Source: Streptacidiphilus neutrinimicus (GTDB lineage: Bacteria; Actinomycetota; Actinomycetes; Streptomycetales; Streptomycetaceae). Taken from it: 64,000 bases of DNA. Below the pieces are notes generated by a model. That model saw nothing but the letters and a program-made list of their open reading frames with translations, was not told the origin of the DNA and did not search any database. Shown here piece by piece: positions 1 through 64,000 of this stretch. Numbering within the stretch: the stretch's first letter is position 1; the number at the start of each line of letters is the position of its first letter. The stretch is from assembly GCF_000787815.1 (NCBI RefSeq), contig NZ_BBPO01000008.1:1-64000 (forward strand), written 5' to 3'. Both the position numbers and the translations under genes were made by a program.

Positions 1-65
1 AAGCTGCCGGTAAGCCGGCGGTTCCTAGCCTCGCGGTTGAGCGATCGCGCTCCCGAGGAGGAACT

Positions 66-2234
66 GTGGAACCGTTGCGCAGGTGGGTGATCCGGCACCG
101 GGTGCTGGTGCTGGCGGCCTGGCTGGTCGTCACCGTGGCCGGCGTCGTCGTGGCGCCGAGCGTGTCGAGTCGGCTGGTGCCGGGAGTTCACACGAACGGG
201 TCGGCCTACGCGGCCGATACGCGGATCGCCGCGCAGTACGGCGGTGCTACCTCTGACCCGGGCGTGCTGGTGCTCGGGCTGCCGCCGGGCGAGACGGTGG
301 GCGCCGCAGCTGTCGGCGCTCAACTACGGGCGGTGGACGCTGCTATCACCAGGGCCGCTCCGCAGCTCCGGCTGGTCTCGTACGCGTCGACCGGCGCCCG
401 GGCACTCGTCGGGACCGGCGGCGCCAGCACCATCGTGCTGGCCTATCCGCCCCACGACGGCGATGACATGACGACCGACCAGGTCGACACGTTGACCGCG
501 GCGGCCAAGGCCGCAGTGCCCTCGCTGAGTGTGAACGGCACGAGCGTGCGGGCACTGGAGGCCGGAAACGCGGCTTCGGGCGGAAACTCGACGGTCACCA
601 GCGAACTCGTCTTCGGAGCGGTCGGCGCGCTGATCGTGCTGGTCTGGGTGTTCGGGTCGCTGCTGGCCGCGCTGCCCATCATCATGGCGCTGATCTCGGT
701 GCTGACGATGCAGCTGCTGATCTACGGACTGACCTACCTGATGCCGTCGTCCTCGCCTCTGAACCCGGCGGTGCAGTACATCGTGGCACTGCTCGGTCTG
801 GGCCTGTCGATCGACTACTCGCTGCTGGTGGTCACGCGCTGGCGGGAGGAACGCGCCTCGGGCAGGAGCAATGACGAGGCGGTGCGGGCGGCGGTCGAGC
901 GCGCCGGGCACTCGGTGTGGTTCAGCGGTCTGGTCGCCTCACTCGGCCTGTTCGCGCTGATCGTCGTGCCGAACTCGGTGGTGCGCGGGATCGGCGTTGC
1001 CGGGTTGTTCATTCCGTCGACGGCGACGCTGGTCGCGCTGACGCTGCTGCCGGCACTTCTGTCGAAGGTCGGTGCGCGGGTGGACTGGCCCCGGCGGCGC
1101 TCGGCGGGCGCGGCGAGCCGATTCTGGACCTGGTGGGCCGGCCGGGTGATCCGGTTCCGGGTGCTCGCCGCCGTTGTGGGTCTCGGGATCCTCGGCACGC
1201 TCGCCGGTGTTGCCGCGACGATCGACATCGGCCTGCCGACCACCTCCCATCTGGCCGGCAGCGGTGCCTACACCGACGGCCTGCGCGCGCTGGAGGCGGA
1301 CGGCTTCCCCTCCGGGACACTGACCACGGTCCCGGTGTACCTCCCGCACGCGGCGGATGCCGCCTCGGTCGCCTCCTCGCTGGACTCGGTGGCGAGCGTG
1401 CGCGGCGCCGTCGCTCCCGCCGGAATCCCTTGGCAGCAGGGCGGGAGTGCGATGGTGTTCGTCATCCCGCAGCACGAGGTGGGCACCTCGCTGGGCGGGA
1501 CCTCGCTCGCCGACCTCCAGCACACGGTTCCGCGCGGCGTACTCGTCGGAGGCGAGGGTGCGGTCAACATCGATCTGACCAACTCCACCTACGGCGCGTT
1601 CCCGGGCCTGTTCGCCGTCGTCGCGCTCGTGACGTTCCTTCTGCTCGCGCGTGGCCTGCGCTCGATCGTGCTGCCGGCGAAGGCGGTGCTGCTGAACATC
1701 GCGTCGGTCGCCGCGTCCTACGGCATGCTGGTGCTCGTCTTCCAGCACGGCTTCGGGATGCAGACCCTTTGGGGTGCGCGCGGCTACGGCTCGGTGGACA
1801 CGCTCGCACCGGTGCTGATCTTCGGGTTCCTGTTCGGGGTCTCGATGGACTACGAGGTGTTCATCCTCGCCCGGGTCCGTGAGGGCTACCAGCGCACCGG
1901 CTCCACGGGGGAGGGGCTCGTCGAGGGGATCTCACGGACCGGACGCCTGGTCACCAGCGCCGCGCTGATCCTCTTCCTCGCGCTCGCCTCGCTCTCCACG
2001 GCCAACGACATCACCGTGCGGCAGATCGCCGCGGGCCTGGCCTGCGGGGTGCTGCTGGACGCCGTGGTCGTGCGGATGCTGCTGCTTCCCGCACTGGTCT
2101 CGTTGCTGGGCCGGCTGAACTGGTGGATGCCACGGAGCGCCGCCCGGCTGCTGAGGATCAAGGAGGAGGCGCCCGGGCCTACGTCCGAGCAGGAGCAGGA
2201 GCGTACCGCGATCCCGATCGGGGATGCTGGTTAG
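66..2234 (+). CDS. MMPL family transporter
   Basis: A 722-aa polytopic membrane protein of the RND/MMPL superfamily, which exports lipids or drugs across the actinobacterial membrane using proton motive force. One membrane helix lies near the N terminus (about residues 14-33). Two similar membrane blocks follow, each with the family's transmembrane Asp-Tyr signature: GLSIDYSLL near residue 250 and GVSMDYEVFIL near residue 595. Large soluble loops lie between. The GTG start has GAGGAGGAA just upstream. The stop codon directly abuts the start of the response regulator gene, so transporter and two-component system are probably one transcript and the system may control this exporter. The substrate cannot be read from the sequence. 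Confidence 0.93.
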   Translation: MEPLRRWVIRHRVLVLAAWLVVTVAGVVVAPSVSSRLVPGVHTNGSAYAADTRIAAQYGGATSDPGVLVLGLPPGETVGAAAVGAQLRAVDAAITRAAPQLRLVSYASTGARALVGTGGASTIVLAYPPHDGDDMTTDQVDTLTAAAKAAVPSLSVNGTSVRALEAGNAASGGNSTVTSELVFGAVGALIVLVWVFGSLLAALPIIMALISVLTMQLLIYGLTYLMPSSSPLNPAVQYIVALLGLGLSIDYSLLVVTRWREERASGRSNDEAVRAAVERAGHSVWFSGLVASLGLFALIVVPNSVVRGIGVAGLFIPSTATLVALTLLPALLSKVGARVDWPRRRSAGAASRFWTWWAGRVIRFRVLAAVVGLGILGTLAGVAATIDIGLPTTSHLAGSGAYTDGLRALEADGFPSGTLTTVPVYLPHAADAASVASSLDSVASVRGAVAPAGIPWQQGGSAMVFVIPQHEVGTSLGGTSLADLQHTVPRGVLVGGEGAVNIDLTNSTYGAFPGLFAVVALVTFLLLARGLRSIVLPAKAVLLNIASVAASYGMLVLVFQHGFGMQTLWGARGYGSVDTLAPVLIFGFLFGVSMDYEVFILARVREGYQRTGSTGEGLVEGISRTGRLVTSAALILFLALASLSTANDITVRQIAAGLACGVLLDAVVVRMLLLPALVSLLGRLNWWMPRSAARLLRIKEEAPGPTSEQEQERTAIPIGDAG

Positions 2235-2912
2235 ATGCGCGTGCTGGTGGTCGAGGACGAACCGGACATGGCCGAGTCACTCGCGTGGGGACTGGAGGCC
2301 GAGGGTTACGTCGTGGATGTCGCGTTCAACGGCACCGACGGGCTGTGGAAGGCCCGCGAGACGTCCCCCGACGTGATCATCCTGGACGTGATGCTGCCCG
2401 GCATGGACGGCTACCAGATCTGCCGGGCCCTGCGTGAGCAGGGCCGGTGGACCCCGATCCTGATGCTCACCGCCATGGACGAGGACCTCGACCACGCCGA
2501 GGGGCTCGACAGCGGGGCCGACGACTACCTGGCCAAGCCCTTCTCCTACCCGGTGCTTCTCGCGCACCTGCGCGCGCTGACCCGGCGCGCCATGGGAGCC
2601 AGGCCGACGGTGCTCACCACCGTCGGCCTGGCGCTGGACCCGGCCAGCCGCACGGTGACCCGCGAGGGCGAGGCACTGGATCTGACCGTCCGCGAGGTCG
2701 CGGTCCTCGAACACCTGCTGCGCAACGCCGGACGGGCGGTGTCCAAAACCGAACTGCTGGAGCACTGCTGGGACGTCAACTTCGAGGGCGGACCCTCCGT
2801 GGTCGAGGTCCACGTCCACCGGCTGCGGCGCAAGCTCGAGGCGGGCGGCAGCCCTCCGGTCATCGAGACGGTGCGCGGCCAGGGCTACCTGATCCGTCTG
2901 GTGGACCGGTGA
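2235..2912 (+). CDS. OmpR/PhoB-family response regulator
   Basis: A 225-aa DNA-binding response regulator. The receiver domain (residues 1-115) shows the acidic pair VEDE at the N terminus, phospho-acceptor Asp51 in IILDVMLPG and the conserved Lys in AKPF. The winged-helix domain ends with the usual RLRRKL and VRGQGYLI signature. The ATG follows the transporter stop codon with no gap, and the gene overlaps the kinase start by GTGA. It is the cognate partner of the downstream kinase and most likely regulates the adjacent MMPL exporter. Confidence 0.95.
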   Translation: MRVLVVEDEPDMAESLAWGLEAEGYVVDVAFNGTDGLWKARETSPDVIILDVMLPGMDGYQICRALREQGRWTPILMLTAMDEDLDHAEGLDSGADDYLAKPFSYPVLLAHLRALTRRAMGARPTVLTTVGLALDPASRTVTREGEALDLTVREVAVLEHLLRNAGRAVSKTELLEHCWDVNFEGGPSVVEVHVHRLRRKLEAGGSPPVIETVRGQGYLIRLVDR

Positions 2913-4324
2913 ACGGCCCGGCGGCCGGAGAGCCCGGCGCGGTAGGACCGCGCCCGGGCCCGCACACTGCCCGCGCGGGCAGTGTGCGGGCCCGGGTCAC
3001 CGCGGTCGCCGGACTCGCGCTCACGCTGGCCGTGGCCCTCGGACTCGTGCTGCTGTACCTCCTTCAGACCGGCTCGGCGCACCGGACCACGGACGACCAG
3101 CTGCGTACCTACGCCGCACAGATCGAGCAGTCCGGCCAGGCGGGGGCCTGGCCGCGCCCGTTGCCGCCTTTCGCCCTGGACGCGAACGCCCAGGCCCAGG
3201 TCCTCGCCCCGGACGGTACGGTGTTGGCGGCCACCCACGCCCTGGACGGCATCGGCGCCCTCTACACGTTGGCCCCCGGCTCGGACACGCTGGTGCGTCA
3301 GAAGGCCGCCCCGGCGCTGTCCGGCGAGGTGCGCGCCGTCGGGACCAGGGCGACCGTGGACGGACGGCCGGTGGACGTCGTCGTCTTCACCACCACCGAC
3401 CTGCTCGCCCAGGTCAACGAGACCTTCGCCCGGCTGCTGCTGATCGGCCTGCCGGTCATCCTGCTGCTGGCCTGCGGCACCGTCTGGCTGGTCGTGGGCC
3501 GGGCGCTGCGTCCCGTCGAGCGGATCCGCCGCTCGGTCACCGAGATCACCGCCGCCGACCTTTCCCGACGGGTCCCCGAACCGGCCGCCCGCGACGAGGT
3601 CGGTCAGCTCGCCCGCACCATGAACGACATGCTCGCCCGGCTCGACGACTCGGCCACGAGGCAACGGCGGTTCGCCGCCGACGCCTCGCACGAACTACGC
3701 AGCCCGCTTGCGGCGATCCGCACCTCGCTCGAGGTGGGCCTCGCACACCCGGACACCGCACCCTGGCCGCAGATCGCTCAGCGTGCAGCCCGTCAGTCCG
3801 CCCGCCTGGAGAAGCTCGTCCAGGAGCTGCTGCTGCTCGCCAGGAGCGACGACCGGCAGTTGGTCGCGCACCGGGCCCCGGTGGATCTCGCCGAATTGAT
3901 CGAGGAGATCCGCGCGACGACCCCGTCCCCCCGCGTGGAGGTCGCGACTGCGGGCCACGCGCCGGGGGAGCCGGTGGTGCTCGGCGACCGGGAGCACCTG
4001 GGCCGGATGGTGCGCAACCTCGTCGACAACGGGGTCCGCTTCGCCCGGCACACTGTCCTGATCGCCGTAAGGGCCCTGCCGAGCGGAGAGCTCGCCATCG
4101 AGGTGACCGACGACGGGCCGGGCATTCCCGCCGAGGAGCGCGAACGCGTCTTCGCCCGCTTCGTCCGCCTGGACACCAGCCGCGAACGCGCGAGCGGATC
4201 GAGCGGCCTGGGCCTCGCGATCGCGAAGGAGATCGCCACGGCACACGGCGGGCACATCACCATCGCCCAGGCCCCGAGCGGCGGCGCACTGGTCAGGGTC
4301 ACCCTGCCACGTGCCGCCGATTGA
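2909..4324 (+). CDS. Sensor histidine kinase
   Basis: A membrane-bound HAMP histidine kinase of 471 aa if it starts at the GTG overlapping the regulator stop. Two membrane helices (about residues 29-50 and 173-194) flank an extracytoplasmic sensor of about 120 aa. HAMP follows, then the H-box DASHELRSPL (His near residue 260), the N-box NLVDNGVRFA and the G-boxes DDGPGIP and GLGLAIAKE. The open frame extends upstream into the regulator gene, but that part is out-of-frame read-through. A second in-frame GTG at 2984 lies inside a perfect 44-bp palindrome (2953-2996), so the true start is uncertain. The first 25 residues are low-complexity G/P/R and not obviously needed. Confidence 0.92.
   Translation: MNGPAAGEPGAVGPRPGPHTARAGSVRARVTAVAGLALTLAVALGLVLLYLLQTGSAHRTTDDQLRTYAAQIEQSGQAGAWPRPLPPFALDANAQAQVLAPDGTVLAATHALDGIGALYTLAPGSDTLVRQKAAPALSGEVRAVGTRATVDGRPVDVVVFTTTDLLAQVNETFARLLLIGLPVILLLACGTVWLVVGRALRPVERIRRSVTEITAADLSRRVPEPAARDEVGQLARTMNDMLARLDDSATRQRRFAADASHELRSPLAAIRTSLEVGLAHPDTAPWPQIAQRAARQSARLEKLVQELLLLARSDDRQLVAHRAPVDLAELIEEIRATTPSPRVEVATAGHAPGEPVVLGDREHLGRMVRNLVDNGVRFARHTVLIAVRALPSGELAIEVTDDGPGIPAEERERVFARFVRLDTSRERASGSSGLGLAIAKEIATAHGGHITIAQAPSGGALVRVTLPRAAD
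2953..2996. repeat. Perfect 44-bp palindrome at kinase 5' end
   Basis: The left arm 2953-2974 (starts CCCGGGCCCG) is the exact reverse complement of the right arm 2975-2996, with no spacer. It lies within the first 30 codons of the kinase gene, and the right arm contains an in-frame GTG (2984). As RNA it would form a very stable hairpin between the regulator and the kinase. Confidence 0.9.
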
Positions 4325-4840
4325 GCGTCCCGGGCGGAGGGGCCACGCAACCGGCGTAGGTCGATGCGGGCGCAAGCAGACCGAAAGGTCGCGGCTCCCA
4401 GCGTGACGGTAGGGACCTGTTCGCGCCGCGCTGTACGCCGGCTCGACCCCCTGGACGGCGACGGCCCGATGAACCGCCCCATCACCCGACCCTCGCACGA
4501 GCGCCGCCGAGCACAAGTCGGCGGTAGTCCGGGTCGCCGCGGTGGTAGTTGACTGCTCGCCAACCGGTGCTGCCGACCTTGACCAGGGGTGGCGGGGTCA
4601 GCAGGAGCCCGATGACGGTTCATGGCGGCGGTGCGCGACGCCACCGCCGACCTGTTCCCGAATGCCGGTCTTCCGGGGCCGGGGATGGTCCAGCGGCCGA
4701 AGAGGTGCTGCGACTCGGCGGCGGAAAGCGCGTTGCCGAAGCCGAGGCGGAACTGCTTGGGTCACGATGCCGCTCGAACGCCGGCCTGTCCCACCCCCGA
4801 ACACCGGCTCGCCGCTGGGTCGCGGTCGGCTGCTCGCGGG
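4325..4840. other. Intergenic, no recognisable gene
   Basis: These 516 bases separate the kinase from the broken aldehyde dehydrogenase. Only low-complexity open frames on both strands are present. None has a convincing ribosome binding site or a recognisable domain. Confidence 0.6.
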
Positions 4841-6264
4841 TCAGCCCAGCACTTCTCCGATCGGGGCGTCGGCGTCCACGTAGCGCACGAGTTTGCGGTT
4901 TGCGAATTCCACGATGCCCACATCGCCGAGTTCGCGACCGTAGCCGGAGCGCTTGATGCCGCCGAAGGGCAGCTCCGGACGGGACGCGGTCGGGTGGTTG
5001 ATCCACACCATGCCCGCCTCCAGCCGGTCCGCGACCCGGCGGGCACGCTCCGGATCGGCGGCGAAGACCGCGCCTCCCAGGCCGTAGGGGGAGGCGTTGG
5101 CCAGTGCCACGGCCTCATCCTCGTCAGCGACCCGGTAGACCGTGGCGACGGGACCGAAGAGCTCTTCCCGGTAGGCCCGCATGTCCGGTGTGACATCGGT
5201 GAGCAGGGTTGGCTCCACGAAGGCGCCCGGCAGTTCGGGCCGCCCGCCGCCCAACACGACCGTGGCTCCCTTGTCCGCCGCGTCACGAACCTGCTCCAGC
5301 AGTAGGTCGGCCGCAGCCTCGGAGGACATCGGGCCGAGCGTGGTGGCGGGTTCGAGCGGATCTCCCGGTTGCAGTTCGCTCAGCCGGTCACGCAACCCGG
5401 TGAGAAAGGCCTCGTAGACATCGGCAAGGGCGATGAAGCGCTGGCCGCCACGCAGCACTGCCCGGTGTTGCCCATCCGTCCGAGGAACGCGGCGTACACG
5501 GTGCGCTCGAGGTTGTGGCCGTCCAGCACGATGAATGGATCACTGCCACCCAGCTCGAGGACGGACTTCTTGACATTGCGGCCGGTGGTCTCACCCAGGC
5601 TCACGCCCGCCCGCTCGCTTCCGGTCAGTGACGCTCCCTGCACGCGAGAGTCGTCGATGATCTTCCCGACGTCTCTGCCCCGCACAAAAAGATTCGTGTA
5701 GACCCCGCTCGGCACACCCGCATCCGTGAACAGTCGTTCAAGTGCCAGTGCGGACTGGGGACAGCTACTCGCGTGCTTGAGCAGGATCGTGTTGCCGAGG
5801 ACGAGGTTGGGAGCCGCGAATCGGGCTACCTGGTACAGCGGAAAGTTCCACGGCATCACGCCGAGAAGGACGCCGAGCGGTTCGTTCACCAGCACAGCCG
5901 TGCCCTCGGGCACCGGCAGCGATCGCTCCTCCAGCAGCTCGGGGCCGTGCTCGCCGTAGTAGGTGAGGATGTCGGACGCGAGGTCGACCTCTGCGCGGCT
6001 TGAGTTGATCAGCTTGCCGACCTCAAGTGTCAGGAGGTGCGCCAGTTCCTCCTTGCGCTCCCTCATGAGCCGGCCGGCGCATTGCATGTGGGCCCCCCGG
6101 TCGGCCGTCGACCGGGCACGCCAGTTCGGAAAGCTACGGTGGGCCGCGTCGATCGCGCGCCCCACCTCCTCCGCGCTCAGCGCCGGGAACTCACGAAGCC
6201 TTTCACCGGTGTACGGGTTGACCGTGGCGATGGGGTTGCCCTGGGCAGTGACATGGGCGTCCAT
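4841..6264 (-). pseudogene. Aldehyde dehydrogenase (succinate-semialdehyde type), frameshifted
   Basis: NAD(P)-dependent aldehyde dehydrogenase split over two frames. The N-terminal part (down to about 5445) carries ATVNPYTGE, the motif GVMPWNFP and the catalytic region ELGGSDPF...GNTGQCC. The C-terminal part resumes in another frame at [10 protein letters not shown] and continues through [27 protein letters not shown] to the end. The frames join if one base (a C) is restored near 5443-5447. The protein would then be about 474 aa, normal for the family. The ATG at 6264 has GGGAGG upstream, whereas an upstream ATG at 6288 lacks one. All key residues survive, so this is either a very recent mutation or a sequencing error. 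It lies next to, and on the same strand as, the PucR-like regulator gene. Confidence 0.88.
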
Positions 6265-6446
6265 GACGCCTCCCTGGAGTCGGGGCACATCGGGTTCCGC
6301 GCCGGGACCTGCTCACACCTGCCGAGGCTGTTCCGCTTCGCCGGGGTCCCGCCGGCAGAACCGAACGGAATGGGTCCGGCGGCGGGAAACCCCGGCGGCG
6401 CAATCCTCGACGTCTGTGGTGCAGCTACCCGTACAGGTGGTCGCAT

Positions 6447-8204
6447 TCAGCATCGCCCGCCCAGGATGATCTTCCAGACGCGCGTTGCCACCTGCAGATT
6501 GAGCCGCGTGTCCACATCCGCGAGGTCGTGGTCGCTGATCTCGCGAATGCGCTGCAGTCGGTAGCGCAGGGTGCTGCGGTGGACGGTCAGCGCGGCGGCC
6601 GCATCGTCGTAGTTGCCTCCGCAGTCGAAGTAGCGCGAGAGTGTCTCCACCAACTCCGTGTTGTGCTCGGCGTCGTAGTCGATCAGCCGGCCAAGCCACT
6701 CTCGCACGAAGAACTGCAGCTCCCGGAGATCGTTGCCGGGCCCCAGGATCCGGTACAGCCCCAGATCGTCGAAGAAGGTCGTCCCGCTACGTTGGCGGGA
6801 GTTCTGACGCACTTCCAGCGCCCGTAGTGCTTCCAGGTAGCAGCGATGAATGTCGCTCGGTGAGACGCTTCGAGTGCTCACCCCGATCGCTCCCTCGGGC
6901 GTCCCCAGTTCCTGGGCCAGCGCCGCATGCACGGCAGGTTCGTTGGGCCTCGCTTCGGACAGCACGACCACTCGGTCGCCGCGACGGGTGATCAGCGGAC
7001 GGATCGCTGCGGTGGCCATCGCTCGCTCGACAGCACGGGTGCAGGAGTCGTCTGCGGCGTTGCCCGGCCAGTGCACCACGACCACGTAGTGAGGACGTCG
7101 CAGGTCATGGCCGAGGGCTTCGGCTCGGGTGTAGGCGTCCGTGTCGTCAGCCCCTTCCAGCAGGTCGTCCATCAGCTGACGGCGCAGACGCAGTTCGACC
7201 GCGGTGAGTTCGCGCACACGCAGGAGTTCCTGGGCAAGTGACCGCAGAGCGTGATCCAACGCGAACATCGTGTGCTCGTTGGCCGTCGCTTCCGGGTCCT
7301 CGAGGGCGAGTACGCCGAGGAGGTCGCCGCGCGGCTGGGCCAGGACGATCAGCCGGTCCCTGACTTTGACCGGACCCGCCTCGCGCGCGACCCGCCGAAG
7401 CATCTCCTCCTGGTCGGACGCGGAGCGCACCGGATAGGGGTCGGGCCGACCGGGACCCGACCAGGACCTCAGGTTGCCGAACCGGTCTTCGATGAGCGAG
7501 GGCAGCCCGGTGAGCTCGTACAGCGCTTGGGCGATGGCGTCCTCGCCACCGCCCAGGGCGGCCACGTGGGCGAGGGACTCGTGCACGGTCGTCTGAAAGT
7601 GCAGCTCAGAGCGCACTGTGTCCAACTGCTGCAGTGCGGTGTCCCGTTCGCTGCGGAGTCGGCTCAGCTCGTCGGCCGGGTCGTGCCGCGCGGGGCGCCG
7701 GACCGCCAGTGAGACGGCTGCCGCCGTGAGCTCCACAAGGGTCGAGAGGAGGAAGTACCCCTGCTCACCGGGGTCGGAGTGGGAGGAGACCACGATGCAG
7801 CCGAGCCGACCGCCGAGCCCGTGCAGGCCGAACGCCCAGTTCCAGAAGCGCCCGGGAAGAGGTGCGGGGCCGTCAGCCTCGCCCGCCTCCTCCATCCGTG
7901 CGTCGTCGACCGTCGGTGCTCCCGCGTCATCGAGGAAGACGCGGGACAAGCCGTCGCCCGTCCCTAGATATCCGGCCTCTACGTGGTAGGGGCCGAGGGT
8001 GCTGACGTGTCGCATGGCCGACCGCACGATCTCACTCTGCTCCACGCAGGTGAACAGCGTGTGGGACAGCGCCAGCAGCCCGTGTGGGTCCAGCGCCGCG
8101 AGTCGGGGGGCGTGCTGTTCGGTGCCCCCGGTGTTGCTCGCGTGGCCGGTCACCGCCTCGTGGGAAACGTGAGCGGACAGCCTTTGTGACGGAGGGGAGG
8201 CCAT
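6447..8204 (-). CDS. PucR/CdaR-family transcriptional regulator with GAF-like domain
   Basis: A 585-aa regulator. The N-terminal half (about residues 40-330) has the look of GAF-type sensing domains with a Leu-rich helix between them. The C terminus has the PucR helix-turn-helix: FDCGGNYDDAAAAL, HRSTLRYRLQRI and a closing DLADVDTRLNLQVATRVWK. Such proteins usually activate nearby catabolic genes. The downstream neighbour on the same strand is the broken aldehyde dehydrogenase, a plausible former target. A 400-bp intergenic stretch separates it from the divergent dnaK operon. Confidence 0.88.
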   Translation of the reverse strand: MASPPSQRLSAHVSHEAVTGHASNTGGTEQHAPRLAALDPHGLLALSHTLFTCVEQSEIVRSAMRHVSTLGPYHVEAGYLGTGDGLSRVFLDDAGAPTVDDARMEEAGEADGPAPLPGRFWNWAFGLHGLGGRLGCIVVSSHSDPGEQGYFLLSTLVELTAAAVSLAVRRPARHDPADELSRLRSERDTALQQLDTVRSELHFQTTVHESLAHVAALGGGEDAIAQALYELTGLPSLIEDRFGNLRSWSGPGRPDPYPVRSASDQEEMLRRVAREAGPVKVRDRLIVLAQPRGDLLGVLALEDPEATANEHTMFALDHALRSLAQELLRVRELTAVELRLRRQLMDDLLEGADDTDAYTRAEALGHDLRRPHYVVVVHWPGNAADDSCTRAVERAMATAAIRPLITRRGDRVVVLSEARPNEPAVHAALAQELGTPEGAIGVSTRSVSPSDIHRCYLEALRALEVRQNSRQRSGTTFFDDLGLYRILGPGNDLRELQFFVREWLGRLIDYDAEHNTELVETLSRYFDCGGNYDDAAAALTVHRSTLRYRLQRIREISDHDLADVDTRLNLQVATRVWKIILGGRC

Positions 8205-8604
8205 AGATCACTCCGTTCTCCTCCGGTCATCGGAGGTGACCGAGCGACTCGTGGGTCCGTGCCTACCCAGCCTGGGCTAAATCAACCGGTTTGTTCGAGT
8301 TTACGGCTTGTTCTCGTGGACCGATCAAGTGTGTCGCTTTCTGACCTGCCGGGTGCAGGTGGCGCGCGCCGCTCTCGTGCCAGTCTGGGTCTTTCACGGA
8401 TCGTCGGACGCGCCGCCAGCCGTGGGAGCACCTTTCGATCAGGGGTTTCCCGTTGTGAGGAGGGCGGCCGTCGGACGGAGTGCGACTTCGGGCTGCTGAA
8501 CTGGCTGGGCGCGAGCAGCCGAGGAAAGGCCCCCGGTCACCCCGGCAAGTGCGCGAGCCCGAACGACTCCGAGGGAGAACGGGCCGTCGCGGAAGGAGTT
8601 CCTC
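8205..8604. promoter_or_regulatory. Divergent control region upstream of dnaK
   Basis: These 400 bases lie between the divergent PucR-like gene and dnaK and must hold the promoter of the chaperone operon. An AACCGGTT palindrome sits at 8284-8291. I searched by eye for HspR-binding HAIR sequences (CTTGAGT-N7-ACTCAAG) and for CIRCE and found neither. The dnaK ribosome binding site GGAAGGAG lies just before 8605. Confidence 0.5.
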
Positions 8605-10521
8605 ATGGCCAAGGCAGTAGGGATCGACCTCGGCACCACGAACTCGGTGATCGCCGTGTGGGAGGGTGGCGAGCCGACGGTTGTCCCCAACAGCGAGGGC
8701 AACCGCACCACGCCGTCCGTGGTGGCCTTCACCGACGCCGGCGAGCGCCTGGTGGGCCAGCTGGCCCGCCGCCAGGCGATCCTCAACCCCAAGGGCACCA
8801 TCTACTCGGCCAAGCGGTTCATCGGCCGACACTTCGACGAGATCTCCGAAGAGGCCAGGGCGGTCGCGTACGACGTGGTCGAGGGAGACGGCGGCGCCGC
8901 CCGGTTCAAGGTGCGCGACAAGCTCTACGCGCCCGAGGAGATCAGCGCGCAGGTGTTGCGCAAGCTCGCCGACGACGCCTCCAAGCAGTTGGGGGAGCGG
9001 GTCACGGAGGCGGTCATCACGGTGCCCGCCTACTTCAACGACGCCCAGCGCACCGCCACCAAGGACGCCGGACGGATCGCCGGCCTTGAAGTGCTGCGGA
9101 TCATCAACGAGCCGACCGCGGCCGCCCTCGCCTATGGCATGGACAAGAAGCAGCACGAGACGGTACTCGTCTTCGACCTGGGCGGTGGCACCTTCGACGT
9201 CAGCATCCTCGACGTCGGCGACGGGGTGGTGGAGGTGCGGTCCACGGCGGGCGACAGCCATCTGGGCGGCGACGACTTCGACCGACGGCTGGTCGATCAG
9301 CTCGCCGAGGGCTTCCAGAAAGAGAACGGCATCGACCTGCGCAAGGATCCGCAGGCTCTGCAGCGACTCTTCGAGGCCGCCGAGAAGGCCAAGACAGAGC
9401 TCAGCTCGGTGACCCAGACGCAGGTCAGCCTGCCGTTCATCACGGCCGACGCCTCTGGCCCCAAGCATCTGACCACGACGATCATGCGGTCCACGTTCGA
9501 GCAGATCACCGGCGACCTGGTGGAGCGTTGCCTGGGCCCGGTGCGCCAGGCCATGGACGACGCCAAGGTCAGTGACAACGACATCGACGAGGTCATCCTC
9601 GTCGGCGGCTCCACCCGCATCCCTGCCGTCCAGGCCCTGGTGCGGAGGCTGACCGGCGGCAAGGAACCCAACATGAGCGTCAACCCCGACGAGGTCGTGG
9701 CGATGGGCGCCGCGATCCAGGCCGGGGTCCTCAAGGGCGAGGTGAAGGATGTCCTGCTGCTCGACGTCACCCCGTTGTCGCTGGGCGTGGAGACACGCGG
9801 CGGCGTGATGACGAAGATCATCGAGCGGAACACCACCATTCCGGTGCGCCGCACCGAGACCTTCTCCACCGCCGAGGACAACCAGCCCGCCGTCGACGTC
9901 GTCGTCCTGCAGGGCGAGCGTGAGAGGGCTGCGGACAACCGGGTCCTGGGTCGCTTCCAGCTCACGGACATCCGCCCCGCGCCGCGCGGTGAGCCGCAGA
10001 TCGAGGTCATCTTCGACATCGACGCCAACGGCATCCTCAGCGTCACCGCGCGGGACAAGGACACGGGGAAGGAGCAGAGCATCACCATCAGTGAGAGTTC
10101 CAACCTCGACCGCAGCGAGGTGGAACGGATGGTCCAGGAGGCGGAGAGCAACCGCGGCCAGGACCAGGCCCTGCGCGAGGCGGTCGACGCCCGGAACGAA
10201 CTGGATGCCATCGCCTACCAGGTCGAAAAGCGCCTCGGAGAGCTCGGCGACGCCGCCCCCGCACACGAGAAGGCCCGCGCCGAGATGCTCGTGGCCGAGG
10301 CTCGCGAGGCGGTCAAGAACGAGGCCGGGGTGGACAAGGTCCGGCCACTGACCTCCGAACTCCAGCAGGTTTTCGCGGGGCTGACGGCCCACCAGGCGGG
10401 AGCCGCCGCAGGCGGTCCGGCGGGCACCGGCTCACCGGATGGATCCGGCCCCGGCGCGGCCGCACCGGGGGGTTCCGGGGGCGACGACGATGTGATCGAC
10501 GCCGAGTTCGACAAGGGCTGA
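8605..10521 (+). CDS. dnaK: Molecular chaperone DnaK (Hsp70)
   Basis: Hsp70 of 638 aa, an ATP-driven holdase/foldase. The ATPase domain shows [10 protein letters not shown] at the N terminus, [14 protein letters not shown] in the middle and [11 protein letters not shown]. The substrate domain follows with [14 protein letters not shown], and a Gly/Asp-rich tail ends [10 protein letters not shown]. It opens a run of at least seven same-strand genes (grpE, dnaJ, cbpM-like, clpB, thioredoxin and more). The clpB, thioredoxin and reductase cargo, and a cbpM-like gene where housekeeping loci carry hspR, suggest a second, accessory dnaK copy. That cannot be proven from this window. Confidence 0.96.
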
Positions 10522-10531
10522 GGTGCCCGCC

Positions 10532-11116
10532 ATGCCCGTCCCACCCCGAGACCGAGAGCCCGACCCGCCGCCGGAGGGCGCCGAAAAGCCGCCGCGTGAG
10601 GACCTGGCGAAGCCTGCACCGCCCACCGAGGGGGCCGAGCGGGCGCCCGACGCCGCAGCCGGTACCGCCACACCCGAGGACGCATACGCGGCCGCGCTGC
10701 GAGAAGCCGAGGACCGGTGGCGTCGCACTCTGGCCGACCTCGACAACCTGCGCAAACGCCATGCCAAGGAGCTGGAGCGGCAGGCCGCGTCCGAAAGCGC
10801 CCGTACAGCCGCGGCCTTCCTGCCCGTCATCGACAACCTGGAACTGGCCCTGAGCCACGCGGCCGCCGACCCCGGCGCGATCGTCGAAGGCGTCCGGGCC
10901 GTGCGTGACCAGGCCGTGAACGTCCTGGAGCGGCTGGGCTACCCGCGCCACGCAGAAACGGGCGTGTCGTTCGACCCGGCACAGCACGAGGTCGTCGGCG
11001 TGGTCCAGGATCCCGACGCCGAGCCGAACACCGTGGTCCAGGTGCTGCGACCCGGTTACGGGGAGGCCGAGCGGCAACTGCGGCCTGCCGCTGTCACCGT
11101 GGCCAAGCGGGAGTGA
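10532..11116 (+). CDS. grpE: Nucleotide exchange factor GrpE
   Basis: The DnaK ADP/ATP exchange factor, about 194 aa. A Pro/Glu-rich N-terminal tail (about 50 aa) leads into a long helix with DLDNLRKRHAKELERQA. The beta-domain follows with GVSFDPAQHEVVGVVQ, VVQVLRPGY and the usual ending. The ATG at 10532 has GAGG eight bases upstream (overlapping the dnaK stop) and is preferred. A GTG at 10523 would add three residues. Tight spacing to dnaK and dnaJ shows an operon. Confidence 0.95.
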   Translation: MPVPPRDREPDPPPEGAEKPPREDLAKPAPPTEGAERAPDAAAGTATPEDAYAAALREAEDRWRRTLADLDNLRKRHAKELERQAASESARTAAAFLPVIDNLELALSHAAADPGAIVEGVRAVRDQAVNVLERLGYPRHAETGVSFDPAQHEVVGVVQDPDAEPNTVVQVLRPGYGEAERQLRPAAVTVAKRE

Positions 11117-12051
<935 letters not shown>

Positions 12052-12052
<1 letters not shown>

Positions 12053-12410
12053 TGAGCGACCGACCGGCCAAGGCCCGCCCGTCCCACGCACGCACGACCG
12101 AGGTGGGCGTGCGGTACGCGATCGTGCCCGTGCCCAGGCTCTCCCTGGAGACCGTGGCCCGCCGCTCCGGCCTCCATCCCGACCTGGTCCGTCGGTTCGT
12201 CGCCCTCGGACTGGTGGACGCCGTCCCTGACGCCTCCGGACGGCTGGTGTTCGACCCGACGGCCCCGGCTGCCCTGGCCCGCGTCCAGCGGTTGCGCACC
12301 GGGCTGTGCCTGAACTACGCATCCCTCGGTCTGGTGCTCGACCTGCTCGACCGCATCAGCCTGCTCGAAGCCGCGCTGCGGCGTGCAGGCATGAGGAGTG
12401 ATCTACCGCC

Positions 12411-12420
<10 letters not shown>
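12052..12420 (+). CDS. CbpM/MerR-like chaperone modulator
   Basis: A 122-aa protein with an N-terminal MerR-type helix-turn-helix ([26 protein letters not shown]) and a C-terminal helical part typical of CbpM, which inhibits CbpA. HspR, the Streptomyces heat-shock repressor, shares this fold and operon position, so it could instead be a DNA-binding autoregulator. It overlaps dnaJ by one base and clpB by ten bases. Confidence 0.82.
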
Positions 12421-15046
<2,626 letters not shown>

Positions 15047-15050
<4 letters not shown>

Positions 15051-15493
15051 GCACCGTGCAAGCCAGCAACGTCACCTGTCCGCACTGCGGGCGCACCAAC
15101 CGGGTGCCGGCTGTCGCCGAGGGCCGCCCCAGATGCGGCAACTGCAAGCAGCCGCTGCCGTGGATAGCCGACGCCGGCGACGACGACTTCACCGAGGTCG
15201 TCGAGCAGTCCACGGTGCCCGTCGTCGTCGACCTGTGGGCCACCTGGTGCGGCCCCTGCCGCATGGTGAGCCCCGCGCTGGAGAAGGTCGCCACTGACCT
15301 CGCGGGAAAGATCAAACTGGTCAAGGTCGACATCGACAGGAATCCGCGCCTGGCGCGACGGTTCGAGGTCCAGGCGGTACCGACGCTGCTGGTCCTCGAG
15401 CAGGGCGAGACCGTCGCCCGGCAGGCGGGGGCTGCGCCCGCTCCCGCTCTGCGCCAGTGGGTGGAACAGTCGATCACGGCCCGGGAAGGGTGA
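15047..15493 (+). CDS. Thioredoxin with N-terminal zinc ribbon (TrxC/thioredoxin-2 like)
   Basis: A 148-aa thioredoxin. The N terminus carries two CxxC pairs (Cys11/Cys14 and Cys30/Cys33), as in zinc-binding thioredoxin 2, which reacts to oxidants. The active site WCGPC (Cys68, Cys71) and the cis-Pro motif VPTLLVL are intact, so it should be a working disulfide reductase. ATGA overlap with clpB shows coupling, and the reductase-like flavoprotein is two genes downstream. Confidence 0.94.
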
Positions 15494-15498
15494 TCCGA

Positions 15499-15762
15499 AT
15501 GACTGTGTACGCAGACCCCCACCTCGCGCTGGTCCGGCCGGTCCAGCCGCTGACCCCCCAAGGGTGTCAGGAATGTCTGCTGCTGGGCTCCCCGTGGGTC
15601 CATCTCCGGCTCTGCCTGACCTGCGGCCACGTCGGCTGCTGCGATTCCTCGCCGAACCGGCACGCCCGCCGTCACGCCGGCGCCGACGGCCATCCGATCG
15701 TGGCGTCGCTGGAGCCCGGCGAGGACTGGCGCTGGTGCTTCGTCCATGAGGCGTTCGTGTGA
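15499..15762 (+). CDS. UBP-type zinc finger domain protein
   Basis: An 87-aa protein that is almost entirely a ZnF-UBP domain: CQECLLLG, LCLTCGHVGCCDSS, NRHARRH and HPIVASLEPGEDWRWC give the Cys/His zinc ligands in the right order. In eukaryotes this fold binds the ubiquitin C terminus. In bacteria it is typically found with thioredoxin-reductase-like proteins and its function is not established. It starts just after the thioredoxin gene, and its stop overlaps the next start (GTGATG). Confidence 0.86.
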   Translation: MTVYADPHLALVRPVQPLTPQGCQECLLLGSPWVHLRLCLTCGHVGCCDSSPNRHARRHAGADGHPIVASLEPGEDWRWCFVHEAFV

Positions 15763-17543
15763 TGTCCGGCGACCAGACGTGGCCGGGCGCGGCGCCTGTG
15801 GCGGACGAGCCGGGGGAGAGCGTTCCCTTCGAGACGCCCGACGTCTGCGGCGCCTATCCCCGCCTGTCGGACGACCAGATGGCCCGCCTGGGGCAGCAGG
15901 GCCGGCAGCGCGCGGTTGACGCCGGTGATGTGCTGATTCGGGAGGGGGAGCGGTGCGAGACGTTCTACGTCGTCCTCAGTGGCTCGGTCGCCATCGTCGA
16001 GGGCTACGGCACGCCCGACGAACACGTGTTGCGGGTGCACGGCCCGGGCCGCTTCATCGGCGAACTCGGACTTCTGAACGGACAGGTGGCCTTCTACACC
16101 GCCGTGGTCAGGGACCCCGGCGAGATCCTCGCCCTGTCCATGGATCAACTCCGTGACCTGGTGTCCCGGGACTCCACCCTCGGTGATGTGGTGCTGCGCG
16201 CATGCTTGGGCCGCCGTGCGCTGCTCGTCGGGCAGGGCGCCGGTTTCCGCATCATCGGCTCGCGCTACTCGCCCGACACCCGGCGGCTGCGCGAGTTCGC
16301 GGCCCGCAACCGGCTGCCGCACCGCTGGATCGATCTGGAGACGGACGAGGAGGCCGAGGCGCTGCTGCGGCGCTTCGGGGTCGGTCCGGAACAGACGCCG
16401 CTGGTGATCTGGCGGGACAGGACCTTGCTGCGCAATCCGAGCAACGCCGAACTGGCCCGGTTCATCGGTCTGGCGCCCCTGCCGTCGGGCAACGGCCGCC
16501 GCGATGTCCTGATCATCGGCTCCGGTCCGGCCGGTCTCGCCGCCGCGGTGAACGCCGCCTCGGAGGGCCTCAGCACGACCGTGGTGGAGGCGCTGGCCAC
16601 CGGCGGCCAGGCCGGGACGTCCTCCCGCATCGAGAACTGCTTCGGCTTCCCCTCCGGCATCTCCGGCGCCGAACTCACCGAGCGCGCTGTGCTCCAAGCC
16701 GACAAGTTCGGCGCCCGGATCAGCGTGCCTTCGGAGGCGGCCCGGCTCGAACAGCGCGACGGCCACTACGCCGTTGGCTTCGCCGACGGCAGCGAGTTCA
16801 CCGCACGTACCGTCGTCCTGGCCACCGGCGCCCACTACCGCCGCCTCAATGTACCCGGCATCGAGCCGTTGGAGGGTGCGAGCGTCCACTACTCGGCGAC
16901 CCTCTTCGAGGCCCAGCAGTGCGGCGCCGACCCGGTGGCGGTCGTCGGCGGCGGCAACTCCGCGGGCCAGGCCGTGCTCTTCCTGGCTGGGCACGCGCCG
17001 CAGGTGTATTTGCTCGTCCGCGGGCCGAGCCTCGAGGCTCACATGTCCCGCTACCTGATCGATCAGATCGGGCGCCACCCGCGGGTGCGCGTGCTGCTGC
17101 ACACCGAGGTGACCGAGGTACTCGGCGACAAGGCGCTGGAGGCGGTCACCGTGGTCGACCACCGCACGGGTGAGCACCGCCAGCTCGCGGTGCGGGCCCT
17201 GTTCGTCTTCACCGGTGCCGACCCCCACACCGACTGGCTGTCCGGCGCGCTCGCCCTGGACGCGCGCGGCTACGTGCTCACCGGCGCGGAGGCGCAGGCC
17301 TGCTCAGTTCCCGAGCTGTGGCAGAGCCAGGGCCGCGACTGCCTGACGCTGGAGACCAGCATGCCGGGCGTTTTCGCCGCCGGCGACGTCCGCAGCGGCT
17401 CGGTGAAGCGCGTGGCCTCCGCGGTCGGCGAAGGCGCGATGAGCATCCACTTCGTGCACCGCTACCTGGGCCACACGGCCGCGCCCGGTGGCACCGACAG
17501 CTCCCCGCACACCCGTCCGAAGGAGTCCGCTTGGCTTGCCTGA
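15762..17543 (+). CDS. cNMP-binding / glutaredoxin-like / thioredoxin-reductase-like flavoprotein
   Basis: A 593-aa three-part protein. Residues about 30-150 form a cyclic-nucleotide-binding fold (GDVLIREGERCETFYVVLSGSV, FIGELGLLNGQ). Residues about 165-245 resemble a glutaredoxin/thioredoxin fold without CxxC. Residues about 250-560 are an FAD/NADPH oxidoreductase of the thioredoxin reductase type (IIGSGPAGLAAAV, TGGQAGTSSRIENCFGFP, VVGGGNSAGQA, GVFAAGDVRSG). The redox CATC motif expected before the NADPH domain is replaced (SVHYSATLFEA), so it cannot act as a classical TrxR. It is probably the terminal gene of the chaperone operon. Confidence 0.9.
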   Translation: MSGDQTWPGAAPVADEPGESVPFETPDVCGAYPRLSDDQMARLGQQGRQRAVDAGDVLIREGERCETFYVVLSGSVAIVEGYGTPDEHVLRVHGPGRFIGELGLLNGQVAFYTAVVRDPGEILALSMDQLRDLVSRDSTLGDVVLRACLGRRALLVGQGAGFRIIGSRYSPDTRRLREFAARNRLPHRWIDLETDEEAEALLRRFGVGPEQTPLVIWRDRTLLRNPSNAELARFIGLAPLPSGNGRRDVLIIGSGPAGLAAAVNAASEGLSTTVVEALATGGQAGTSSRIENCFGFPSGISGAELTERAVLQADKFGARISVPSEAARLEQRDGHYAVGFADGSEFTARTVVLATGAHYRRLNVPGIEPLEGASVHYSATLFEAQQCGADPVAVVGGGNSAGQAVLFLAGHAPQVYLLVRGPSLEAHMSRYLIDQIGRHPRVRVLLHTEVTEVLGDKALEAVTVVDHRTGEHRQLAVRALFVFTGADPHTDWLSGALALDARGYVLTGAEAQACSVPELWQSQGRDCLTLETSMPGVFAAGDVRSGSVKRVASAVGEGAMSIHFVHRYLGHTAAPGGTDSSPHTRPKESAWLA

Positions 17544-17588
17544 CATCCCGGACCGCGCCCCCAGGCGCGGCCCCCTCGGCGGATGTCA
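17541..17588 (+). terminator. Hairpin terminator after the chaperone operon
   Basis: A double inverted repeat begins at the stop codon. Outer arms TGACATCC/GGATGTCA lie at 17541-17548 and 17581-17588. Inner arms CCGCGCC/GGCGCGG lie at 17553-17559 and 17564-17570 with a four-base loop. It probably ends the dnaK-to-flavoprotein transcript. There is no T tract, as is common in Streptomyces. Confidence 0.65.
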
Positions 17589-17715
17589 CGGCACCTGACG
17601 TTCAGGTGTCGGCCCGCCACCCTGCGGATACCTCTCATACCTGGTCCTCGGTCTCCAGACCGCGGAACCCGGGCGGAAACGGCCGGGCCATGTGCTCGGC
17701 CGTCATCCGCACTGG

Positions 17716-18804
17716 CTAATCGCCGCTGTCGGACCAGGTGGTGTCCTGCCGTTGCCCCAGCCGCTGGCGCTCCCCGTAGGCCGCCTGCCGCACCACCTGA
17801 TCGTGTTCCAGCCCCGCGCCCAACGCACCGCCCACCGTACCCATGGACGTGATGAACCATGCGAGGGACAGGTAGTAGGCCGCGCCGGGTTCGTGCCCGA
17901 GAACCGGGGCCAAGGCGCCTGGCGCCAGTAGGAGCGGTGCCGTGAGAGCGATGAGCACGTACAGCGCGGCGTAGAGGAAGGAGATCCCCAAGTAGAGGGT
18001 GACGACCGTGGCCACGTTGTAAAGCCGGGCCTGATGCTGGGCCAGACTCCCCTGCGGACGCTCCCACAGTTCGTGGTCGATCACGAGCCAGGCCACCACA
18101 GCGGTGATGGACAGGAAGGTGAGCGCCAAGGAGCGGATCGGACCGAGATGGCGGCTGACGTTCCAGACGTCGCTGCTCAGCAGGCCGAAGGAGGCCGTCG
18201 CGAAGACGACGGCAAGGACCCTGGACAAGCCGGTGAAGAGCCGCCACGGCCGGTTGGCCCGCACCATTCCGGCGAGCAGGCGCAGCATCCCGCTGCGGCC
18301 CGGCAGCACGAGGTATCGCTCCCCTCCGCCCGGCCGCCGCACCTCCTCATCCCGGGCCGACGTCGGTCCGGCGGCCGCGGCGAGGAGTTCGGAGACGGCG
18401 TACACCGCTGCGTCGCGCACCTGACCGGAGACCCGGAACCACCCGAGCGAGGGTAGAGAAATCAGGGCGACGCGCTCAGGCGGGCTCACCATAAGAACGA
18501 CGGGCCGGGCGTTGGCCCGATACGGCAGGTCCGTGACGAACAGGGCCAGATCCCAGGTTCCGCCCTCCAGCCGCCCGGTGAGCGCCCTCACCATGCTCGG
18601 CGCGTCTGCCTGCGCGGCGAGGGCGAGAGCACTGGAATTCACCGACACCCGCCAGTCCACGTCCACCCGGACGTCAACGAGATGGCCGACCAGATCAGCC
18701 TTAAGACGGCGCGCGACGTCGGTCGGCCAGCCCGGATCGGACATCAGAACGAGATCGAGCGTCATTCGTCCGGCCGGTTCCCCTTGTTCCAAGGTGATCA
18801 TCAT
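17716..18804 (-). CDS. Membrane protein of unknown function
   Basis: About 362 aa if it starts at the ATG pair at 18801-18804 (MMITLEQGEP). The frame stays open to 19023, but that extension is low-complexity and overlaps debris. The N-terminal 200 residues are soluble (LDLVLMSDPGWPTDVARRL, ALFVTDLPYR, VALISLPSLGWFRV). About four to five membrane helices follow (FTGLSRVLAVVFATASFGLL, LALTFLSITAVVAWLVI, YNVATVVTLYLGISFLYAALYVLIAL, LSLAWFITSMGTVGGALGAG). No family I can name. It converges on the chaperone operon and has no clear operon partner. Confidence 0.75.
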   Translation of the reverse strand: MMITLEQGEPAGRMTLDLVLMSDPGWPTDVARRLKADLVGHLVDVRVDVDWRVSVNSSALALAAQADAPSMVRALTGRLEGGTWDLALFVTDLPYRANARPVVLMVSPPERVALISLPSLGWFRVSGQVRDAAVYAVSELLAAAAGPTSARDEEVRRPGGGERYLVLPGRSGMLRLLAGMVRANRPWRLFTGLSRVLAVVFATASFGLLSSDVWNVSRHLGPIRSLALTFLSITAVVAWLVIDHELWERPQGSLAQHQARLYNVATVVTLYLGISFLYAALYVLIALTAPLLLAPGALAPVLGHEPGAAYYLSLAWFITSMGTVGGALGAGLEHDQVVRQAAYGERQRLGQRQDTTWSDSGD

Positions 18805-19255
18805 TCCGATGCGTTCGTCCGTCACCGATGGCAGTGAGCGCGAGTTCGGGGCCCGGCCGCGCTCATCGGGTGGGGGTGCTGCGCTGCTCGTCGTCAGCCA
18901 CGCTAGGTCACACCGGACAGTCCCGCATGGTTTGCCGCGCCGCGCGTCGGCAGCACGCCACGGCCAGAGTGGCGACGGCTCGCAGACTGTGGCTGGTGTC
19001 CCCGACCTACGCCGCCTCCGCAACCTTGGGCGCGTTCTCGGCCGGCGCCTCCTCCTTGCAGCGGGCGCCCGCCCCCTCGGCTTGACCGCCCCTCAGCTCC
19101 CCAACCCGGACACCGCCGGCCTCTGGGCCTCGGAGCCCGCCAGCCGGGAAAAACCGCAACCCGCACCCCGCTACGACGTCGAGAAGACCGTCAAACGCAA
19201 ACCCGCGCTCGAAGCCCACCTCGCCAAGATCGCGTCGGCCCCATAGAAATCAAGC
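18805..19255. other. Gene-poor debris stretch
   Basis: No intact gene is visible. It contains a short fragment related to the FUSC protein (18976-19085). After it, a Pro/Lys-rich open frame on the + strand (ending KPALEAHLAKIASAP at 19246) looks like a leftover 3' end of unknown origin. Confidence 0.5.
18976..19085 (+). pseudogene. Detached fragment of a FUSC-like membrane protein
   Basis: This frame encodes RLWLVSPTYAASATLGAFSAG followed by ASSLQR. It closely matches LWLVSPAYAASAALGAYSAGGATFQR near the start of the FUSC protein encoded from 20116. The similarity also holds at DNA level (ctgtggctggt in both). It is a truncated relative or a partial duplication, with no start codon, flanking homology or downstream continuation. 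Confidence 0.7.
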
Positions 19256-19705
19256 TCAGAGCAGAAGGTCGAAGACAGCTCGGGCCTCGTCCCAATGCTG
19301 AGACTGGGGGTTCTTCAGCTCGGGGTGGAGGATCTTGAAGCTCTGAGCAAGTGCCAGGCTGAGTCCGCCGATGATGTCCGGGTAGACCGCCTCGGTCTCC
19401 TCGTCGGGCGTGCGGTCCAGCGCGGGGTGCGTGGCGAGCTGTTCCAGGATCGGCTTGAGTTCTACTTCTTGGTCGATCTTCTGGAAGTTGTGAATGCTCT
19501 CCTGCAGGCCTTTCGTGATCGGTAGGTCACTGGTCCGGATGATGTCGCGCCCGTTGGCCTTGGCTGCGGCCTGGGCGACGATCAGCAGATCGTAGAGCTT
19601 GGCGTCCACGAAGTCGCTGTAGCGCTTGAGATCGTTCTTGTGGACGTTCAGCCCTGCGGCCGCGCGGAAGAACCTTTCGAACCTGGCGATGGACATCACA
19701 GTCAT
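19256..19705 (-). CDS. DUF1931 histone-fold protein
   Basis: A 149-aa protein of the DUF1931 family, whose structural relative Aq_328 has a doubled histone fold. The first fold carries FERFFRAAAG, then KLYDLLIVAQAAAKANGRDIIRTSDLPI, like the helix-loop-helix of archaeal histones with the final NGR...I..SDL element. The second half (IIGGLSLALAQSFKILHPEL) is a more degenerate repeat. The ATG at 19705 has GGAGG eight bases upstream. The frame is open to 19876 but without a better start. Chromosome or RNA binding is possible but unproven for this family. Confidence 0.88.
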   Translation of the reverse strand: MTVMSIARFERFFRAAAGLNVHKNDLKRYSDFVDAKLYDLLIVAQAAAKANGRDIIRTSDLPITKGLQESIHNFQKIDQEVELKPILEQLATHPALDRTPDEETEAVYPDIIGGLSLALAQSFKILHPELKNPQSQHWDEARAVFDLLL

Positions 19706-20115
19706 GACGGCAACCTCCGACTGCCGGCGCCGCAGCGGCTCCCGGCCCTGGGTTTCCAACTCAGCCTGGCCGACCGGGGCGCGCGAACGCATGCGCATGC
19801 CGGGCCCAATTAGCCTCCCTGTGTTGCCCTGCCAGGCCGGGGCGTCCGACTGGGGCCAGTCGGACGGGTCGGCCACGAGGACGATGTCAGGCCTCTCATC
19901 GGTCGGTCAGGCAGTCCTCCGGGCCACGGTGACACCACCCCAGGTCATGCCGCCGACAGGGGACAACGGTCATGCCGGGCCCGGAGACCGAGAGCCCCGT
20001 TTCGGGGCCACGAAGAAGGTCTCGGAGTGTGCTCACCCACTGCCCTGTCCGCGAGGGTGCCCGGCGTCGCGCGGCGAAGGCGACCCGGCAGGGCGTTCCG
20101 GCTAGGCTCACATCC
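19706..20115. other. Intergenic between DUF1931 gene and FUSC gene
   Basis: This 410-base divergent control region has no gene. A compact hairpin GCCCCG-TTT-CGGGGC lies at 19994-20008. I see no clear promoter hexamers. Confidence 0.5.
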
Positions 20116-22295
20116 GTGACGTGGCTGCGGGCCTTCGGGGAGGTCGTGCGATCCGGGCTCACAATCGAGGAGACGCGGCTGGAGCCCCTGCTTGCGCTGC
20201 GCACGGCTGCTGGGGTGGCGATCGTCATCGGCCCGGCGCTGTGGCTGGTCTCTCCTGCGTATGCCGCGTCCGCCGCCCTCGGCGCCTACTCCGCGGGCGG
20301 GGCCACCTTCCAGCGCACCTGGCGTCCACGCAAGGTGATCGCGCTCGGCGCGGGCGCGGGTCTGGCGCTCAGCACCTTCGTGGGCTACCTGGCGGCGGGG
20401 CGACTCGTGACGTTCCTCCCCCTGCTGGCCGTATGGGCCTTTGCCGCGGGGATGGCGTGGGCCGTTGGATCGACCGCTGGGATCGTTGCAGCGACGACGG
20501 TCGGCAGCATGTTGGTGACCGTCACCCTGCCGACCAGCGTCGGGCGAGCCCTGGAGCACGCGGGGGTCATCGCGCTCGGAGGCGTGGTGCAGGCCCTGCT
20601 GATCTTGCTGTTCCCGATCCGCCGTTGGGGGGCGCATCGGGACGCGCTCGCTGACGCGCTCGCCGCCGTGGCGGACTACGCCCGCCGACTGCGGCACGAC
20701 CCGACCGCCCCGTTCGACCCGGAGCCGTTGATGACGGCTCGGGACGCGGCCGCCGTGACGCCATCACAGGCCCGAACCCGCCCCCCGTCCTCCATGGCCC
20801 CCGGGGCCTCGCCGAGTGCATTCGGCCGGTCGTCGCCGCGCTCGCCGACCCGGACGTTGGCGCCCCGCCGGAGGGACCCGGCAGGGACCGCGCGCGGGAG
20901 TTGCTCAACGCGACCGCCGACGTCCTGGATGCGGCCGCCCGTTCGATCCGCCGTGGCACTCCCGTCGGCGTGCCGCCCGGGAGCGCGGAGGTGCTCCGCG
21001 TCGACGCGGAGCACGAGGTGCTGGAGGGGCCCGCCCGGCAGGCCGCCGAGCGGCTCGTGGAACTGGTCGGCGAGGTGTTGGAGATCGCCGGGAGCGGCGA
21101 CCCCTCCAGGAAGACGCCTCCGCCGCCCAATGCTGCTAGCGGGGCCCCGTTCCTTGTGCGCCCGACGATGTTGCGGCTGCTCCCGGTCGTCGTCCGGGCG
21201 GTCCGCGGTGAGCTCCGCCGGGACTCGCCCGTGTTCCGGCACGCCGCCCGCCTGGCGGCGGTGGCCACGCTCGGCTATCTGATCGCCGCCCGGCTACCCG
21301 TGGCCCACGGCTACTGGGCGCCCCTGACCTCGGTGATGGTGATGCGGCCGGACTTCCACCGGACGTACGCGCGCGCGGTGGCCCGTCTCGCGGGCACCGT
21401 GGCGGGAGTCGCGCTCGGCACCGGGATGGTGCGGGCCTTGGGCCCGGACGCCCACGTGTTCGGCGCACTGGCGGTGATCTCGGCGGGCCTGTCGTACACG
21501 CTGATCCGTACCGGCTACGCCTACTCCCAGTGCTTCACTGCCGCGTACGTCGTCTTCCTGCTGGGCATGGGCGGCCACGCATGGGAGCAGACTGTCCCGG
21601 AGCGGGTGGTGCTCACCCTGCTCGGCGGCGGCCTGGCAATGCTGGCGTACCTGGTGTTCCCCGCATGGGAGACGCCCCGGCTGCCAGGCCGGCTTGCAGA
21701 CTGGCTTGCCGCCAACGGCCGTTACGCGGCCGCGGTGCTCCGCAGCTACGCCGAACCGTCTCCGGAGCGTCGCGCCGACATGCGCAGGGCCCTGCTGGCG
21801 AGCAGGGAGGCACGCGCTGCCTGGCAGGAGGCTTACGATCGCGCAAGACGGGAACCGGTCCGCCCCAGGGGACTGACGTCGCGCGAGGCGCAGGAGGCGC
21901 AGGAGGCGCTCAAGCGCTTCGGCCGGGCGGCGATGCTCATGGAGAGCCACGTCCCGCGCGCCGACAATCGTTTCGTGCCCGAGGCGGAGCGGCTCGCCGA
22001 GGCCCTGGAGGCGGACACCGCGCAGGCGGCCGCCGACGTGCGCGAGCACAGGAACCCGGACTGGGGGCGCGTGGAGGAGGCGCTCCACGCATGGGAGGGC
22101 TCCGCGGCCAGGGACCGGAGCCCGGTGGCGCGGCGCGGGGCGGAACTGCAGAAACGGGCCTTGGAGGATCTCGCGACGGCCGTGAGCCGCACACCCCTGG
22201 AACGGGACGTCGGCTCCGCTCGCGAGGAGCAGCGCGTGCGGGCGGCCGAGGCGGCGGAAGACGACGGATCGGGACCCGTGCCCCAGAGTGTGTGA
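20116..22295 (+). pseudogene. FUSC-family membrane protein, frameshifted in a C run
   Basis: A FUSC/aromatic-acid-exporter-like protein of about 726 aa encoded in two frames. Part one (GTG 20116 to about 20780) has the first membrane block: LWLVSPAYAASAALGAYSAG, FLPLLAVWAFAAGMAWAVG and ALEHAGVIALGGVVQALLIL. Part two, in another frame from about 20787, continues LHGPRGLAECIRPVVAALADPD and holds the second block (HGYWAPLTSVMVMRPDFHRTYARAVARLAGTVAG... is the typical FUSC core) plus a long helical tail. One extra C in the run of six at 20781-20786 would join them. It is either a real homopolymer mutation or an assembly error. Both halves look otherwise selected. Confidence 0.85.
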
Positions 22296-22403
22296 CGAAG
22301 GCGGACGCGATCCTGCCCGCTACGCCGCGTGGTCTTGCCCGGCGGGGCCCGCTCGCGAGCGAACCGTGTCGGCCTGATGGTGCGACCGGGGGCGTGGTTC
22401 AGC

Positions 22404-23033
22404 TCAGTCGGTCGGGCCGAGGAGCTTCCATGCCGACCGCCAGGGCCAGCCAAGACGGGCGTTGAGGCTGATGTTCAGGTACGCCAGGTGTTCCAGGTGC
22501 CGGGCTGCGGACAGGGGACCGGCGTCGATGGGCCGGAAGCCCATCCCCTCAAGGAGGTCGCGGACGGCGGCCTTGGCCTGCTCGTCGTCGCCCGCATAAA
22601 ACCCGTCGAGCGGGACCCCGTCAACCGTCGGGTCGGCCATCCGGGAAGCGAGCACGGTGTTGAATGCCTTGACGACCCTCGCACCTGGAAGTTGGGCCTG
22701 GATCTCCTCCGCTCCGGAGCGGTCGGTCACAGCGAGCCCGGAGAAGTCGGCGTTGATGGGGTTGGTCGCGTCGATCACCACCTTGCCCGCCGCGGCATCG
22801 CGGAGGGCAACGGTGACGTCGGGGACAGCACCGTATGGGACTGCGAGGATCACGAGTTCGGCACCCTGCGCCGCATCCGCAGCACTGTCCGCCGACCTCC
22901 CGCCGACCTCGTCAGCGAGCACACGTGCATGATCCTTGTCGCTCGCGCTGATGCTGACCTGGTGACCGGCTCGAACGGCGGTTCGCGCGAGTGCACCACC
23001 GACGTTCCCCGCTCCGACGATCGCGATGTTCAT
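22404..23033 (-). CDS. NADPH-dependent F420 reductase-like protein
   Basis: A 209-aa Rossmann protein of the F420:NADP oxidoreductase/ProC-like family. The N terminus MNIAIVGAGNVGGALARTAV is the nucleotide-binding loop. ELVILAVPYGAV and VVIDATNPI follow, then VVKAFNTVLA and a C-terminal substrate half (GFYAGDDEQAKAAV, GFRPIDAGPLSAARHLEHLAYL). It should reduce coenzyme F420 or an imine/ketone with NADPH. The ATG at 23033 precedes the glycine-rich loop directly, and the upstream in-frame start adds only nine residues. It is monocistronic in appearance. Confidence 0.88.
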   Translation of the reverse strand: MNIAIVGAGNVGGALARTAVRAGHQVSISASDKDHARVLADEVGGRSADSAADAAQGAELVILAVPYGAVPDVTVALRDAAAGKVVIDATNPINADFSGLAVTDRSGAEEIQAQLPGARVVKAFNTVLASRMADPTVDGVPLDGFYAGDDEQAKAAVRDLLEGMGFRPIDAGPLSAARHLEHLAYLNISLNARLGWPWRSAWKLLGPTD

Positions 23034-23220
23034 GACTATCCTCCCGACGGCGCGAGGCATAGGGATCCAGCCCGTCGAACGGCCGGGCGGGCCGCGCGTT
23101 CTCTGGCATTACATCCTCTGCCGGGAGGGGGAGCAGCCCAGAACCGCCAGAAGAATGACTCGCCGCCGCGGTGACCCGATCGGGAAACGCGCACGGAAAG
23201 GGCTCTGCGACGCACCGCCC

Positions 23221-23530
23221 TGGAACTCAAGGCCGACCTCACTCGCGGCACCGCCAGCGATTTCGTGTGGATGTGGGACGCCTTCGCCTCCCGTGCGGGG
23301 CGGGCCTTGGAACGGCTCGGCGCGTCGGGATATCCGCGAGTGCGAACGGATTCCACTCATGTTCTGACCCTGGCACGGGAGTTGAACCGGCTGGAGTTCG
23401 TGGGCGAGACGCTGCGGTGTGCGTTGGAAGCGCTGACGACGGCGGCCCCCGACTGGTTGCGTGACTGCCGGGTGGTGGACGCGTCCTGGCAGGATCGCTA
23501 CGGGCCACGAGCGGACGGCGGTCGCAGGGA
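23221..23530 (+). pseudogene. IS1182-like transposase remnant
   Basis: One frame reads VRTDSTHVLTLARELNRLEF, then VGETLRCALEALTTAAPDWL and a QDRYGPRAD block. This is the middle of Streptomyces IS1182-family DDE transposases, including the catalytic Asp region TDSTHVL. No N-terminal or C-terminal half and no terminal inverted repeats are present. The upstream part (ELKADLTRGTASDFVW...) reads through into unrelated-looking sequence. This is a dead fragment marking past insertion. Confidence 0.75.
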
Positions 23531-23554
23531 ACCGGACAGACACCGCCGGCGGGA

Positions 23555-23580
23555 GACGCCCGGGTCGCGGCCCGGGCGTC
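23555..23580 (-). terminator. Hairpin at the end of the LysR gene
   Basis: GACGCCCGGG at 23555-23564 and CCCGGGCGTC at 23571-23580 form a perfect 10-bp stem with loop TCGCGG. It overlaps the LysR stop codon region and so is well placed to end that transcript. Confidence 0.65.
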
Positions 23581-24478
23581 ACAGGGCGATGACGTGGAGG
23601 TCGACCAGGTCGAGCAGCGCCCGCAGGGCCGAGCTGGGCCGCCGGGTCGACGACGTCCCGAGATGCATGCTCCAGCGGAGCATGGTGCCGTGGACGTCCA
23701 GGACGTCCAAGACATGCAGGCCGGGGGTGCGGGCAACGACGAACGCGGGCAGGAAGGCGATGCCCAGACCGTGCCGGACCAGCGCCGCCCCCATGTCGAT
23801 GTCGGGCACTTCCAGTGCCACCCGGCGTACGACGCCCGCCGCCGCGAACGCCCGGTCGACGACCTCGCGGTTGCCGTAGCCCGGCGGGAAGTCCACGAAG
23901 GGCTCCCCCGCGAGGTCCGCAAGTGCTACTGCCCCCCGCTGCGCGAGCGGATGGGCGGCGCTCACCACCAGGACGAGCGGCACGGTGGCCAGCTCCCGTG
24001 CGTCTATCCCGGCGGGTTTGTGCTCGGGGAGCGACAGGAAGGCCACGTCCAGGTCCCCGCTGAGCAGCGCTTGCGCCAGTCCCGCCGATCCGGTCGTCGC
24101 CAGCCGCAGCCGGACGTCGATCGCCGGATGCCGCGCGTGCAACTGCCCGAGGAGCGCAGGCAGGTCCACCACCTCGACCGAGGCCATGGCGCCCACGTTC
24201 ACCGTGCCCCGCAGCGTGTCCTGTGCGGCGCGCACGGCGTCCTGGGCCGCCTGGGCGGCGTGCAGGGTGGCCCGAGCCTCCGGCAGCAGCGCCGCGCCCG
24301 CCCCGGTGAGCCGGACCTGCTGTGACGTGCGCTCGAACAGCGCGCAGCCGAGCTCGCGCTCCAGGGAGCGGATCGCGGCGGACACCCCCGACTGCACCAC
24401 GTGCAGCCGACGGGCGGCACGCGTGAAACTCAGCTCCTCGGCGACCGCGATGAAGTGCTCCAGCTGACGTAGCTCCAT
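23579..24478 (-). CDS. LysR-family transcriptional regulator
   Basis: A 299-aa LTTR. The N-terminal winged helix starts MELRQLEHFIAVAEELSFTRAARRLHV and includes QSGVSAAIRSLERELG. The effector domain includes VNVGAMASVEVVDLPALL, DLDVAFLSLPEHKP and PFVDFPPGYGNREVVD. It starts at the ATG at 24478. A longer upstream frame is low-complexity and overlaps the divergent promoter. It faces the MFS transporter gene across 115 bp, the classic LTTR-target layout, and probably controls that exporter. Confidence 0.93.
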   Translation of the reverse strand: MELRQLEHFIAVAEELSFTRAARRLHVVQSGVSAAIRSLERELGCALFERTSQQVRLTGAGAALLPEARATLHAAQAAQDAVRAAQDTLRGTVNVGAMASVEVVDLPALLGQLHARHPAIDVRLRLATTGSAGLAQALLSGDLDVAFLSLPEHKPAGIDARELATVPLVLVVSAAHPLAQRGAVALADLAGEPFVDFPPGYGNREVVDRAFAAAGVVRRVALEVPDIDMGAALVRHGLGIAFLPAFVVARTPGLHVLDVLDVHGTMLRWSMHLGTSSTRRPSSALRALLDLVDLHVIAL

Positions 24479-24593
24479 AACGGGGAGTATCACTCGCATT
24501 GCTCGAGCCCAGCAAAAACATTCGTTGGCACTGATCCTGCCTGGTGAGGAGGATGGAAAACGCATCCACTTCCGCCCGAGGAGGGCTACCCCC

Positions 24594-25931
24594 TTGCCTG
24601 CCGTACCGACGCCGCTGAGCCGTCCCCCAGCCGACGCTCCAGGCGACCCGACCCACCGGATCCCAGCACCCGCTGCCGCCGGCCTGCCGCCCCGTGCCCC
24701 CGCCGGGCGCCGTGCCTCGCACGCGACCGGCTTCTGGTTCGTGGCGGTGGCCTTCACCGTGCTGATGGCCTTCGGCACTGCGCCGACCCCGCTGTGGCCG
24801 CTCTACGAAGCCCGGGACCACTTCGGCGCGACCACGGTCACGGTGGCGTACGCCTCGATGGTCGTGGGCGCAGCGGCCTCCTTCCTCGGACTGGGTCACC
24901 TGTCGGACCGGCTCGGCCGGCGGCGCATCATCGTCCCGGCGCTGCTGGTCGGCATCGTCGCGTCGGTCGTACTGGTCGTGTGGCGGGACCTGCCGGGGCT
25001 GATCACGGGCAGGATCCTGAACGGTGTCGGGCTGGGGCTGATGGCCTCGACCGCGACGACGTACCTGCACGACCTCCACCACGAGGCCCGTCCGGAACGG
25101 ACGGGTTCGGTGCTGCCCGGCATCGTGGCCACCGCCGCCAACCTCGGCGGCCTGGCCTCAGGGCCCCTGGTCGCGGGCGCCGCCGCGGAATGGCTCCCCG
25201 CACCCCTGATCACCACCCAGGCGATCTTCACCCTCGCCATGGCAGCGTGCCTGGCGCTGGTCTTGTCCACGCCGGAGACCGTGGACCTGGAGCTGCCCGC
25301 GGCCGAACCGCCCAGTAGGTTCGTCCTGCGCCCCGGCGGCCGGCGGACGTTCTGCGCGGCCGGCGCGTTGGGTGCCTTCGCCTTCGCGATCCTCGGCCTG
25401 ATCTCCTCCCTCGGGGCGAGCGTGCTCCACGGCACCCTGCACACCGACTCCCACCTCGTGGTCGGCCTGGCGGCCTTCCTCATGTTCGGTTCCGCAGCGG
25501 CCGCCCAGCTGGTGCTGGGCCGCCTCCCAGTGCCCCGGGTCCTGACCGTGGGGGCGGTGGTCTTCCCGGTCGGCCTGGCCCTGTGCGCCGTCGCCCTCTA
25601 CCACCCGGCGCTCTGGCTCTACCTGGTCGCCGTGTCCCTGTCGGGCGCCGGCTCCGGGCTGCTGTTCAAGGGAGGGGTCGAACGTGCCGTCTCAGTTGCC
25701 GCGCCCGCCTCACGCGCGGGGGTCCTCGCCGTGTTCTTCGTGGTCGCGTACCTGGGAATGGGCCTGCCGTCCGTCCTGTTCAGCATCGCCCTGCGGCACT
25801 TCGCCGTGCAGACCGCGATGATCGGCTTCGCGGCGGTTCTCTCCTGCGGCGCCGTGGTGTCGGTCGCCGTCGCCTCGCGCGAACGCGCACTCCGTCCCGG
25901 CGCGCTCTCGGCGCAGTCCACGGCTGCCTGA
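24594..25931 (+). CDS. MFS transporter
   Basis: A 12-helix major facilitator of about 445 aa. The motif A region is GLGHLSDRLGRRRIIVPALL, and helices include ATGFWFVAVAFTVLMAFGTAPT, AAFLMFGSAAAAQLVLG and GVLAVFFVVAYLGMGLPSVLFS. I prefer the TTG at 24594 because GAGGAGGG sits eight bases upstream. The frame is open to 24525 but with a Pro-rich, unlikely extension. Drug or metabolite efflux under the divergent LysR protein is the most likely role. Confidence 0.9.
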   Translation: MPAVPTPLSRPPADAPGDPTHRIPAPAAAGLPPRAPAGRRASHATGFWFVAVAFTVLMAFGTAPTPLWPLYEARDHFGATTVTVAYASMVVGAAASFLGLGHLSDRLGRRRIIVPALLVGIVASVVLVVWRDLPGLITGRILNGVGLGLMASTATTYLHDLHHEARPERTGSVLPGIVATAANLGGLASGPLVAGAAAEWLPAPLITTQAIFTLAMAACLALVLSTPETVDLELPAAEPPSRFVLRPGGRRTFCAAGALGAFAFAILGLISSLGASVLHGTLHTDSHLVVGLAAFLMFGSAAAAQLVLGRLPVPRVLTVGAVVFPVGLALCAVALYHPALWLYLVAVSLSGAGSGLLFKGGVERAVSVAAPASRAGVLAVFFVVAYLGMGLPSVLFSIALRHFAVQTAMIGFAAVLSCGAVVSVAVASRERALRPGALSAQSTAA

Positions 25932-25946
25932 ACGCAGCGTGCGTTC
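25930..25946 (+). terminator. Short hairpin after MFS gene
   Basis: GAACGCA-GCG-TGCGTTC, a perfect 7-bp stem with a three-base loop, overlaps the transporter stop codon. Confidence 0.5.
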
Positions 25947-25986
25947 TGGCGGAGCGCGATGTGCGCGACTGAACTGGCCCCACAGG

Positions 25987-26028
25987 GTTGAGGCGGTGCC
26001 GCACCGGGCAGTGCGGTGCCGCCTCAAC
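25987..26028. terminator. Strong bidirectional terminator
   Basis: GTTGAGGCGG... at 25987-26004 pairs with ...CCGCCTCAAC at 26011-26028. This gives an 18-bp stem (two G-U wobbles) with a six-base loop. It sits between the convergent MFS and DUF347 genes and fits termination from both sides. Confidence 0.7.
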
Positions 26029-26124
26029 CGGCCGGCCGTAAAGGCCAGCGCTTCTCGCCTCACCGTCACGCCGTGCGTCACACCACGCCGACGGCGACTG
26101 CGATCCAGACGCTGGTCAGGTGTG

Positions 26125-27402
26125 TCAGCGCAGGTCAGCGAGGAGGGTGTGGAGCTGAGCTTCCTGCTGTGCGGGCGGCATGGGCGGGTTGGGGTGGTCG
26201 ATGCCGAAGGTTTTCAGAACCTGGTCCATCTGTGCGTCGATGGACGTCCAGCCGGTGTCGTCCAGCGGCTGCAGGGAAGCCTGGTCGGCATCCCAGAGAT
26301 CACGCAGCGACTGGGCGGCTGCGTGGGCCCCGGTCACGTTCCCCGCCTGTGCGTCCTTCAGCGAGGTCGATGCGAGTGTCCGCAGTGCGTCGACCTTCGC
26401 GGGCGGGAAGTTCTTCACGGCCTGGCCGGGCGCGAGTTGAACAGTGGAGGTGGCGTCGGTCTCGGGCGCCGGGCCGGTGTGGGGCTGGCCGTGTGCCCAG
26501 AAGAGCAAGGCCGCGGTGCCGACGGCGAGAAGGCCGAAGCCGGCCAGCGCGACGCGCTCCCTGGACGGGTCGATGGTGGCCTGGGGGGTGTGCGTGGCCT
26601 CGTAGGTCTCGGTCACGTCGGAGCGCGTCACCGTCAGGTAGATCACGGTCGCCAGGATCAGGCCGAGGAAGATCAGGCTGGTGGTGAAGGTGCCGAGCGC
26701 GAGGCCGGTCGGGTCCCCGGGGTTCTGCGCGACCTTCGGGGAGGCGAGCCAGTCGCCGATGTTGGCGCCCAGCGGGCGGGTCAGGATGTAGGCGAGCCAG
26801 AAGGACAGCACCGGGTTCGCGCCGAACTTCCACAGCAGCGTGATCGCCGCGATCAGGCCGAGCGGCAGCAGGACAGAGACCCCCGGGCTCCAGCCGGTGA
26901 GCTCAAGGGTCCAGTCGCCCGTCGCGGTGCCGAGCGCGAAGGTGACCAGAACGGTGAGCCAGTAGAACGACTCACGCGACAGCGTGGTGACCGAGTGGAT
27001 CGACAGGGTGCGCTCCCGCAGCCACCACACGCCGAAGACCACGGCAAGCAGGACCGAGAACACCGCGGAGCTGATCCACAGCGGCACGTTGAGCTGGTCG
27101 GTCAGGATGTCGGTGTACAGCGTGCCCGTGACACTGACAACGACCACAGTCAGCCAGTACGGGAACGGGACGTAGCGCTTCAGCCGCAGTTGGACGCCCA
27201 GAACCACCACGAACACGGCGGTGAAGATCCAGGCCGTGTTCACCAGGCCGACGCCCAGCTTCATGTTGATCCAGTCGGCGAAACTCTCACCGACGGTCGT
27301 GCAAAGGATCTTGATCACCCAGAACCAGACAGTGACCTCGGGAACCTTGTTCAGCTGCAGCCGCCCCCTGCGGCGCGTGCGGGCTTCGCTTGTCGTTGTC
27401 AT
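26125..27402 (-). CDS. DUF347 (COG4705-type) membrane protein with C-terminal extension
   Basis: A 425-aa membrane protein built from DUF347 repeats. The pattern of paired helices recurs: VTVWFWVIKILCTTVGESFADW, YWLTVVVVSVTGTLYTDIL, FYWLTVLVTFALGTATGDW and FWLAYILTRPLGANIGDWL. The last shows the conserved RPLGA(N)...DWL signature. After helix 8-9 comes a single helix (ALAGFGLLAVGTAALLFWAHG) and a soluble extracytoplasmic tail of about 120 aa rich in A/Q/L, absent from the paralogue encoded at 29654-30487. It lies 38 bp after the kinase gene on the same strand, so is probably co-transcribed with it. Function unknown. Confidence 0.88.
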   Translation of the reverse strand: MTTTSEARTRRRGRLQLNKVPEVTVWFWVIKILCTTVGESFADWINMKLGVGLVNTAWIFTAVFVVVLGVQLRLKRYVPFPYWLTVVVVSVTGTLYTDILTDQLNVPLWISSAVFSVLLAVVFGVWWLRERTLSIHSVTTLSRESFYWLTVLVTFALGTATGDWTLELTGWSPGVSVLLPLGLIAAITLLWKFGANPVLSFWLAYILTRPLGANIGDWLASPKVAQNPGDPTGLALGTFTTSLIFLGLILATVIYLTVTRSDVTETYEATHTPQATIDPSRERVALAGFGLLAVGTAALLFWAHGQPHTGPAPETDATSTVQLAPGQAVKNFPPAKVDALRTLASTSLKDAQAGNVTGAHAAAQSLRDLWDADQASLQPLDDTGWTSIDAQMDQVLKTFGIDHPNPPMPPAQQEAQLHTLLADLR

Positions 27403-27440
27403 GCGACGAGGCTGGCTCGATCAACCTGCACATAACCTGA

Positions 27441-28709
27441 CTACGCGGTCGCCGGTGGCGTGGGGAAGGTCACCTCGACGCGGCCGTAACCATCCGCAAC
27501 CGCACGGACTGCCACTCCTGCGGCCGCGGCGAGGCGTTTGACCACGGCCAGTCCCAATCCGTGACCGCGGCCGCTGGTGACGCCCGCTTCGAAGACGCGA
27601 TCGACCTCCGCCGGATCGAACCCAGGGCCGTCGTCGAGGACATCGATCACGACGCCATGGGGCTGGATGCACGCCGTGACCCAGACGCGCGACCTCGCAT
27701 GCCGCAGACCGTTCTCCAGCAGGGGTGACAACATGGCCACGACGAGTTCGGGCGCCACGGCGACGTCGATGTTGGTCGGGATGGCGAGTTCGATGGAGCG
27801 GCCGGCGATCGCCTGTCGTGCAGCGGCCCTGAGCTCGCAGCGGGTGCCGCCATCGGCCCGTGTCCGGGCGACGCTCATGATCGTCGTGACTGCCGCGTTC
27901 AGGCGGTCGACCTCGGTCAGCACAGACTCCGGGGTGAGATGCCGGCCCGAGAGTTGCGCCAGCTGTGCCTCGCCGCGCAGAACGGTCAGGGGCGTCCGCA
28001 GCTCGTGGGCGATCTCATCGGTGAGCCGGCGCTCGTCCGCGAGCGCGTTGTCTATGCGTTCCAGCAGGTGGTCGAGAGTTCGCCCCAGCTCCCCGAATTC
28101 ATCCCGAGGGGTGCCGAGGTTGAACCGGCGCCCCGGTTCGTGGTCGCCCCAGTCGTCGGCGAGAGCGGCCATCTCGTGTACCACCCGCATGGCACGACGC
28201 ACCACGAGGTACGCGACGAGGGCCGCGAGCAGGATCGAGATGCCGCCCAACATCAGCGACAACGCGAGGCTTCGCTGCTCCGAGGTCTCATACGGCGTCA
28301 GATCCACCCTGACGACGACCGTGACGCGGTGGCCTTCCAGCGGGAGCGGCTGGGCGTACAGGAGGTCGTTGTCGACCGTCATCGTTCGGGACGTCCCGGA
28401 GACCGCAAGCGCCTGGACATGGTCTAGGACGCTGCCCGGCACGATCCCATCGATGAGGCGTCCGTCGGCGTACACCCACGAGACTGTGTCCAGCGCCTCG
28501 TTTTCGCTCTCGGTCAGCACCACGCGGCCGCTTCGTATGGTGACGTTCGCACCCAGTGCCTCCGCACGCGTATGCGCCAGGGCGTGCGCGTCGGCGTCGG
28601 TCACCCGGCTGAGCAACACGTGCGACACCACCACCAGCACCGCGACCACCGATGTCGCGATCAGGACCGTGAGCGCGACGACCCTCCCACGGAAGCCCGT
28701 CACTCCCAT
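27441..28709 (-). CDS. Sensor histidine kinase
   Basis: A 422-aa kinase: an N-terminal helix (VVALTVLIATSVVAVLVVVSHVLL), an extracytoplasmic sensor of about 120 aa, a second helix (LALSLMLGGISILLAALVAYLVV) and HAMP. The H-box is DEIAHELRTPLTVLRGEAQ, the N-box region LLENGLRHAR, the G-boxes DDGPGFD and GHGLGLAVVKRLAAA. It overlaps the regulator gene by ten bases. With DUF347 genes on both sides, the pair probably senses and controls whatever those membrane proteins handle. Confidence 0.93.
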   Translation of the reverse strand: MGVTGFRGRVVALTVLIATSVVAVLVVVSHVLLSRVTDADAHALAHTRAEALGANVTIRSGRVVLTESENEALDTVSWVYADGRLIDGIVPGSVLDHVQALAVSGTSRTMTVDNDLLYAQPLPLEGHRVTVVVRVDLTPYETSEQRSLALSLMLGGISILLAALVAYLVVRRAMRVVHEMAALADDWGDHEPGRRFNLGTPRDEFGELGRTLDHLLERIDNALADERRLTDEIAHELRTPLTVLRGEAQLAQLSGRHLTPESVLTEVDRLNAAVTTIMSVARTRADGGTRCELRAAARQAIAGRSIELAIPTNIDVAVAPELVVAMLSPLLENGLRHARSRVWVTACIQPHGVVIDVLDDGPGFDPAEVDRVFEAGVTSGRGHGLGLAVVKRLAAAAGVAVRAVADGYGRVEVTFPTPPATA

Positions 28710-29353
28710 CGATAGCCCACCCCACGGACCGTCGCGAGGCGATCGGCCACGCCGAGCGCGGCGAGTTTGGCCCGCAGTCGACGAACGAAGGAGTCAAGCG
28801 TGTTGTCGCTGACCTGCGCCCCGTGCGGCCAGCCGGCGGCGACGAGTGTGTGGCGGCGCACGGCGTCGCCCTGCGAGGCGATGAGTCTGCCCAGCAAACG
28901 GAACTCTGTCGGGGTCAGGTTCTCGCTCATCGTGTCGTAGGCCACGACATGTTTCGCCGGATCGAGAACGACGTCCCTGGGTGGGGCCGCCGCGGTTGTC
29001 CTGCGCAGCAGGGCACGGACCCTCACCAGCAATTCGGGGACGTCGAAGGGCTTCGTCATGTAGTCGTCGGCGCCGGCCTCGAAGCCGCCCACCTTGTGGT
29101 GCATGCCGTCGAGAGCGGTGAGCATCAACACCGGCGCATCGACGCCACGTGCCCGCAAGGCCAGGCAGACATCGCGACCGTCTGCGTCCGGGAGCCCCAG
29201 ATCCAGGACGACCAGCTGGGGGGTCGGCTCAAGCTGCTGCAGCAGGCTGTCCGCCGTCGGAGCGACTGCGACCGTATGGTCGTCGTGCTCGAGCGAGCGC
29301 CTGAGGACGTCGCGGACCGCCGCGTCGTCTTCGCACACCACAATAAAAGCCAC
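28700..29353 (-). CDS. OmpR-family response regulator
   Basis: A 217-aa regulator. The receiver has acidic CEDD near residue 8, phospho-Asp in VVLDLGLPDADG and Lys in MTKPFDVPELL. The winged helix has LTPTEFRLLGRLI, a truncated-looking DSFVRRLRAKL and ends VRGVGYRWE. It starts at GTG 29353. Upstream bases 29354-29653 must hold the promoter of this regulator-kinase-DUF347 transcript. Confidence 0.93.
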   Translation of the reverse strand: MAFIVVCEDDAAVRDVLRRSLEHDDHTVAVAPTADSLLQQLEPTPQLVVLDLGLPDADGRDVCLALRARGVDAPVLMLTALDGMHHKVGGFEAGADDYMTKPFDVPELLVRVRALLRRTTAAAPPRDVVLDPAKHVVAYDTMSENLTPTEFRLLGRLIASQGDAVRRHTLVAAGWPHGAQVSDNTLDSFVRRLRAKLAALGVADRLATVRGVGYRWE

Positions 29354-29653
29354 AAGCTGACCCTAGATACTCCCGTGAGACTTCTCCATTTTCACAGGCC
29401 GGCGGCCTGCTGGTGGAACTGGCGGGGTCACGGTACAGGTGGGCGCGGCGAGCGCCCCCATCGATTCAGCTGCCCTCCCAGGCGTGCTTGGCTCCCGGCT
29501 GGGCTGCGGGCTCAGCAGCTCCAGGCGTGTCCGCCGGTGTTGTGGAACAGGGCGAGGCAGGTGGTCAGCGGCGAGAAGGTAGTCGGCGCGGGAATCGGGC
29601 GGCAGCGCCGCGAGCGGCGAGTTCACGCGGTGTGCCAGGGCAAGCACCGAGGT
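29354..29653. other. Intergenic between regulator and second DUF347 gene
   Basis: About 300 bases without a supported gene lie upstream of the response regulator (minus strand) and downstream of the second DUF347 gene. No clear operator was seen. Confidence 0.45.
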
Positions 29654-30487
29654 CTAGATGCGACCGGCCAACAACTCCTGCGCTTCATCGGATCCGGCCC
29701 CACGCTGAAGGTCCACCTTCGTCACCGCGAGATAGGCGACCACCAGCACGATCAAAGCACTCAGTGCGAGGACCACGGGGCCGTCACCGAGGCCGAGTCC
29801 GCCGCTGGAGCGGGGCTTGCCGAGCCCGTCGGCGACGGAGGCGCCGAGCGGGCGGGTGATCACGTAAGCGGCCCAGAAGCAGAACACCGGGTTCCAGCTC
29901 AACCACCGGTACCCCACGGCCGGGATGAGGATCAGCCCGGCGAAGACCGCCGCCGAGGTGAAGTAGCCCCAGTGCAGGGTGAAGGCGGTGAGGTCGCCGA
30001 GCGCGGTGCCCATCGCGAAGGTCGCCACGACGGTCGCCCAGTAGAACGCCTCGCGGCGCGGCGTGTCGATGCTGTGGATCGACAGCGTGCCCTCGGTGCG
30101 CCGCCACAGCCAGAACACGGCCAGCAGCAGCACCGCGTACAGTGCGCTGGACGCGGTGTAGGGCACGCCGATGGCCACGTGCATCACATCGGCGGCCATC
30201 GTGCCGAAGACCCCGACCATGGCTACGGCGAACCAGTACGTCCAGGCCCAGTAGCGCCTCATGTGGAACTGCAGTGCGAGGGCGACAAGGAAGGCGACAA
30301 AGCCGAGCACCACGGCGATCTGCGGGACCATGGCCTGGACCAGGTAGTCCGAGGCGCCTTCACCCAGCGCGGTCGACAGTCCCTTGGCGATCCAGAATGC
30401 GGCGACGATCCCGGGCACCCGCAGAGCGCTCTGCCGGCCGCTTGCGAGAACAGCGCCCGAACGGGCGTGACGAGCGGTCGAAGTCAT
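29654..30487 (-). CDS. DUF347 membrane protein, short form
   Basis: A 277-aa paralogue of the protein encoded at 26125-27402 without the extra C-terminal helix and tail. The same repeat elements appear: GIVAAFWIAKGLSTALGEGASDYL, YWFAVAMVGVFGTMAADVM, FYWATVVATFAMGTALGDLTAF and FWAAYVITRPLGASVADGLGKP. About eight to nine membrane helices. It is upstream of the two-component system on the same strand, so the locus reads DUF347, regulator, kinase, DUF347. Confidence 0.88.
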   Translation of the reverse strand: MTSTARHARSGAVLASGRQSALRVPGIVAAFWIAKGLSTALGEGASDYLVQAMVPQIAVVLGFVAFLVALALQFHMRRYWAWTYWFAVAMVGVFGTMAADVMHVAIGVPYTASSALYAVLLLAVFWLWRRTEGTLSIHSIDTPRREAFYWATVVATFAMGTALGDLTAFTLHWGYFTSAAVFAGLILIPAVGYRWLSWNPVFCFWAAYVITRPLGASVADGLGKPRSSGGLGLGDGPVVLALSALIVLVVAYLAVTKVDLQRGAGSDEAQELLAGRI

Positions 30488-31123
30488 GCCGCCACCTTAA
30501 GGACCCGTGGCTAACGGTGCATGAGCGCCCCCGGCCCTGGCAGGGGCCCGAGTCCGCAGGGCGAGGGCGTGAGGGCGATGGGCGCGAGGGCGATGGGCTG
30601 TGCAAAGGGGACGGGAAAGCCTCGAAGCGCGGCACTACGAGCATGTAGTCGTACGGGCGGGGGGCTGGCCTGGGAAGCAGGACCGACCCAGCCAGGGGTG
30701 ACGGGGCGGGTTCGCGTCCTGAGACCTGCGGCGGGGCGGGAGCCCCATCCGGCCCAGCGCATAGCCTGCGTCGCCTCAGCCGTCGGGCGGGGCAGGCCGC
30801 GATCGCATAGCCCGTGGCGGAAGGGAGGGCCATGTCCCTCCCATGGGGCGCGCGTGCGGCTCGGAGGGCAACGTGGTCCCGAGCGCAGACGTGCAGCCCA
30901 GGCAGCCGTCGGCGCTGCGCCGGTCACCCCGGTCAACACCGGTTCAGTGAAGCTGGTCAGCCCCAAGGGCCTGCTCTTCATCGGCGCCTGCGGCGGCGAG
31001 AGCTGATCTCCCGTCACGGAGGCCCCGGCCCGCACAAGGTGGCCTCCGCCCGACTCCACGCGCGGGGGTCATCCGACTCGGCGGGCACGCGGATGAGGTC
31101 CCGCGTGCCCGCCCCACCGTGCA
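30488..31123. other. Gene-poor stretch with short imperfect repeats
   Basis: 636 bases with no convincing gene. At 30562-30602 there are imperfect copies of GAGGGCGATGGGC. A + frame ending at 31006 (PVTPVNTGSVKLVSPKGLLF...) looks more protein-like than its surroundings and could be a remnant 3' end, but has no start and no family I recognise. Confidence 0.45.
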
Positions 31124-31576
31124 CTACCCGGCCGGCCAGAACCGAATCCGGATTCGCTCGACCGCGCCCGTCGGCCCGCCGCCGATCGCCGTCTCCGCGC
31201 GCCGCACCGCGGCCCCGCCCATCGACACCGCATCGAACCCGTACGTACCCGGGCCGTGCGACAGCGAGATCGTGTACGGGGTGCGCCCCAGCATCTCCCA
31301 AGCGGCCAGCTCACCCGACGGCGACGTGACAGTCCCGGAGGTGCTCTCCTCGACGTTCCCCACCGCGTCCGGTGCAGGCGGCCCAGTCAGAACGTTCACC
31401 GTCAACACCACCTCGTGCGTGTGCGCGGCGGTAGTGATGTCCAGGCGCCCGGGCCTGATCTCAACGAACGCAGCCCTGCTCTTGGGAACCAGCCCGGCAG
31501 GGAAGATCTCACCCTGCTCCGCTGTGTCCTGCAGCGCGAACGTGTAGAAGGAGACCGGCACCACATACTCCGCCAC
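31124..31576 (-). CDS. Hypothetical protein
   Basis: A 150-aa protein starting at GTG 31576 with AGGGAG a few bases upstream, so probably real. It has no signal peptide or membrane helix. Alternating hydrophobic stretches (YVVPVSFYTFAL, EVVLTVNVLTGPP, PYTISLSHGPGTYGF, RIRIRFWPAG) suggest a mostly beta-strand fold. No family recognised. It stands alone between gene-poor stretches. Confidence 0.65.
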   Translation of the reverse strand: MAEYVVPVSFYTFALQDTAEQGEIFPAGLVPKSRAAFVEIRPGRLDITTAAHTHEVVLTVNVLTGPPAPDAVGNVEESTSGTVTSPSGELAAWEMLGRTPYTISLSHGPGTYGFDAVSMGGAAVRRAETAIGGGPTGAVERIRIRFWPAG

Positions 31577-32049
31577 CGCAACTCCCTCTCAATCGGGCCC
31601 CCACGACGGGAAGTGATGCTCTCGTCATCGCAAGGTGCAACGAGGGGCCCCGGCTCGTCCCGGGACCCCTCGCATGCCAGCGTACGCGTGTTCTAACTTC
31701 CCGCCGTGCAGATCTTGGTCCCGGATCCGGGCCGCGTCCGGCAGGCGCGCGGCCAAGCCCGAGGCGATCGCCACGATGGCGACGGCCAGCCGGTCCGCGA
31801 TGGCGGTGACGGTGCAGTCGTGTTCATGGAGCAGATGCGCGGCGCAGTCGCTCAGGCCGCTCACCCTGACCTGCGGCGACTGGATTGATTGGTTGTTCGG
31901 GGCCTGCCGACGCACGTGGGAGGCCCTGTGAGAAGAATTCGCGAGCGGGTAGGAGACGATTCAGAAAAGGCCCGCGCGTCGTGGGTCTGCCCGGTCGTCC
32001 GCCCGTCGGAGGCCGGGCTCCCTGCGTTGTCGAGCAGTGAGGAGTCATC
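31577..32049. other. Intergenic, possible gene remnant
   Basis: A minus-strand frame at 31625-31915 (LSDCAAHLLHEHDCTVTAIADRL, HGGKLEHAYAGM) reads like protein but lacks a convincing start and a known domain. It may be a decayed gene. The rest holds the promoter region of the phosphatase gene, with GAGGAG just before 32050. Confidence 0.4.
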
Positions 32050-33381
32050 GTGACCACACGAGTGCTGAAGGACGGTGGCGGGCAGTCCACCCCCACCCTG
32101 ACGGACGCCGTCGACGATGGCCCGATGACGCTGGCCAGGACCTTGCAGGCAGCGGAGGCGGCCCCGCCGGTGGAGTCCCTCGACGTGGTCGCGCGCATGC
32201 TCAGGCAGCAGGTGGGGGCGGCGTCGGTATCGTTTCTGATCACTGACTTCACCGGCAGTTCGGTGGTGCGGCTCGGTGCGGCGGGGAGCATCGAGACCGG
32301 CAGGCCCGCCAGCCGCATCCCGTTGTCGGGGACGGTGTACGACGATGTGATCCGCAGCCAGCGTCCCAGCATCCAGGAGCCCGGCGGTCACGGGCTGGTG
32401 CGGGTGGTGGCTCCGGTGACCAACCGTGGGGACGCGATAGGGCTCCTGGAGCTGTTCCTGCCCCAGCCCCCGGATGCGGCGGTGATGCAGGAGGTCAGCC
32501 AGACGGCACATGCGCTGGCGTACATCGTCATCGCGAACCGCTCCTTCACCGACCTGTACCAGTGGGGGCGCCGCACCGTCCCGCTGAGCCTGGCCGCTGA
32601 GATTCAGCACCGGTTGCTGCCGCCGTCGCTGGCGTGCGAGGCCGCGCAGTTCGCCGTCGCAGGGTCGCTGGAGCCTGCGGCCCATGTCGGCGGCGACACG
32701 TTCGACTACGTGATCGACCGCGACACCGTGCAGTTGTCGGTCACCGATGCCATGGGCCACGACGTCGGAGCGGCCCTGCTGGCCACGCTGCTGGTCGGTG
32801 CGCTGCGCCGGGCCCGGCGTGCCGGCGCCGACCTGCGCGAGCAGGCGCACCAGGCCGACCAGGCCATGCGCGAGCACGGCCAGGAGGGCTATGTCACCGG
32901 CCAGCTCCTGCGGATCAGTCTGCTCGACGGCACGACCGAGTTCGTCAATGCCGGACACCCCCGGCCGTGGCGCATGCGCGACGCGGCGGTGGAGGAGCTG
33001 GCCCCGAAGGTCGATCTCCCGTTCGGCTTCCAGGTCCCGCACACCTACCGGGTGCAGTCCCTGGACCTGAGACCCGGCGACCGGCTGGTGATGCTGACGG
33101 ACGGCATGCTGGAGCGCAACGCGCAGAGCCTCCACCTGCCGGGCCTCATCCGCGCCACCCGTGGACTGCACCCCCGCGAAGCCGCCCGAACCATGATCGG
33201 AGCGGTCGTTGCCCTCGCCGCCCCCGACGGCCGCCTGCAGGACGATGCCACCGTCATGGTCCTGGACTGGCACGGCACCCACGTCTCCCACCGTGACGCA
33301 GCCACCGGCGCCGACCTGGCCAGCGCCTCACCGCCGGCGCTGAAGAGGGTCATCGCGCCCGCGCCCGCGCCCGCGCCGTGA
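32050..33381 (+). CDS. GAF-SpoIIE PP2C-type serine phosphatase
   Basis: A 443-aa protein typical of Streptomyces anti-sigma-network phosphatases. The N-terminal GAF-like domain (about residues 35-185) includes AASVSFLITDFTGSSVVRLG. The PPM/SpoIIE domain (about 195-415) carries the metal-binding acidic residues in GGDTFDYVID, TDAMGHDVGAALLA and MLTDGMLERN. It should dephosphorylate an anti-sigma-factor antagonist. The kinase/antagonist partners are not in this window. The C-terminal APAPAPAP tail is low complexity. GTG start with GAGGAG upstream. Confidence 0.92.
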   Translation: MTTRVLKDGGGQSTPTLTDAVDDGPMTLARTLQAAEAAPPVESLDVVARMLRQQVGAASVSFLITDFTGSSVVRLGAAGSIETGRPASRIPLSGTVYDDVIRSQRPSIQEPGGHGLVRVVAPVTNRGDAIGLLELFLPQPPDAAVMQEVSQTAHALAYIVIANRSFTDLYQWGRRTVPLSLAAEIQHRLLPPSLACEAAQFAVAGSLEPAAHVGGDTFDYVIDRDTVQLSVTDAMGHDVGAALLATLLVGALRRARRAGADLREQAHQADQAMREHGQEGYVTGQLLRISLLDGTTEFVNAGHPRPWRMRDAAVEELAPKVDLPFGFQVPHTYRVQSLDLRPGDRLVMLTDGMLERNAQSLHLPGLIRATRGLHPREAARTMIGAVVALAAPDGRLQDDATVMVLDWHGTHVSHRDAATGADLASASPPALKRVIAPAPAPAP

Positions 33382-33659
33382 GCCACGGCACCGGTCCTGC
33401 CCTGCCGTCTCGTGGCCGCTGTGGAAGGTGTCTTTGGTCTGTCAGGGCGCGCCGGTCGACTGCCACTCGTGGGTGCAACGACGTTTGCAGCGGTGTCGCG
33501 TTCGTTGAATCGGTGTGCCGCCGAGAACCAGACTCCGCCGCGCTCTTCAAGAGGCACTGGGACGCGTTTCCGCATGAAAAACCCGCTCATCCCCGGCCAA
33601 GGTGACCGTTCCTGGGATGTGTGAGGGCAGGTGAAGGCGACCAGAAGCGCCGAGGCGGG

Positions 33660-34703
33660 TTACTTGTGAGCGGGGGCCTCGGCGGTGACGACATAGAGCG
33701 TCACCGCAGCGAAGAAACAACCCCGTTCGAGGTGGTCCAGCCAACGTTCGGCCTGCTGGCGCGTGAGATAGCCGGCGGCCACGGCGCGCTCGGTGTTGCG
33801 CTGGAGACCGAGCACCTGGTCGGCGGCACGGACTTCGCGAAACACCGAGGTGACCGGGACGACGGACGTCAGGGTGAATCCCGCTTGCTCGGCCAGGCGA
33901 GGCAGTTGCCGTCCAAGGACGGCATTGCGCACGATCCGGTCGGTGATATGGCGGGTGTACGCCCGGGCGATCTCCAGGTCGGGGTGGTCGACGGCGAGTG
34001 AGTCCCAGTCGGGCTCGGCCGTCACGAACCGGCCGCCCGGGCGCAGCACCCGCCGTACCTCCGCCAGAACCCCAGGGACGTCGGCAACATGTTGGAGCGT
34101 GCGGTCGGTACGCACTCGATCCGCGGAGCACGGGGAAAGCGGCAGCGCATGAACGTCGGCCGTCAATACATCGACGTGCGGCAGGTCGGCGGTTCGTGTC
34201 ATCGCCTGACGGGTCATCTGAGGATCGGAGTCAATTCCCAGAACCATCCCTGCGGGCGATGCCGCGCGTGCCAGAGCACCGAGATCTGTGCCCGGGCCGC
34301 AGCCCAGATCCAGGACAACGTGGCCTGGTTGGATGTCCAGTGCGTCGAGTACGGCCCGCTTGTAGGAGTGGGCAAGGTCGGTCGTGGCGAGCCGATCCTG
34401 ATACGCGATCTTGTCCGGGATCACCGTCTCGAACATGCGCCCCGCCACATGAGCAAGGGCTTCGACTTCGCCTTCGAGCACCTCGCGTCCTGCGAGGGTC
34501 AGGCGCATCGGGCGCCGTCGGCCCTCTCCATCCAGATACTCGATCAATCCCTTGCCGTGCAGCCGACTCAGTGCGCTGGACAGGCTGCCGCGGCCCAGCC
34601 TCTCGCCGGTCATCCGCTCGATCGCGGTGTTGACCGCGTAGCCGTGCAAGGGGCCATCCACCAGCGCAGACAGGACAAGCATCTGGGCGTCGTTGGTACG
34701 CAC
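33660..34703 (-). CDS. PadR-type DNA-binding domain fused to a SAM methyltransferase
   Basis: Fusion protein of about 347 aa. The N-terminal 90 residues are a PadR winged helix (DAQMLVLSALVDGPLHGYAV, RLGRGSLSSALSRLHGKGLIEYL). The C-terminal part is a class I methyltransferase with SAM motif VVLDLGCGPGTDL, then VDVLTADVHALPL and a motif near VRRVLRPGGRFVTAEPDWD. I prefer the GTG at 34703 (GGGAG upstream). The frame is open to 34760. PadR domains usually sense small ligands, so the methyltransferase may supply or consume the ligand. It is divergent from the cis-prenyltransferase gene. Confidence 0.85.
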   Translation of the reverse strand: MRTNDAQMLVLSALVDGPLHGYAVNTAIERMTGERLGRGSLSSALSRLHGKGLIEYLDGEGRRRPMRLTLAGREVLEGEVEALAHVAGRMFETVIPDKIAYQDRLATTDLAHSYKRAVLDALDIQPGHVVLDLGCGPGTDLGALARAASPAGMVLGIDSDPQMTRQAMTRTADLPHVDVLTADVHALPLSPCSADRVRTDRTLQHVADVPGVLAEVRRVLRPGGRFVTAEPDWDSLAVDHPDLEIARAYTRHITDRIVRNAVLGRQLPRLAEQAGFTLTSVVPVTSVFREVRAADQVLGLQRNTERAVAAGYLTRQQAERWLDHLERGCFFAAVTLYVVTAEAPAHK

Positions 34704-34818
34704 TGGCGCTCCCGGGGCGTTGACGGCACGTTCCCAATGGCACGCGACGCGTGCTATCACTGCCTAGTATGCACGCTGCGGCTCGACGGCCGCTGCCGAC
34801 CCGACTCGGAAGGGCTCG

Positions 34819-35598
34819 ATGTTGCGCGTCACCGACCCCCTGTACGCCGTGTACTCCCGTCGGCTTCGCCGGCAGCTCCAAGGCGGTGAACTGCCCGGGC
34901 ACATCGGGCTGATCATGGATGGCAACCGTCGCTGGGCACACCGGCGAGGCATCGAAAACCCGAGCTTGGGTCACAAGTACGGTGCCGAACACGTGGAGAA
35001 CGTGCTGGCGTGGTGCGAGGGAGTTCAGATCCGACATGTCACTTTGTTCGTCTGCTCCGCAGAGAATCTCCAACGACGCGATGACGCCGAGGTCGCCTTT
35101 CTGATGCAGGTGATCGAGGAGGTCCTGGCCCGGCATCTGGCCAGGCCGTTGCCGCGCTGGCGGGTACACATCGCCGGAGCGCTGGACACGCTGCCCGACA
35201 CCACTGCCCGAGCCCTCAAGGAGGCGGCCGAGGCCACCCGGGATTGCGCCACGGGGGCGCACGTGACTCTCGCTGTCGGGTACGGCGGCCGCCAGGAACT
35301 TGTGGACGCCATGCGGGATCTGCTGTACGAGCAGGCGGAGACCGACAGGTCGATGCGGGACCTGGCTGCTCACCTGACCGCGGACGACATCGCCCGCCAT
35401 CTGTACACCGCGGGCCAGCCGGACCCAGATCTCGTCATCCGCACCAGCGGGGAGCAGCGCATGTCGAACTTCCTGCTGTGGCAGAGTGCCTACTCGGAGC
35501 TGTATTTCTGCGAGGCGTACTGGCCGGCCTTCCGTGAGGTCGACTTCTTGCGGGCCCTACGCGCGTATGCCGCCCGCCGGCGCCGTTACGGCGCCTGA
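34819..35598 (+). CDS. Cis-prenyltransferase (UppS family)
   Basis: A 259-aa undecaprenyl-diphosphate-synthase-type enzyme, which condenses isopentenyl diphosphate onto an allylic diphosphate with Z geometry. Hallmarks present: HIGLIMDGNRRWA (catalytic Asp), SAENLQR in the FSxEN position, and RTSGEQRMSNFLLWQ with YSELYFCEAYWP. Length fits UppS. Its position in an accessory region suggests an extra, possibly short-chain or specialised, prenyl synthase. ATG with GGAAGG upstream. Divergent from the PadR-methyltransferase gene. Confidence 0.93.
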   Translation: MLRVTDPLYAVYSRRLRRQLQGGELPGHIGLIMDGNRRWAHRRGIENPSLGHKYGAEHVENVLAWCEGVQIRHVTLFVCSAENLQRRDDAEVAFLMQVIEEVLARHLARPLPRWRVHIAGALDTLPDTTARALKEAAEATRDCATGAHVTLAVGYGGRQELVDAMRDLLYEQAETDRSMRDLAAHLTADDIARHLYTAGQPDPDLVIRTSGEQRMSNFLLWQSAYSELYFCEAYWPAFREVDFLRALRAYAARRRRYGA

Positions 35599-35659
35599 CG
35601 TGCACCTCGCCGCAGAGCGGCGGCCACGGCCGGCGTGATCCCAGACTTCTTGGACTGGT

Positions 35660-35911
35660 TCGTCCCAGGGCCAGTACATCGTAGCGGCTGCCCGGCCCGA
35701 GGCGCTCACCCACCAGCCCCTCGATCGCCGTGTTCACGGCGTAGCCGTGCGGCGGACAGTCGGCCAGGGCACAGGGCACAGGGCACAGGGCACAGGGCAC
35801 AGGGCACAGGGCACAGGGCACAGGGCACAGGGCACAGGGCACAGGGCACAGGGCACAGGGCACGGAGCACAGAGCACAAAGCACCAGCGTCTGGGCGTCG
35901 TGGGCCTGCAT
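35660..35911 (-). pseudogene. PadR-family regulator remnant split by a 7-bp repeat array
   Basis: The frame starts at the ATG at 35911 and reads DAQTLVLCAL, matching DAQMLVLSAL of the PadR-methyltransferase. It then enters 42 residues of repeated CALCPVP. It resumes PadR homology with ADCPPHGYAVNTAIEGLVGERLG (compare VDGPLHGYAVNTAIERMTGERLG) and then loses it. So a PadR gene was interrupted by repeat expansion and truncated at its 3' end. It is divergent from the membrane protein gene starting at 35991, the usual PadR-target arrangement. Confidence 0.85.
35765..35883. repeat. Tandem 7-bp repeat, CAGGGCA x14 plus 3 variants
   Basis: Fourteen perfect head-to-tail copies of CAGGGCA occupy 35765-35862. 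Three degenerate copies (CGGAGCA, CAGAGCA, CAAAGCA) run to 35883. The unit is not a multiple of three, yet the total insert keeps the PadR frame open (42 codons). Confidence 0.97.
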
Positions 35912-35964
35912 GCCGACCGTTCCGTCTCCCCCGTTCGCCTGGACGCGGATTGCTACGCGCAGCG

Positions 35965-35983
35965 TAGTACGTGGCGTGTACTA
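35965..35983. promoter_or_regulatory. Candidate PadR operator TAGTAC-N7-GTACTA
   Basis: A perfect 6-bp inverted repeat with a 7-bp spacer ends eight bases before the ATG of the membrane protein (35991) and lies between it and the divergent PadR remnant. A second inverted repeat CTACGC-GCA-GCGTAG overlaps its left side (35953-35967). PadR proteins commonly bind such TAC-rich dyads at their own divergent promoter. Confidence 0.6.
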
Positions 35984-35990
35984 TTTCGCC

Positions 35991-37058
35991 ATGCGCAACC
36001 CTTCCGACGCGCCGCTGGCGGCAGACGCGACGCTCCCCGCCGGCCACCCCGCTCTGGCCGCGGTCCGCCGGGCCGTGCGGGACGGCCTCGCCGCGGCCGT
36101 TCTCTTCACCGCCTTCGCCGAGGCCACCTCCCACGTCCGAGCGGTGCGCGTGGGCAGCCCGTGGCAGGACGACCCCTACGACACCGTGGTCTCCTTCACC
36201 CTGTTCCTCATCCCGGCACTGGCAGCACTCGCCACAGCCCGATCCGTCCTACTGCGACGGAACGAACCGCAGCCACGCCGCCGGATCAGCCAACTCCTGC
36301 GCGCCTGGGGCCTGTGCGCCGGGCTGATCGCCACAACCGCGCTCACCGACTGGACGGCCGTGGCGCTGCGCGCCGACCGAGACCTGTGGAGCAGCATGAC
36401 GCCCTGGGTCGTCGCATCCCTGATGGTCCCCACAACGGCGACCGCCGTGGCGGGCGCGCGCATCCTGCGCGCTCATCAGCTTCTCCCACCGGGCCCTGGC
36501 GGGCACGGGGACGGTCCGGTGGCGGGGGACTGGCTCGATGATCTGGCGCCCATGTTCCGGGCTCTGACCATGCACCTCCCGGCGCCGTTGACACGCGCAG
36601 TGGACCGGGTGGTGACGCATCAGCGCTTCGCCTCCGCCGTGAGGTTCACCCGTCGGCACATCGTGGGGCTCGCCGGGACGGCGGCCGTGCTCGGCGGCGC
36701 GCTGCTGGCCGCTGCGGAGGCCGTCGGCGAAGGCTGGACCGACCCGCTGCTCTGGCTCACCGCCGCATTCGTCCACGCGGGCGGGTTCTTCGCTTTCGCG
36801 ATGCTCTGCAATACGACGCTTTCGATCGCCGTACCGCGCGCGAACGGCCGCCCTCGCGGGCCCGCCAGGGCGGCCGCACACCGTGCGATCACGGCGGCGG
36901 CCCTTGCCGTCCCGCTCACCGGAGCGCTGCGGGCACCGCTGCGTCCCCTGATCGGCCCGACGGACACCGTTCCGGCCCTCGCCGAGCTGGTCCTCACCGG
37001 CGCCGCTACCGCGGGCGCACTCACCTTCGTGGTCGCCCTCGCACTCGGCTCCACCTGA
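35991..37058 (+). CDS. Membrane protein of unknown function, likely PadR target
   Basis: A 355-aa protein with about eight membrane helices (ALAAVRRAVRDGLAAAVLFTAF, VSFTLFLIPALAALATARSVLL, GLCAGLIATTALTDW, VASLMVPTTATAVAGARI, HIVGLAGTAAVLGGALLAAAEAV, WLTAAFVHAGGFFAFAML, AAALAVPLTGALRAPL, LTFVVALAL). No family recognised. Its ATG at 35991 lies just after a PadR-like operator. Because the divergent PadR gene is broken, the gene may now be expressed without repression. Confidence 0.78.
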   Translation: MRNPSDAPLAADATLPAGHPALAAVRRAVRDGLAAAVLFTAFAEATSHVRAVRVGSPWQDDPYDTVVSFTLFLIPALAALATARSVLLRRNEPQPRRRISQLLRAWGLCAGLIATTALTDWTAVALRADRDLWSSMTPWVVASLMVPTTATAVAGARILRAHQLLPPGPGGHGDGPVAGDWLDDLAPMFRALTMHLPAPLTRAVDRVVTHQRFASAVRFTRRHIVGLAGTAAVLGGALLAAAEAVGEGWTDPLLWLTAAFVHAGGFFAFAMLCNTTLSIAVPRANGRPRGPARAAAHRAITAAALAVPLTGALRAPLRPLIGPTDTVPALAELVLTGAATAGALTFVVALALGST

Positions 37059-37353
37059 CGCCCGCTCCTCACCAGCAGTCCGGTCCGCGGGACCGACCCG
37101 TGGCGACCGTCCCGATGGGCACGTCGGTCAGCTCGGCTGTCAGGTCGTGCACGGAGGCGGTCCCCGGGGGAGCTGGGGGAGCTGGGGGAGCGTGGGGCCG
37201 TCGGGCTTCGCTCGGCGAGGTGGGCGTCCATGGTGGTGTTCAGATCGGTGATGAACTGCCCGAACTGCCGCAGGAATTGTGGCAGGTGGGGGGCAGGACC
37301 GCACGCCACGAGCGGAGCCCGGGCGAAGGCCACTGTCGGATGACGGGGCAGCC

Positions 37354-38058
37354 TTAGGGCTGGTGCTGTTTGGGGGCCAGCTGTTCCAGGAAGGTGTGGA
37401 AGGCGCTGATGTCCGGTCCGGTCAGGGGGGTGCCGTGGGCGAAGCCGGCGGCGGCGATGCCCTGCGGCAGCTGGGTGAGGCTTCCGGCGCGCAGGCGGGG
37501 GTCGGCGGCCAGTGCGGCCGGGCCCAGGGCGAGTTCGCCGCGGTGGAAGACGGCGTCGCCCAGCAGCGCGGTGTGGCTGGGCTCGTGGACCAGGACGACG
37601 TGTCCTGGGGTGTGGCCGGGGGTGTGCACGACGCGCAGGCCGTCGGATCCCTGGATCAGCTCGCCACCGGCCAGCAGGGCGTCGGGGGTGACCGGCCTCC
37701 AGTGCAGGGCGGGCAGTTTGTCGATCAGGCGGCCCGCCGCTCCGGAGCGGCCCTCGGCGGGGACGCGGCCGGCTTCCAGCCAGGCGGCGTCCGCTTGGTG
37801 GATGAGGATGTGCGCGCCGGTGCGCTCGCGTAGTTCGGCGGCTCCCTTGACGTGGTCGGGGTGGGCGTGGGTGAGCACGATGCGCTTGATGTCGCCCGGT
37901 TTGCGGCCCAGCTCGGCCAGGGCCTTCAGCAGTACTCCGGGGGCTTTGGCCCAGCCGACGTCGACCAGGGTGAAGCCGTCGTCGCCGTCGACGAGGAAGG
38001 CGTTGTCGCGCTTGGTGGTGGGGATCAGGGTCACGCCGGGGGCGAGGGTGAGGGTCAT
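37354..38058 (-). CDS. MBL-fold metallo-hydrolase
   Basis: A 234-aa metallo-beta-lactamase-fold hydrolase. The metal motif is LTHAHPDHVKG (HxHxDH). Further ligands lie in VHTPGHTPGH (His) and LLGDAVFH (Asp). The N terminus TLTLAPGVTLIPTTKRDNAFLVDGDDGFTLVD is typical of glyoxalase-II-like enzymes. The ATG at 38058 has GAAGG upstream. A GTG at 38064 would overlap the LeuD-like stop. Last gene of the five-gene catabolic operon. It could hydrolyse a thioester or lactone intermediate. Confidence 0.88.
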   Translation of the reverse strand: MTLTLAPGVTLIPTTKRDNAFLVDGDDGFTLVDVGWAKAPGVLLKALAELGRKPGDIKRIVLTHAHPDHVKGAAELRERTGAHILIHQADAAWLEAGRVPAEGRSGAAGRLIDKLPALHWRPVTPDALLAGGELIQGSDGLRVVHTPGHTPGHVVLVHEPSHTALLGDAVFHRGELALGPAALAADPRLRAGSLTQLPQGIAAAGFAHGTPLTGPDISAFHTFLEQLAPKQHQP

Positions 38059-38060
38059 GG

Positions 38061-38573
38061 TCACGCCTTCGTCGGCATCGGGACGTAGCCCTCGCGGGCC
38101 AGCTTGGGCAGGATGCCGCCGGCCGCCAGGATCTCCAGCACCAGCGGTGGCAGGGCGCCGCCCTCCAGCCGGGCGCCGCTGGCGGTGTTCTCGATCCAGC
38201 CCTCGGCGAAGTCCAGGCGCATGGTGTCGCCGTCCGCGAACGCCGCGGTGACGCCGGGGACGGTCAGGGCGGGCAGGCCGTGGTTGATGGCGTTGCGCAG
38301 GAACAGCGAGTTGAACTCCTCGGCGACCAGGGCGGCGACGCCCAGCTCGCGGAAGAGCGCGGCGACCGGGCGGGAGGAGCCGAGGCCGAAGTTGCGGCCC
38401 GCGACGACGATGTCGCCGGGGCGGACGTCGTCGGTCCAGCCGGGGCGCAGTTCGTAGAAGATGTGCCGGGCGGCCTGGGGGACGGGCAGTTTCATGGCGA
38501 AGGCGGGGTACATGGCGTCGGTGGTGACGCTGTCGCCGACGACCCACACGCGTTCGGTGACGATCGTGTCCAT
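38061..38573 (-). CDS. LeuD-like aconitase-family small subunit
   Basis: A 170-aa swivel domain of the isopropylmalate-isomerase/homoaconitase type. Characteristic [18 protein letters not shown] (compare GxNFGxGSSRE) is present, then [17 protein letters not shown]. The usual SSRE glutamate is replaced here (SSRP), which may mark different substrate binding. The ATG overlaps the large subunit's stop (TGATG), so the two subunits are coupled. A primary-metabolism leuD would normally be elsewhere. Confidence 0.9.
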
Positions 38574-39835
38574 CAGTTCAGCTCCTGCTGCGGGTCGAGC
38601 GTTCGCGGGTCGGTGACGTGGCCGGTCAGGGCGGAGGCGGCGACGGTGGCGGGGGAGGCCATGTAGATCTCGGCGTCGGGGCTGCCCATGCGGCCGGTGA
38701 AGTTGCGGGTGCTGGAGGTCAGGCAGACCTCGCCGGGGCCGAGCAGGCCCATGTGGTAGCCGAAGCAGGCCCCGCAGGTCGAGTTGGTGACCACCGCGCC
38801 GGCGTCGGTGAGGTCTTGCAGGTAGCCGGCCCGCATGGCCTCGCGGTACACCGCCTGGGAGGCCGGGGTGACCAGCAGGCGCACGCCGGGGGCGACCTTG
38901 CGGCCCCGGACGATGGCGGCGGCGATCGCCAGGTCCTCCAACTGCCCGTTGGCGCACGAGCCGATGAAGCACTGGTTGACCGGCCGCTGTTCGATGGCGG
39001 TGATCGGGAAGGAGTTGCGGCTGACCGTGCCGGGGCGCGCGACGTGCGGCACCAGCGCGTCGAGGTCGACGGTCCGCACCGCGGCGTAGTGCGCGTCCGG
39101 GTCGGGGTCGGCGGCGCGGTAGCTGCCGGGGTGGGCGCCTCGGGCGGTGAGGAAGTCGCGGGCCAGGTCGTCGATGGGGAAGGTGGAGTAGTCGGCCGAG
39201 ATCTCCGCGCCCTGGGTGGCGATGGTGCGCCGGTCGTTCATCGGGATCGAGGCCAGGCCCGGTCCGCCGAACTCCAGGTTGTGGTTGGTGGCATCGCCGT
39301 AGGTGCCGGCGATGTACAGGAAGATGTCCTTGCCGCTGACGCCGGCCGGCTTGGTGCCGGTGAACTCGTAGCGGATCGTCGGGGCCACCTGGAACCAGGT
39401 CTTGCCGGTGCACAGGATCGAGTAGACCTCGGCCGGGCCCAGGCCCCGCGCGGCGGTGTTGTAGGCGCCACCCGCGCAGGTGTGGGAGTCGGTGCAGGCC
39501 AGGACCTCGCCGGGGCGAGCCAGTCCGTTCTCGGCGATGACCTGGTGGCAGATGCCGTGCTGTCCGACGTCGTAGAACTTCTCGATGGCGAAGTCGCGGG
39601 CGAACGTACGGGCCCTGGTGCCGCCGGCGGCGTCGCTGACGGAAGGGGCAGGCACGGCGTGGTCCATGATCACGGCGACCTTGGCCGGGTCGTTGATCTT
39701 CAGTGGCTGGACCCAGCCGGTGGCGAACTGCAGGTCGATCATGACGGTCATGTCCACGTCGCAGACCACGGTCTGACCGACGCTCACTTCGTCCAGGCCC
39801 GCGTTGCGGGCGAGGATCTTCTCAATCATGGTCAT
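38573..39835 (-). CDS. LeuC-like aconitase-family large subunit (4Fe-4S)
   Basis: A 420-aa hydro-lyase large subunit. The [4Fe-4S] ligands are visible as Cys in [12 protein letters not shown] and the CxxC in [36 protein letters not shown] is the catalytic ACTDSHT region. Order and size match LeuC and the archaeal-type homoaconitase/dimethylmaleate-hydratase large subunits. It should dehydrate or isomerise a branched di- or tricarboxylate. ATG at 39835 (an upstream ATG at 39841 adds two residues). Second-to-last pair of the catabolic operon. Confidence 0.9.
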
Positions 39836-39913
39836 GCCCATCAGGCATGCACCTCCGGTATCGGGGCCTGTGGTGGCTGGTGGGTGCTGACGTGGTTCGC
39901 GCTGTTCATCGCG

Positions 39914-40846
39914 CTACGCATCCGGCCGGTCGCGGTCGCGGTCGCGGCCGCGGTGGCGCTCGGCGATGGCGAACCACTCGCGGAGGCCGACCAGCTCGAA
40001 CAGGCCCTCCGGTCCGGGCGTGAGGTCGGTGGGCAGGGTGCCGCCGAGGCGGGCCAAGGCGTCGAAGCCGGCCAGCACGGTGGGGCCGAGGAGGGCGCCG
40101 GGATGGATGGCGATGCGGTAGCCGAGCTTGGCGAGCCGGTCGGGGGCGGTGTCGGGGGTGAGCCCGCCCTGGACCATGTTGATCAGCAGCGGCACGTCGG
40201 TGACCTCGGCGGCGATGCGCTCGATCTCCTCGATGCTCTGCGGCGCCTCGACGAAGATGACGTCCGCCCCGGCGCGCGCGTAGCGGTTGGCGCGGTCGAT
40301 CGCCTCGCACAGGCCGAGCGGCCCCCGGGCGTCGGTGCGGGCGATGACTACCAGGTCGGGGTCGGTGCGGGCGTCGAGCGCGGCGCCGAGCTTGGCCTCG
40401 AACTCGACCGCCGGGACCAGTTCCTTGTCGGGCAGGTGGCCGCACCTCTTGGGGAACGCCTGGTCCTCCAACAGGATGGCGGCGACCCCGGCGCGCTCGT
40501 ACTCGCGCACGGTGCGCACCACGTTCGTCGGCGCGCCGTAGCCGGTGTCGGCGTCGGCGATCAGCGGGACCCCGCCGAGAGCGGTGGCGACGATCCGGGC
40601 GCGGTCGGTCATCTCGGTGGCAGTGAGCAGGCCGATGTCGGGGAGGCCGAAGCCGCCGACCGCCACGCCCGCGCCGGTCAGGTACGCGGCGCCGAAGCCG
40701 GTGCGGGCGACCAGCGCGGCGGTCAGCCCGTCGTAGACGCCGGGGGCGGTGATCAGGCCGCCGTCGGTGAGCAGCGCGCGCAGCCGTGCGCGCGGCGTGG
40801 GTGCGGTGCTGGGGGAGTCGGTGCGCTCGGGCACGCGGGGAGACAT
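39914..40846 (-). CDS. Isocitrate lyase/PEP mutase superfamily C-C lyase
   Basis: A 310-aa TIM-barrel enzyme of the 2-methylisocitrate/2,3-dimethylmalate lyase group. Motifs: TAPGVYDGLTAALV, PLIADADTGYGAPTNVVRTV (metal ligands) and LEDQAFPKRCGHL, with the catalytic Cys in KRCGH, which separates lyases from PEP mutases. The ATG at 40846 has GGAGGA upstream and is preferred over the one at 40867. The C terminus is an Arg/Asp repeat (RGRDRDRDRPDA). It would cleave the product of the LeuCD-like hydratase into a keto acid plus an acid. Confidence 0.9.
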   Translation of the reverse strand: MSPRVPERTDSPSTAPTPRARLRALLTDGGLITAPGVYDGLTAALVARTGFGAAYLTGAGVAVGGFGLPDIGLLTATEMTDRARIVATALGGVPLIADADTGYGAPTNVVRTVREYERAGVAAILLEDQAFPKRCGHLPDKELVPAVEFEAKLGAALDARTDPDLVVIARTDARGPLGLCEAIDRANRYARAGADVIFVEAPQSIEEIERIAAEVTDVPLLINMVQGGLTPDTAPDRLAKLGYRIAIHPGALLGPTVLAGFDALARLGGTLPTDLTPGPEGLFELVGLREWFAIAERHRGRDRDRDRPDA

Positions 40847-40901
40847 GGGCGGGATTCCTCCGGTCATCGGGCAGGGGGATCGGGAGCGGGTCCGGGCGGT
40901 G

Positions 40902-42356
40902 TCAGTCCAGGACGCCGAGCGCCGGGGCGGCGAGCAGGTCGACGAGTTCGGTCAGGTCCTCGGTCTCCTCCAGGCCCAGCACGATCCGCTCGATCCATGC
41001 CGCGCGGGCCGGGTCGATGACGTGGGCGGTCAAGGACCGGTACTTGGCTCGGATCTCCTCGTCGGTCAGCGGGTCGTCGGGGCCGCCGTGTGGCTGGTTC
41101 AGGGCCTGGGTGAGGACCTCGCCGGTCCGCAGGGTGACGGTGACGCGGGTGTTGTAGCCGACCTGGTCCCAGCTCGGGTCCTGCGGCTCGTTGACCTCGC
41201 GGACCTCGGTGCGGGCGATCAGCTCCCAGACGTCGTCGGCGTCGATCCGGGCGGCGGTGAACTGCTCGGGGTGGACCTGGCCGTCGAGCAGGGCCACTGC
41301 GGTGGCGTAACCGATGTTCATCTGCGCGCCGATGGTGGTCAGCGGACGTTCGGGAACCCACCAGCCGTGGTGGTAGATCGCGGTGGGCACCTCGATGCGG
41401 CTGCTCAGCACGTCGTCGGCGACGAGCTCACGGTCAGCGGCCAGCGCGATGGCGGCGTCGACGGCAGGGTGCAGGCCGCCCATCGCCGCGTGGATCTTCA
41501 CGGTGATGTCCCCGGTGTTCCAGGTGGCGCCCAGACCCTTGGTGAGCTGGGAGGCGTCGGGGTGGTGGCCCTCGCCGAAGGTGGACAGGAAGCCGCCGTA
41601 CTCGCGCTCGAAGACCCGCTTGATGCCGGTGTAGCCGCGCTGGGCCAGGCCGGCGGCGTAGAAGCCGTTGCGGGAGGCCAGGCCGTGGTGCATGCGCTTG
41701 GACATGGCCTCGTACTGGGCGGCCATCAGCCCGGCCGACTGCGTGCCGGCCAGGCCGAGCGCGTCCTCGAACCCGGCGGCGTCCAGTTGGCGCAGCACGC
41801 CGGCGGCGGCGGCCGCGGCGTGGGTGCCGAATACCGATCCCGAGTGCCAGCCGCGCGAGAGCATCTCCGGGCCGTGCAGGGCCAGGCCCACCCGGGTGCC
41901 GGTCTCGAAGCCGAGGACGGTGGCGCGCAGGAAGTCCGCGCCGCTGACTGTGTCGAGCTGGGAGAGCGTGGACAGCAGCGCGGGCAGCACCAGGGAGGTG
42001 CTGTGCAGCGGCGCGGGCGGGTAGTAGTCGTCGAGCTCGAAGCCCTGGATGAAGGTGCCGTTCAGGACGGCGGCGGCCGGTGCGCTGGTGGTGCGGCCCC
42101 AGCCGATCACGGGGGTGTCCCCGGCCCCCTCCAGGGCCAGCACGGCGTCCACCGCGGTCCGTGACCAGGGCAGCTGTGCGCCGATCAGTGCGCACCCCAG
42201 CCCGTCCAGCACCAGGTGGGCGGCACGCTCGCGGACGGCGGGCGGGATCTCCTCCAGCGTGGTGGTGGCCAGCCAGGTGGCCAGCTGCCCGGTGGGACCG
42301 GTCGGGTCCGTCGGCTGTCCTGTGGTCGCGTTAGTCGGCTTGGGCACCGAGCTCAC
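40902..42356 (-). CDS. MmgE/PrpD family dehydratase
   Basis: A 484-aa MmgE/PrpD protein. Typical features are LDGLGCALIGAQLPW, HSTSLVLPALLS, GFETGTRVGLALHGPEMLSRGWHSGSVFGTHAAAAAA and FEDALGLAGTQSAG. The family includes 2-methylcitrate dehydratase, cis-aconitate decarboxylase and iminodisuccinate epimerase. First gene of the operon. GTG at 42356 (GAGGAA immediately before) or GTG at 42347. Divergent from the GntR gene with a shared operator between. Confidence 0.9.
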   Translation of the reverse strand: MSSVPKPTNATTGQPTDPTGPTGQLATWLATTTLEEIPPAVRERAAHLVLDGLGCALIGAQLPWSRTAVDAVLALEGAGDTPVIGWGRTTSAPAAAVLNGTFIQGFELDDYYPPAPLHSTSLVLPALLSTLSQLDTVSGADFLRATVLGFETGTRVGLALHGPEMLSRGWHSGSVFGTHAAAAAAGVLRQLDAAGFEDALGLAGTQSAGLMAAQYEAMSKRMHHGLASRNGFYAAGLAQRGYTGIKRVFEREYGGFLSTFGEGHHPDASQLTKGLGATWNTGDITVKIHAAMGGLHPAVDAAIALAADRELVADDVLSSRIEVPTAIYHHGWWVPERPLTTIGAQMNIGYATAVALLDGQVHPEQFTAARIDADDVWELIARTEVREVNEPQDPSWDQVGYNTRVTVTLRTGEVLTQALNQPHGGPDDPLTDEEIRAKYRSLTAHVIDPARAAWIERIVLGLEETEDLTELVDLLAAPALGVLD

Positions 42357-42394
42357 TTCCTCACGTTCGGGAGGGCTCGACTCCGAGCCATGAC

Positions 42395-42409
42395 GTTACA
42401 ATTTATAAC
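42395..42409. promoter_or_regulatory. Candidate GntR/FadR operator
   Basis: GTTACAATTTATAAC is a 15-bp near-palindrome (12 of 15 positions symmetric) and strikingly AT-rich for this genome. It sits between the divergent PrpD-like and GntR genes, as expected for a FadR-subfamily site. Confidence 0.7.
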
Positions 42410-42445
42410 ATCTAGTTTTGCGGGGCGGGAAGATAGGGTGGCCGC

Positions 42446-43153
42446 GTGGCGCTGAAGCGAACCTCCCTACCCCGTACGGCAGAAGCCGTTGCCCTGGCCG
42501 AACTGCGCGACGCGATCGTGCGTGGCGACCTGCCCCCTGGCACGGCGATCCGGCAGAGCGCAGCCGCCGAACAGCTGGGCCTGAGCGTCATCCCGGTCCG
42601 CGAGGCACTGAAGACCCTCGCCAGCGAAGGCTTGGTCAGCTACCAGGCCCAGCGGGGCTACACCGTTGCCGAGCTGCGCCCCGAGAGCGTGGACGGGATC
42701 TTCCGGCTGCGCGAACTGCTGGAAGCGGAGGCCGAGGCGATCGCCGCCGCCCGCCTGCGCCCGCAGGACATCGCCGCCATGCGTGCCGCTCTCGATGCCC
42801 AACGTGCCGCCACCGAGAGCGGCGACGCGCACGCGGCCATCACTGCGAACAGGGACTTCCACTTCGCGCTGCTGGAGCGCTGCGACAACGAGTGGCTGCT
42901 GCGCTTCGTCCGCCAGCTCTGGGACGCGCTGGAACCGCACCGCGCCCTGGCCTACCGCCGCACTGCCGCCCAAGGGGACCGAGCCCGCGCCCAGGAGATC
43001 CTGGAGGAGCACCGAGAGATTCTCGTGGCCCTTCAACAAGAGGATCCAACGGCAGTACTGCCGATCCTGTCCGCTCACCGCACCAGCGGTCTGGCGGATT
43101 TCCACCGACTGCTCGGCCTGGACAACAAGGACCAGAAGCCCGGCGGCTCATGA
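42446..43153 (+). CDS. GntR-family (FadR/FCD) transcriptional regulator
   Basis: A 235-aa regulator. The N-terminal winged helix has ALAELRDAIVRGDLPPGTAI and LGLSVIPVREALKTLASEGLV. The helical FCD effector domain has FRLRELLEAEAEAIAAARL, ITANRDFHFALLERCDNEWLLRFVRQLWD and a His near LEEHREI for metal/acid binding. FCD regulators usually sense organic acids, which fits the divergent catabolic operon it probably represses. GTG start. Confidence 0.92.
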   Translation: MALKRTSLPRTAEAVALAELRDAIVRGDLPPGTAIRQSAAAEQLGLSVIPVREALKTLASEGLVSYQAQRGYTVAELRPESVDGIFRLRELLEAEAEAIAAARLRPQDIAAMRAALDAQRAATESGDAHAAITANRDFHFALLERCDNEWLLRFVRQLWDALEPHRALAYRRTAAQGDRARAQEILEEHREILVALQQEDPTAVLPILSAHRTSGLADFHRLLGLDNKDQKPGGS

Positions 43154-43500
43154 TCCTCGAGCTCGGCCACGAGACAGGCTGCGGACCGCTGCGGCCACAG
43201 CGGCAGAAGTGCCGCAGGACCGCCCCGCTCTTCAACGTCCCCCGGGCTGAACTCCTCGCCGACGGCGCCGACGGATGCCTTGCTCGCAGGCCCGTCCCGT
43301 GGCGGCCTGCGACACGACTGCGGGCGGCGCCCCGTCTGCCGGGCCGGAGCGGTCCTGCGACGAGCCCCCTACGGCCCGCCACGACCGAGACCTGGGTACC
43401 CCACCCAGACCCGGACGGCCGCGCTCCACGGGCCGGCGGACGGCTGTGCTGGCCAAGCTGGAACTGACCAGTGGTTGTCGAAGCGAAAGCGAGGCCCAGC
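43154..43500. other. Intergenic, nothing recognised
   Basis: 347 bases with only antisense or out-of-frame reading. No gene, repeat or clear regulatory site was seen. The AGCGAGG before 43501 serves the next gene. Confidence 0.45.
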
Positions 43501-43797
43501 ATGGCCGTCATCATCGTGTTCGAGATCCCGGGCGGCACCCAGGCCCAGTACGAGGAGGTCACCGACAAGATGACCGGGGGACGCGGAGGCGTGAAGGCGC
43601 GCTCGGACTGGCCGGTCCCCGGTCTGATCTCCCACTGCGCGGGACCCACCCCGGACGGCTGGCATGTCACGGACGTCTGGGAGTCCACCGAAGCGTTCCA
43701 GCGGTTCGCCGAGAAGCTCGGGCCGCTGATGCAGGCAGCCGGGATGCCCCAGGCGGAGCCCAGGATCTACGAGGCATTCAACGTGGTGACCTCCTAG
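43501..43797 (+). CDS. Small ABM-like (ferredoxin-like fold) protein
   Basis: A 98-aa protein starting MAVIIVFEIPGGTQAQYEEV, with DGWHVTDVWESTEAFQRFAEKLGPLM and a short C-terminal strand. This is the dimeric alpha/beta-barrel pattern of antibiotic-biosynthesis-monooxygenase-like proteins. The subfamily has no defined enzymatic residues that I can see. Possibly the last gene of a short + strand unit after GntR, although 347 bp separate them. Confidence 0.75.
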   Translation: MAVIIVFEIPGGTQAQYEEVTDKMTGGRGGVKARSDWPVPGLISHCAGPTPDGWHVTDVWESTEAFQRFAEKLGPLMQAAGMPQAEPRIYEAFNVVTS

Positions 43798-44719
43798 CCC
43801 AGGCGCCCGCAGTGCCCCGGGCGCACCCGCTGCGCCCCGTTCAGCACGGCGAGCCGACGAAGGTCGCGCCACACGTCACCGCCGAGTGACCTCCGGCGCG
43901 CAGTCGGGCGGGGACCGGCACTGGCAGCGCCACCATAGGCCCTACGCCCCCCACCGGCCGGGAACAACCCGGCAGCGCCAAGTCGACCCCAACCGCAGGT
44001 ACTCGACCTGGCACGCCAGACGCAGCACCCGCAGCCGCCGTCGTGCTGCCCGGTGGAACGCAAGCGGGAACAGGTCGGACAGGCCAACCCGGACCAACGA
44101 TCCAGGTCCGCCAGCGAGCCAGGCCTACCACTGGGGCTACGGAGGGGCTCAGGGGCCAGACAGGGCGAAGCTCCTGAACATCAAGACGCCTCTCACCGAC
44201 CCGGGCACAGCGGCGAGCGACTGTGATCGTTTCCTCTGGGAGTACGCGAACGACAACCCCGTGATGATCACGGACATCCAGCCCTGGCATGACGCCGTGA
44301 ATGTGGGACACCCGCAAGATTCTGGCCCGTCGCGGCCGACGGGGGACCGGCAGGGCCATCGGCGGTGATCTTGGCGGAGCGGGCGGTTCCGGTCAATCCT
44401 TAGGCGCGGCCGGGGGATCCACGGTGCAGATGGCCGTCAGCGCCTTGCGGGCCTCCGCGATCCACCCCAAGGAGCTGCGAGCAATGCTCAGATCCTGTGG
44501 GATCGCTTGGGAGGGCGTACCTTTCCGCCGCCCAGCAGCGATGGCGAGCCGTGAACGCGCCCCATCGCGCCGCCCTCGTCCGCGCCGGAGCCCGCTTCGA
44601 ACACGGACACCTCGCCGAACGCCCCGAAACAGCACGCAGCGAAACAGCACGCAGCCTGAACTCCCTTATGAGGCAATGGATTTGACTATTCTTCGGTACC
44701 CGTGCCTGGGCCGTGTTGC
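43798..44719. other. Long gene-poor stretch with transposase-like debris
   Basis: 922 bases without an intact gene. Near 44540-44690 a + frame reads QQRWRAVNAPHRAALVRAG, ARFEHGHL, resembling the tail of a mobile-element transposase (identification tentative). It is followed by a tandem 15-bp repeat. A frame around 44200-44310 (CDRFLWEYANDNPVMITDIQ) looks protein-like but is isolated. Confidence 0.45.
44626..44655. repeat. Tandem duplication of 15 bp
   Basis: GAAACAGCACGCAGC occurs twice head to tail (44626-44640 and 44641-44655). It lies within the transposase-like debris. Confidence 0.8.
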
Positions 44720-45286
44720 TCAGGAGATCTCGTAGGTACCGTCAAGCCGCGCTCGTCCGACGACGTGGCCCGCGAGGGCGGTGAGCATCCGGTCGAGGGA
44801 GAAGCCGTCCGGCAGTTCCGTGGCCCGGGACAGGGCGAAGAGCTGGAAGACGTAGGCGTGGGGGCCGTGCGACCGGATGGGCATGGGTCCGGCGTAGCCG
44901 CGGCGCCCGAGCGGGCCCTTGCCGAGCCGGAGGCCGGGCACGGGGCTGGGGGTTGCGAGGGCGTTCTCCGCGATGCCGGTCAGGGCGGGGTCGATGCCGA
45001 GCGCGAGCCCGTGTGTTGCCGGCTTGCCGAAGGGGACGTCGGGGTCCTGCACGATGAGCGCGAGTTCGACGGTGCCCGCCGGGGGCGGGGTCCAGGCGAG
45101 GGCCGGCGAGATGTTCGCCCCGAACACGCGGCCGCGGTGTCGGGCCGGGATGGGGGCGCCGTGGGCGAAGGCGGGGCTGGCGAGCGTGAGGTTGCCCGGG
45201 GCCTGGAGGTCGGGGTGGGCCCAGGCGAGGGTGTGGTGACCGGCGCGCCGGTTGCGCAGCGCGACACCGAGGGGGTTTGCCGGCAT
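44720..45286 (-). CDS. YbhB/YbcL-type PEBP (Raf kinase inhibitor-like) protein
   Basis: A 188-aa phosphatidylethanolamine-binding-protein fold. LTLASPAFAHGAPIP, then NISPALAWTPPPAGTVELALIVQDPD (the DPDxP ligand-site motif), GYAGPMPIRSHGPHAYVFQLFAL and a C-terminal helix. No signal peptide, so probably cytoplasmic. Biochemical role in bacteria unsettled. Divergent from the MarR gene across 68 bp that carry two operator boxes, so it is the likely MarR target. Confidence 0.92.
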   Translation of the reverse strand: MPANPLGVALRNRRAGHHTLAWAHPDLQAPGNLTLASPAFAHGAPIPARHRGRVFGANISPALAWTPPPAGTVELALIVQDPDVPFGKPATHGLALGIDPALTGIAENALATPSPVPGLRLGKGPLGRRGYAGPMPIRSHGPHAYVFQLFALSRATELPDGFSLDRMLTALAGHVVGRARLDGTYEIS

Positions 45287-45314
45287 GGCTGGGGCAATTC
45301 CTTACGGTCATTGA

Positions 45315-45348
45315 TTAGGCATACGAAACAATCCTTTAGGTATACTAA
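45315..45348. promoter_or_regulatory. Two tandem MarR operator boxes 21 bp apart
   Basis: TTAGGCATACGAA (45315-45327) and TTAGGTATACTAA (45336-45348) differ at two positions and are spaced 21 bp, two helical turns. The second is a near-palindrome. They lie in the AT-rich gap between the divergent PEBP and MarR genes and end seven bases before the MarR ATG. Confidence 0.75.
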
Positions 45349-45354
45349 GCAGCT

Positions 45355-45828
45355 ATGGAGACGCATGCAACCGGCGACGACCCCACGGCCGGGCAGTCCG
45401 CCGCCGGGGCCCAGGAGACCGACCTCGGCTGGCAGGTGCGCGTCGCCGTCTGGCGTCTGTTCCGCCGCTTCCGCAGCGAGCGCCCCGACGGGGAGCTGGG
45501 CGACGTCGCCCTGGACGTACTCGTCCATCTGCACAAGCGCGGGCCGCAGACACTGACCGCCCTGAGCGAGCGCGGCGGGGTCTCGCCCGCCTCGATGAGT
45601 CAGACGGTGAACCGCCTCACCTCGGCCGGTTACGCCGTCCGCTCCCGCGCCCCAGACGATCGCCGAAAGGTGCTCTTCAGCGCCACCGAGGAGGGCGACC
45701 GGCTCGGCTGCACCACGCAGGCGCAGCGCAACGCCTGGCTCGACGCGCAACTGGACGCCCTCGACGCCGAAGACCGCGCAGTGATCGCCCGGGCCGCAGC
45801 GCTGTTCGCTGCCATCGCCGACTCCTAG
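45355..45828 (+). CDS. MarR-family transcriptional regulator
   Basis: A 157-aa MarR protein with the winged helix LTALSERGGVSPASMSQTVNRLTSAGYAVRSRAPDDRRKVLFSATEEG (wing DDRRK). No Shine-Dalgarno is visible before the ATG at 45355, while TATACT lies nine bases upstream, so the transcript may be leaderless and directly blocked when the operator boxes are bound. Probable autorepressor and repressor of the PEBP gene. Confidence 0.92.
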   Translation: METHATGDDPTAGQSAAGAQETDLGWQVRVAVWRLFRRFRSERPDGELGDVALDVLVHLHKRGPQTLTALSERGGVSPASMSQTVNRLTSAGYAVRSRAPDDRRKVLFSATEEGDRLGCTTQAQRNAWLDAQLDALDAEDRAVIARAAALFAAIADS

Positions 45829-46200
45829 GGAGCGGAGCGTATCGAGTTGTGATCATCCTGTGAGTTTCGCTCTCGGTCGCGCCGGATCCGATGGATCGCG
45901 TGGTGTGACACAAGTGCGACTAGATGCGGGCACCCATCGAGCACTGCGCGTGGATGGAATGCGCGAGGCCATCGAGGGCGCGCTGATCGCCGAGGAGCAG
46001 GCGCAGTTGACGGCTGTGATTCCGCTGCTCGGGCGCGTCTGCGCCGCACTTCCGCGCGATGAGCGTCCCCGAGACGACCACTCGCCGCCTATCGGCGGAT
46101 CACCCACCCGACGCGCCGCCCGCACGCCCGCCCGCACGACCGCCCCCGCGCGTCGCGGAGACGGCGAAGCCGCCGTCGTCGACCCCATGAGGAGAACACC
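45829..46200. other. Intergenic with possible small reading frame
   Basis: A + strand GTG frame from 45860 (GVTQVRLDAGTHRALRVDGM, EEQAQLTAVIPLLGRVCAAL) has a protein-like first 70 codons, then becomes R/T/P-rich and overlaps the next gene. It has no known domain and a weak start. It is possibly a remnant. Confidence 0.4.
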
Positions 46201-46776
46201 ATGCCATTGAGCGCACTCGACCCCGTTCCGGCACTGATACTCGTTGATCTACAGAAGGGCGTTCTGCGTTCCGAACGACCCGAGATGCTCGCGGTCATCC
46301 GCAACGCGGCCGCGCTCGCAGCGGCATTCCGCACGAGGGGCCTGCCCGTCGTCCTGGTCAACGTCGCCGGCGGCGCCCCCGGACGCACCGATGCCCGCGC
46401 CACACGCCCACACACACGGCGGCTCAGGCCCGAGAACTGGACCGAGATCGTCCCCGAACTGGGCACCGACCCTGAGGACATCCTCATCACCAAACGCCGT
46501 TGGGGAGCCTTCCACGACACCGCGCTCGACGGCGCGCTCCGCTCGCGCGGCGTCACACAGGTCCTGATCGGTGGCGTCGCAACCAGCATCGGCGTCGAAT
46601 CGACCGCTCGCAGCGCCCACGAACACGGCTACCACGTGGTTCTCCCCATCGACGTCATGTTCGACGGCAATCCCGACAGCCACACGCACAGCATCACCCA
46701 CATCTTCCCCAGACTCGGCGAGACCACCACCGCCGACCACGCCCTACGAGAACTCAGCCGACGAGATGCCGCATGA
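46201..46776 (+). CDS. Isochorismatase-fold hydrolase lacking the catalytic Cys
   Basis: A 191-aa cysteine-hydrolase/isochorismatase fold. Asp16 (LILVDLQKG) and Lys98 (ILITKRRWGAF) are present, but the nucleophile position reads GVATSIGVEST with Gly131 instead of Cys. True isochorismatases (EntB, PhzD) also have Gly there and hydrolyse vinyl ethers without a covalent intermediate, so activity remains possible. An amidase is unlikely. Preceded by GAGGAG. Confidence 0.88.
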   Translation: MPLSALDPVPALILVDLQKGVLRSERPEMLAVIRNAAALAAAFRTRGLPVVLVNVAGGAPGRTDARATRPHTRRLRPENWTEIVPELGTDPEDILITKRRWGAFHDTALDGALRSRGVTQVLIGGVATSIGVESTARSAHEHGYHVVLPIDVMFDGNPDSHTHSITHIFPRLGETTTADHALRELSRRDAA

Positions 46777-47198
46777 GCGCGATGAGCATGGCGGCGGACG
46801 CCGTGGCTCTCGGATCGCGGGCAGGGACACTGCGGCGCCAAAGGCCGCCAGCGCGCAGGCGCCGAAGATCCTGCACCTGACTGAGTGGTGTGCATGGTGG
46901 AGTCGCAGGTCACGGGTCTGGTGTGAATGGCGAGTTGGGTACTCGTGCCGGTCGGGAGCCGATGACCAGAGCGTAGATCATCTGGCAGATCCCTTCCGGC
47001 GGGATGCCGGGTTCGGCTGCGCCCACGACCGGCCGCCGCCCACGATCCGTCAGCAGGTCGGCACGCCATGAGAGCGCGGGAGGGCGCGCCGGGACCTCCA
47101 CTCCTTTGTGTTGTCGGATGGTCCCACGCATCGAGAGCCTGCAGACCGAGCGCGGCCCGTTGCGATACCGAGGAGCGGCTGAGTGGATGCTCAGTGCC
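46777..47198. other. Intergenic with left copy of a dispersed repeat
   Basis: 422 bases without a supported gene. They contain the 44-bp element at 46882-46925 that recurs at 48639-48682. Confidence 0.5.
46882..46925. repeat. 44-bp direct repeat, left copy
   Basis: Starts TGAGTGGTGTGCAT and ends GGTGTG. It matches 48639-48682 in the same orientation with five mismatches. The two copies bracket the HxlR/oxidoreductase pair. Confidence 0.85.
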
Positions 47199-47591
47199 CT
47201 AGCGGGGGCCTGAGTCGCTATGGGCGACCGGCTCGGGGTCGGCGTCGAGCGCGTCGAGCACTGCGTCGCTGTTCGCCCTCGCCCACTCGGTCAGCATGTG
47301 GATCGGATCGATCAGCGTCGCCCCGAGCGGGGTGAGCTCGTACTCGACGCGGGGCGGCACCTCGGCGTAGGCGTGACGGCGGACGAGTCCGTGTGCCTCG
47401 AGCCGTCGGAGTGTCTGGGTGAGCACCTTGCGCGAAATGCCGCCGATCAGCTCGACCAGCTCGCCATGGCGCACCGGGCCCTTGCTGAGGCCGTAGAGCA
47501 CGACCACCGTCCACTTGTCGGCGATGAGTTCGACCGTCAGACGCCCCGGACAGTCGGCGAGGAAGGGGGCACCGGGGCCGAAAGCGCTCAT
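47199..47591 (-). CDS. HxlR-family transcriptional regulator
   Basis: A 130-aa HxlR winged helix: PGRLTVELIADKWTVVVLYGL, GPVRHGELVELIGGISRKVLTQTLRRLEAHGLV and YELTPLGATL. Cys in ADCPGR near the N terminus is typical of thiol-based redox/quinone-sensing members such as YodB and QorR. Divergent from a quinone-oxidoreductase-like gene with a dyad between them, so it is the probable repressor of that gene and of itself. Confidence 0.93.
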   Translation of the reverse strand: MSAFGPGAPFLADCPGRLTVELIADKWTVVVLYGLSKGPVRHGELVELIGGISRKVLTQTLRRLEAHGLVRRHAYAEVPPRVEYELTPLGATLIDPIHMLTEWARANSDAVLDALDADPEPVAHSDSGPR

Positions 47592-47600
47592 GGCGCCAAA

Positions 47601-47616
47601 GGTACCTGCTGGTTCC
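47601..47616. promoter_or_regulatory. Candidate HxlR operator GGTACC-N4-GGTTCC
   Basis: A near-palindromic pair of hexamers lies ten bases upstream of the HxlR start in the 82-bp divergent gap shared with the oxidoreductase gene. Confidence 0.5.
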
Positions 47617-47673
47617 TGTCGAGTTCATAGCCTGGGTTCTCCGCTCCCCTCCCTACAAAGCAAACGGAGAGTC

Positions 47674-48603
47674 ATGCGAGTCATCACCCAGGAGACGCTC
47701 GGCGGTCCCGAGGTGCTCACCATCGTGGACGCGCCCGAGCCCCAGCCCCTCCCGACCGAGGTTCTCGTCCGCGTCAAGGCGATCGGGCTGAATCCGCTGG
47801 AGGCACGCCTACGCGCCGGCGAGTTCCCGCTGATTGGCCGACCGCCGTTCGTCCTCGGCTGGGACATCAGCGGCGTGGTCGAGGAGGGGTCGCAGACGTG
47901 GCGGTTCCGGCCCGGCGATGAGGTGTTCGGGATGCCGATGTTCCCGCGGGCGGCGAGCGCGTACGCCGAGTTCGTGTCGGTGCCGGCCGTGCACCTGGTA
48001 CGCAAGCCGGGGTCGCTCTCGCACGTCGAGGCGTCGGCGTTGCCGGTCGTCGGGCTGACGGCGTGGCAGGGCCTCGTCGACATCGCCGGCGTGGGGGAGG
48101 GCGACCGCGTCCTGGTCCACGGCGGTGGCGGCGGGGTAGGCCACGTCGCGATCCAGATCGCAAAAGCGCTCGGCGCGCACGTGATCACGACCGCTGGCGG
48201 GAGCAAGCGGGAGTTCGTCGAGGGGCTCGGCGCCGACGAGGTGATCGACTACACGACGGTCGACTTCACCAAGGCGGTCCGCGATGTCGACGTCGTGCTC
48301 GACACGATCGGCGGCGACACCGTCGAGCGGTCGCTCGAAGTGCTCCGCCCGGGCGGTCACCTGGTCACGGCGGTCGCCGAGGAGGACAAGGAGCTCATAG
48401 CCAGGTACGAGGCGGCCGGCATGCGCTTCAGCGGCATCGCGGTCGACCCCGATCCGGTCGGCCTGCGAGGCCTCGTCGAACTCGTCGAACAGGGCAGGCT
48501 CCGGGTCCACGTGCAGGAGACGTTCCCGTTCGAGCGCGTCGCCGACGCGCACCGGCGGCTCGATGGCGGTCACCTCCAGGGCAAGCTCGTCCTCACCGTC
48601 TGA
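47674..48603 (+). CDS. NADP-dependent quinone oxidoreductase (zeta-crystallin-like MDR)
   Basis: A 309-aa medium-chain dehydrogenase/reductase without zinc ligands. The N-terminal GroES-like domain has ALGLNPLEARLRAG-like IGLNPLEARLRAG and FVLGWDISGVVEEG. The nucleotide domain has VLVHGGGGGVGHVAIQIAKALGAHVITTAGG and ends LDGGHLQGKLVLTV. It should reduce quinones or enones with NADPH. ATG at 47674 with GGAGA upstream. HxlR control by quinone or thiol stress fits. Confidence 0.93.
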   Translation: MRVITQETLGGPEVLTIVDAPEPQPLPTEVLVRVKAIGLNPLEARLRAGEFPLIGRPPFVLGWDISGVVEEGSQTWRFRPGDEVFGMPMFPRAASAYAEFVSVPAVHLVRKPGSLSHVEASALPVVGLTAWQGLVDIAGVGEGDRVLVHGGGGGVGHVAIQIAKALGAHVITTAGGSKREFVEGLGADEVIDYTTVDFTKAVRDVDVVLDTIGGDTVERSLEVLRPGGHLVTAVAEEDKELIARYEAAGMRFSGIAVDPDPVGLRGLVELVEQGRLRVHVQETFPFERVADAHRRLDGGHLQGKLVLTV

Positions 48604-48982
48604 TCTCGTCGTGGAGCCTCGCGTGAGCGAGGGCCCAATGAGTGGTGTGCATCGTGAAGTAGCAGGTCGCGGGCCTGGTGTGCGTCTACTTCGGGGTGCT
48701 CATGCTGGTGGCGGGCGGGTGGCTTGGGTGAAGATCGTCGGTCAGCGGGCGACTTCCCGGTTCGTGAGCACGAGCCGAGCCCGCACCAGCGCGGTCGCCC
48801 ACTTCGGGTCGGAAGGACTGGGTGCCGGCCACGATCCGCTGGATGGCGTCGAACTAGGCGTCCTGGCCGGGGTCTTCGCCGTCCACCTGGTCGAGTACGA
48901 GATCTGAAACCCCTTGGACGGCTGCCGGCCCGGCTTGGTGAAATGGCAGGCGGCTGTTGTCGGAGTTGAAGGGGAGGCGGCG
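48604..48982. other. Intergenic with right copy of the dispersed repeat
   Basis: 379 bases with no supported gene. They hold the right repeat copy (48639-48682). Reading frames on both strands lack starts and domains. GGGGAGG precedes the next gene. Confidence 0.5.
48639..48682. repeat. 44-bp direct repeat, right copy
   Basis: Same-orientation partner of 46882-46925 (39 of 44 bases identical), 1757 bp away, just after the oxidoreductase gene. Confidence 0.85.
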
Positions 48983-49471
48983 ATGACCGAGATCACGCTA
49001 CATCTGTCGGTGCGTGGCCTCACGGAGGCGGACCTGCCGTCCTGCGGCTGGGCGGGCTCCCCCAAGCACGTCCGCGAGCTTGTGCACCAGATCCGCCGCG
49101 CTGAGGCGGGCGAGGTCGACTACCTGGCCGTGTGCACCCCGGTGGGGCTCCCCGTCGCTGTCGGCGGCATCGATTACACGGTCAGGCCGGGCGCTGGAAC
49201 GCTCTGGCAACTGGGCGTCCACCCGGCTCTGCAGTCCTGCGGGATCGGCACGCTGCTGATCCGCTCCGCCGAGCGGAGGATCGTCGGCAAGGGCCTGAGC
49301 CGTGCCGAACTGGGCGTCGAGGAGAGCAACCCGCGTGCCCGCGCGCTCTACGAACGCCTGGGTTACCGGGCCTTCGGCCGCGAGCTCGACTCCTGGGACG
49401 TGGAGACGGCGGACGGCACGCTCCAGCGCTACGAGACGATGTGCACGCTGATGCGCAGAGACTTGGTGTGA
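48983..49471 (+). CDS. GNAT-family N-acetyltransferase
   Basis: A 162-aa acetyltransferase. The acetyl-CoA motif A is LGVHPALQSCGIGTLLIRSAERR (pattern Q/R-x-x-G-x-G/A), then AELGVEESNPRARALYERLGYRAFG. The ATG at 48983 has GGGGAGG upstream. A longer frame from 48914 is unlikely. Substrate unknown. Confidence 0.9.
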   Translation: MTEITLHLSVRGLTEADLPSCGWAGSPKHVRELVHQIRRAEAGEVDYLAVCTPVGLPVAVGGIDYTVRPGAGTLWQLGVHPALQSCGIGTLLIRSAERRIVGKGLSRAELGVEESNPRARALYERLGYRAFGRELDSWDVETADGTLQRYETMCTLMRRDLV

Positions 49472-49562
49472 CGCTGGTTTCGCGGCGGATCGCCGGTCTC
49501 CGTCGCCGGCGCTGTTCGGGGAGGCCGGTGCGAGCCGACATCCGCCTGCGACCCCCGTCGGT

Positions 49563-49771
49563 TCAGCGAGCCTGGATCCGTGGGGACACGACCTCCTCCA
49601 GGACCCCGACGGCGATGGCGACCGGCAGGGCGAGCACCGCGCCGGTGGGGCCGAGCAGCGCCCCGCCTGCCGGCACCGCCAGGATCGTCACCAGCGGGTG
49701 CACACGGACGGCCAGGGCCATGGCCTTCGGGGTGATCAGGTAGTCCTCGGCCAGGCGGAACACGATGGAGC
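49563..49771 (-). pseudogene. AI-2E family transporter, C-terminal remnant
   Basis: The last about 65 codons read FRLAEDYLITPKAMALAVRVHPLVTILAVPAGGALLGPTGAVLALP. This is the closing helix pair of AI-2E/PerM-type exporters (NYVLxPRxMGxxVxLHPLVVLLAVLAGGxLLGxxGAxLAVP). Upstream the frame degenerates, so only the C terminus of a roughly 350-aa protein remains. It is a truncation product in a debris zone. Confidence 0.8.
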
Positions 49772-50102
49772 CGTGTCGCGGCGCAACAGGACGCCCGGCG
49801 CGGACAGCAACGCCCGGGTGATCCGGCACACCGTCGAGATGATCACCCGCGCAGCATCCCAGCCGCTGGCGAACGACTCTCACGCGGGCCCCACCTGCAG
49901 CGAAGATTTTACGAGCCCCACAGCTTGTGGCCCCACGGTGCTGGGACGCGTCGTCGCCGTCCTGCGCGGGCTGTAGTCGCTCGCCAACGGATCCGGCAAG
50001 GCGGTTGACACGAGGGCCGCCCGTCATTCCCGGAAGTCGGCCGACGTAGGTCGGCGCCTGCCACAGCAGGACCCGCGGGGTGTGATCTGCGTCGGACCGG
50101 TT
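49772..50102. other. Intergenic debris
   Basis: 331 bases following the exporter remnant. No supported gene. Frames here are low-complexity. Confidence 0.4.
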
Positions 50103-50582
50103 CTATGCATCGACCGAGGTCCCGAGCACGAGGTCCTCCTCGGTCACCACGTGGCCGGCCTCGCACTGGAGCACCGCATGGACCGGTTCCCCGCAGTGGG
50201 CGTGTGACTGGCGGGTCGGGTTGTATCCGGAGGGCGCGTAGCGCTCGCCCCACCCCAGTAGCCCGATCACGACGGGCAGCAGCGCGTGGCCGGCTTCAGT
50301 GAGCAGGTATTCGTGGCGGGTGCGCTGGCCCGGCTCGCGGTACGGCACCTTGGTGAGGACTCCGGCGGCGACAAGCTCTTTCAGACGCTGCGCCGCCACC
50401 GCCTCGCTGACCCCCACTCGCTGGTGCAGTGAGTCGAATCGGGTGGCGCCGTGGAACGCCTCCCTCAGCAGCAGCATCGCCGTCCGGTTGCCGATGAGCT
50501 GCATAGTGCGGTCGATGCCGCATCGATCACCGAGGGGGGTGTCCCCGCGGCTCGCGAGCTTGCCTTGGAGCTGAACCGTCAT
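50103..50582 (-). CDS. HxlR-family transcriptional regulator
   Basis: A 159-aa HxlR protein: RCGIDRTMQLIGNRTAMLLLREAFHGATRFDSLHQRVGVSEAVAAQRLKELVAAGVL and RTRHEYLLTEAGHALLPV. Unlike the first HxlR, it has a C-terminal extension with HCGEP and LQCEAGH, which resembles a small metal- or thiol-binding knuckle. Divergent from an MFS exporter across 57 bp, hence its probable regulator. Confidence 0.92.
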   Translation of the reverse strand: MTVQLQGKLASRGDTPLGDRCGIDRTMQLIGNRTAMLLLREAFHGATRFDSLHQRVGVSEAVAAQRLKELVAAGVLTKVPYREPGQRTRHEYLLTEAGHALLPVVIGLLGWGERYAPSGYNPTRQSHAHCGEPVHAVLQCEAGHVVTEEDLVLGTSVDA

Positions 50583-50603
50583 GGATTCATCGTACGACCT
50601 GGC

Positions 50604-50655
50604 TTGCTAATCCCATAGCCAGCCGCCTAGCCTCTGACTATGGCAACCAATAGTC
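50604..50655 (+). promoter_or_regulatory. Leaderless promoter and start-codon dyad for MFS gene
   Basis: TTGCTA (50604-50609), 18 bp, then TAGCCT (50628-50633) could be -35/-10, putting the transcript start at or next to the ATG at 50640. GACTAT-N8-ATAGTC (50636-50655) is a perfect dyad overlapping that start codon, a plausible HxlR operator. No Shine-Dalgarno precedes the gene. Confidence 0.55.
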
Positions 50656-52094
50656 AGCACCGGGGGCCCAGGCTCGCGGTCGCGATCTTGACCGGTTCGG
50701 CGTTCCTGGCCAGCCTTGACCTGTTCATCGTCAACGTCGCCTTCGATGAGATCGGACGCGACTTCGGCACCTCCTCGCTCGGCTCGTTGAGCTGGATCCT
50801 CAACGCCTACGCGGTCGTCTACGCCGCGCTGCTGGTGCCCATGGGGCGGCTCACTGACCGCTACGGTCGCAAGGCCGGCTTCGTGGCCGGCATGCTCGTC
50901 TTCACTCTGGCCAGCCTCGCCTGCGGATTCGCGCCCGGCGTCTGGTGGCTGGTCGGCTTCCGCATCGTCCAGGCGGCAGGGGCCGCCCTCATGACCCCGG
51001 CCTCCCTCGGTCTTCTCCTGGCCGCACTCCCAGCGCAACGACGCGCCGCCGGAGCGCGCCTGTGGGCGATGACCGGCGCGGTCGCGGCCGCCTTCGGCCC
51101 GGCGGTGGGTGGCGGACTGGTCCAGATCTCCTGGCAGACCGCCTTCTGGATCAACGTGCCGATCGGACTGGCACTGACCTACGCCGCAGTCAAGGCCGTG
51201 CCCGACGTACGCCACAACGCCAACGCCTCGCGCCCCGACCTGCTCGGCGGCGCCGTGATCGCCGTGGCCACGGGCGCGCTCGTGCTCGGCCTCGTCCAGG
51301 GCAACGACTGGGGCTGGACATCCGGTCGCGTGCTCGCCGCCTGGGGGGTGGCAGCCGCAGGCGCGGCCCTCTTCGTCTGGCTGATCACCCACCACGACGC
51401 ACCCGTGATCGACCCCGCGCTGCTGCGCATCCCGTCCTTCGCCTGGGCGAACATCGCCCAACTGCTGTTCAACGTCGCCTTCGGCATCGGCCTGCTCTCG
51501 CGCATCCTGTGGCTGCAGGAGCACTGGGGCTACTCCGCGGTGCGCACCGGGTTGGCCGTCGCGGTCGGTCCCGCACTGGTGCCGATCACCTCACTGCTGG
51601 TCACCCGGCTCGCGCCGCGCGCCGCGCCGGGGCGCCTGATCGCGCTGGGCAGCGTGCTCTTCGCCGCCGGCGGGCTCTGGCAGGCCACAGCGACCGGAGA
51701 GCAACCGGCCTACGCCACCCAGATGTTGGGCCCATGGATCGTCTCCGGCATCGCAGTCGGCCTCGCCCTCCCGCAGCTCACCGCCGCCGCGACGGCAGCC
51801 TTGCCGCCCCACCAGGCCTCCACCGGCTCCGGGGTCATCAACATGGCGCGCCAACTCGGCATCGTGATCGGCACCTCGATCATGGTCGGCCTGCTCGGCA
51901 CCGGCGTGGCCTCACTCACGCGCTTCCAGCACGTCTGGCTCTTCATGGCGGCCTCCTCGGTGGCAGCCGCGATCGCGGCCCTCGTCATGGACGCCGTACG
52001 TGGTCCGGCGGCCCATTCGCCCCTCGGCTCGGAAGCCGTCCCTCCGGAGTCAAGCCCTGTGGCAGCACAGCCCACCGGCCGCCCCGCCGCATGA
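50640..52094 (+). CDS. MFS drug transporter, DHA2-like (14 helices)
   Basis: A 484-aa exporter. LTGSAFLASLDLFIVNVAFDEIG (motif D1-like), GRLTDRYGRKAGFVAGMLV (motif A), RIVQAAGAALMTPASLGLLL and WQTAFWINVPIGLAL (antiporter motif C region) are characteristic of EmrB/QacA-type proton/drug antiporters. Divergent HxlR regulator upstream. It starts at the ATG overlapping the dyad. The C terminus is a Pro/Ala tail. Confidence 0.94.
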   Translation: MATNSQHRGPRLAVAILTGSAFLASLDLFIVNVAFDEIGRDFGTSSLGSLSWILNAYAVVYAALLVPMGRLTDRYGRKAGFVAGMLVFTLASLACGFAPGVWWLVGFRIVQAAGAALMTPASLGLLLAALPAQRRAAGARLWAMTGAVAAAFGPAVGGGLVQISWQTAFWINVPIGLALTYAAVKAVPDVRHNANASRPDLLGGAVIAVATGALVLGLVQGNDWGWTSGRVLAAWGVAAAGAALFVWLITHHDAPVIDPALLRIPSFAWANIAQLLFNVAFGIGLLSRILWLQEHWGYSAVRTGLAVAVGPALVPITSLLVTRLAPRAAPGRLIALGSVLFAAGGLWQATATGEQPAYATQMLGPWIVSGIAVGLALPQLTAAATAALPPHQASTGSGVINMARQLGIVIGTSIMVGLLGTGVASLTRFQHVWLFMAASSVAAAIAALVMDAVRGPAAHSPLGSEAVPPESSPVAAQPTGRPAA

Positions 52095-52528
52095 GCATGC
52101 ACGCCTCGCAGACCTGCTGAACCGCGGTCAAAGGTCATCCAGACCAGGCACGTCCCGTAGTTGCGTGCGGCTGGCAATGCCGAGCTTTGGCCTTGAACAC
52201 ACAGTGGAGTACCGCAATGCCCATGATCGACGTCTACGCGACGCGCGGCACCTTCAGCAACCCCCGACAGCTCGCCCAGGACCTGGCCGCCGCCGTCATG
52301 GCCGTCTAGCAGGTACCCGACATCCCCTGGACGGATGACATTCTCGGCAGGCGCAGCGTGGCCGGTTCGGCCCTCCCGCCGTCCATTCGCTCTCCGGGTT
52401 CCCCCGTCGTGGCCGAAGCCTCCGCCACGACGAGAACCCTACAAGGTGCCGCTGCCGTGAAAGCGGCTACGCGGCTGGGCGGTTGGCGTCCGCGCTATCG
52501 GCGGAGGAGTCGCGTCTCCCTGGCCGTG
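52095..52528. other. Intergenic with tautomerase remnant
   Basis: 434 bases between the MFS gene and the peptide gene. Only the interrupted tautomerase reading frame at 52217 is recognisable. Confidence 0.5.
52217..52360 (+). pseudogene. Tautomerase-family gene with internal stop
   Basis: The ATG at 52217 (GGAG upstream) begins MPMIDVYATRGTFSN, then DLAAAVMAV. This matches 4-oxalocrotonate-tautomerase-like proteins with the catalytic N-terminal Pro2. A TAG at 52307-52309 interrupts where homologues continue with a Glu/Arg and VP(D/E)IP. The frame does resume QVPDIPW afterwards before losing similarity. It is either a pseudogene or a short peptide. Confidence 0.7.
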
Positions 52529-52744
52529 TCAGCAGCACAGCGGAATGTCGTCCGTCGTGGCGGCTCCGGGGACGGACGTCGCCGGTGCTGCCTTGGGGGC
52601 TGTGTGGGCGGTGGGCAGGGCTGCCAGGAGAAGGGCGGCGGTGAGCATCAGTCCAGCGGCCGCTGCGGCGGCCGGGCGGTGTCTGGTGGTGTCCGGCTGC
52701 AGGCGCTGCGCGTGGGAGGCGGTGGCGCGGGGCACGATGTGCAT
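52529..52744 (-). CDS. Small exported peptide next to XRE-TPR regulator
   Basis: A 71-aa protein with a Sec-type signal: Arg/His-rich start (MHIVPRATASHAQRL), hydrophobic core AGLMLTAALLLAALP and probable cleavage near THTA|PKA. A mature tail of about 20 residues ends TTDDIPLCC. AGGAG lies seven bases before the ATG at 52744, so translation is likely. It is 117 bp downstream of the XRE-TPR gene on the same strand, probably its operon partner. It could be a secreted pheromone precursor or simply a small secreted protein. No family recognised. Confidence 0.72.
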   Translation of the reverse strand: MHIVPRATASHAQRLQPDTTRHRPAAAAAAGLMLTAALLLAALPTAHTAPKAAPATSVPGAATTDDIPLCC

Positions 52745-52861
52745 GTGGAGCTCCTGGGTTCCTGATGGTACGGCCGGGCCGCCCGGCGTTGCCGCGGCGA
52801 CCCACTGCCTGGGTTTTCAGGAGGTTAGGAGGAGCTCATCTATCCGGACTCTCCACCGGAT

Positions 52862-54247
52862 CTACGCGGTCCCCTCAGCCGATGCCGTGGCCTCGGCCGG
52901 GCGGGGCCGCCGGGCGGTGCGTCGGGCGAGGGAGGCGAGGTCACTGCGTTGGCCAAGGCATCGCAGGCTCTGCTGGTAGGCATGGGCGGCGCGCTCGGCG
53001 TGGCCGGCCACCTGCATGATCTCGGCGAGGTCGTTCCAGGCTGAGGCGGCCTGCCGTCCGGCGTCGGATGCTTCGAGCAGCAGTGCGGCCCGCTCGGCGT
53101 CGGCCTCGGCCGCGTCGTCGCGGCCCAGATGGAACCGGGCGGCAGCCATGACCAGCAGGGCCCGTGCCGTCTGGAGCCGGTGGCCGTCGCCGAGGAGTTC
53201 CAGTGCTTGGCGGGCGTGCTCCAAGGCGGCCTCACCCTCCCCGTCGAGGAGCTCGGCCCGCGCCAGCGCCGTGTGGCAGTACGCCTGGTCGACGGTGCTG
53301 CCGTGGTCGGCCAGCAGTTCCGCGCTGCGGTTGAGCTGGTCCCTGGCGGCGCCGACGTCAGGGGTGTCGCTCTGCAGCAGGACGACCGCGTAGGCGTTGC
53401 GCAGTCGGGCAAGGGCGCGGGCGTCGTCCCCTTCGGCGTAGATGGCGAGGGCCCGTTCGATCAGGGTGAGTGCGTCGCCGGTGTCGCCGCACCGGTGGGC
53501 CACGACGCTGGCGTTCCAGTAGGCGGCGCCCAGCGCCTTGCGGTCGCTGACGGCTTCGGCCTGCCCGATGGCGTTCCCGGCCAGGTATCCGGCGCGGTGC
53601 AGGTCGCCTCGCTCGCAGTGCAGTCCCACGAGCGTGGAGACGAGTTCGACGCCGAGGACCGTCGGGGCGAGCTGGAGGGCCTCCAGTTCGGCCAGGGCGG
53701 CAGTGCCCACGTCGATGGCGTGGGCGAGGTTGCCCAGCTCGCGGTAGCAGCGGCAGAGCGCGACGGTGATCTTCAGTCGGGGCACCAGCGTGGCACCGCG
53801 GCCGGCCCGGGCGAGCAGGGCCTCGTAGTGTCCGATGGCCTCCTCCAGGCGCCCGTCGTGCTCCAGGGCCTCGGCGACGCCGAGGTCCGCCGCCAGCCTG
53901 GTCGGGTCCTGGCTGTTCTCGGGGGCCCGGTCACGGACGGCGGTGTAGGCCTCCAGTGCGGCCTTGGGGTCGCCGTTGCGCAGGCTGATCTCCGCGTAGC
54001 GCAGGTCGATCTGGAGTCGCTCGGGATCGGGCTGGTCGGCCCGGAGGTGGCGTAGCAGCGCCTCGGGCTCGCAGCCGAGGCGTTCGGCGAGCTGGTGCAG
54101 GACCTCGTCCGAGGGGGTGCGCTTGCCGGCTTCCAGCAACGAGATGTAGCTGGGGGAAAGGTTGCCCCCGGCGAGGTCGATCTGGGACAGCCCGGCGGCG
54201 CGGCGCAGTTGGCGGATATGCGAGCCAAGGTGCTGGGGATCTGCCAC
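52862..54247 (-). CDS. XRE-type HTH regulator with TPR domain
   Basis: A 461-aa regulator. HTH_3 at residues 8-62 (LGSHIRQLRRAAGLSQIDLAGGNLSPSYISLLEAGKRTPS) is followed by about ten TPR-like helix pairs to the end (DLGVAEALEHDGRLEEAIGHYEALL, AALELLGDGHRLQTARALLVMAAARFHLG-type repeats). This layout matches peptide-responsive RRNPP regulators of Firmicutes and many uncharacterised Streptomyces XRE-TPR proteins. GTG start with GAAGGG upstream. A dyad sits before it, a small exported peptide gene after it, and the SARP gene is divergent. Confidence 0.9.
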   Translation of the reverse strand: MADPQHLGSHIRQLRRAAGLSQIDLAGGNLSPSYISLLEAGKRTPSDEVLHQLAERLGCEPEALLRHLRADQPDPERLQIDLRYAEISLRNGDPKAALEAYTAVRDRAPENSQDPTRLAADLGVAEALEHDGRLEEAIGHYEALLARAGRGATLVPRLKITVALCRCYRELGNLAHAIDVGTAALAELEALQLAPTVLGVELVSTLVGLHCERGDLHRAGYLAGNAIGQAEAVSDRKALGAAYWNASVVAHRCGDTGDALTLIERALAIYAEGDDARALARLRNAYAVVLLQSDTPDVGAARDQLNRSAELLADHGSTVDQAYCHTALARAELLDGEGEAALEHARQALELLGDGHRLQTARALLVMAAARFHLGRDDAAEADAERAALLLEASDAGRQAASAWNDLAEIMQVAGHAERAAHAYQQSLRCLGQRSDLASLARRTARRPRPAEATASAEGTA

Positions 54248-54260
54248 GGCGCCTGCCCTT

Positions 54261-54283
54261 CTGTGACCGGTCGGGGGTCACAG
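54261..54283. promoter_or_regulatory. Dyad CTGTGACC-N7-GGTCACAG
   Basis: A perfect 8-bp inverted repeat with a 7-bp spacer lies 14 bases upstream of the XRE-TPR start, in the gap shared with the divergent SARP gene. Probable operator for the XRE protein. Confidence 0.65.
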
Positions 54284-54492
54284 TATGTCAGAGCGTCTGT
54301 CAAGGGCCGTCCGGGTCCGGCGGAGGTGTGCGCGGCGGACCGCCCGTCGGGGACAGGCTGTGCGGGACAGCCGCTCGGGGGGCAGTTCCCGCCGACCGGC
54401 TGGTGCCGCGACGGCGGCTTAGGAAGATCGACGCACGTCCGCCTAGGATGCGCGAATCGAGCAGGGGTACTGGTCTGGACAGTGGGGGATCC

Positions 54493-57400
54493 ATGGATCC
54501 GGCGGAGGACGGGGCCGAAGTCTGCTTCCGGGTCCTCGGGCAGATGCACGGCACGCGGGACGGGGCCGCGATCGCGACCGGGTCGCCCCAGCAGCAGGCC
54601 ATGCTCGCTGTGCTGTTGCTGCGCGCCGGGCACGACGTGCCCGTGCAGGACCTGATCACCGCGGTCTGGGGGGAGGCGCCCCCGGACACGGCGCTGGCCA
54701 CCATCCGCACCTACGCCTGGCGTTGGCGGCGGGCGTTGGGCGAGAGCCGAGAGCAGCCTCACACGCTGTTGTCGGCCGGGGACGGGTACCGGCTGGTCCT
54801 GGAGCCCTGGCAGGTGGACGCCCTGCGGGCGGAGCGGCTGGCGACGCAGGCCTTCCAGGCACGCGAGGCGGGTCGGCACGACCGAGCCGACGCGCTGGTG
54901 TGGCAGGCGCTGGAGCTGTGGAGGGGCGACCCGCTGACGGGGGTGCCGGGCCCGTTCGCCGAACAGCAGCGGCGCAGGCTGGGCGAGTTGCGGCTGTCCC
55001 TGCTGGAGGAGCACTTCGAGCTGCAAACCGTGTTGGGGCGTCACCTGCTGACGATTCCGGGGCTGAGTGCGTTCATCGACGAGAACCCGCTGCGGGAGCG
55101 GGCCTACGGCCTGTTGATGCGCGCCCTGTACGCGGGGGGTCGGCAGGTGGAGGCACTCGCCGTCTACGCGCGACTGCGGCGGCATCTCAACGAGGAGCTG
55201 GGCGTCGACCCGGGCCCGGCCGTCCGCCTCCTGCAGCGTCAGATCCTGGCCAACGACCCCGGACTGCTGGCTGCGGACCGCCCCGGCCCGGCCGACGGAA
55301 GCTCCCCCGAGGCCGGTGCCGCGGCCCGACGGGCGGGAGCGGCCGGGGCGGACGCCGGTCCGGGGCCCGGTACGGCGTCGGGCCGGATAGTCGTCCCGGC
55401 CCAGCTGCCGCCGGCGGCCGCCGACTTCACCGGCCGCGAGGACGTGCTGACACGGCTGTGCGCGGTCCTCGGCGGTGGGCGCCGCGAGGTGCTGCCGGTC
55501 GTCTCGGTCACCGGGATGGGCGGGGTCGGCAAGACGACCCTGGCCCTGCGTGCGGCGCACCGGGCCAAGGACCGCTTCCCCGACGGCCAGCTCTACACCG
55601 ACCTGCGCGGCAGCGACCGAGACCCGCTGGACCCCGCCGCGGTACTGGCGGCTTTCCTGACCGCGCTGGGCACGGAGGAGCGCCGGGTGCCCGCCGGCGT
55701 CGAGGAGCGCTCACGGCTGTTCCGCACCATGGTGGACGGCCGCCGGGTGCTGGTGGTCCTGGACAACGCACGCGACCTGGCGCAGATCGAGCCGCTGTTG
55801 CCGGGTGCGGCGAGCTGCGCGGTACTGGTGACGGGCCGGGCGAGGCTGGTCGGCCTGCCGGTGGACGAGCAGGTCGACCTGGCGGGCTTCCGGCCGGACG
55901 AGGCGCTGGAGCTGCTGGCAAGGATCGCGGGGCGGCCGCGCGTCGAGGAGGACCTGGCAGGTGCCCGCGAGGTGCTCCGGCTCTGCGGTCACCTGCCGCT
56001 GGCGGTGCGGATCGCGGCGGCGCGGCTGGCTGCGCGGCCGGGATGGTCGGTGGCCGAGCTGGCGCGTCGCCTCGCCGACGAGCGGCGGCGGATCGGCGAG
56101 CTGCGGGCCGGGGAGCTGGCCGTCGAGGCCGCCTTCGAGGTGGGCCACGAGCAGCTGACCGCGGCGCAGGCGCGGGCCTTTCGGCTCACCGCGGCGGTCG
56201 CCGACCCGGACATCGGTACCCCGGCGGCCGCGGCGGTGCTCGCCCTGGATCCGCACCGCGCGGAGGACCTGCTGGAGTCCTTGGTCGACGCCGCCATGCT
56301 GGAGAGCCCCGCCGGGGGACGCTACCGGTTCCACAGCCTGATGCGGGCGTTCGCACTCCACCGGCCCGTGCCGCCGGGCGCGCCGGGCGCCGAGGGCGAC
56401 CGGGAGACGGACGGCCCGGGGACGCGGCAGGGAGCAGAGGGTCCTGAGGGGGCGTTGGGCAGGCTGGTGGACTTCCTGCTGGCGACCGCCGCGGCGGCCT
56501 TCGCGGCGGTGGTGCCCGGGGATGCCGCGCGTGACACCTTCGCGTCGACCAGGGCCCGGGTCGAGCACTTCACCGACGCGGGCGCGGCCCGGGCATGGGC
56601 GGCCCAGGAGTTCCCCGGCGCGTGCTCGGCGGTGCTGGCCGCCGCCACGCGGACGGTGGCGCACCAGGCGTCCGGCGCGGGTGGCGGGGGCTCCCCGCCG
56701 GGGCCCGACGCGACGGTGCTGGGCCCGGCGGTCGACCTGCTGATCGCCTTCAGCGCGTTCGGCGCGGAGGTGCAACGCGAGCGGTTGGCGGCGGTGGCAC
56801 TGGCGGCGGCGCGGTCGGCGGAGGCGGTCGGTGACCATCGGTCGGTCGGACGGGCACGGTTCCTGTGCGGGAACCTTGCGGTGCAGGGTGTTCGGCTGCA
56901 GGAGGCCTCCGCGCACCTGGACGCCGCCGCCGTCGCCTGCCGCCGGGCGGGCGATGTGGTGATCCTGCGGCAGACCCTGAACGACCTGGGCCTGGTGGAG
57001 CAGTTCCAGCACCGGCACGAGGAGGCGATCCGCCACTTCGACGAGGCGATCACGCTGGCCCGGGAGCTCGGGCAGCGGTCGGGCGAGTGGGTGACGCGGG
57101 TCAACGCCGCCCTGGCCCGGCTGTCCGCAGGGCAGGCCGGGCAGGCGGTGCGCGCCTGCGAGGAGGCGCTGCCGGTGTTTCGGGGGCTGTCCGACACTAC
57201 GGGTACCGCCTATGCCCTCTACGTGCTGGGCTTGGGCCTGCATCGCCTGGGCCGTGACGGGGAGGCGGAGGCTCGTCTGCGCGAGTGCCTCGGGGTCTGC
57301 CAGGCGGCAGGGCTGGACGGCCGCCAGGCGCAGGCCCGCTACCGGCTGGCGGACGTGCTGCGCGCGCTGGGGCGGTTGGACGACGCCGTGGCCGAGGCGG

Positions 57401-57603
57401 AGCGGTCTTTGGAGCTGTGTGTGGAGCTGCGGGCGGAGCGCGACCAGGGACTCGCGCTGACCGTGCTCGGCCGGGCCTTGGCCGAGCACGGCCGGATCGA
57501 GGCGGCTCGCACGCACCTGTGGCAGGCCCGGAGCGTCTTCGAGCGCCTGGGCCTGCCGGAAGCGGCCTGGGTCGGACAGGAGTTGGCCCGCCTGGCCGGT
57601 TGA
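54493..57603 (+). CDS. AfsR/SARP-family regulator (BTAD, NB-ARC, TPR)
   Basis: A 1036-aa large SARP. The winged helix and BTAD domain fill about residues 8-250 (FRVLGQMHGTRDGAA, AVWGEAPPDTALATIRTYAWRWRRAL, YGLLMRALYAGGRQVEALAVYARLRRHLNEELGVDPGP). An NB-ARC ATPase has P-loop GMGGVGKTT near residue 340 and LVVLDNAR. A C-terminal TPR array starts near 770 (NDLGLVEQFQHRHEEAIRHFDEAI). I start it at the ATG at 54493; the frame opens at 54328 but with a non-conserved stretch. SARPs activate secondary-metabolite genes, and the adjacent peptide/ABC/oxygenase locus is the obvious candidate target. Confidence 0.92.
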   Translation: MDPAEDGAEVCFRVLGQMHGTRDGAAIATGSPQQQAMLAVLLLRAGHDVPVQDLITAVWGEAPPDTALATIRTYAWRWRRALGESREQPHTLLSAGDGYRLVLEPWQVDALRAERLATQAFQAREAGRHDRADALVWQALELWRGDPLTGVPGPFAEQQRRRLGELRLSLLEEHFELQTVLGRHLLTIPGLSAFIDENPLRERAYGLLMRALYAGGRQVEALAVYARLRRHLNEELGVDPGPAVRLLQRQILANDPGLLAADRPGPADGSSPEAGAAARRAGAAGADAGPGPGTASGRIVVPAQLPPAAADFTGREDVLTRLCAVLGGGRREVLPVVSVTGMGGVGKTTLALRAAHRAKDRFPDGQLYTDLRGSDRDPLDPAAVLAAFLTALGTEERRVPAGVEERSRLFRTMVDGRRVLVVLDNARDLAQIEPLLPGAASCAVLVTGRARLVGLPVDEQVDLAGFRPDEALELLARIAGRPRVEEDLAGAREVLRLCGHLPLAVRIAAARLAARPGWSVAELARRLADERRRIGELRAGELAVEAAFEVGHEQLTAAQARAFRLTAAVADPDIGTPAAAAVLALDPHRAEDLLESLVDAAMLESPAGGRYRFHSLMRAFALHRPVPPGAPGAEGDRETDGPGTRQGAEGPEGALGRLVDFLLATAAAAFAAVVPGDAARDTFASTRARVEHFTDAGAARAWAAQEFPGACSAVLAAATRTVAHQASGAGGGGSPPGPDATVLGPAVDLLIAFSAFGAEVQRERLAAVALAAARSAEAVGDHRSVGRARFLCGNLAVQGVRLQEASAHLDAAAVACRRAGDVVILRQTLNDLGLVEQFQHRHEEAIRHFDEAITLARELGQRSGEWVTRVNAALARLSAGQAGQAVRACEEALPVFRGLSDTTGTAYALYVLGLGLHRLGRDGEAEARLRECLGVCQAAGLDGRQAQARYRLADVLRALGRLDDAVAEAERSLELCVELRAERDQGLALTVLGRALAEHGRIEAARTHLWQARSVFERLGLPEAAWVGQELARLAG

Positions 57604-57741
57604 CGCCCGGTCGGCCCGCCATGCGTGCCGCCGTTGCGGGGCAGGTCACCGGGCGGGCGCGGCCGGGTGGGACTCGGCGGCAGCGGTGTGTGTCTCGGGG
57701 CGTCCGTCGAGCCCGCCCCCCGCCGTGCCCGCCCGGGCCGG

Positions 57742-57954
57742 CTACAGGCGGTCCATCACCGGCGGCGGCACGCAGGCCCCGGTGTTGTTCCAGTCGTCGG
57801 TGGCCGACCCCGCCTGCGCCGTTGCCGCAGCGGCGCAGGCGGCGCGGTGGGCGGTGGCGGCGGTGGCGTCCGCGTGTCCGATGCCGACGAAAACCGACAG
57901 AGCGGCGGTGAGGACGGCGAGGCGCAGGAGCGACGACTTCACGACGCGGGGCAT
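57742..57954 (-). CDS. Small exported peptide
   Basis: A 70-aa protein. Signal peptide MPRVVKSSLLRLAVLTAALSVF and so on, likely cleaved around GHA|DAT. The mature part is Ala/Thr-rich with two Cys and the tail TDDWNNTGACVPPP followed by VMDRL. AAGGA precedes the ATG at 57954. It is the last gene on the minus strand after the M16/GNAT genes (90 bp gap). It shares the pattern A-T-(T)-D-D plus a C-terminal Cys with the exported peptide encoded at 52529-52744, which may be coincidence. Confidence 0.68.
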   Translation of the reverse strand: MPRVVKSSLLRLAVLTAALSVFVGIGHADATAATAHRAACAAAATAQAGSATDDWNNTGACVPPPVMDRL

Positions 57955-58043
57955 GGCAGTGGTTCCTTCGTTCGGGAGCGGCAGTGCCCGGCCAGTGTGG
58001 CGCAGGGCGATCTACGTCCGATATATGGCTGCTTGGGCCCGTC

Positions 58044-58898
58044 TCAGGGCCGTTCGGCGTACCGGTAGAGATGGGTCGGCCGCCAGCCGCCGGCCTGGAG
58101 GGCGGCGACGACGCGCGCGGCCGGGTCGGGACCGCCGGGGTGGTCGGGTCGGGGGTGGGAGACGTTGCCGAGCAGGGGCAGGCCGAGCTCCGCGGCCAGC
58201 CCGGCGCAGGCATGGACCAGGGTGCCGGTGGCCGCCCTGGTCCTGCCGGGGCCGTCGAGCAGGATGTCCACGAGTTCGACGAACGCCGTGCCGGAGACGT
58301 CGTCGTATGCGTCCGTCAGCACCGTCGCGTGACCGAGCGGGACGCCGGTGTGCGGGTGTCGGACGATGCAGCTGCGACGGGAGGGGTCCGCCATCAGTCG
58401 GGCTGCCGCGTCGCGGGCCGCTGCGGGACCGGCGTCCTGGCCGCGGTCGCGGGCGGCGGTGGTCAGGGCCCGGGCGAGCCAGTCGGCGACCGACGCGTCA
58501 TGGAGGCGCCCGTCGTCCCATCCGACGGGCGGCGCGTCGGCGGCCGGGGGCAGCTCGGCCGCGGGCGCGTAGCGAAGATAGGTCGTCAGCGGGCCGAGGG
58601 CGGGGTGCGATGGCGTGTCGGGCATGGTGCGCACGACAGCGGAGGTGCAGGCGGGCCGGAGGGAGAAGACCGCCGCGAGCAGGCGCGGCGGGTCGGCCAG
58701 CAGGGCGGGGTGGGCGTACTCCACCAGGCACTGCTGCTCTCCGGTGACCGGCTCGAGGTAGGCGTCGGCGACGTAGGTGCGGCCGTCGAGGGTGTGGGCC
58801 AGTCCGGCCTCGCGGGCGGCGTGGAGGTAGGCGGGGTCGACGTCGAACCCGGACTCGGGGGCGGAGGCGGGCGCGCCGGTGCCCGGTGCGGCGTTCAC
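58044..58898 (-). CDS. GNAT-like protein
   Basis: A 284-aa protein starting at the GTG overlapping the peptidase stop (GTGA). The C-terminal 130 residues resemble an acetyltransferase fold: CIVRHPHTGVPLGHATVLTDAYDD, ELVDILLDG, ATGTLVHACAGLAAELGLPLLGNVSH and VVAALQAGGWRPTHLYRYA. The N-terminal 130 residues may be a second divergent domain (TYVADAYLEPVTGEQQCLVEY). Tight coupling with the M16 peptidase suggests both act on the same peptide. GNAT assignment is moderately sure. Confidence 0.72.
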   Translation of the reverse strand: MNAAPGTGAPASAPESGFDVDPAYLHAAREAGLAHTLDGRTYVADAYLEPVTGEQQCLVEYAHPALLADPPRLLAAVFSLRPACTSAVVRTMPDTPSHPALGPLTTYLRYAPAAELPPAADAPPVGWDDGRLHDASVADWLARALTTAARDRGQDAGPAAARDAAARLMADPSRRSCIVRHPHTGVPLGHATVLTDAYDDVSGTAFVELVDILLDGPGRTRAATGTLVHACAGLAAELGLPLLGNVSHPRPDHPGGPDPAARVVAALQAGGWRPTHLYRYAERP

Positions 58899-60124
58899 GC
58901 GGCCTGCGGCCGGACGACGCAGACGAGCCCGTCGGCCAGTTCGGCGGCGGCGGTGGTCACCTGCTGCGCGGTCACCTCGCACAGGGCCTCGATGTCCTGG
59001 TCCGGGTCCCAGGGGTGTTCCACGAGGACCCGCTGCGAGGCCAGGGACATGGCCAGGTCCAGCGGGGCCTCGGCCTCCAGCACGGTGTCCACGACGGCCT
59101 GGTGCACGGCGGCGGCGAGGGCCTCGTCGCTTGGCCCCTCGGCGGCGACCGTGTGCAGGATCTCCTGGAACGCGTCGAGCAGGCGCGGGGCGTTGCCGGG
59201 CTCGGTGCCCGCCAGCATCCGCCAGGCGCCGGCGTCGCTGTAGTTGCGGGCCCAGGAGCGGAAGTCGTAGGCCAGCGCCTCCTTGTTGCGCAGCCGGGCG
59301 TAGAGGAGGGAGGCGGGGCTGGCGCCGAGGAGATGGGCGAGGACGTTGTAGGCGTGGCGGCGGGGGTCGCCCGCGCTGGGGGCGCGGCCGCCGGCCATCA
59401 GCCAGGTGAAGTCGTCGGGCCAGGCGGTGACGGTGGTCGGGTGCACGGGGCCGGGGGCGGCAGCCCCGGTGCCGGCGCCGCCGCCGAGCACGGTGGGTGC
59501 GGGCAGGGTGTCCAGGCCGGTGCGGGTCAGCGCGCGCTGCAGCGCGTCGGGGTCGGTGCCCCCGACGGCGGCGACGGCGACGGGGCTGGCGGCCATGGCG
59601 TCGGCGTGGGCGCGGTGGAGCCGGTCCAGGGTGATCGTGCCGACGCTGACCGGGTCGCCCGCGACCGGGGATCCGAGCGGGTGTCCGGCGAACAGGGCGG
59701 CCAGGAAGGCGTCCTGGACGGTGTCTGCGGGGTCGGCGACGGCCGCGGCGATCTCCTGGAGCACCACCTGACGTTCGCTGTCCAGGCAGTCCTGGGTCAG
59801 CTGGAAGTCGAGCAGGGCGCGGGACATCCACTCCAGGGTCTGCGGTGCGTCCTCGGCGAGCACCTGGGCGTGGATGAGCAGTGTCTCGGGGCCGGTGCGG
59901 GCGTTGACCGACCCACCGGCGCGCTCGACGCGCTCGCACAGCGGCGCTCCGCCGTCCAGCGGCCGGGACATGACCAGATGCTCGAACAGGTGGGCGGTAC
60001 CTTCGGCGCCTGGGGGGTCGTGGCGGCCGCCGAAGCCGAGCGCGAGGCAGAGGCTGGTGGTGCGGAGCCTGGGTTCGTGGCTGAGCAGGACCGGCACGTT
60101 TCCGGCGCGCAGTTGTTGGGTCAC
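58895..60124 (-). CDS. M16-family zinc metallopeptidase
   Basis: A 409-aa peptidase with the inverted zinc motif H45-L-F-E48-H49 and the third ligand Glu124 (QEIAAA) at the expected 75-residue distance. N-terminal domain: LLSHEPRLRTTSLCLALGFGGRHDPPGAEGTAHLFEH. C-terminal domain: HLLGASPASLLYARLRNKEALAYDFRSWARNYSDAGAW, the usual R/Y substrate-binding signature. GTG start at 60124 with AGGAGG eight bases upstream. Similar to PqqF/AlbE/AlbF-type peptidases used in RiPP maturation. It is the first gene after the 22-aa peptide gene and hairpin. Confidence 0.92.
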   Translation of the reverse strand: MTQQLRAGNVPVLLSHEPRLRTTSLCLALGFGGRHDPPGAEGTAHLFEHLVMSRPLDGGAPLCERVERAGGSVNARTGPETLLIHAQVLAEDAPQTLEWMSRALLDFQLTQDCLDSERQVVLQEIAAAVADPADTVQDAFLAALFAGHPLGSPVAGDPVSVGTITLDRLHRAHADAMAASPVAVAAVGGTDPDALQRALTRTGLDTLPAPTVLGGGAGTGAAAPGPVHPTTVTAWPDDFTWLMAGGRAPSAGDPRRHAYNVLAHLLGASPASLLYARLRNKEALAYDFRSWARNYSDAGAWRMLAGTEPGNAPRLLDAFQEILHTVAAEGPSDEALAAAVHQAVVDTVLEAEAPLDLAMSLASQRVLVEHPWDPDQDIEALCEVTAQQVTTAAAELADGLVCVVRPQAA

Positions 60125-60179
60125 GGGAGGCCTCCTGGTGTCGGGACCGGCGGTGGCGGGGACGGGGGCGGGACATGCG

Positions 60180-60219
60180 GATGGGGTGCCGCCAGGCCAC
60201 GGCCTGGCGGCACCCCATC
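60180..60219 (-). terminator. 19-bp hairpin between peptide gene and peptidase gene
   Basis: The left arm 60180-60198 and right arm 60201-60219 (GGCCTGGCGGCACCCCATC) are perfect complements around a two-base AC centre. It lies 15 bp after the peptide stop and 55 bp before the peptidase start, so it probably partially terminates or stabilises RNA to keep peptide mRNA in excess. Confidence 0.75.
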
Positions 60220-60233
60220 GCTTGCTCATCGGC

Positions 60234-60302
60234 TCACTTGCCGGAGCGGACCTTGATCTTGTCCAGGCGCGGGCGCATGGCGGTGGCGTGGTTGCGGGTC
60301 AT
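60234..60302 (-). CDS. 22-aa Lys/Arg-rich peptide, putative RiPP precursor
   Basis: A short open frame with 22 codons plus TGA. It begins MTRNHATAM and ends IKVRSGK, with four Arg, three Lys, one Pro, one Asp and no Cys, Ser-rich tract or signal. Its ATG at 60302 is preceded by GAGAGGAGGAAC, one of the best ribosome binding sites in the window. It has its own upstream region (60303-60527) after the ABC permease gene, and a strong hairpin after it. Modifying and exporting functions on both sides (2OG oxygenases, ABC exporter, M16 peptidase, GNAT) make it a likely substrate. No known RiPP family matched by eye. Confidence 0.72.
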   Translation of the reverse strand: MTRNHATAMRPRLDKIKVRSGK

Positions 60303-60459
60303 GGTGGGTTCCTCCTCTCGATGTGCTGTTGGTCCGTCAGGGGGGCTCAGGAGCGGGCGGACCGGTCCGTTCCCTTCGAGGCCCCGGCGGGGCGCGGCGC
60401 GCCGGGCTGTGCCCGGTGCGCAGGTCCCGCGGTCTGCTCGGCGGGGTCTCCCCAGCGCC

Positions 60460-60510
60460 GTGACTCATATTCAACTCGATTGTGACTATGGAGTCAATCT
60501 CCGAAGTCAC
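60460..60510. promoter_or_regulatory. 11-bp-spaced repeats upstream of the 22-aa gene (SARP-box like)
   Basis: GTGACTC (60460), TCAACTC (60471), GTGACTA (60482) and GTCAATC (60493) start exactly 11 bp apart, with GTGACT repeated at 22 bp. The arms GTGACT (60482-60487) and AGTCAC (60505-60510) also form a dyad. On the minus strand TTGACT (60497-60492) and GAATAT (60472-60467) could be a -35/-10 pair, although the 19-bp spacing is long. Confidence 0.55.
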
Positions 60511-60527
60511 ATTCATTTCCGATGGAC

Positions 60528-61331
60528 TCAGATCGCGAATGCGATGCTGCCGTCGCGGCGCCCGCGGTCCGCCATGGCACGCAGCAGCGCCACCGCGCCC
60601 GCCAGCCAGGCTGCGCCCACGGCCAGGCCCAGCAGGGCCTGCGGAGCCACCGAGGCGGCGCCACCGCCGTCCACGAGCGCCCGCAGCGCGTCGAGTTCGT
60701 GCGTCAACGGCATGGACCACGCCAGTACCCGCACGGGCAACGGCCAGAAGCCGACCGGGACTTCGACACCGCAGACGGCCATCATCCCCAGGTAGGCGAC
60801 ATTGGACGCGACATTGCGCCACGAGCTCGCCCCCAGCACCAGCGCCGCCAGCAGCAGCCCGAAGCAGTACGTGCCGACCGCGCTGGCGGCCACCAGCACC
60901 GCCGCCACGGCGGCGGTGGCCGGGCTCCAGTCGACGCCGAAGAAGGGCCCGAGCCCCAGCAGCGCCGCCAGGGAGGTGGCGCAACCGCTGGGCAGCCACT
61001 GCAGACTGCGGCCCACGAAGATCCAGGACACGTCCGCGGGCGCGGCGACCAGCAGCGGCAACGTCCCCGCGCGGCGCTCCCAGGCGCTGGAGGCGACCAC
61101 CATCATCGACTCGATCGCACACAGCGTCAGCGCGTTGCCCAGGAACAGGAACCGCTGGTGCCCCGCCCCCGAGAAGGTCCGCCCGGCCAGGGTGAAGAAC
61201 ACCACCTGGCACAGCATCCGCAGGAGCCAGCCGAACAGCCAGGTCCTCCAGGTGTAGGTGGCCCGCAGGTCGGCCGCGGCGTTGGCGGCGCTGCACCGCA
61301 CGATCCGCCACGCGGGCGTCCCGGTCCTCAT
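60528..61331 (-). CDS. ABC-2 type transporter permease
   Basis: A 267-aa permease with six helices (WLFGWLLRMLCQVVFFTLAGRTFSG, FLFLGNALTLCAIESMMVVASSAWE, SLQWLPSGCATSLAALLGLGPFFG, AVLVAASAVGTYCFGLLLAALVLG and two more). WERRAGTLPLLVAAP is the ABC-2 cytoplasmic loop signature. The ATG overlaps the preceding permease stop (ATGA). Partner of the next permease and the ATPase in an exporter, probably for the 22-aa peptide product. Confidence 0.88.
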   Translation of the reverse strand: MRTGTPAWRIVRCSAANAAADLRATYTWRTWLFGWLLRMLCQVVFFTLAGRTFSGAGHQRFLFLGNALTLCAIESMMVVASSAWERRAGTLPLLVAAPADVSWIFVGRSLQWLPSGCATSLAALLGLGPFFGVDWSPATAAVAAVLVAASAVGTYCFGLLLAALVLGASSWRNVASNVAYLGMMAVCGVEVPVGFWPLPVRVLAWSMPLTHELDALRALVDGGGAASVAPQALLGLAVGAAWLAGAVALLRAMADRGRRDGSIAFAI

Positions 61332-62131
61332 GCCAGCCCCAGGGTGCCCGCGGCGCGCACCCGCGTCAGGATCCGCCGCATCAGCCACCCTCCGGCTGCG
61401 AAGCCCGCCAGGCCCAGTGCCGTGAGCGCCAGCAGCCTGCCGGGAAGGTCGGCGACCGCGGGCGTGGCGAGCGAGTCCCGCAGCAGCCCGCCGGACCAGG
61501 TGAGGAACACCAGCCGGCTGGCCGGGCGCAGCCACCCGGGCAGCGCGCTGACCGGCATCAGCACGCCACCCAGGAGGTAGACGGGGTAGCTGAGCGAGTT
61601 CTGGAAGATCCGCGCCGAGCGGCTGAGCACGAACGCGCAGGCCATCGCCGTCGCCGTGCCCGTCATCGCGAACGCGGTGGCCAACAGGCCCACGCCGAAC
61701 GCCATCGGGTGCACGAGGGGGACGCGCAGTCCGAACACCCAACGGGCCACCGCCCAGGCCTCGGCCAGCGAGATCAGGCTCACCGCCGCGACCGCAGCCA
61801 GGCGGGCCGCGACGACCGTGAACAGCGGCACCGGGGCGGCCACGACCGCCTCGAGCCTGCCGGCCGACCGGTCCTGCGTGATCAGGTCGCCCGCCGCGAA
61901 GAGCATCATGCTCCATAGCGCGATCAGGCCCGGTGCCAGGACCGCGTAGGCGGTCAGCGACCGGTCGCCGGACACCGCGGCGATCGCCAGGAAGATCAGC
62001 GCGTAGAGCGGCACCGTGAACAGGACCCGCAGGTCGCCGACCGAACGGCGGACCAGGAGCAGTTGCACCCGGAACGCGGCCGCCGCCGCCCTCGCGTCCC
62101 GCACGGCCCTCGGCGCGCCCGGTGGCCTCAT
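61328..62131 (-). CDS. ABC-2 type transporter permease
   Basis: A 267-aa permease of the same length and topology as the downstream one. LFTVPLYALIFLAIAAVSG, LAPGLIALWSMMLFAAGDLITQDRSAGRLEAVVAAPVPL (ABC-2 signature) and QNSLSYPVYLLGGVLMPVSALPGWLRPASR before the last helix. ATGA overlap with the ATPase gene. The pair likely forms a heterodimeric membrane domain. Confidence 0.9.
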   Translation of the reverse strand: MRPPGAPRAVRDARAAAAAFRVQLLLVRRSVGDLRVLFTVPLYALIFLAIAAVSGDRSLTAYAVLAPGLIALWSMMLFAAGDLITQDRSAGRLEAVVAAPVPLFTVVAARLAAVAAVSLISLAEAWAVARWVFGLRVPLVHPMAFGVGLLATAFAMTGTATAMACAFVLSRSARIFQNSLSYPVYLLGGVLMPVSALPGWLRPASRLVFLTWSGGLLRDSLATPAVADLPGRLLALTALGLAGFAAGGWLMRRILTRVRAAGTLGLA

Positions 62132-63195
62132 CGCGCCACCTCCATGCCGCGCCGCCCGATCAGCCGCAGATAGACCTCCTCGAGCCCCGGCCGGGACGTC
62201 GCCAGCTCCCGGACCCCCGCGTCGAGCAGCAGCCGTACCACCGCGGCCGCGTCCCCGCCTTCGCCCACCCGCAGCACGGTCCGTCCCTGCGCGTCGGGCG
62301 GTACGGCGGTGACGTGCGGCAGCGCGGACAGCTGCGTCAGCACCCCGGGCGGCACGTCGCGCGCGGTCACCCGTTCGCTCTCCGCCGCCCAGGCGCCGAG
62401 CTCGGCCGGGGTGGCGCTGGCCACGACCGCGCCGCGGTCGATCAGCGTGACCCGGTCGCAGACCGCCTCCGCCTCGGCCATGTCGTGCGTCGTCACCAGG
62501 ACGGTCCGCCCCTCGGCGCGCAGCGCGCGCACCAGGTCGCGGAACCCGTGCGCGGAGACCGGGTCCATGCCGGCCGTCGGCTCGTCCAGCAACACCACGG
62601 GCGGATCGTGGACCAGGCCCCGAGCCAGGTGCAGCCGCTGCTTCATGCCACGCGAGAACCGCTCCACCCGCTCGTCGGCATGGGCGCCCAGGCCGAGCTG
62701 CTCCAGCAGCTCCTCGCTTCGCTCGGCCAGACGGCGACCCGACATTCCGTACAGGCAGGCCCAGTAGAGCAGGTTCTGACGTGCGGTCAGTCTCTCGTAG
62801 AGCCCGCGCTCGCCGCCGAAGACGATGCCGATGAGCGGGCGCACGGCCGCCGGGCGGGCGGCCACGTCGTGGCCCAGCAGGTGCACGGTGCCGGAGCTGG
62901 GCAGCAGCACCGTGGAGAGGATCTTGCACAGCGTGGTCTTGCCCGCGCCGTTGGGCCCGAGCAGCCCGTGCACCTCGCCCGGGGCGATGTCGAGGTCGAT
63001 CCCCCGCAGCGCGACCCGCTCGCCGGTGTCCTCGTCGCGGCGGCGGCCCCGAAGGCGACCGGTGAAGAGGCCCGAGCCGCGGCCCGTGGTCCGGAAGGTA
63101 CGGCGCAGCGCCCGCACCGAGACGGCCGCCCGGGTGTCCGGGGCCGCGGTGGCGTCGGCCGCGTCGGCCGCGGCGGCCGCGGCGGCCCGCGTCAT
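62128..63195 (-). CDS. ABC transporter ATP-binding protein
   Basis: A 355-aa ATPase. An Ala-rich N terminus leads to Walker A LLGPNGAGKTTLCKIL, signature RFSRGMKQRLHLARGL, Walker B PVVLLDEPTAGMDPVSA and switch His in VTTHDMAEAE. It has a C-terminal extension (SERVTARDVPPGVLTQLSALPHV...) typical of DrrA-like exporters. The ATG at 63195 overlaps the oxygenase stop (ATGA). Confidence 0.94.
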   Translation of the reverse strand: MTRAAAAAAADAADATAAPDTRAAVSVRALRRTFRTTGRGSGLFTGRLRGRRRDEDTGERVALRGIDLDIAPGEVHGLLGPNGAGKTTLCKILSTVLLPSSGTVHLLGHDVAARPAAVRPLIGIVFGGERGLYERLTARQNLLYWACLYGMSGRRLAERSEELLEQLGLGAHADERVERFSRGMKQRLHLARGLVHDPPVVLLDEPTAGMDPVSAHGFRDLVRALRAEGRTVLVTTHDMAEAEAVCDRVTLIDRGAVVASATPAELGAWAAESERVTARDVPPGVLTQLSALPHVTAVPPDAQGRTVLRVGEGGDAAAVVRLLLDAGVRELATSRPGLEEVYLRLIGRRGMEVAR

Positions 63196-63845
63196 CGCCC
63201 GCCCGCCTCGGGCCGGACGAAGTGCAGGAGCAGCGTCAGCCGGTCCGGGGCGCCGGGGGCCACGGGGGTGACGCAGTGCCAGGAGCGTGCGGAGGGCCGC
63301 ATCAGCACCGAGGTGCCCAGCGTCGGACCGACCTCGGCCGCCACGTCCTGCGGGTCGGGCGAGCGAAGGACGCGCAGCGCGCCCGCCCATTCGGGCCGCC
63401 AGTGCGGGTTGAAGTACCAGATCTGGGTGACGGCCTTGTCCGCCCGGTCGGTGTGCGGGTCGATCCAGCCCTGCTGCGCGTAGCGGACGGCGCGCAGATG
63501 CGCGGTGCAGCCGTCGAGGTCGACGTCCATGACGTCGCCGAGCCGTGCCCGGTAGTCGTCGCCGAGCAGAGTGTCCACCAGGTCGCGCCATCGCGGGGCC
63601 AGCCGCCCCACCGCCGCGCCGGGCACGCCCCGGTCGGCCAGGGTCAGGTTGTGCGTGCTGTATCCCTTGCCGCCGGTCCCGGCGTCCGCGGTGCGCAGGG
63701 TGTAGCCGGTGGCGGGGAAGTCCGCGGCCAGCTCGGCCGCGGTGCGCGGGTCGCCGAAGCAGTCGCGCAGCAGCGCCCAGTCGAAGGGGTCGCGGCGGAC
63801 GTCGCAGCGCTCCAGCGCCCGCAGGTCGACCACGGGCGCGGTCAT
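63192..63845 (-). CDS. 2OG-Fe(II) oxygenase
   Basis: A 217-aa dioxygenase of the prolyl-hydroxylase-like (2OG-FeII_Oxy_3) type. Iron ligands are His131 and Asp133 in WIDPHTDRADK and His190 in RSWHCVTPV. Arg202 (DRLTLLLHFVRP) should bind 2-oxoglutarate. It would hydroxylate or desaturate an amino acid side chain, plausibly in the cluster's peptide. ATG at 63845 in a four-base overlap with the upstream oxygenase; a GTG at 63851 is an alternative. Confidence 0.9.
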   Translation of the reverse strand: MTAPVVDLRALERCDVRRDPFDWALLRDCFGDPRTAAELAADFPATGYTLRTADAGTGGKGYSTHNLTLADRGVPGAAVGRLAPRWRDLVDTLLGDDYRARLGDVMDVDLDGCTAHLRAVRYAQQGWIDPHTDRADKAVTQIWYFNPHWRPEWAGALRVLRSPDPQDVAAEVGPTLGTSVLMRPSARSWHCVTPVAPGAPDRLTLLLHFVRPEAGGR

Positions 63846-64000
63846 GCCCACAGCTCCACCTGGATCGTGCAGCGCAGCCGGGTGGCGTCCGCGCGGACCG
63901 GTTCCACCGCGTGCCAGGAGGACTCGGACCGGGCGAAGACCACCGAGCGGGGCGCCTGCGGCGACAGCGCGGCGTACGGGGCGTCGTCGTCGCCGTACAC
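63842..64000 (-). CDS. Second 2OG-Fe(II) oxygenase, partial (C terminus)
   Basis: The last 52 codons of a gene that runs off the window's right edge. SVVFARSESSWHAVEPV and TRLRCTIQVELWA parallel the distal His and Arg strand of the neighbouring oxygenase (RSWHCVTPV, DRLTLLLHFV). It is a paralogue whose N-terminal half, with the HxD ligands, lies outside the window. It overlaps the next gene by ATGA. Confidence 0.82.
   Translation of the reverse strand: MYGDDDAPYAALSPQAPRSVVFARSESSWHAVEPVRADATRLRCTIQVELWA

Follow-up and report, generated by a model that had tools for sequence, protein, structure and literature searches.

The operon that closes a 64,000-nucleotide stretch of the Streptacidiphilus neutrinimicus genome (hereafter, the window) places two 2OG-Fe(II) oxygenases and an ABC exporter beside a 22-residue peptide gene and an M16 peptidase, which raises the question of whether the oxygenases act on the peptide and, if not, what a ribosomal peptide contributes to such a gene set. 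The initial annotation had read the locus as a candidate RiPP cluster, in which the peptide is hydroxylated by both oxygenases, trimmed by the peptidase, perhaps acetylated, and exported.

Operon layout and the pathway of the oxygenases

As listed in Table 1, the coordinates and Pfam matches (2OG-FeII_Oxy, ABC_tran, ABC2_membrane, and both M16 domains) agreed with the gene order described earlier. Five minus-strand genes, encoding the two oxygenases, the ATPase, and the two permeases, are linked by ATGA overlaps, and are followed by the tiny gene with its strong ribosome binding site, the hairpin, the M16 gene with its HxxEH motif, and the GNAT-like gene, the last two being joined by a GTGA overlap. 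The sequence past position 64,000, which the initial annotation had wished to see, was also examined; the operon reaches about 68.1 kb on the contig, more cluster genes follow as far as about 76.5 kb, and this region carries an octosyl-acid type nucleoside pathway.

Table 1. Features of the locus (coordinates beyond 64,000 are those of contig C177)
Feature	Coordinates	Strand	Basis or remark
SARP/AfsR-type regulator containing a TPR part; may regulate the cluster	54493..57603	+	Similar regulators adjoin many cassette loci
Small secreted protein ending DDWNNTGACVPPPVMDRL	57742..57954	-	Convergent with SARP gene
Tandem GNAT-fold protein of cassette	58044..58898	-	AlphaFold2 and Foldseek
M16 metallopeptidase, 409 aa	58895..60124	-	Pfam; HxxEH and distal Glu intact
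Hairpin directly 3' of peptide gene	60178..60220 (about)	-	Dinucleotide-shuffle z = -3.9
22-aa peptide gene MTRNHATAMRPRLDKIKVRSGK, probable M16 substrate/precursor	60234..60302	-	Conservation, pattern search, RBS GAGAGGAGG
ABC-2 permease B	60528..61331	-	Pfam match; kept in cassette loci
ABC-2 permease A	61328..62131	-	Pfam match; kept in cassette loci
ABC exporter ATPase, DrrA-like	62128..63195	-	Pfam match; kept in cassette loci
2OG-Fe(II) oxygenase B, nucleoside pathway	63192..63845	-	Pfam; HTD at 131-133, distal His 190
2OG-Fe(II) oxygenase A, nucleoside pathway	63842..64453 (cut by window end at 64000)	-	Pfam, motif, octosyl-cluster relatives
MurA/EPSP-like enolpyruvyl transferase	66719-68134		PF00275, 1e-24
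Tyr-phosphatase-like protein	68319-69062
HisC-like aminotransferase	71379-72530
Radical SAM enzyme	72726-74060		CxxxCxxC motif, CPVGCSYC read from sequence

The genes that mark an octosyl cluster, namely those for an enolpyruvyl transferase, a radical SAM enzyme, a phosphatase, an aminotransferase, and two 2OG oxygenases, were all found, and the closest relatives of the radical SAM enzyme lie in octosyl-type clusters. In its gene content, this set corresponds to the published Pol/Mal gene lists (PMC5365060, PMC8724604). The locus shares all of these genes, including the HisC-like aminotransferase, as well as a small P-loop kinase with the polyoxin, nikkomycin, and malayamycin clusters, whereas it differs from them in its embedded peptide cassette with an M16 peptidase, a tandem GNAT protein, a nucleotidyltransferase, and an exporter. 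Moreover, unlike for malayamycin-type C-nucleosides, a search without a positive control found no match to a TruD-like pseudouridine synthase anywhere in this genome at E <= 10, and the product is therefore probably an N-nucleoside; a TruD-like enzyme is present in two relatives (L028 and L029).

Close relatives of both oxygenases sit in octosyl clusters, most of them without the peptide cassette, and the oxygenases were absent from every cassette locus lacking the octosyl pathway. Two 2OG oxygenases likewise belong to the published malayamycin and polyoxin pathways (PMC5365060, PMC8724604). These observations indicated that both enzymes belong to the octosyl-acid nucleoside pathway and lie outside the peptide cassette. 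Because they track this pathway, hydroxylation of the peptide was rejected as the main reading and is considered unlikely. The complete earlier scheme of a hydroxylated, trimmed, perhaps acetylated, and exported RiPP can draw on the arrangement of all the genes in one operon and on a match of the 2OG enzymes to the RiPP oxygenase model YhhC, though at an E of about 3e-5, far below the model cut-off; given the distribution of the oxygenases and their published counterparts, we regard it as highly improbable. The initial annotation had itself named, as a finding that would count against it, oxygenases derived from an unrelated pathway outside the window. This holds in part: the oxygenases do derive from a nucleoside pathway, but its genes are interspersed with those of the cassette in a single operon of overlapping genes.

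Conservation of the peptide and its M16 partner

Whether a small frame is kept ahead of the M16 gene in homologous loci had been proposed earlier as a check, and related small ORFs were indeed found in 21 of 25 such loci from Streptomycetaceae. The peptides are 17-23 aa long and share the consensus [RK][NKQ]Hxxx[LMV][RS]P[RT]L[DEQ]K[ILV], in which H, P, L, and K are invariant and R/R/R/[DE] nearly so, and conservation of the amino acids extends from the N-terminus over about 14 residues. When 396 genomes were searched with a degenerate DNA pattern of the peptide, 11 matches were obtained, 10 adjoining an M16 homologue and the eleventh falling by chance inside an unrelated long protein, and 2 matches were obtained with the reversed pattern as a control. 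These results indicated that the small ORF is more than a chance frame. In each of the 21 loci, the ORF is directly followed by a stable hairpin, which has a T-run in some of them, and M16 is the next gene in 20; in one locus (L035), the ORF and hairpin lie on the opposite strand, about 1.8 kb past the cassette. An Rfam search returned no match, and a literature search for the peptide motif (RPRLDK, PRLDKI, PRLDKV) found nothing relevant. The peptide shows no conserved Ser/Thr and no conserved C-terminal Ser, and it contains no Tyr.

The peptidase matched both M16 domains (PF00675, 1e-19; PF05193, 4e-21) and carries the zinc motif HLFEH and the distal Glu in the active-site columns, its closest solved relatives being processing proteases/MPP-beta. 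HxxEH was intact in the M16 proteins of all 21 peptide loci. Of the loci lacking the peptide, three could be evaluated; in these, the motif was degraded to HxxDH, HxxER, and HxxAR, and the GNAT gene was broken or missing. Two of the three M16 losses occurred in close relatives, so that the three count as two events. This coincidence of an absent peptide with a degraded M16 zinc motif makes it very probable that the peptide is the substrate of the M16 enzyme. Two features of a RiPP locus, a conserved gene-encoded precursor and a linked maturation protease, are hence at hand, and no modifying enzyme was identified with certainty.

A recurring cassette and its neighbouring pathways

The GNAT-like protein gave no Pfam match, and a PDB sequence search with its profile gave no credible match. 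Its AlphaFold2 model (mean pLDDT 87.5) was that of a tandem GNAT, for which Foldseek returned VipF (4e-9) and the aa-tRNA-dependent peptide synthase Sba18 (7e-8). An NTP_transf_5-like nucleotidyltransferase, found in 20 cassette loci with both Asp residues of GDLDL invariant, scored 26.5 bits against PF14907, below the 31.2-bit cut-off, and its model showed a weak resemblance to pol-beta-type NTases. The comparison of loci indicated that the peptide, M16, tandem-GNAT, and NTP_transf_5-like proteins and the three-part ABC exporter form one cassette. Accordingly, the grouping of peptide, M16, GNAT-like protein, and exporter made in the initial annotation recurs as a unit across loci, and its RiPP idea stood as regards the conserved peptide, the M16 link, and the recurring cassette, but not as regards oxygenases acting on the peptide.

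The octosyl gene set adjoins the cassette in four loci. Elsewhere, the cassette adjoins aminocyclitol, SAHH-like, YcaO/TfuA, and other gene sets, and at one locus (L062) it has no obvious partner pathway. Both cassette and octosyl pathway occur in 4 of the 396 genomes versus 0.43 expected (p = 4e-4), and in one of these (G153) the halves are far apart. The octosyl loci occupy three places of the M16 tree, a single clade being rejected (p-AU 1.7e-9). These results indicated that the cassette is mobile or exchangeable and entered octosyl clusters at least three times. FemX together with HprK was considered as a mark of cassette-bearing octosyl clusters, by which the G153 halves would cooperate in trans; this idea was weakened by L084, where FemX and HprK are present and no cassette was found in the genome.

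Possible roles of the peptide

Judged from the sequences, the peptide is conserved and tied to the cassette and an intact M16 site, and both halves of the cluster lie in one overlapping operon. We lean, at slightly better than even chance, toward a hybrid cluster in which the ribosomal peptide, once trimmed by M16, is attached to a high-carbon nucleoside or acts as its carrier, followed by export. The enolpyruvyl transferase, radical SAM cyclase, phosphatase, 2OG oxygenases, aminotransferase, and kinase would build an octosyl-acid type nucleoside, and M16 would cleave at, or close to, the conserved RPRL-DK[IV] site in the peptide. The nucleotidyltransferase and GNAT-fold proteins might then join the trimmed peptide to the nucleoside or use it as carrier, and the ABC exporter would secrete the product. 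In microcin C, a ribosomal peptide is linked to a nucleotide, and a GNAT protein and an exporter are present as well. The putative joining was modelled by analogy with it and with PsmN, which attaches a sugar to a lasso peptide after phosphorylation, PsmK/PsmN being the precedent for peptide glycosylation (PMC9266682).

Each of these analogies is partial. The locus shares with microcin C a very short ribosomal peptide, a GNAT protein, an exporter, and, by analogy, the nucleotide link, but its peptide is longer and presumably M16-trimmed, the nucleoside would come from its own pathway, and no ThiF/MccB-type enzyme matched among the scanned cassette genes, a set without the two SDR genes. The pseudomycoidin and paeninodin lasso peptides (PsmK, PsmN) likewise have an HprK-like kinase and a nucleotidyltransferase-like protein beside the peptide gene (PMC9266682), whereas the conserved cassette genes here include neither lasso B (transglutaminase-like) nor C (Asn-synthetase-like), and the C-terminal Ser is not conserved. 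PQQ (PqqA with M16 PqqF/PqqG) and subtilosin-type RiPPs share a peptide of about 22 aa and an M16 peptidase encoded alongside; here, however, PqqB/C/D/E and AlbA-type genes are lacking, with no PqqE, PqqC, or PqqD among the conserved cassette genes, the peptide is unrelated in sequence and has no Glu/Tyr pair, and one cassette serves many different pathways. As in the initial annotation, no described class was found for the locus, and the literature on RiPP/nucleoside/M16 combinations yielded nothing relevant.

According to the general view, peptidyl nucleosides acquire their amino acids through ligases or NRPS enzymes. In the present locus, such a pathway contains a ribosomal peptide together with a peptidase of its own, and the same cassette turns up again next to aminocyclitol-like and other pathways. 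Its position inside a polyoxin-like sugar nucleoside cluster, together with this recurrence, suggests an undescribed bacterial way to combine a ribosomal peptide with small molecules. Should the peptide be attached to such molecules, the cassette would act as a general module for tailoring and export, and the RPRLDK motif next to M16 would offer a handle for mining an overlooked set of natural products. More tentatively, and at somewhat less than even chance, Streptomycetaceae may plug the cassette into many unrelated polar small-molecule pathways, giving peptide-conjugated or templated products that would form an undescribed class of ribosomal-peptide hybrids.

Several observations count against the hybrid reading: the peptide has no conserved Ser/Thr for a PsmK/PsmN-like step, the L062 cassette has no obvious partner, the G153 halves are far apart, and pathways that differ widely have the same peptide core next to them, a pattern that a scaffold or cleavage signal would explain as well as a product would. 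In the scaffold case, as with PqqA for PQQ or a PEARL, a modified residue or addition would be cut out by M16, leaving a product with little or no peptide. The peptide length, the M16 partner, and the constant core resemble PqqA/PqqFG, and the GNAT model resembles, among many GNATs, an aminoacyl-tRNA-dependent peptide synthase; as the cassette keeps no PqqE/B/C/D-type or LanB/PEARL-type gene, only the nucleotidyltransferase and the GNAT-fold protein, we consider a scaffold rather unlikely.

The ever-present hairpin, ahead of M16 in 20 loci, would also befit a regulatory leader, on which product-induced ribosome stalling opens the hairpin and induces M16, GNAT, and exporter for self-protection, and GNAT proteins, nucleotidyltransferases, and DrrAB-like exporters are typical resistance functions. 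Hairpins 3' of RiPP precursor genes are common anyway, however, and the displaced ORF and hairpin of L035, the coincidence of ORF loss with loss of the M16 catalytic residues, and the amino-acid conservation up to the N-terminus make a leader quite improbable. That the peptide is a secreted signal or a cassette immunity peptide, independent of the nucleoside structure, would suit a cassette found beside many pathways, once apparently alone, and with TPR regulators nearby; since those regulators already have small secreted proteins of their own as partners and the 22-mer lacks a signal sequence, it seems very unlikely. The small secreted protein at 57742..57954, convergent with the SARP gene, is a possible signal peptide of that regulator and does not belong to the peptide cassette.

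Locus architecture and the nucleoside pathway

The locus is a mobile ribosomal-peptide cassette within a high-carbon nucleoside cluster, not the hydroxylated RiPP proposed in the initial annotation; the finding is real and of more interest than first described, in a different way. The gene arrangement described initially was borne out, with ATGA forming all four start/stop overlaps along the two 2OG-Fe(II) oxygenase genes (2OG-A, 2OG-B), ABC, permease A, and permease B, and GTGA joining the M16 peptidase gene, whose start is best placed at 60124 (GTG with CAGGAGG), to the GNAT gene. The window lies on contig C177 (159,777 bp) of an 8.4 Mb Streptomycetaceae genome, the family to which the Streptomyces and Kitasatospora loci also belong; on this contig the minus-strand operon runs on beyond 64000, and the genes after the MurA/EPSP-synthase family gene are spread over both strands.

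Features of the locus and of homologous loci
Feature	Locus	Position	Strand	Remark
Peptide ORF	Window	60302-60234	-	Product MTRNHATAMRPRLDKIKVRSGK, preceded by GAGAGGAGG
2OG-A, remainder	C177	to 64453	-	Past 64000
SDR	C177	64531-65412	-	Past 64000
HprK-like P-loop protein	C177	65409 to about 66644	-	Past 64000
MurA/EPSP-synthase family protein	C177	66719-68134	-	PF00275 E 1e-24
Tyr-phosphatase-like protein	C177	68319-69062		Both-strand region
Second SDR	C177	Between Tyr-phosphatase-like and small P-loop kinase genes		Both-strand region
GrpB-family protein	C177	After second SDR, before small P-loop kinase		Family named from sequence alone
Small P-loop kinase	C177	70714-71382		Both-strand region
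HisC-like aminotransferase	C177	71379-72530		Both-strand region
Radical SAM protein	C177	72726-74060		Both-strand region
FemAB-like protein	C177	74057-75277		Both-strand region
Cassette nucleotidyltransferase	C177	75306-76529		Both-strand region
YcaO, TfuA, 577-aa protein, 47-aa ORF	L033, L041	5200-9870		Directly upstream of cassette
NDK-like proteins	L061; L063; L064; L068; L038	18906-19721; 2609-3478; 15426-16409; 4145-4996; 14936-15940
WN[NS]T-type secreted protein	Window	57742-57954	-	Beside SARP gene 54493-57603
WN[NS]T-type secreted proteins	L061; L064; L068; L069; L072	1096-1335; 8830-9048; 11086-11280; 5526-5750; 10985-11170
Second-kind secreted protein	Window	52529-52744	-	Beside XRE-TPR gene 52862-54247
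Second-kind secreted proteins	L061; L066	3598-3876; 6975-7169		Adjoin XRE-TPR regulator

In published octosyl-acid pathways, two 2OG oxygenases act alongside enolpyruvyl transferase, radical SAM, phosphatase, and PLP aminotransferase enzymes (PMC5365060; PMC8724604), and the same gene kinds were found in the window cluster and ten related octosyl-type clusters. Relatives of 2OG-A and 2OG-B, both of which retain HxD and the distal His, sit in octosyl-type clusters (L026/L088, L027, L028, L029, L030, L042, L084-L087, and the window) and were absent from cassette loci without octosyl genes, which argues against peptide hydroxylation by this pair; two more distant 2OG relatives (L031, L032) lie outside any octosyl gene set. 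TruD-like genes occur in several related clusters; none was found in the window's genome, which would make an N-linked nucleoside base more likely.

The conserved peptide and the M16 peptidase

The 2OG-B protein search gave matches in seven other Streptomycetaceae genomes, a genome-collection scan with the M16 alignment yielded ten named Streptomyces/Kitasatospora loci and one unrelated M16, and a further M16 search of 396 family genomes gave 17 positive genomes. In a class-wide sample of 395 genomes, matches were confined to Streptomycetaceae.

A peptide of 17-23 aa was encoded in 21/25 M16 loci, in 20 of them immediately 5' of M16, so that the small frame suspected before this gene is indeed conserved; in the exception, L035, it lies past the cassette on the opposite strand. 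The peptides include MVRNHKVGLRPRLDKVNVRAGK (L033 and L041), MTRNHVALVSPRLEKVITKKA (L028), MKNHASILRPRLDKIKPQDR (L042), MQHVSAMRPRLDKIKKR (L037), and MTRNHATGLRPRLDKVKVKAAKA (L068 and L072), with invariant His, Pro, Leu, and Lys residues and a variable C-terminal tail. The hairpin immediately 3' of the window ORF (z = -3.9) has stable counterparts, being present in 21/21 peptide loci (mononucleotide-shuffle z -2.0 to -5.5). A search of the 396 genomes with a degenerate nucleotide pattern encoding Hxxx[LM]RPRLDK gave 11 matches, of which 10 adjoined M16, all in genomes positive for it (hypergeometric p = 9e-15), and one lay within a long unrelated protein; the reversed-pattern control gave 2 matches.

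Alignment of all 25 M16 proteins revealed HxxEH and the distal Glu in every peptide-bearing locus. The three evaluable peptide-less loci carry HxxDH (L036), HxxER (L063), and HxxAR (L065) and are also without an intact GNAT gene; in a fourth, L070, the contig ends within the locus. Since L063 and L065 are closely related, the motif losses represent two independent events. This co-loss is the best evidence that the peptide would be the M16 substrate. The nearest solved relatives of M16 are processing proteases, MPP-beta among them, a kinship that favours Arg close to the cut site, and cleavage at RPRL-DK would fit such a preference. The L063 and L065 ROK/DHQS clusters share 88-89% identity with the S. 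inhibens cluster (L034), and these natural loss-of-cassette variants (zinc motif broken, no peptide or GNAT gene) are useful for comparison.

The peptide's recurrent companions are M16, the tandem-GNAT protein, the nucleotidyltransferase, the ABC ATPase, and the permease pair, each found in about 19-25 loci, with lower counts where contigs or regions end. The GNAT-like protein was modelled with a GNAT fold (mean pLDDT 87.5), its matches including VipF, a clavulanate-cluster tandem GNAT, and the aminoacyl-tRNA-dependent peptide synthase Sba18. The nucleotidyltransferase scores under the Pfam cut-off for NTP_transf_5, retains the GDLDL Asp pair, and its model showed weak likeness to pol-beta-type NTases (E about 0.005-0.1).

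Partner pathways and the proposed role of the cassette

The M16 tree placed the four octosyl loci in three places, with three changes, and their single grouping was rejected (p-AU 1.7e-9); three changes are likewise needed to explain the cassette state in the tree of radical SAM proteins. Cassette and octosyl radical SAM gene occurred together in 4/396 genomes versus 0.43 expected (p = 4e-4), adjoining in 3 of those 4 and in L042.

Elsewhere, the cassette accompanies YcaO with TfuA (L033, L041); a ROK/DHQ-synthase fusion, class III aminotransferase, and alcohol dehydrogenase (L034, and L063/L065 with dead M16); SAHH-like, class III aminotransferase, DUF985 cupin, and guanylate-kinase-like proteins (L035, L037, L039; L036 in part); NDK-like and HprK-like proteins (L038, L040, L071); TauD and two radical SAM proteins (L061); P450 and, named by sequence alone, dCTP-deaminase-like proteins (L064); thymidylate-kinase-like and glycosyltransferase genes (L066); GFO/IDH/MocA genes (L067, L069); or uridine-kinase/HAD and aminotransferase (L068, L072). 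In L062 it has no obvious partner pathway; the same genome, G153, holds a cassette-free octosyl cluster (L088) 6.7 Mb away. NDK-like proteins, some under the Pfam cut-off, adjoin cassettes without the HprK-like protein of octosyl loci. In L033 and L041, the 577-aa protein falls outside known families, and the acidic 47-aa ORF (...LEGVITPW) that immediately precedes the cassette possibly encodes a second precursor.

The peptide core does not change from one unrelated pathway to the next, which makes it unlikely that enzymes peculiar to a single pathway act on it; the candidates are instead the shared M16, GNAT, nucleotidyltransferase, and exporter. PsmN, a nucleotidyltransferase-like protein that puts sugar on a peptide after the kinase PsmK has acted, is the closest precedent (PMC9266682). 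On the basis of this precedent, these candidates, and the HprK-like protein in octosyl, L067, and L069 loci, we favour a route in which M16 would trim the peptide at a presumed cut site, the trimmed peptide would be joined to the nucleoside, and the product would be exported, probably in that order. The main alternative is that the peptide serves as a scaffold, and attenuation by its ORF is a minor one.

Small secreted proteins beside regulators

The WN[NS]T-type proteins (60-80 aa, signal-like N-terminus) are convergent with SARP/TPR regulators and share a WN[NS]T motif in the C-terminal part, with about 8-14 residues after it. They look like RRNPP-like peptide signal/TPR receptor pairs, of which a limited literature search found no description in Streptomyces. 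Those of the second kind end in D[IF]P-x-CC (DDIPLCC, DTDFPPCC, LTDFPACC).
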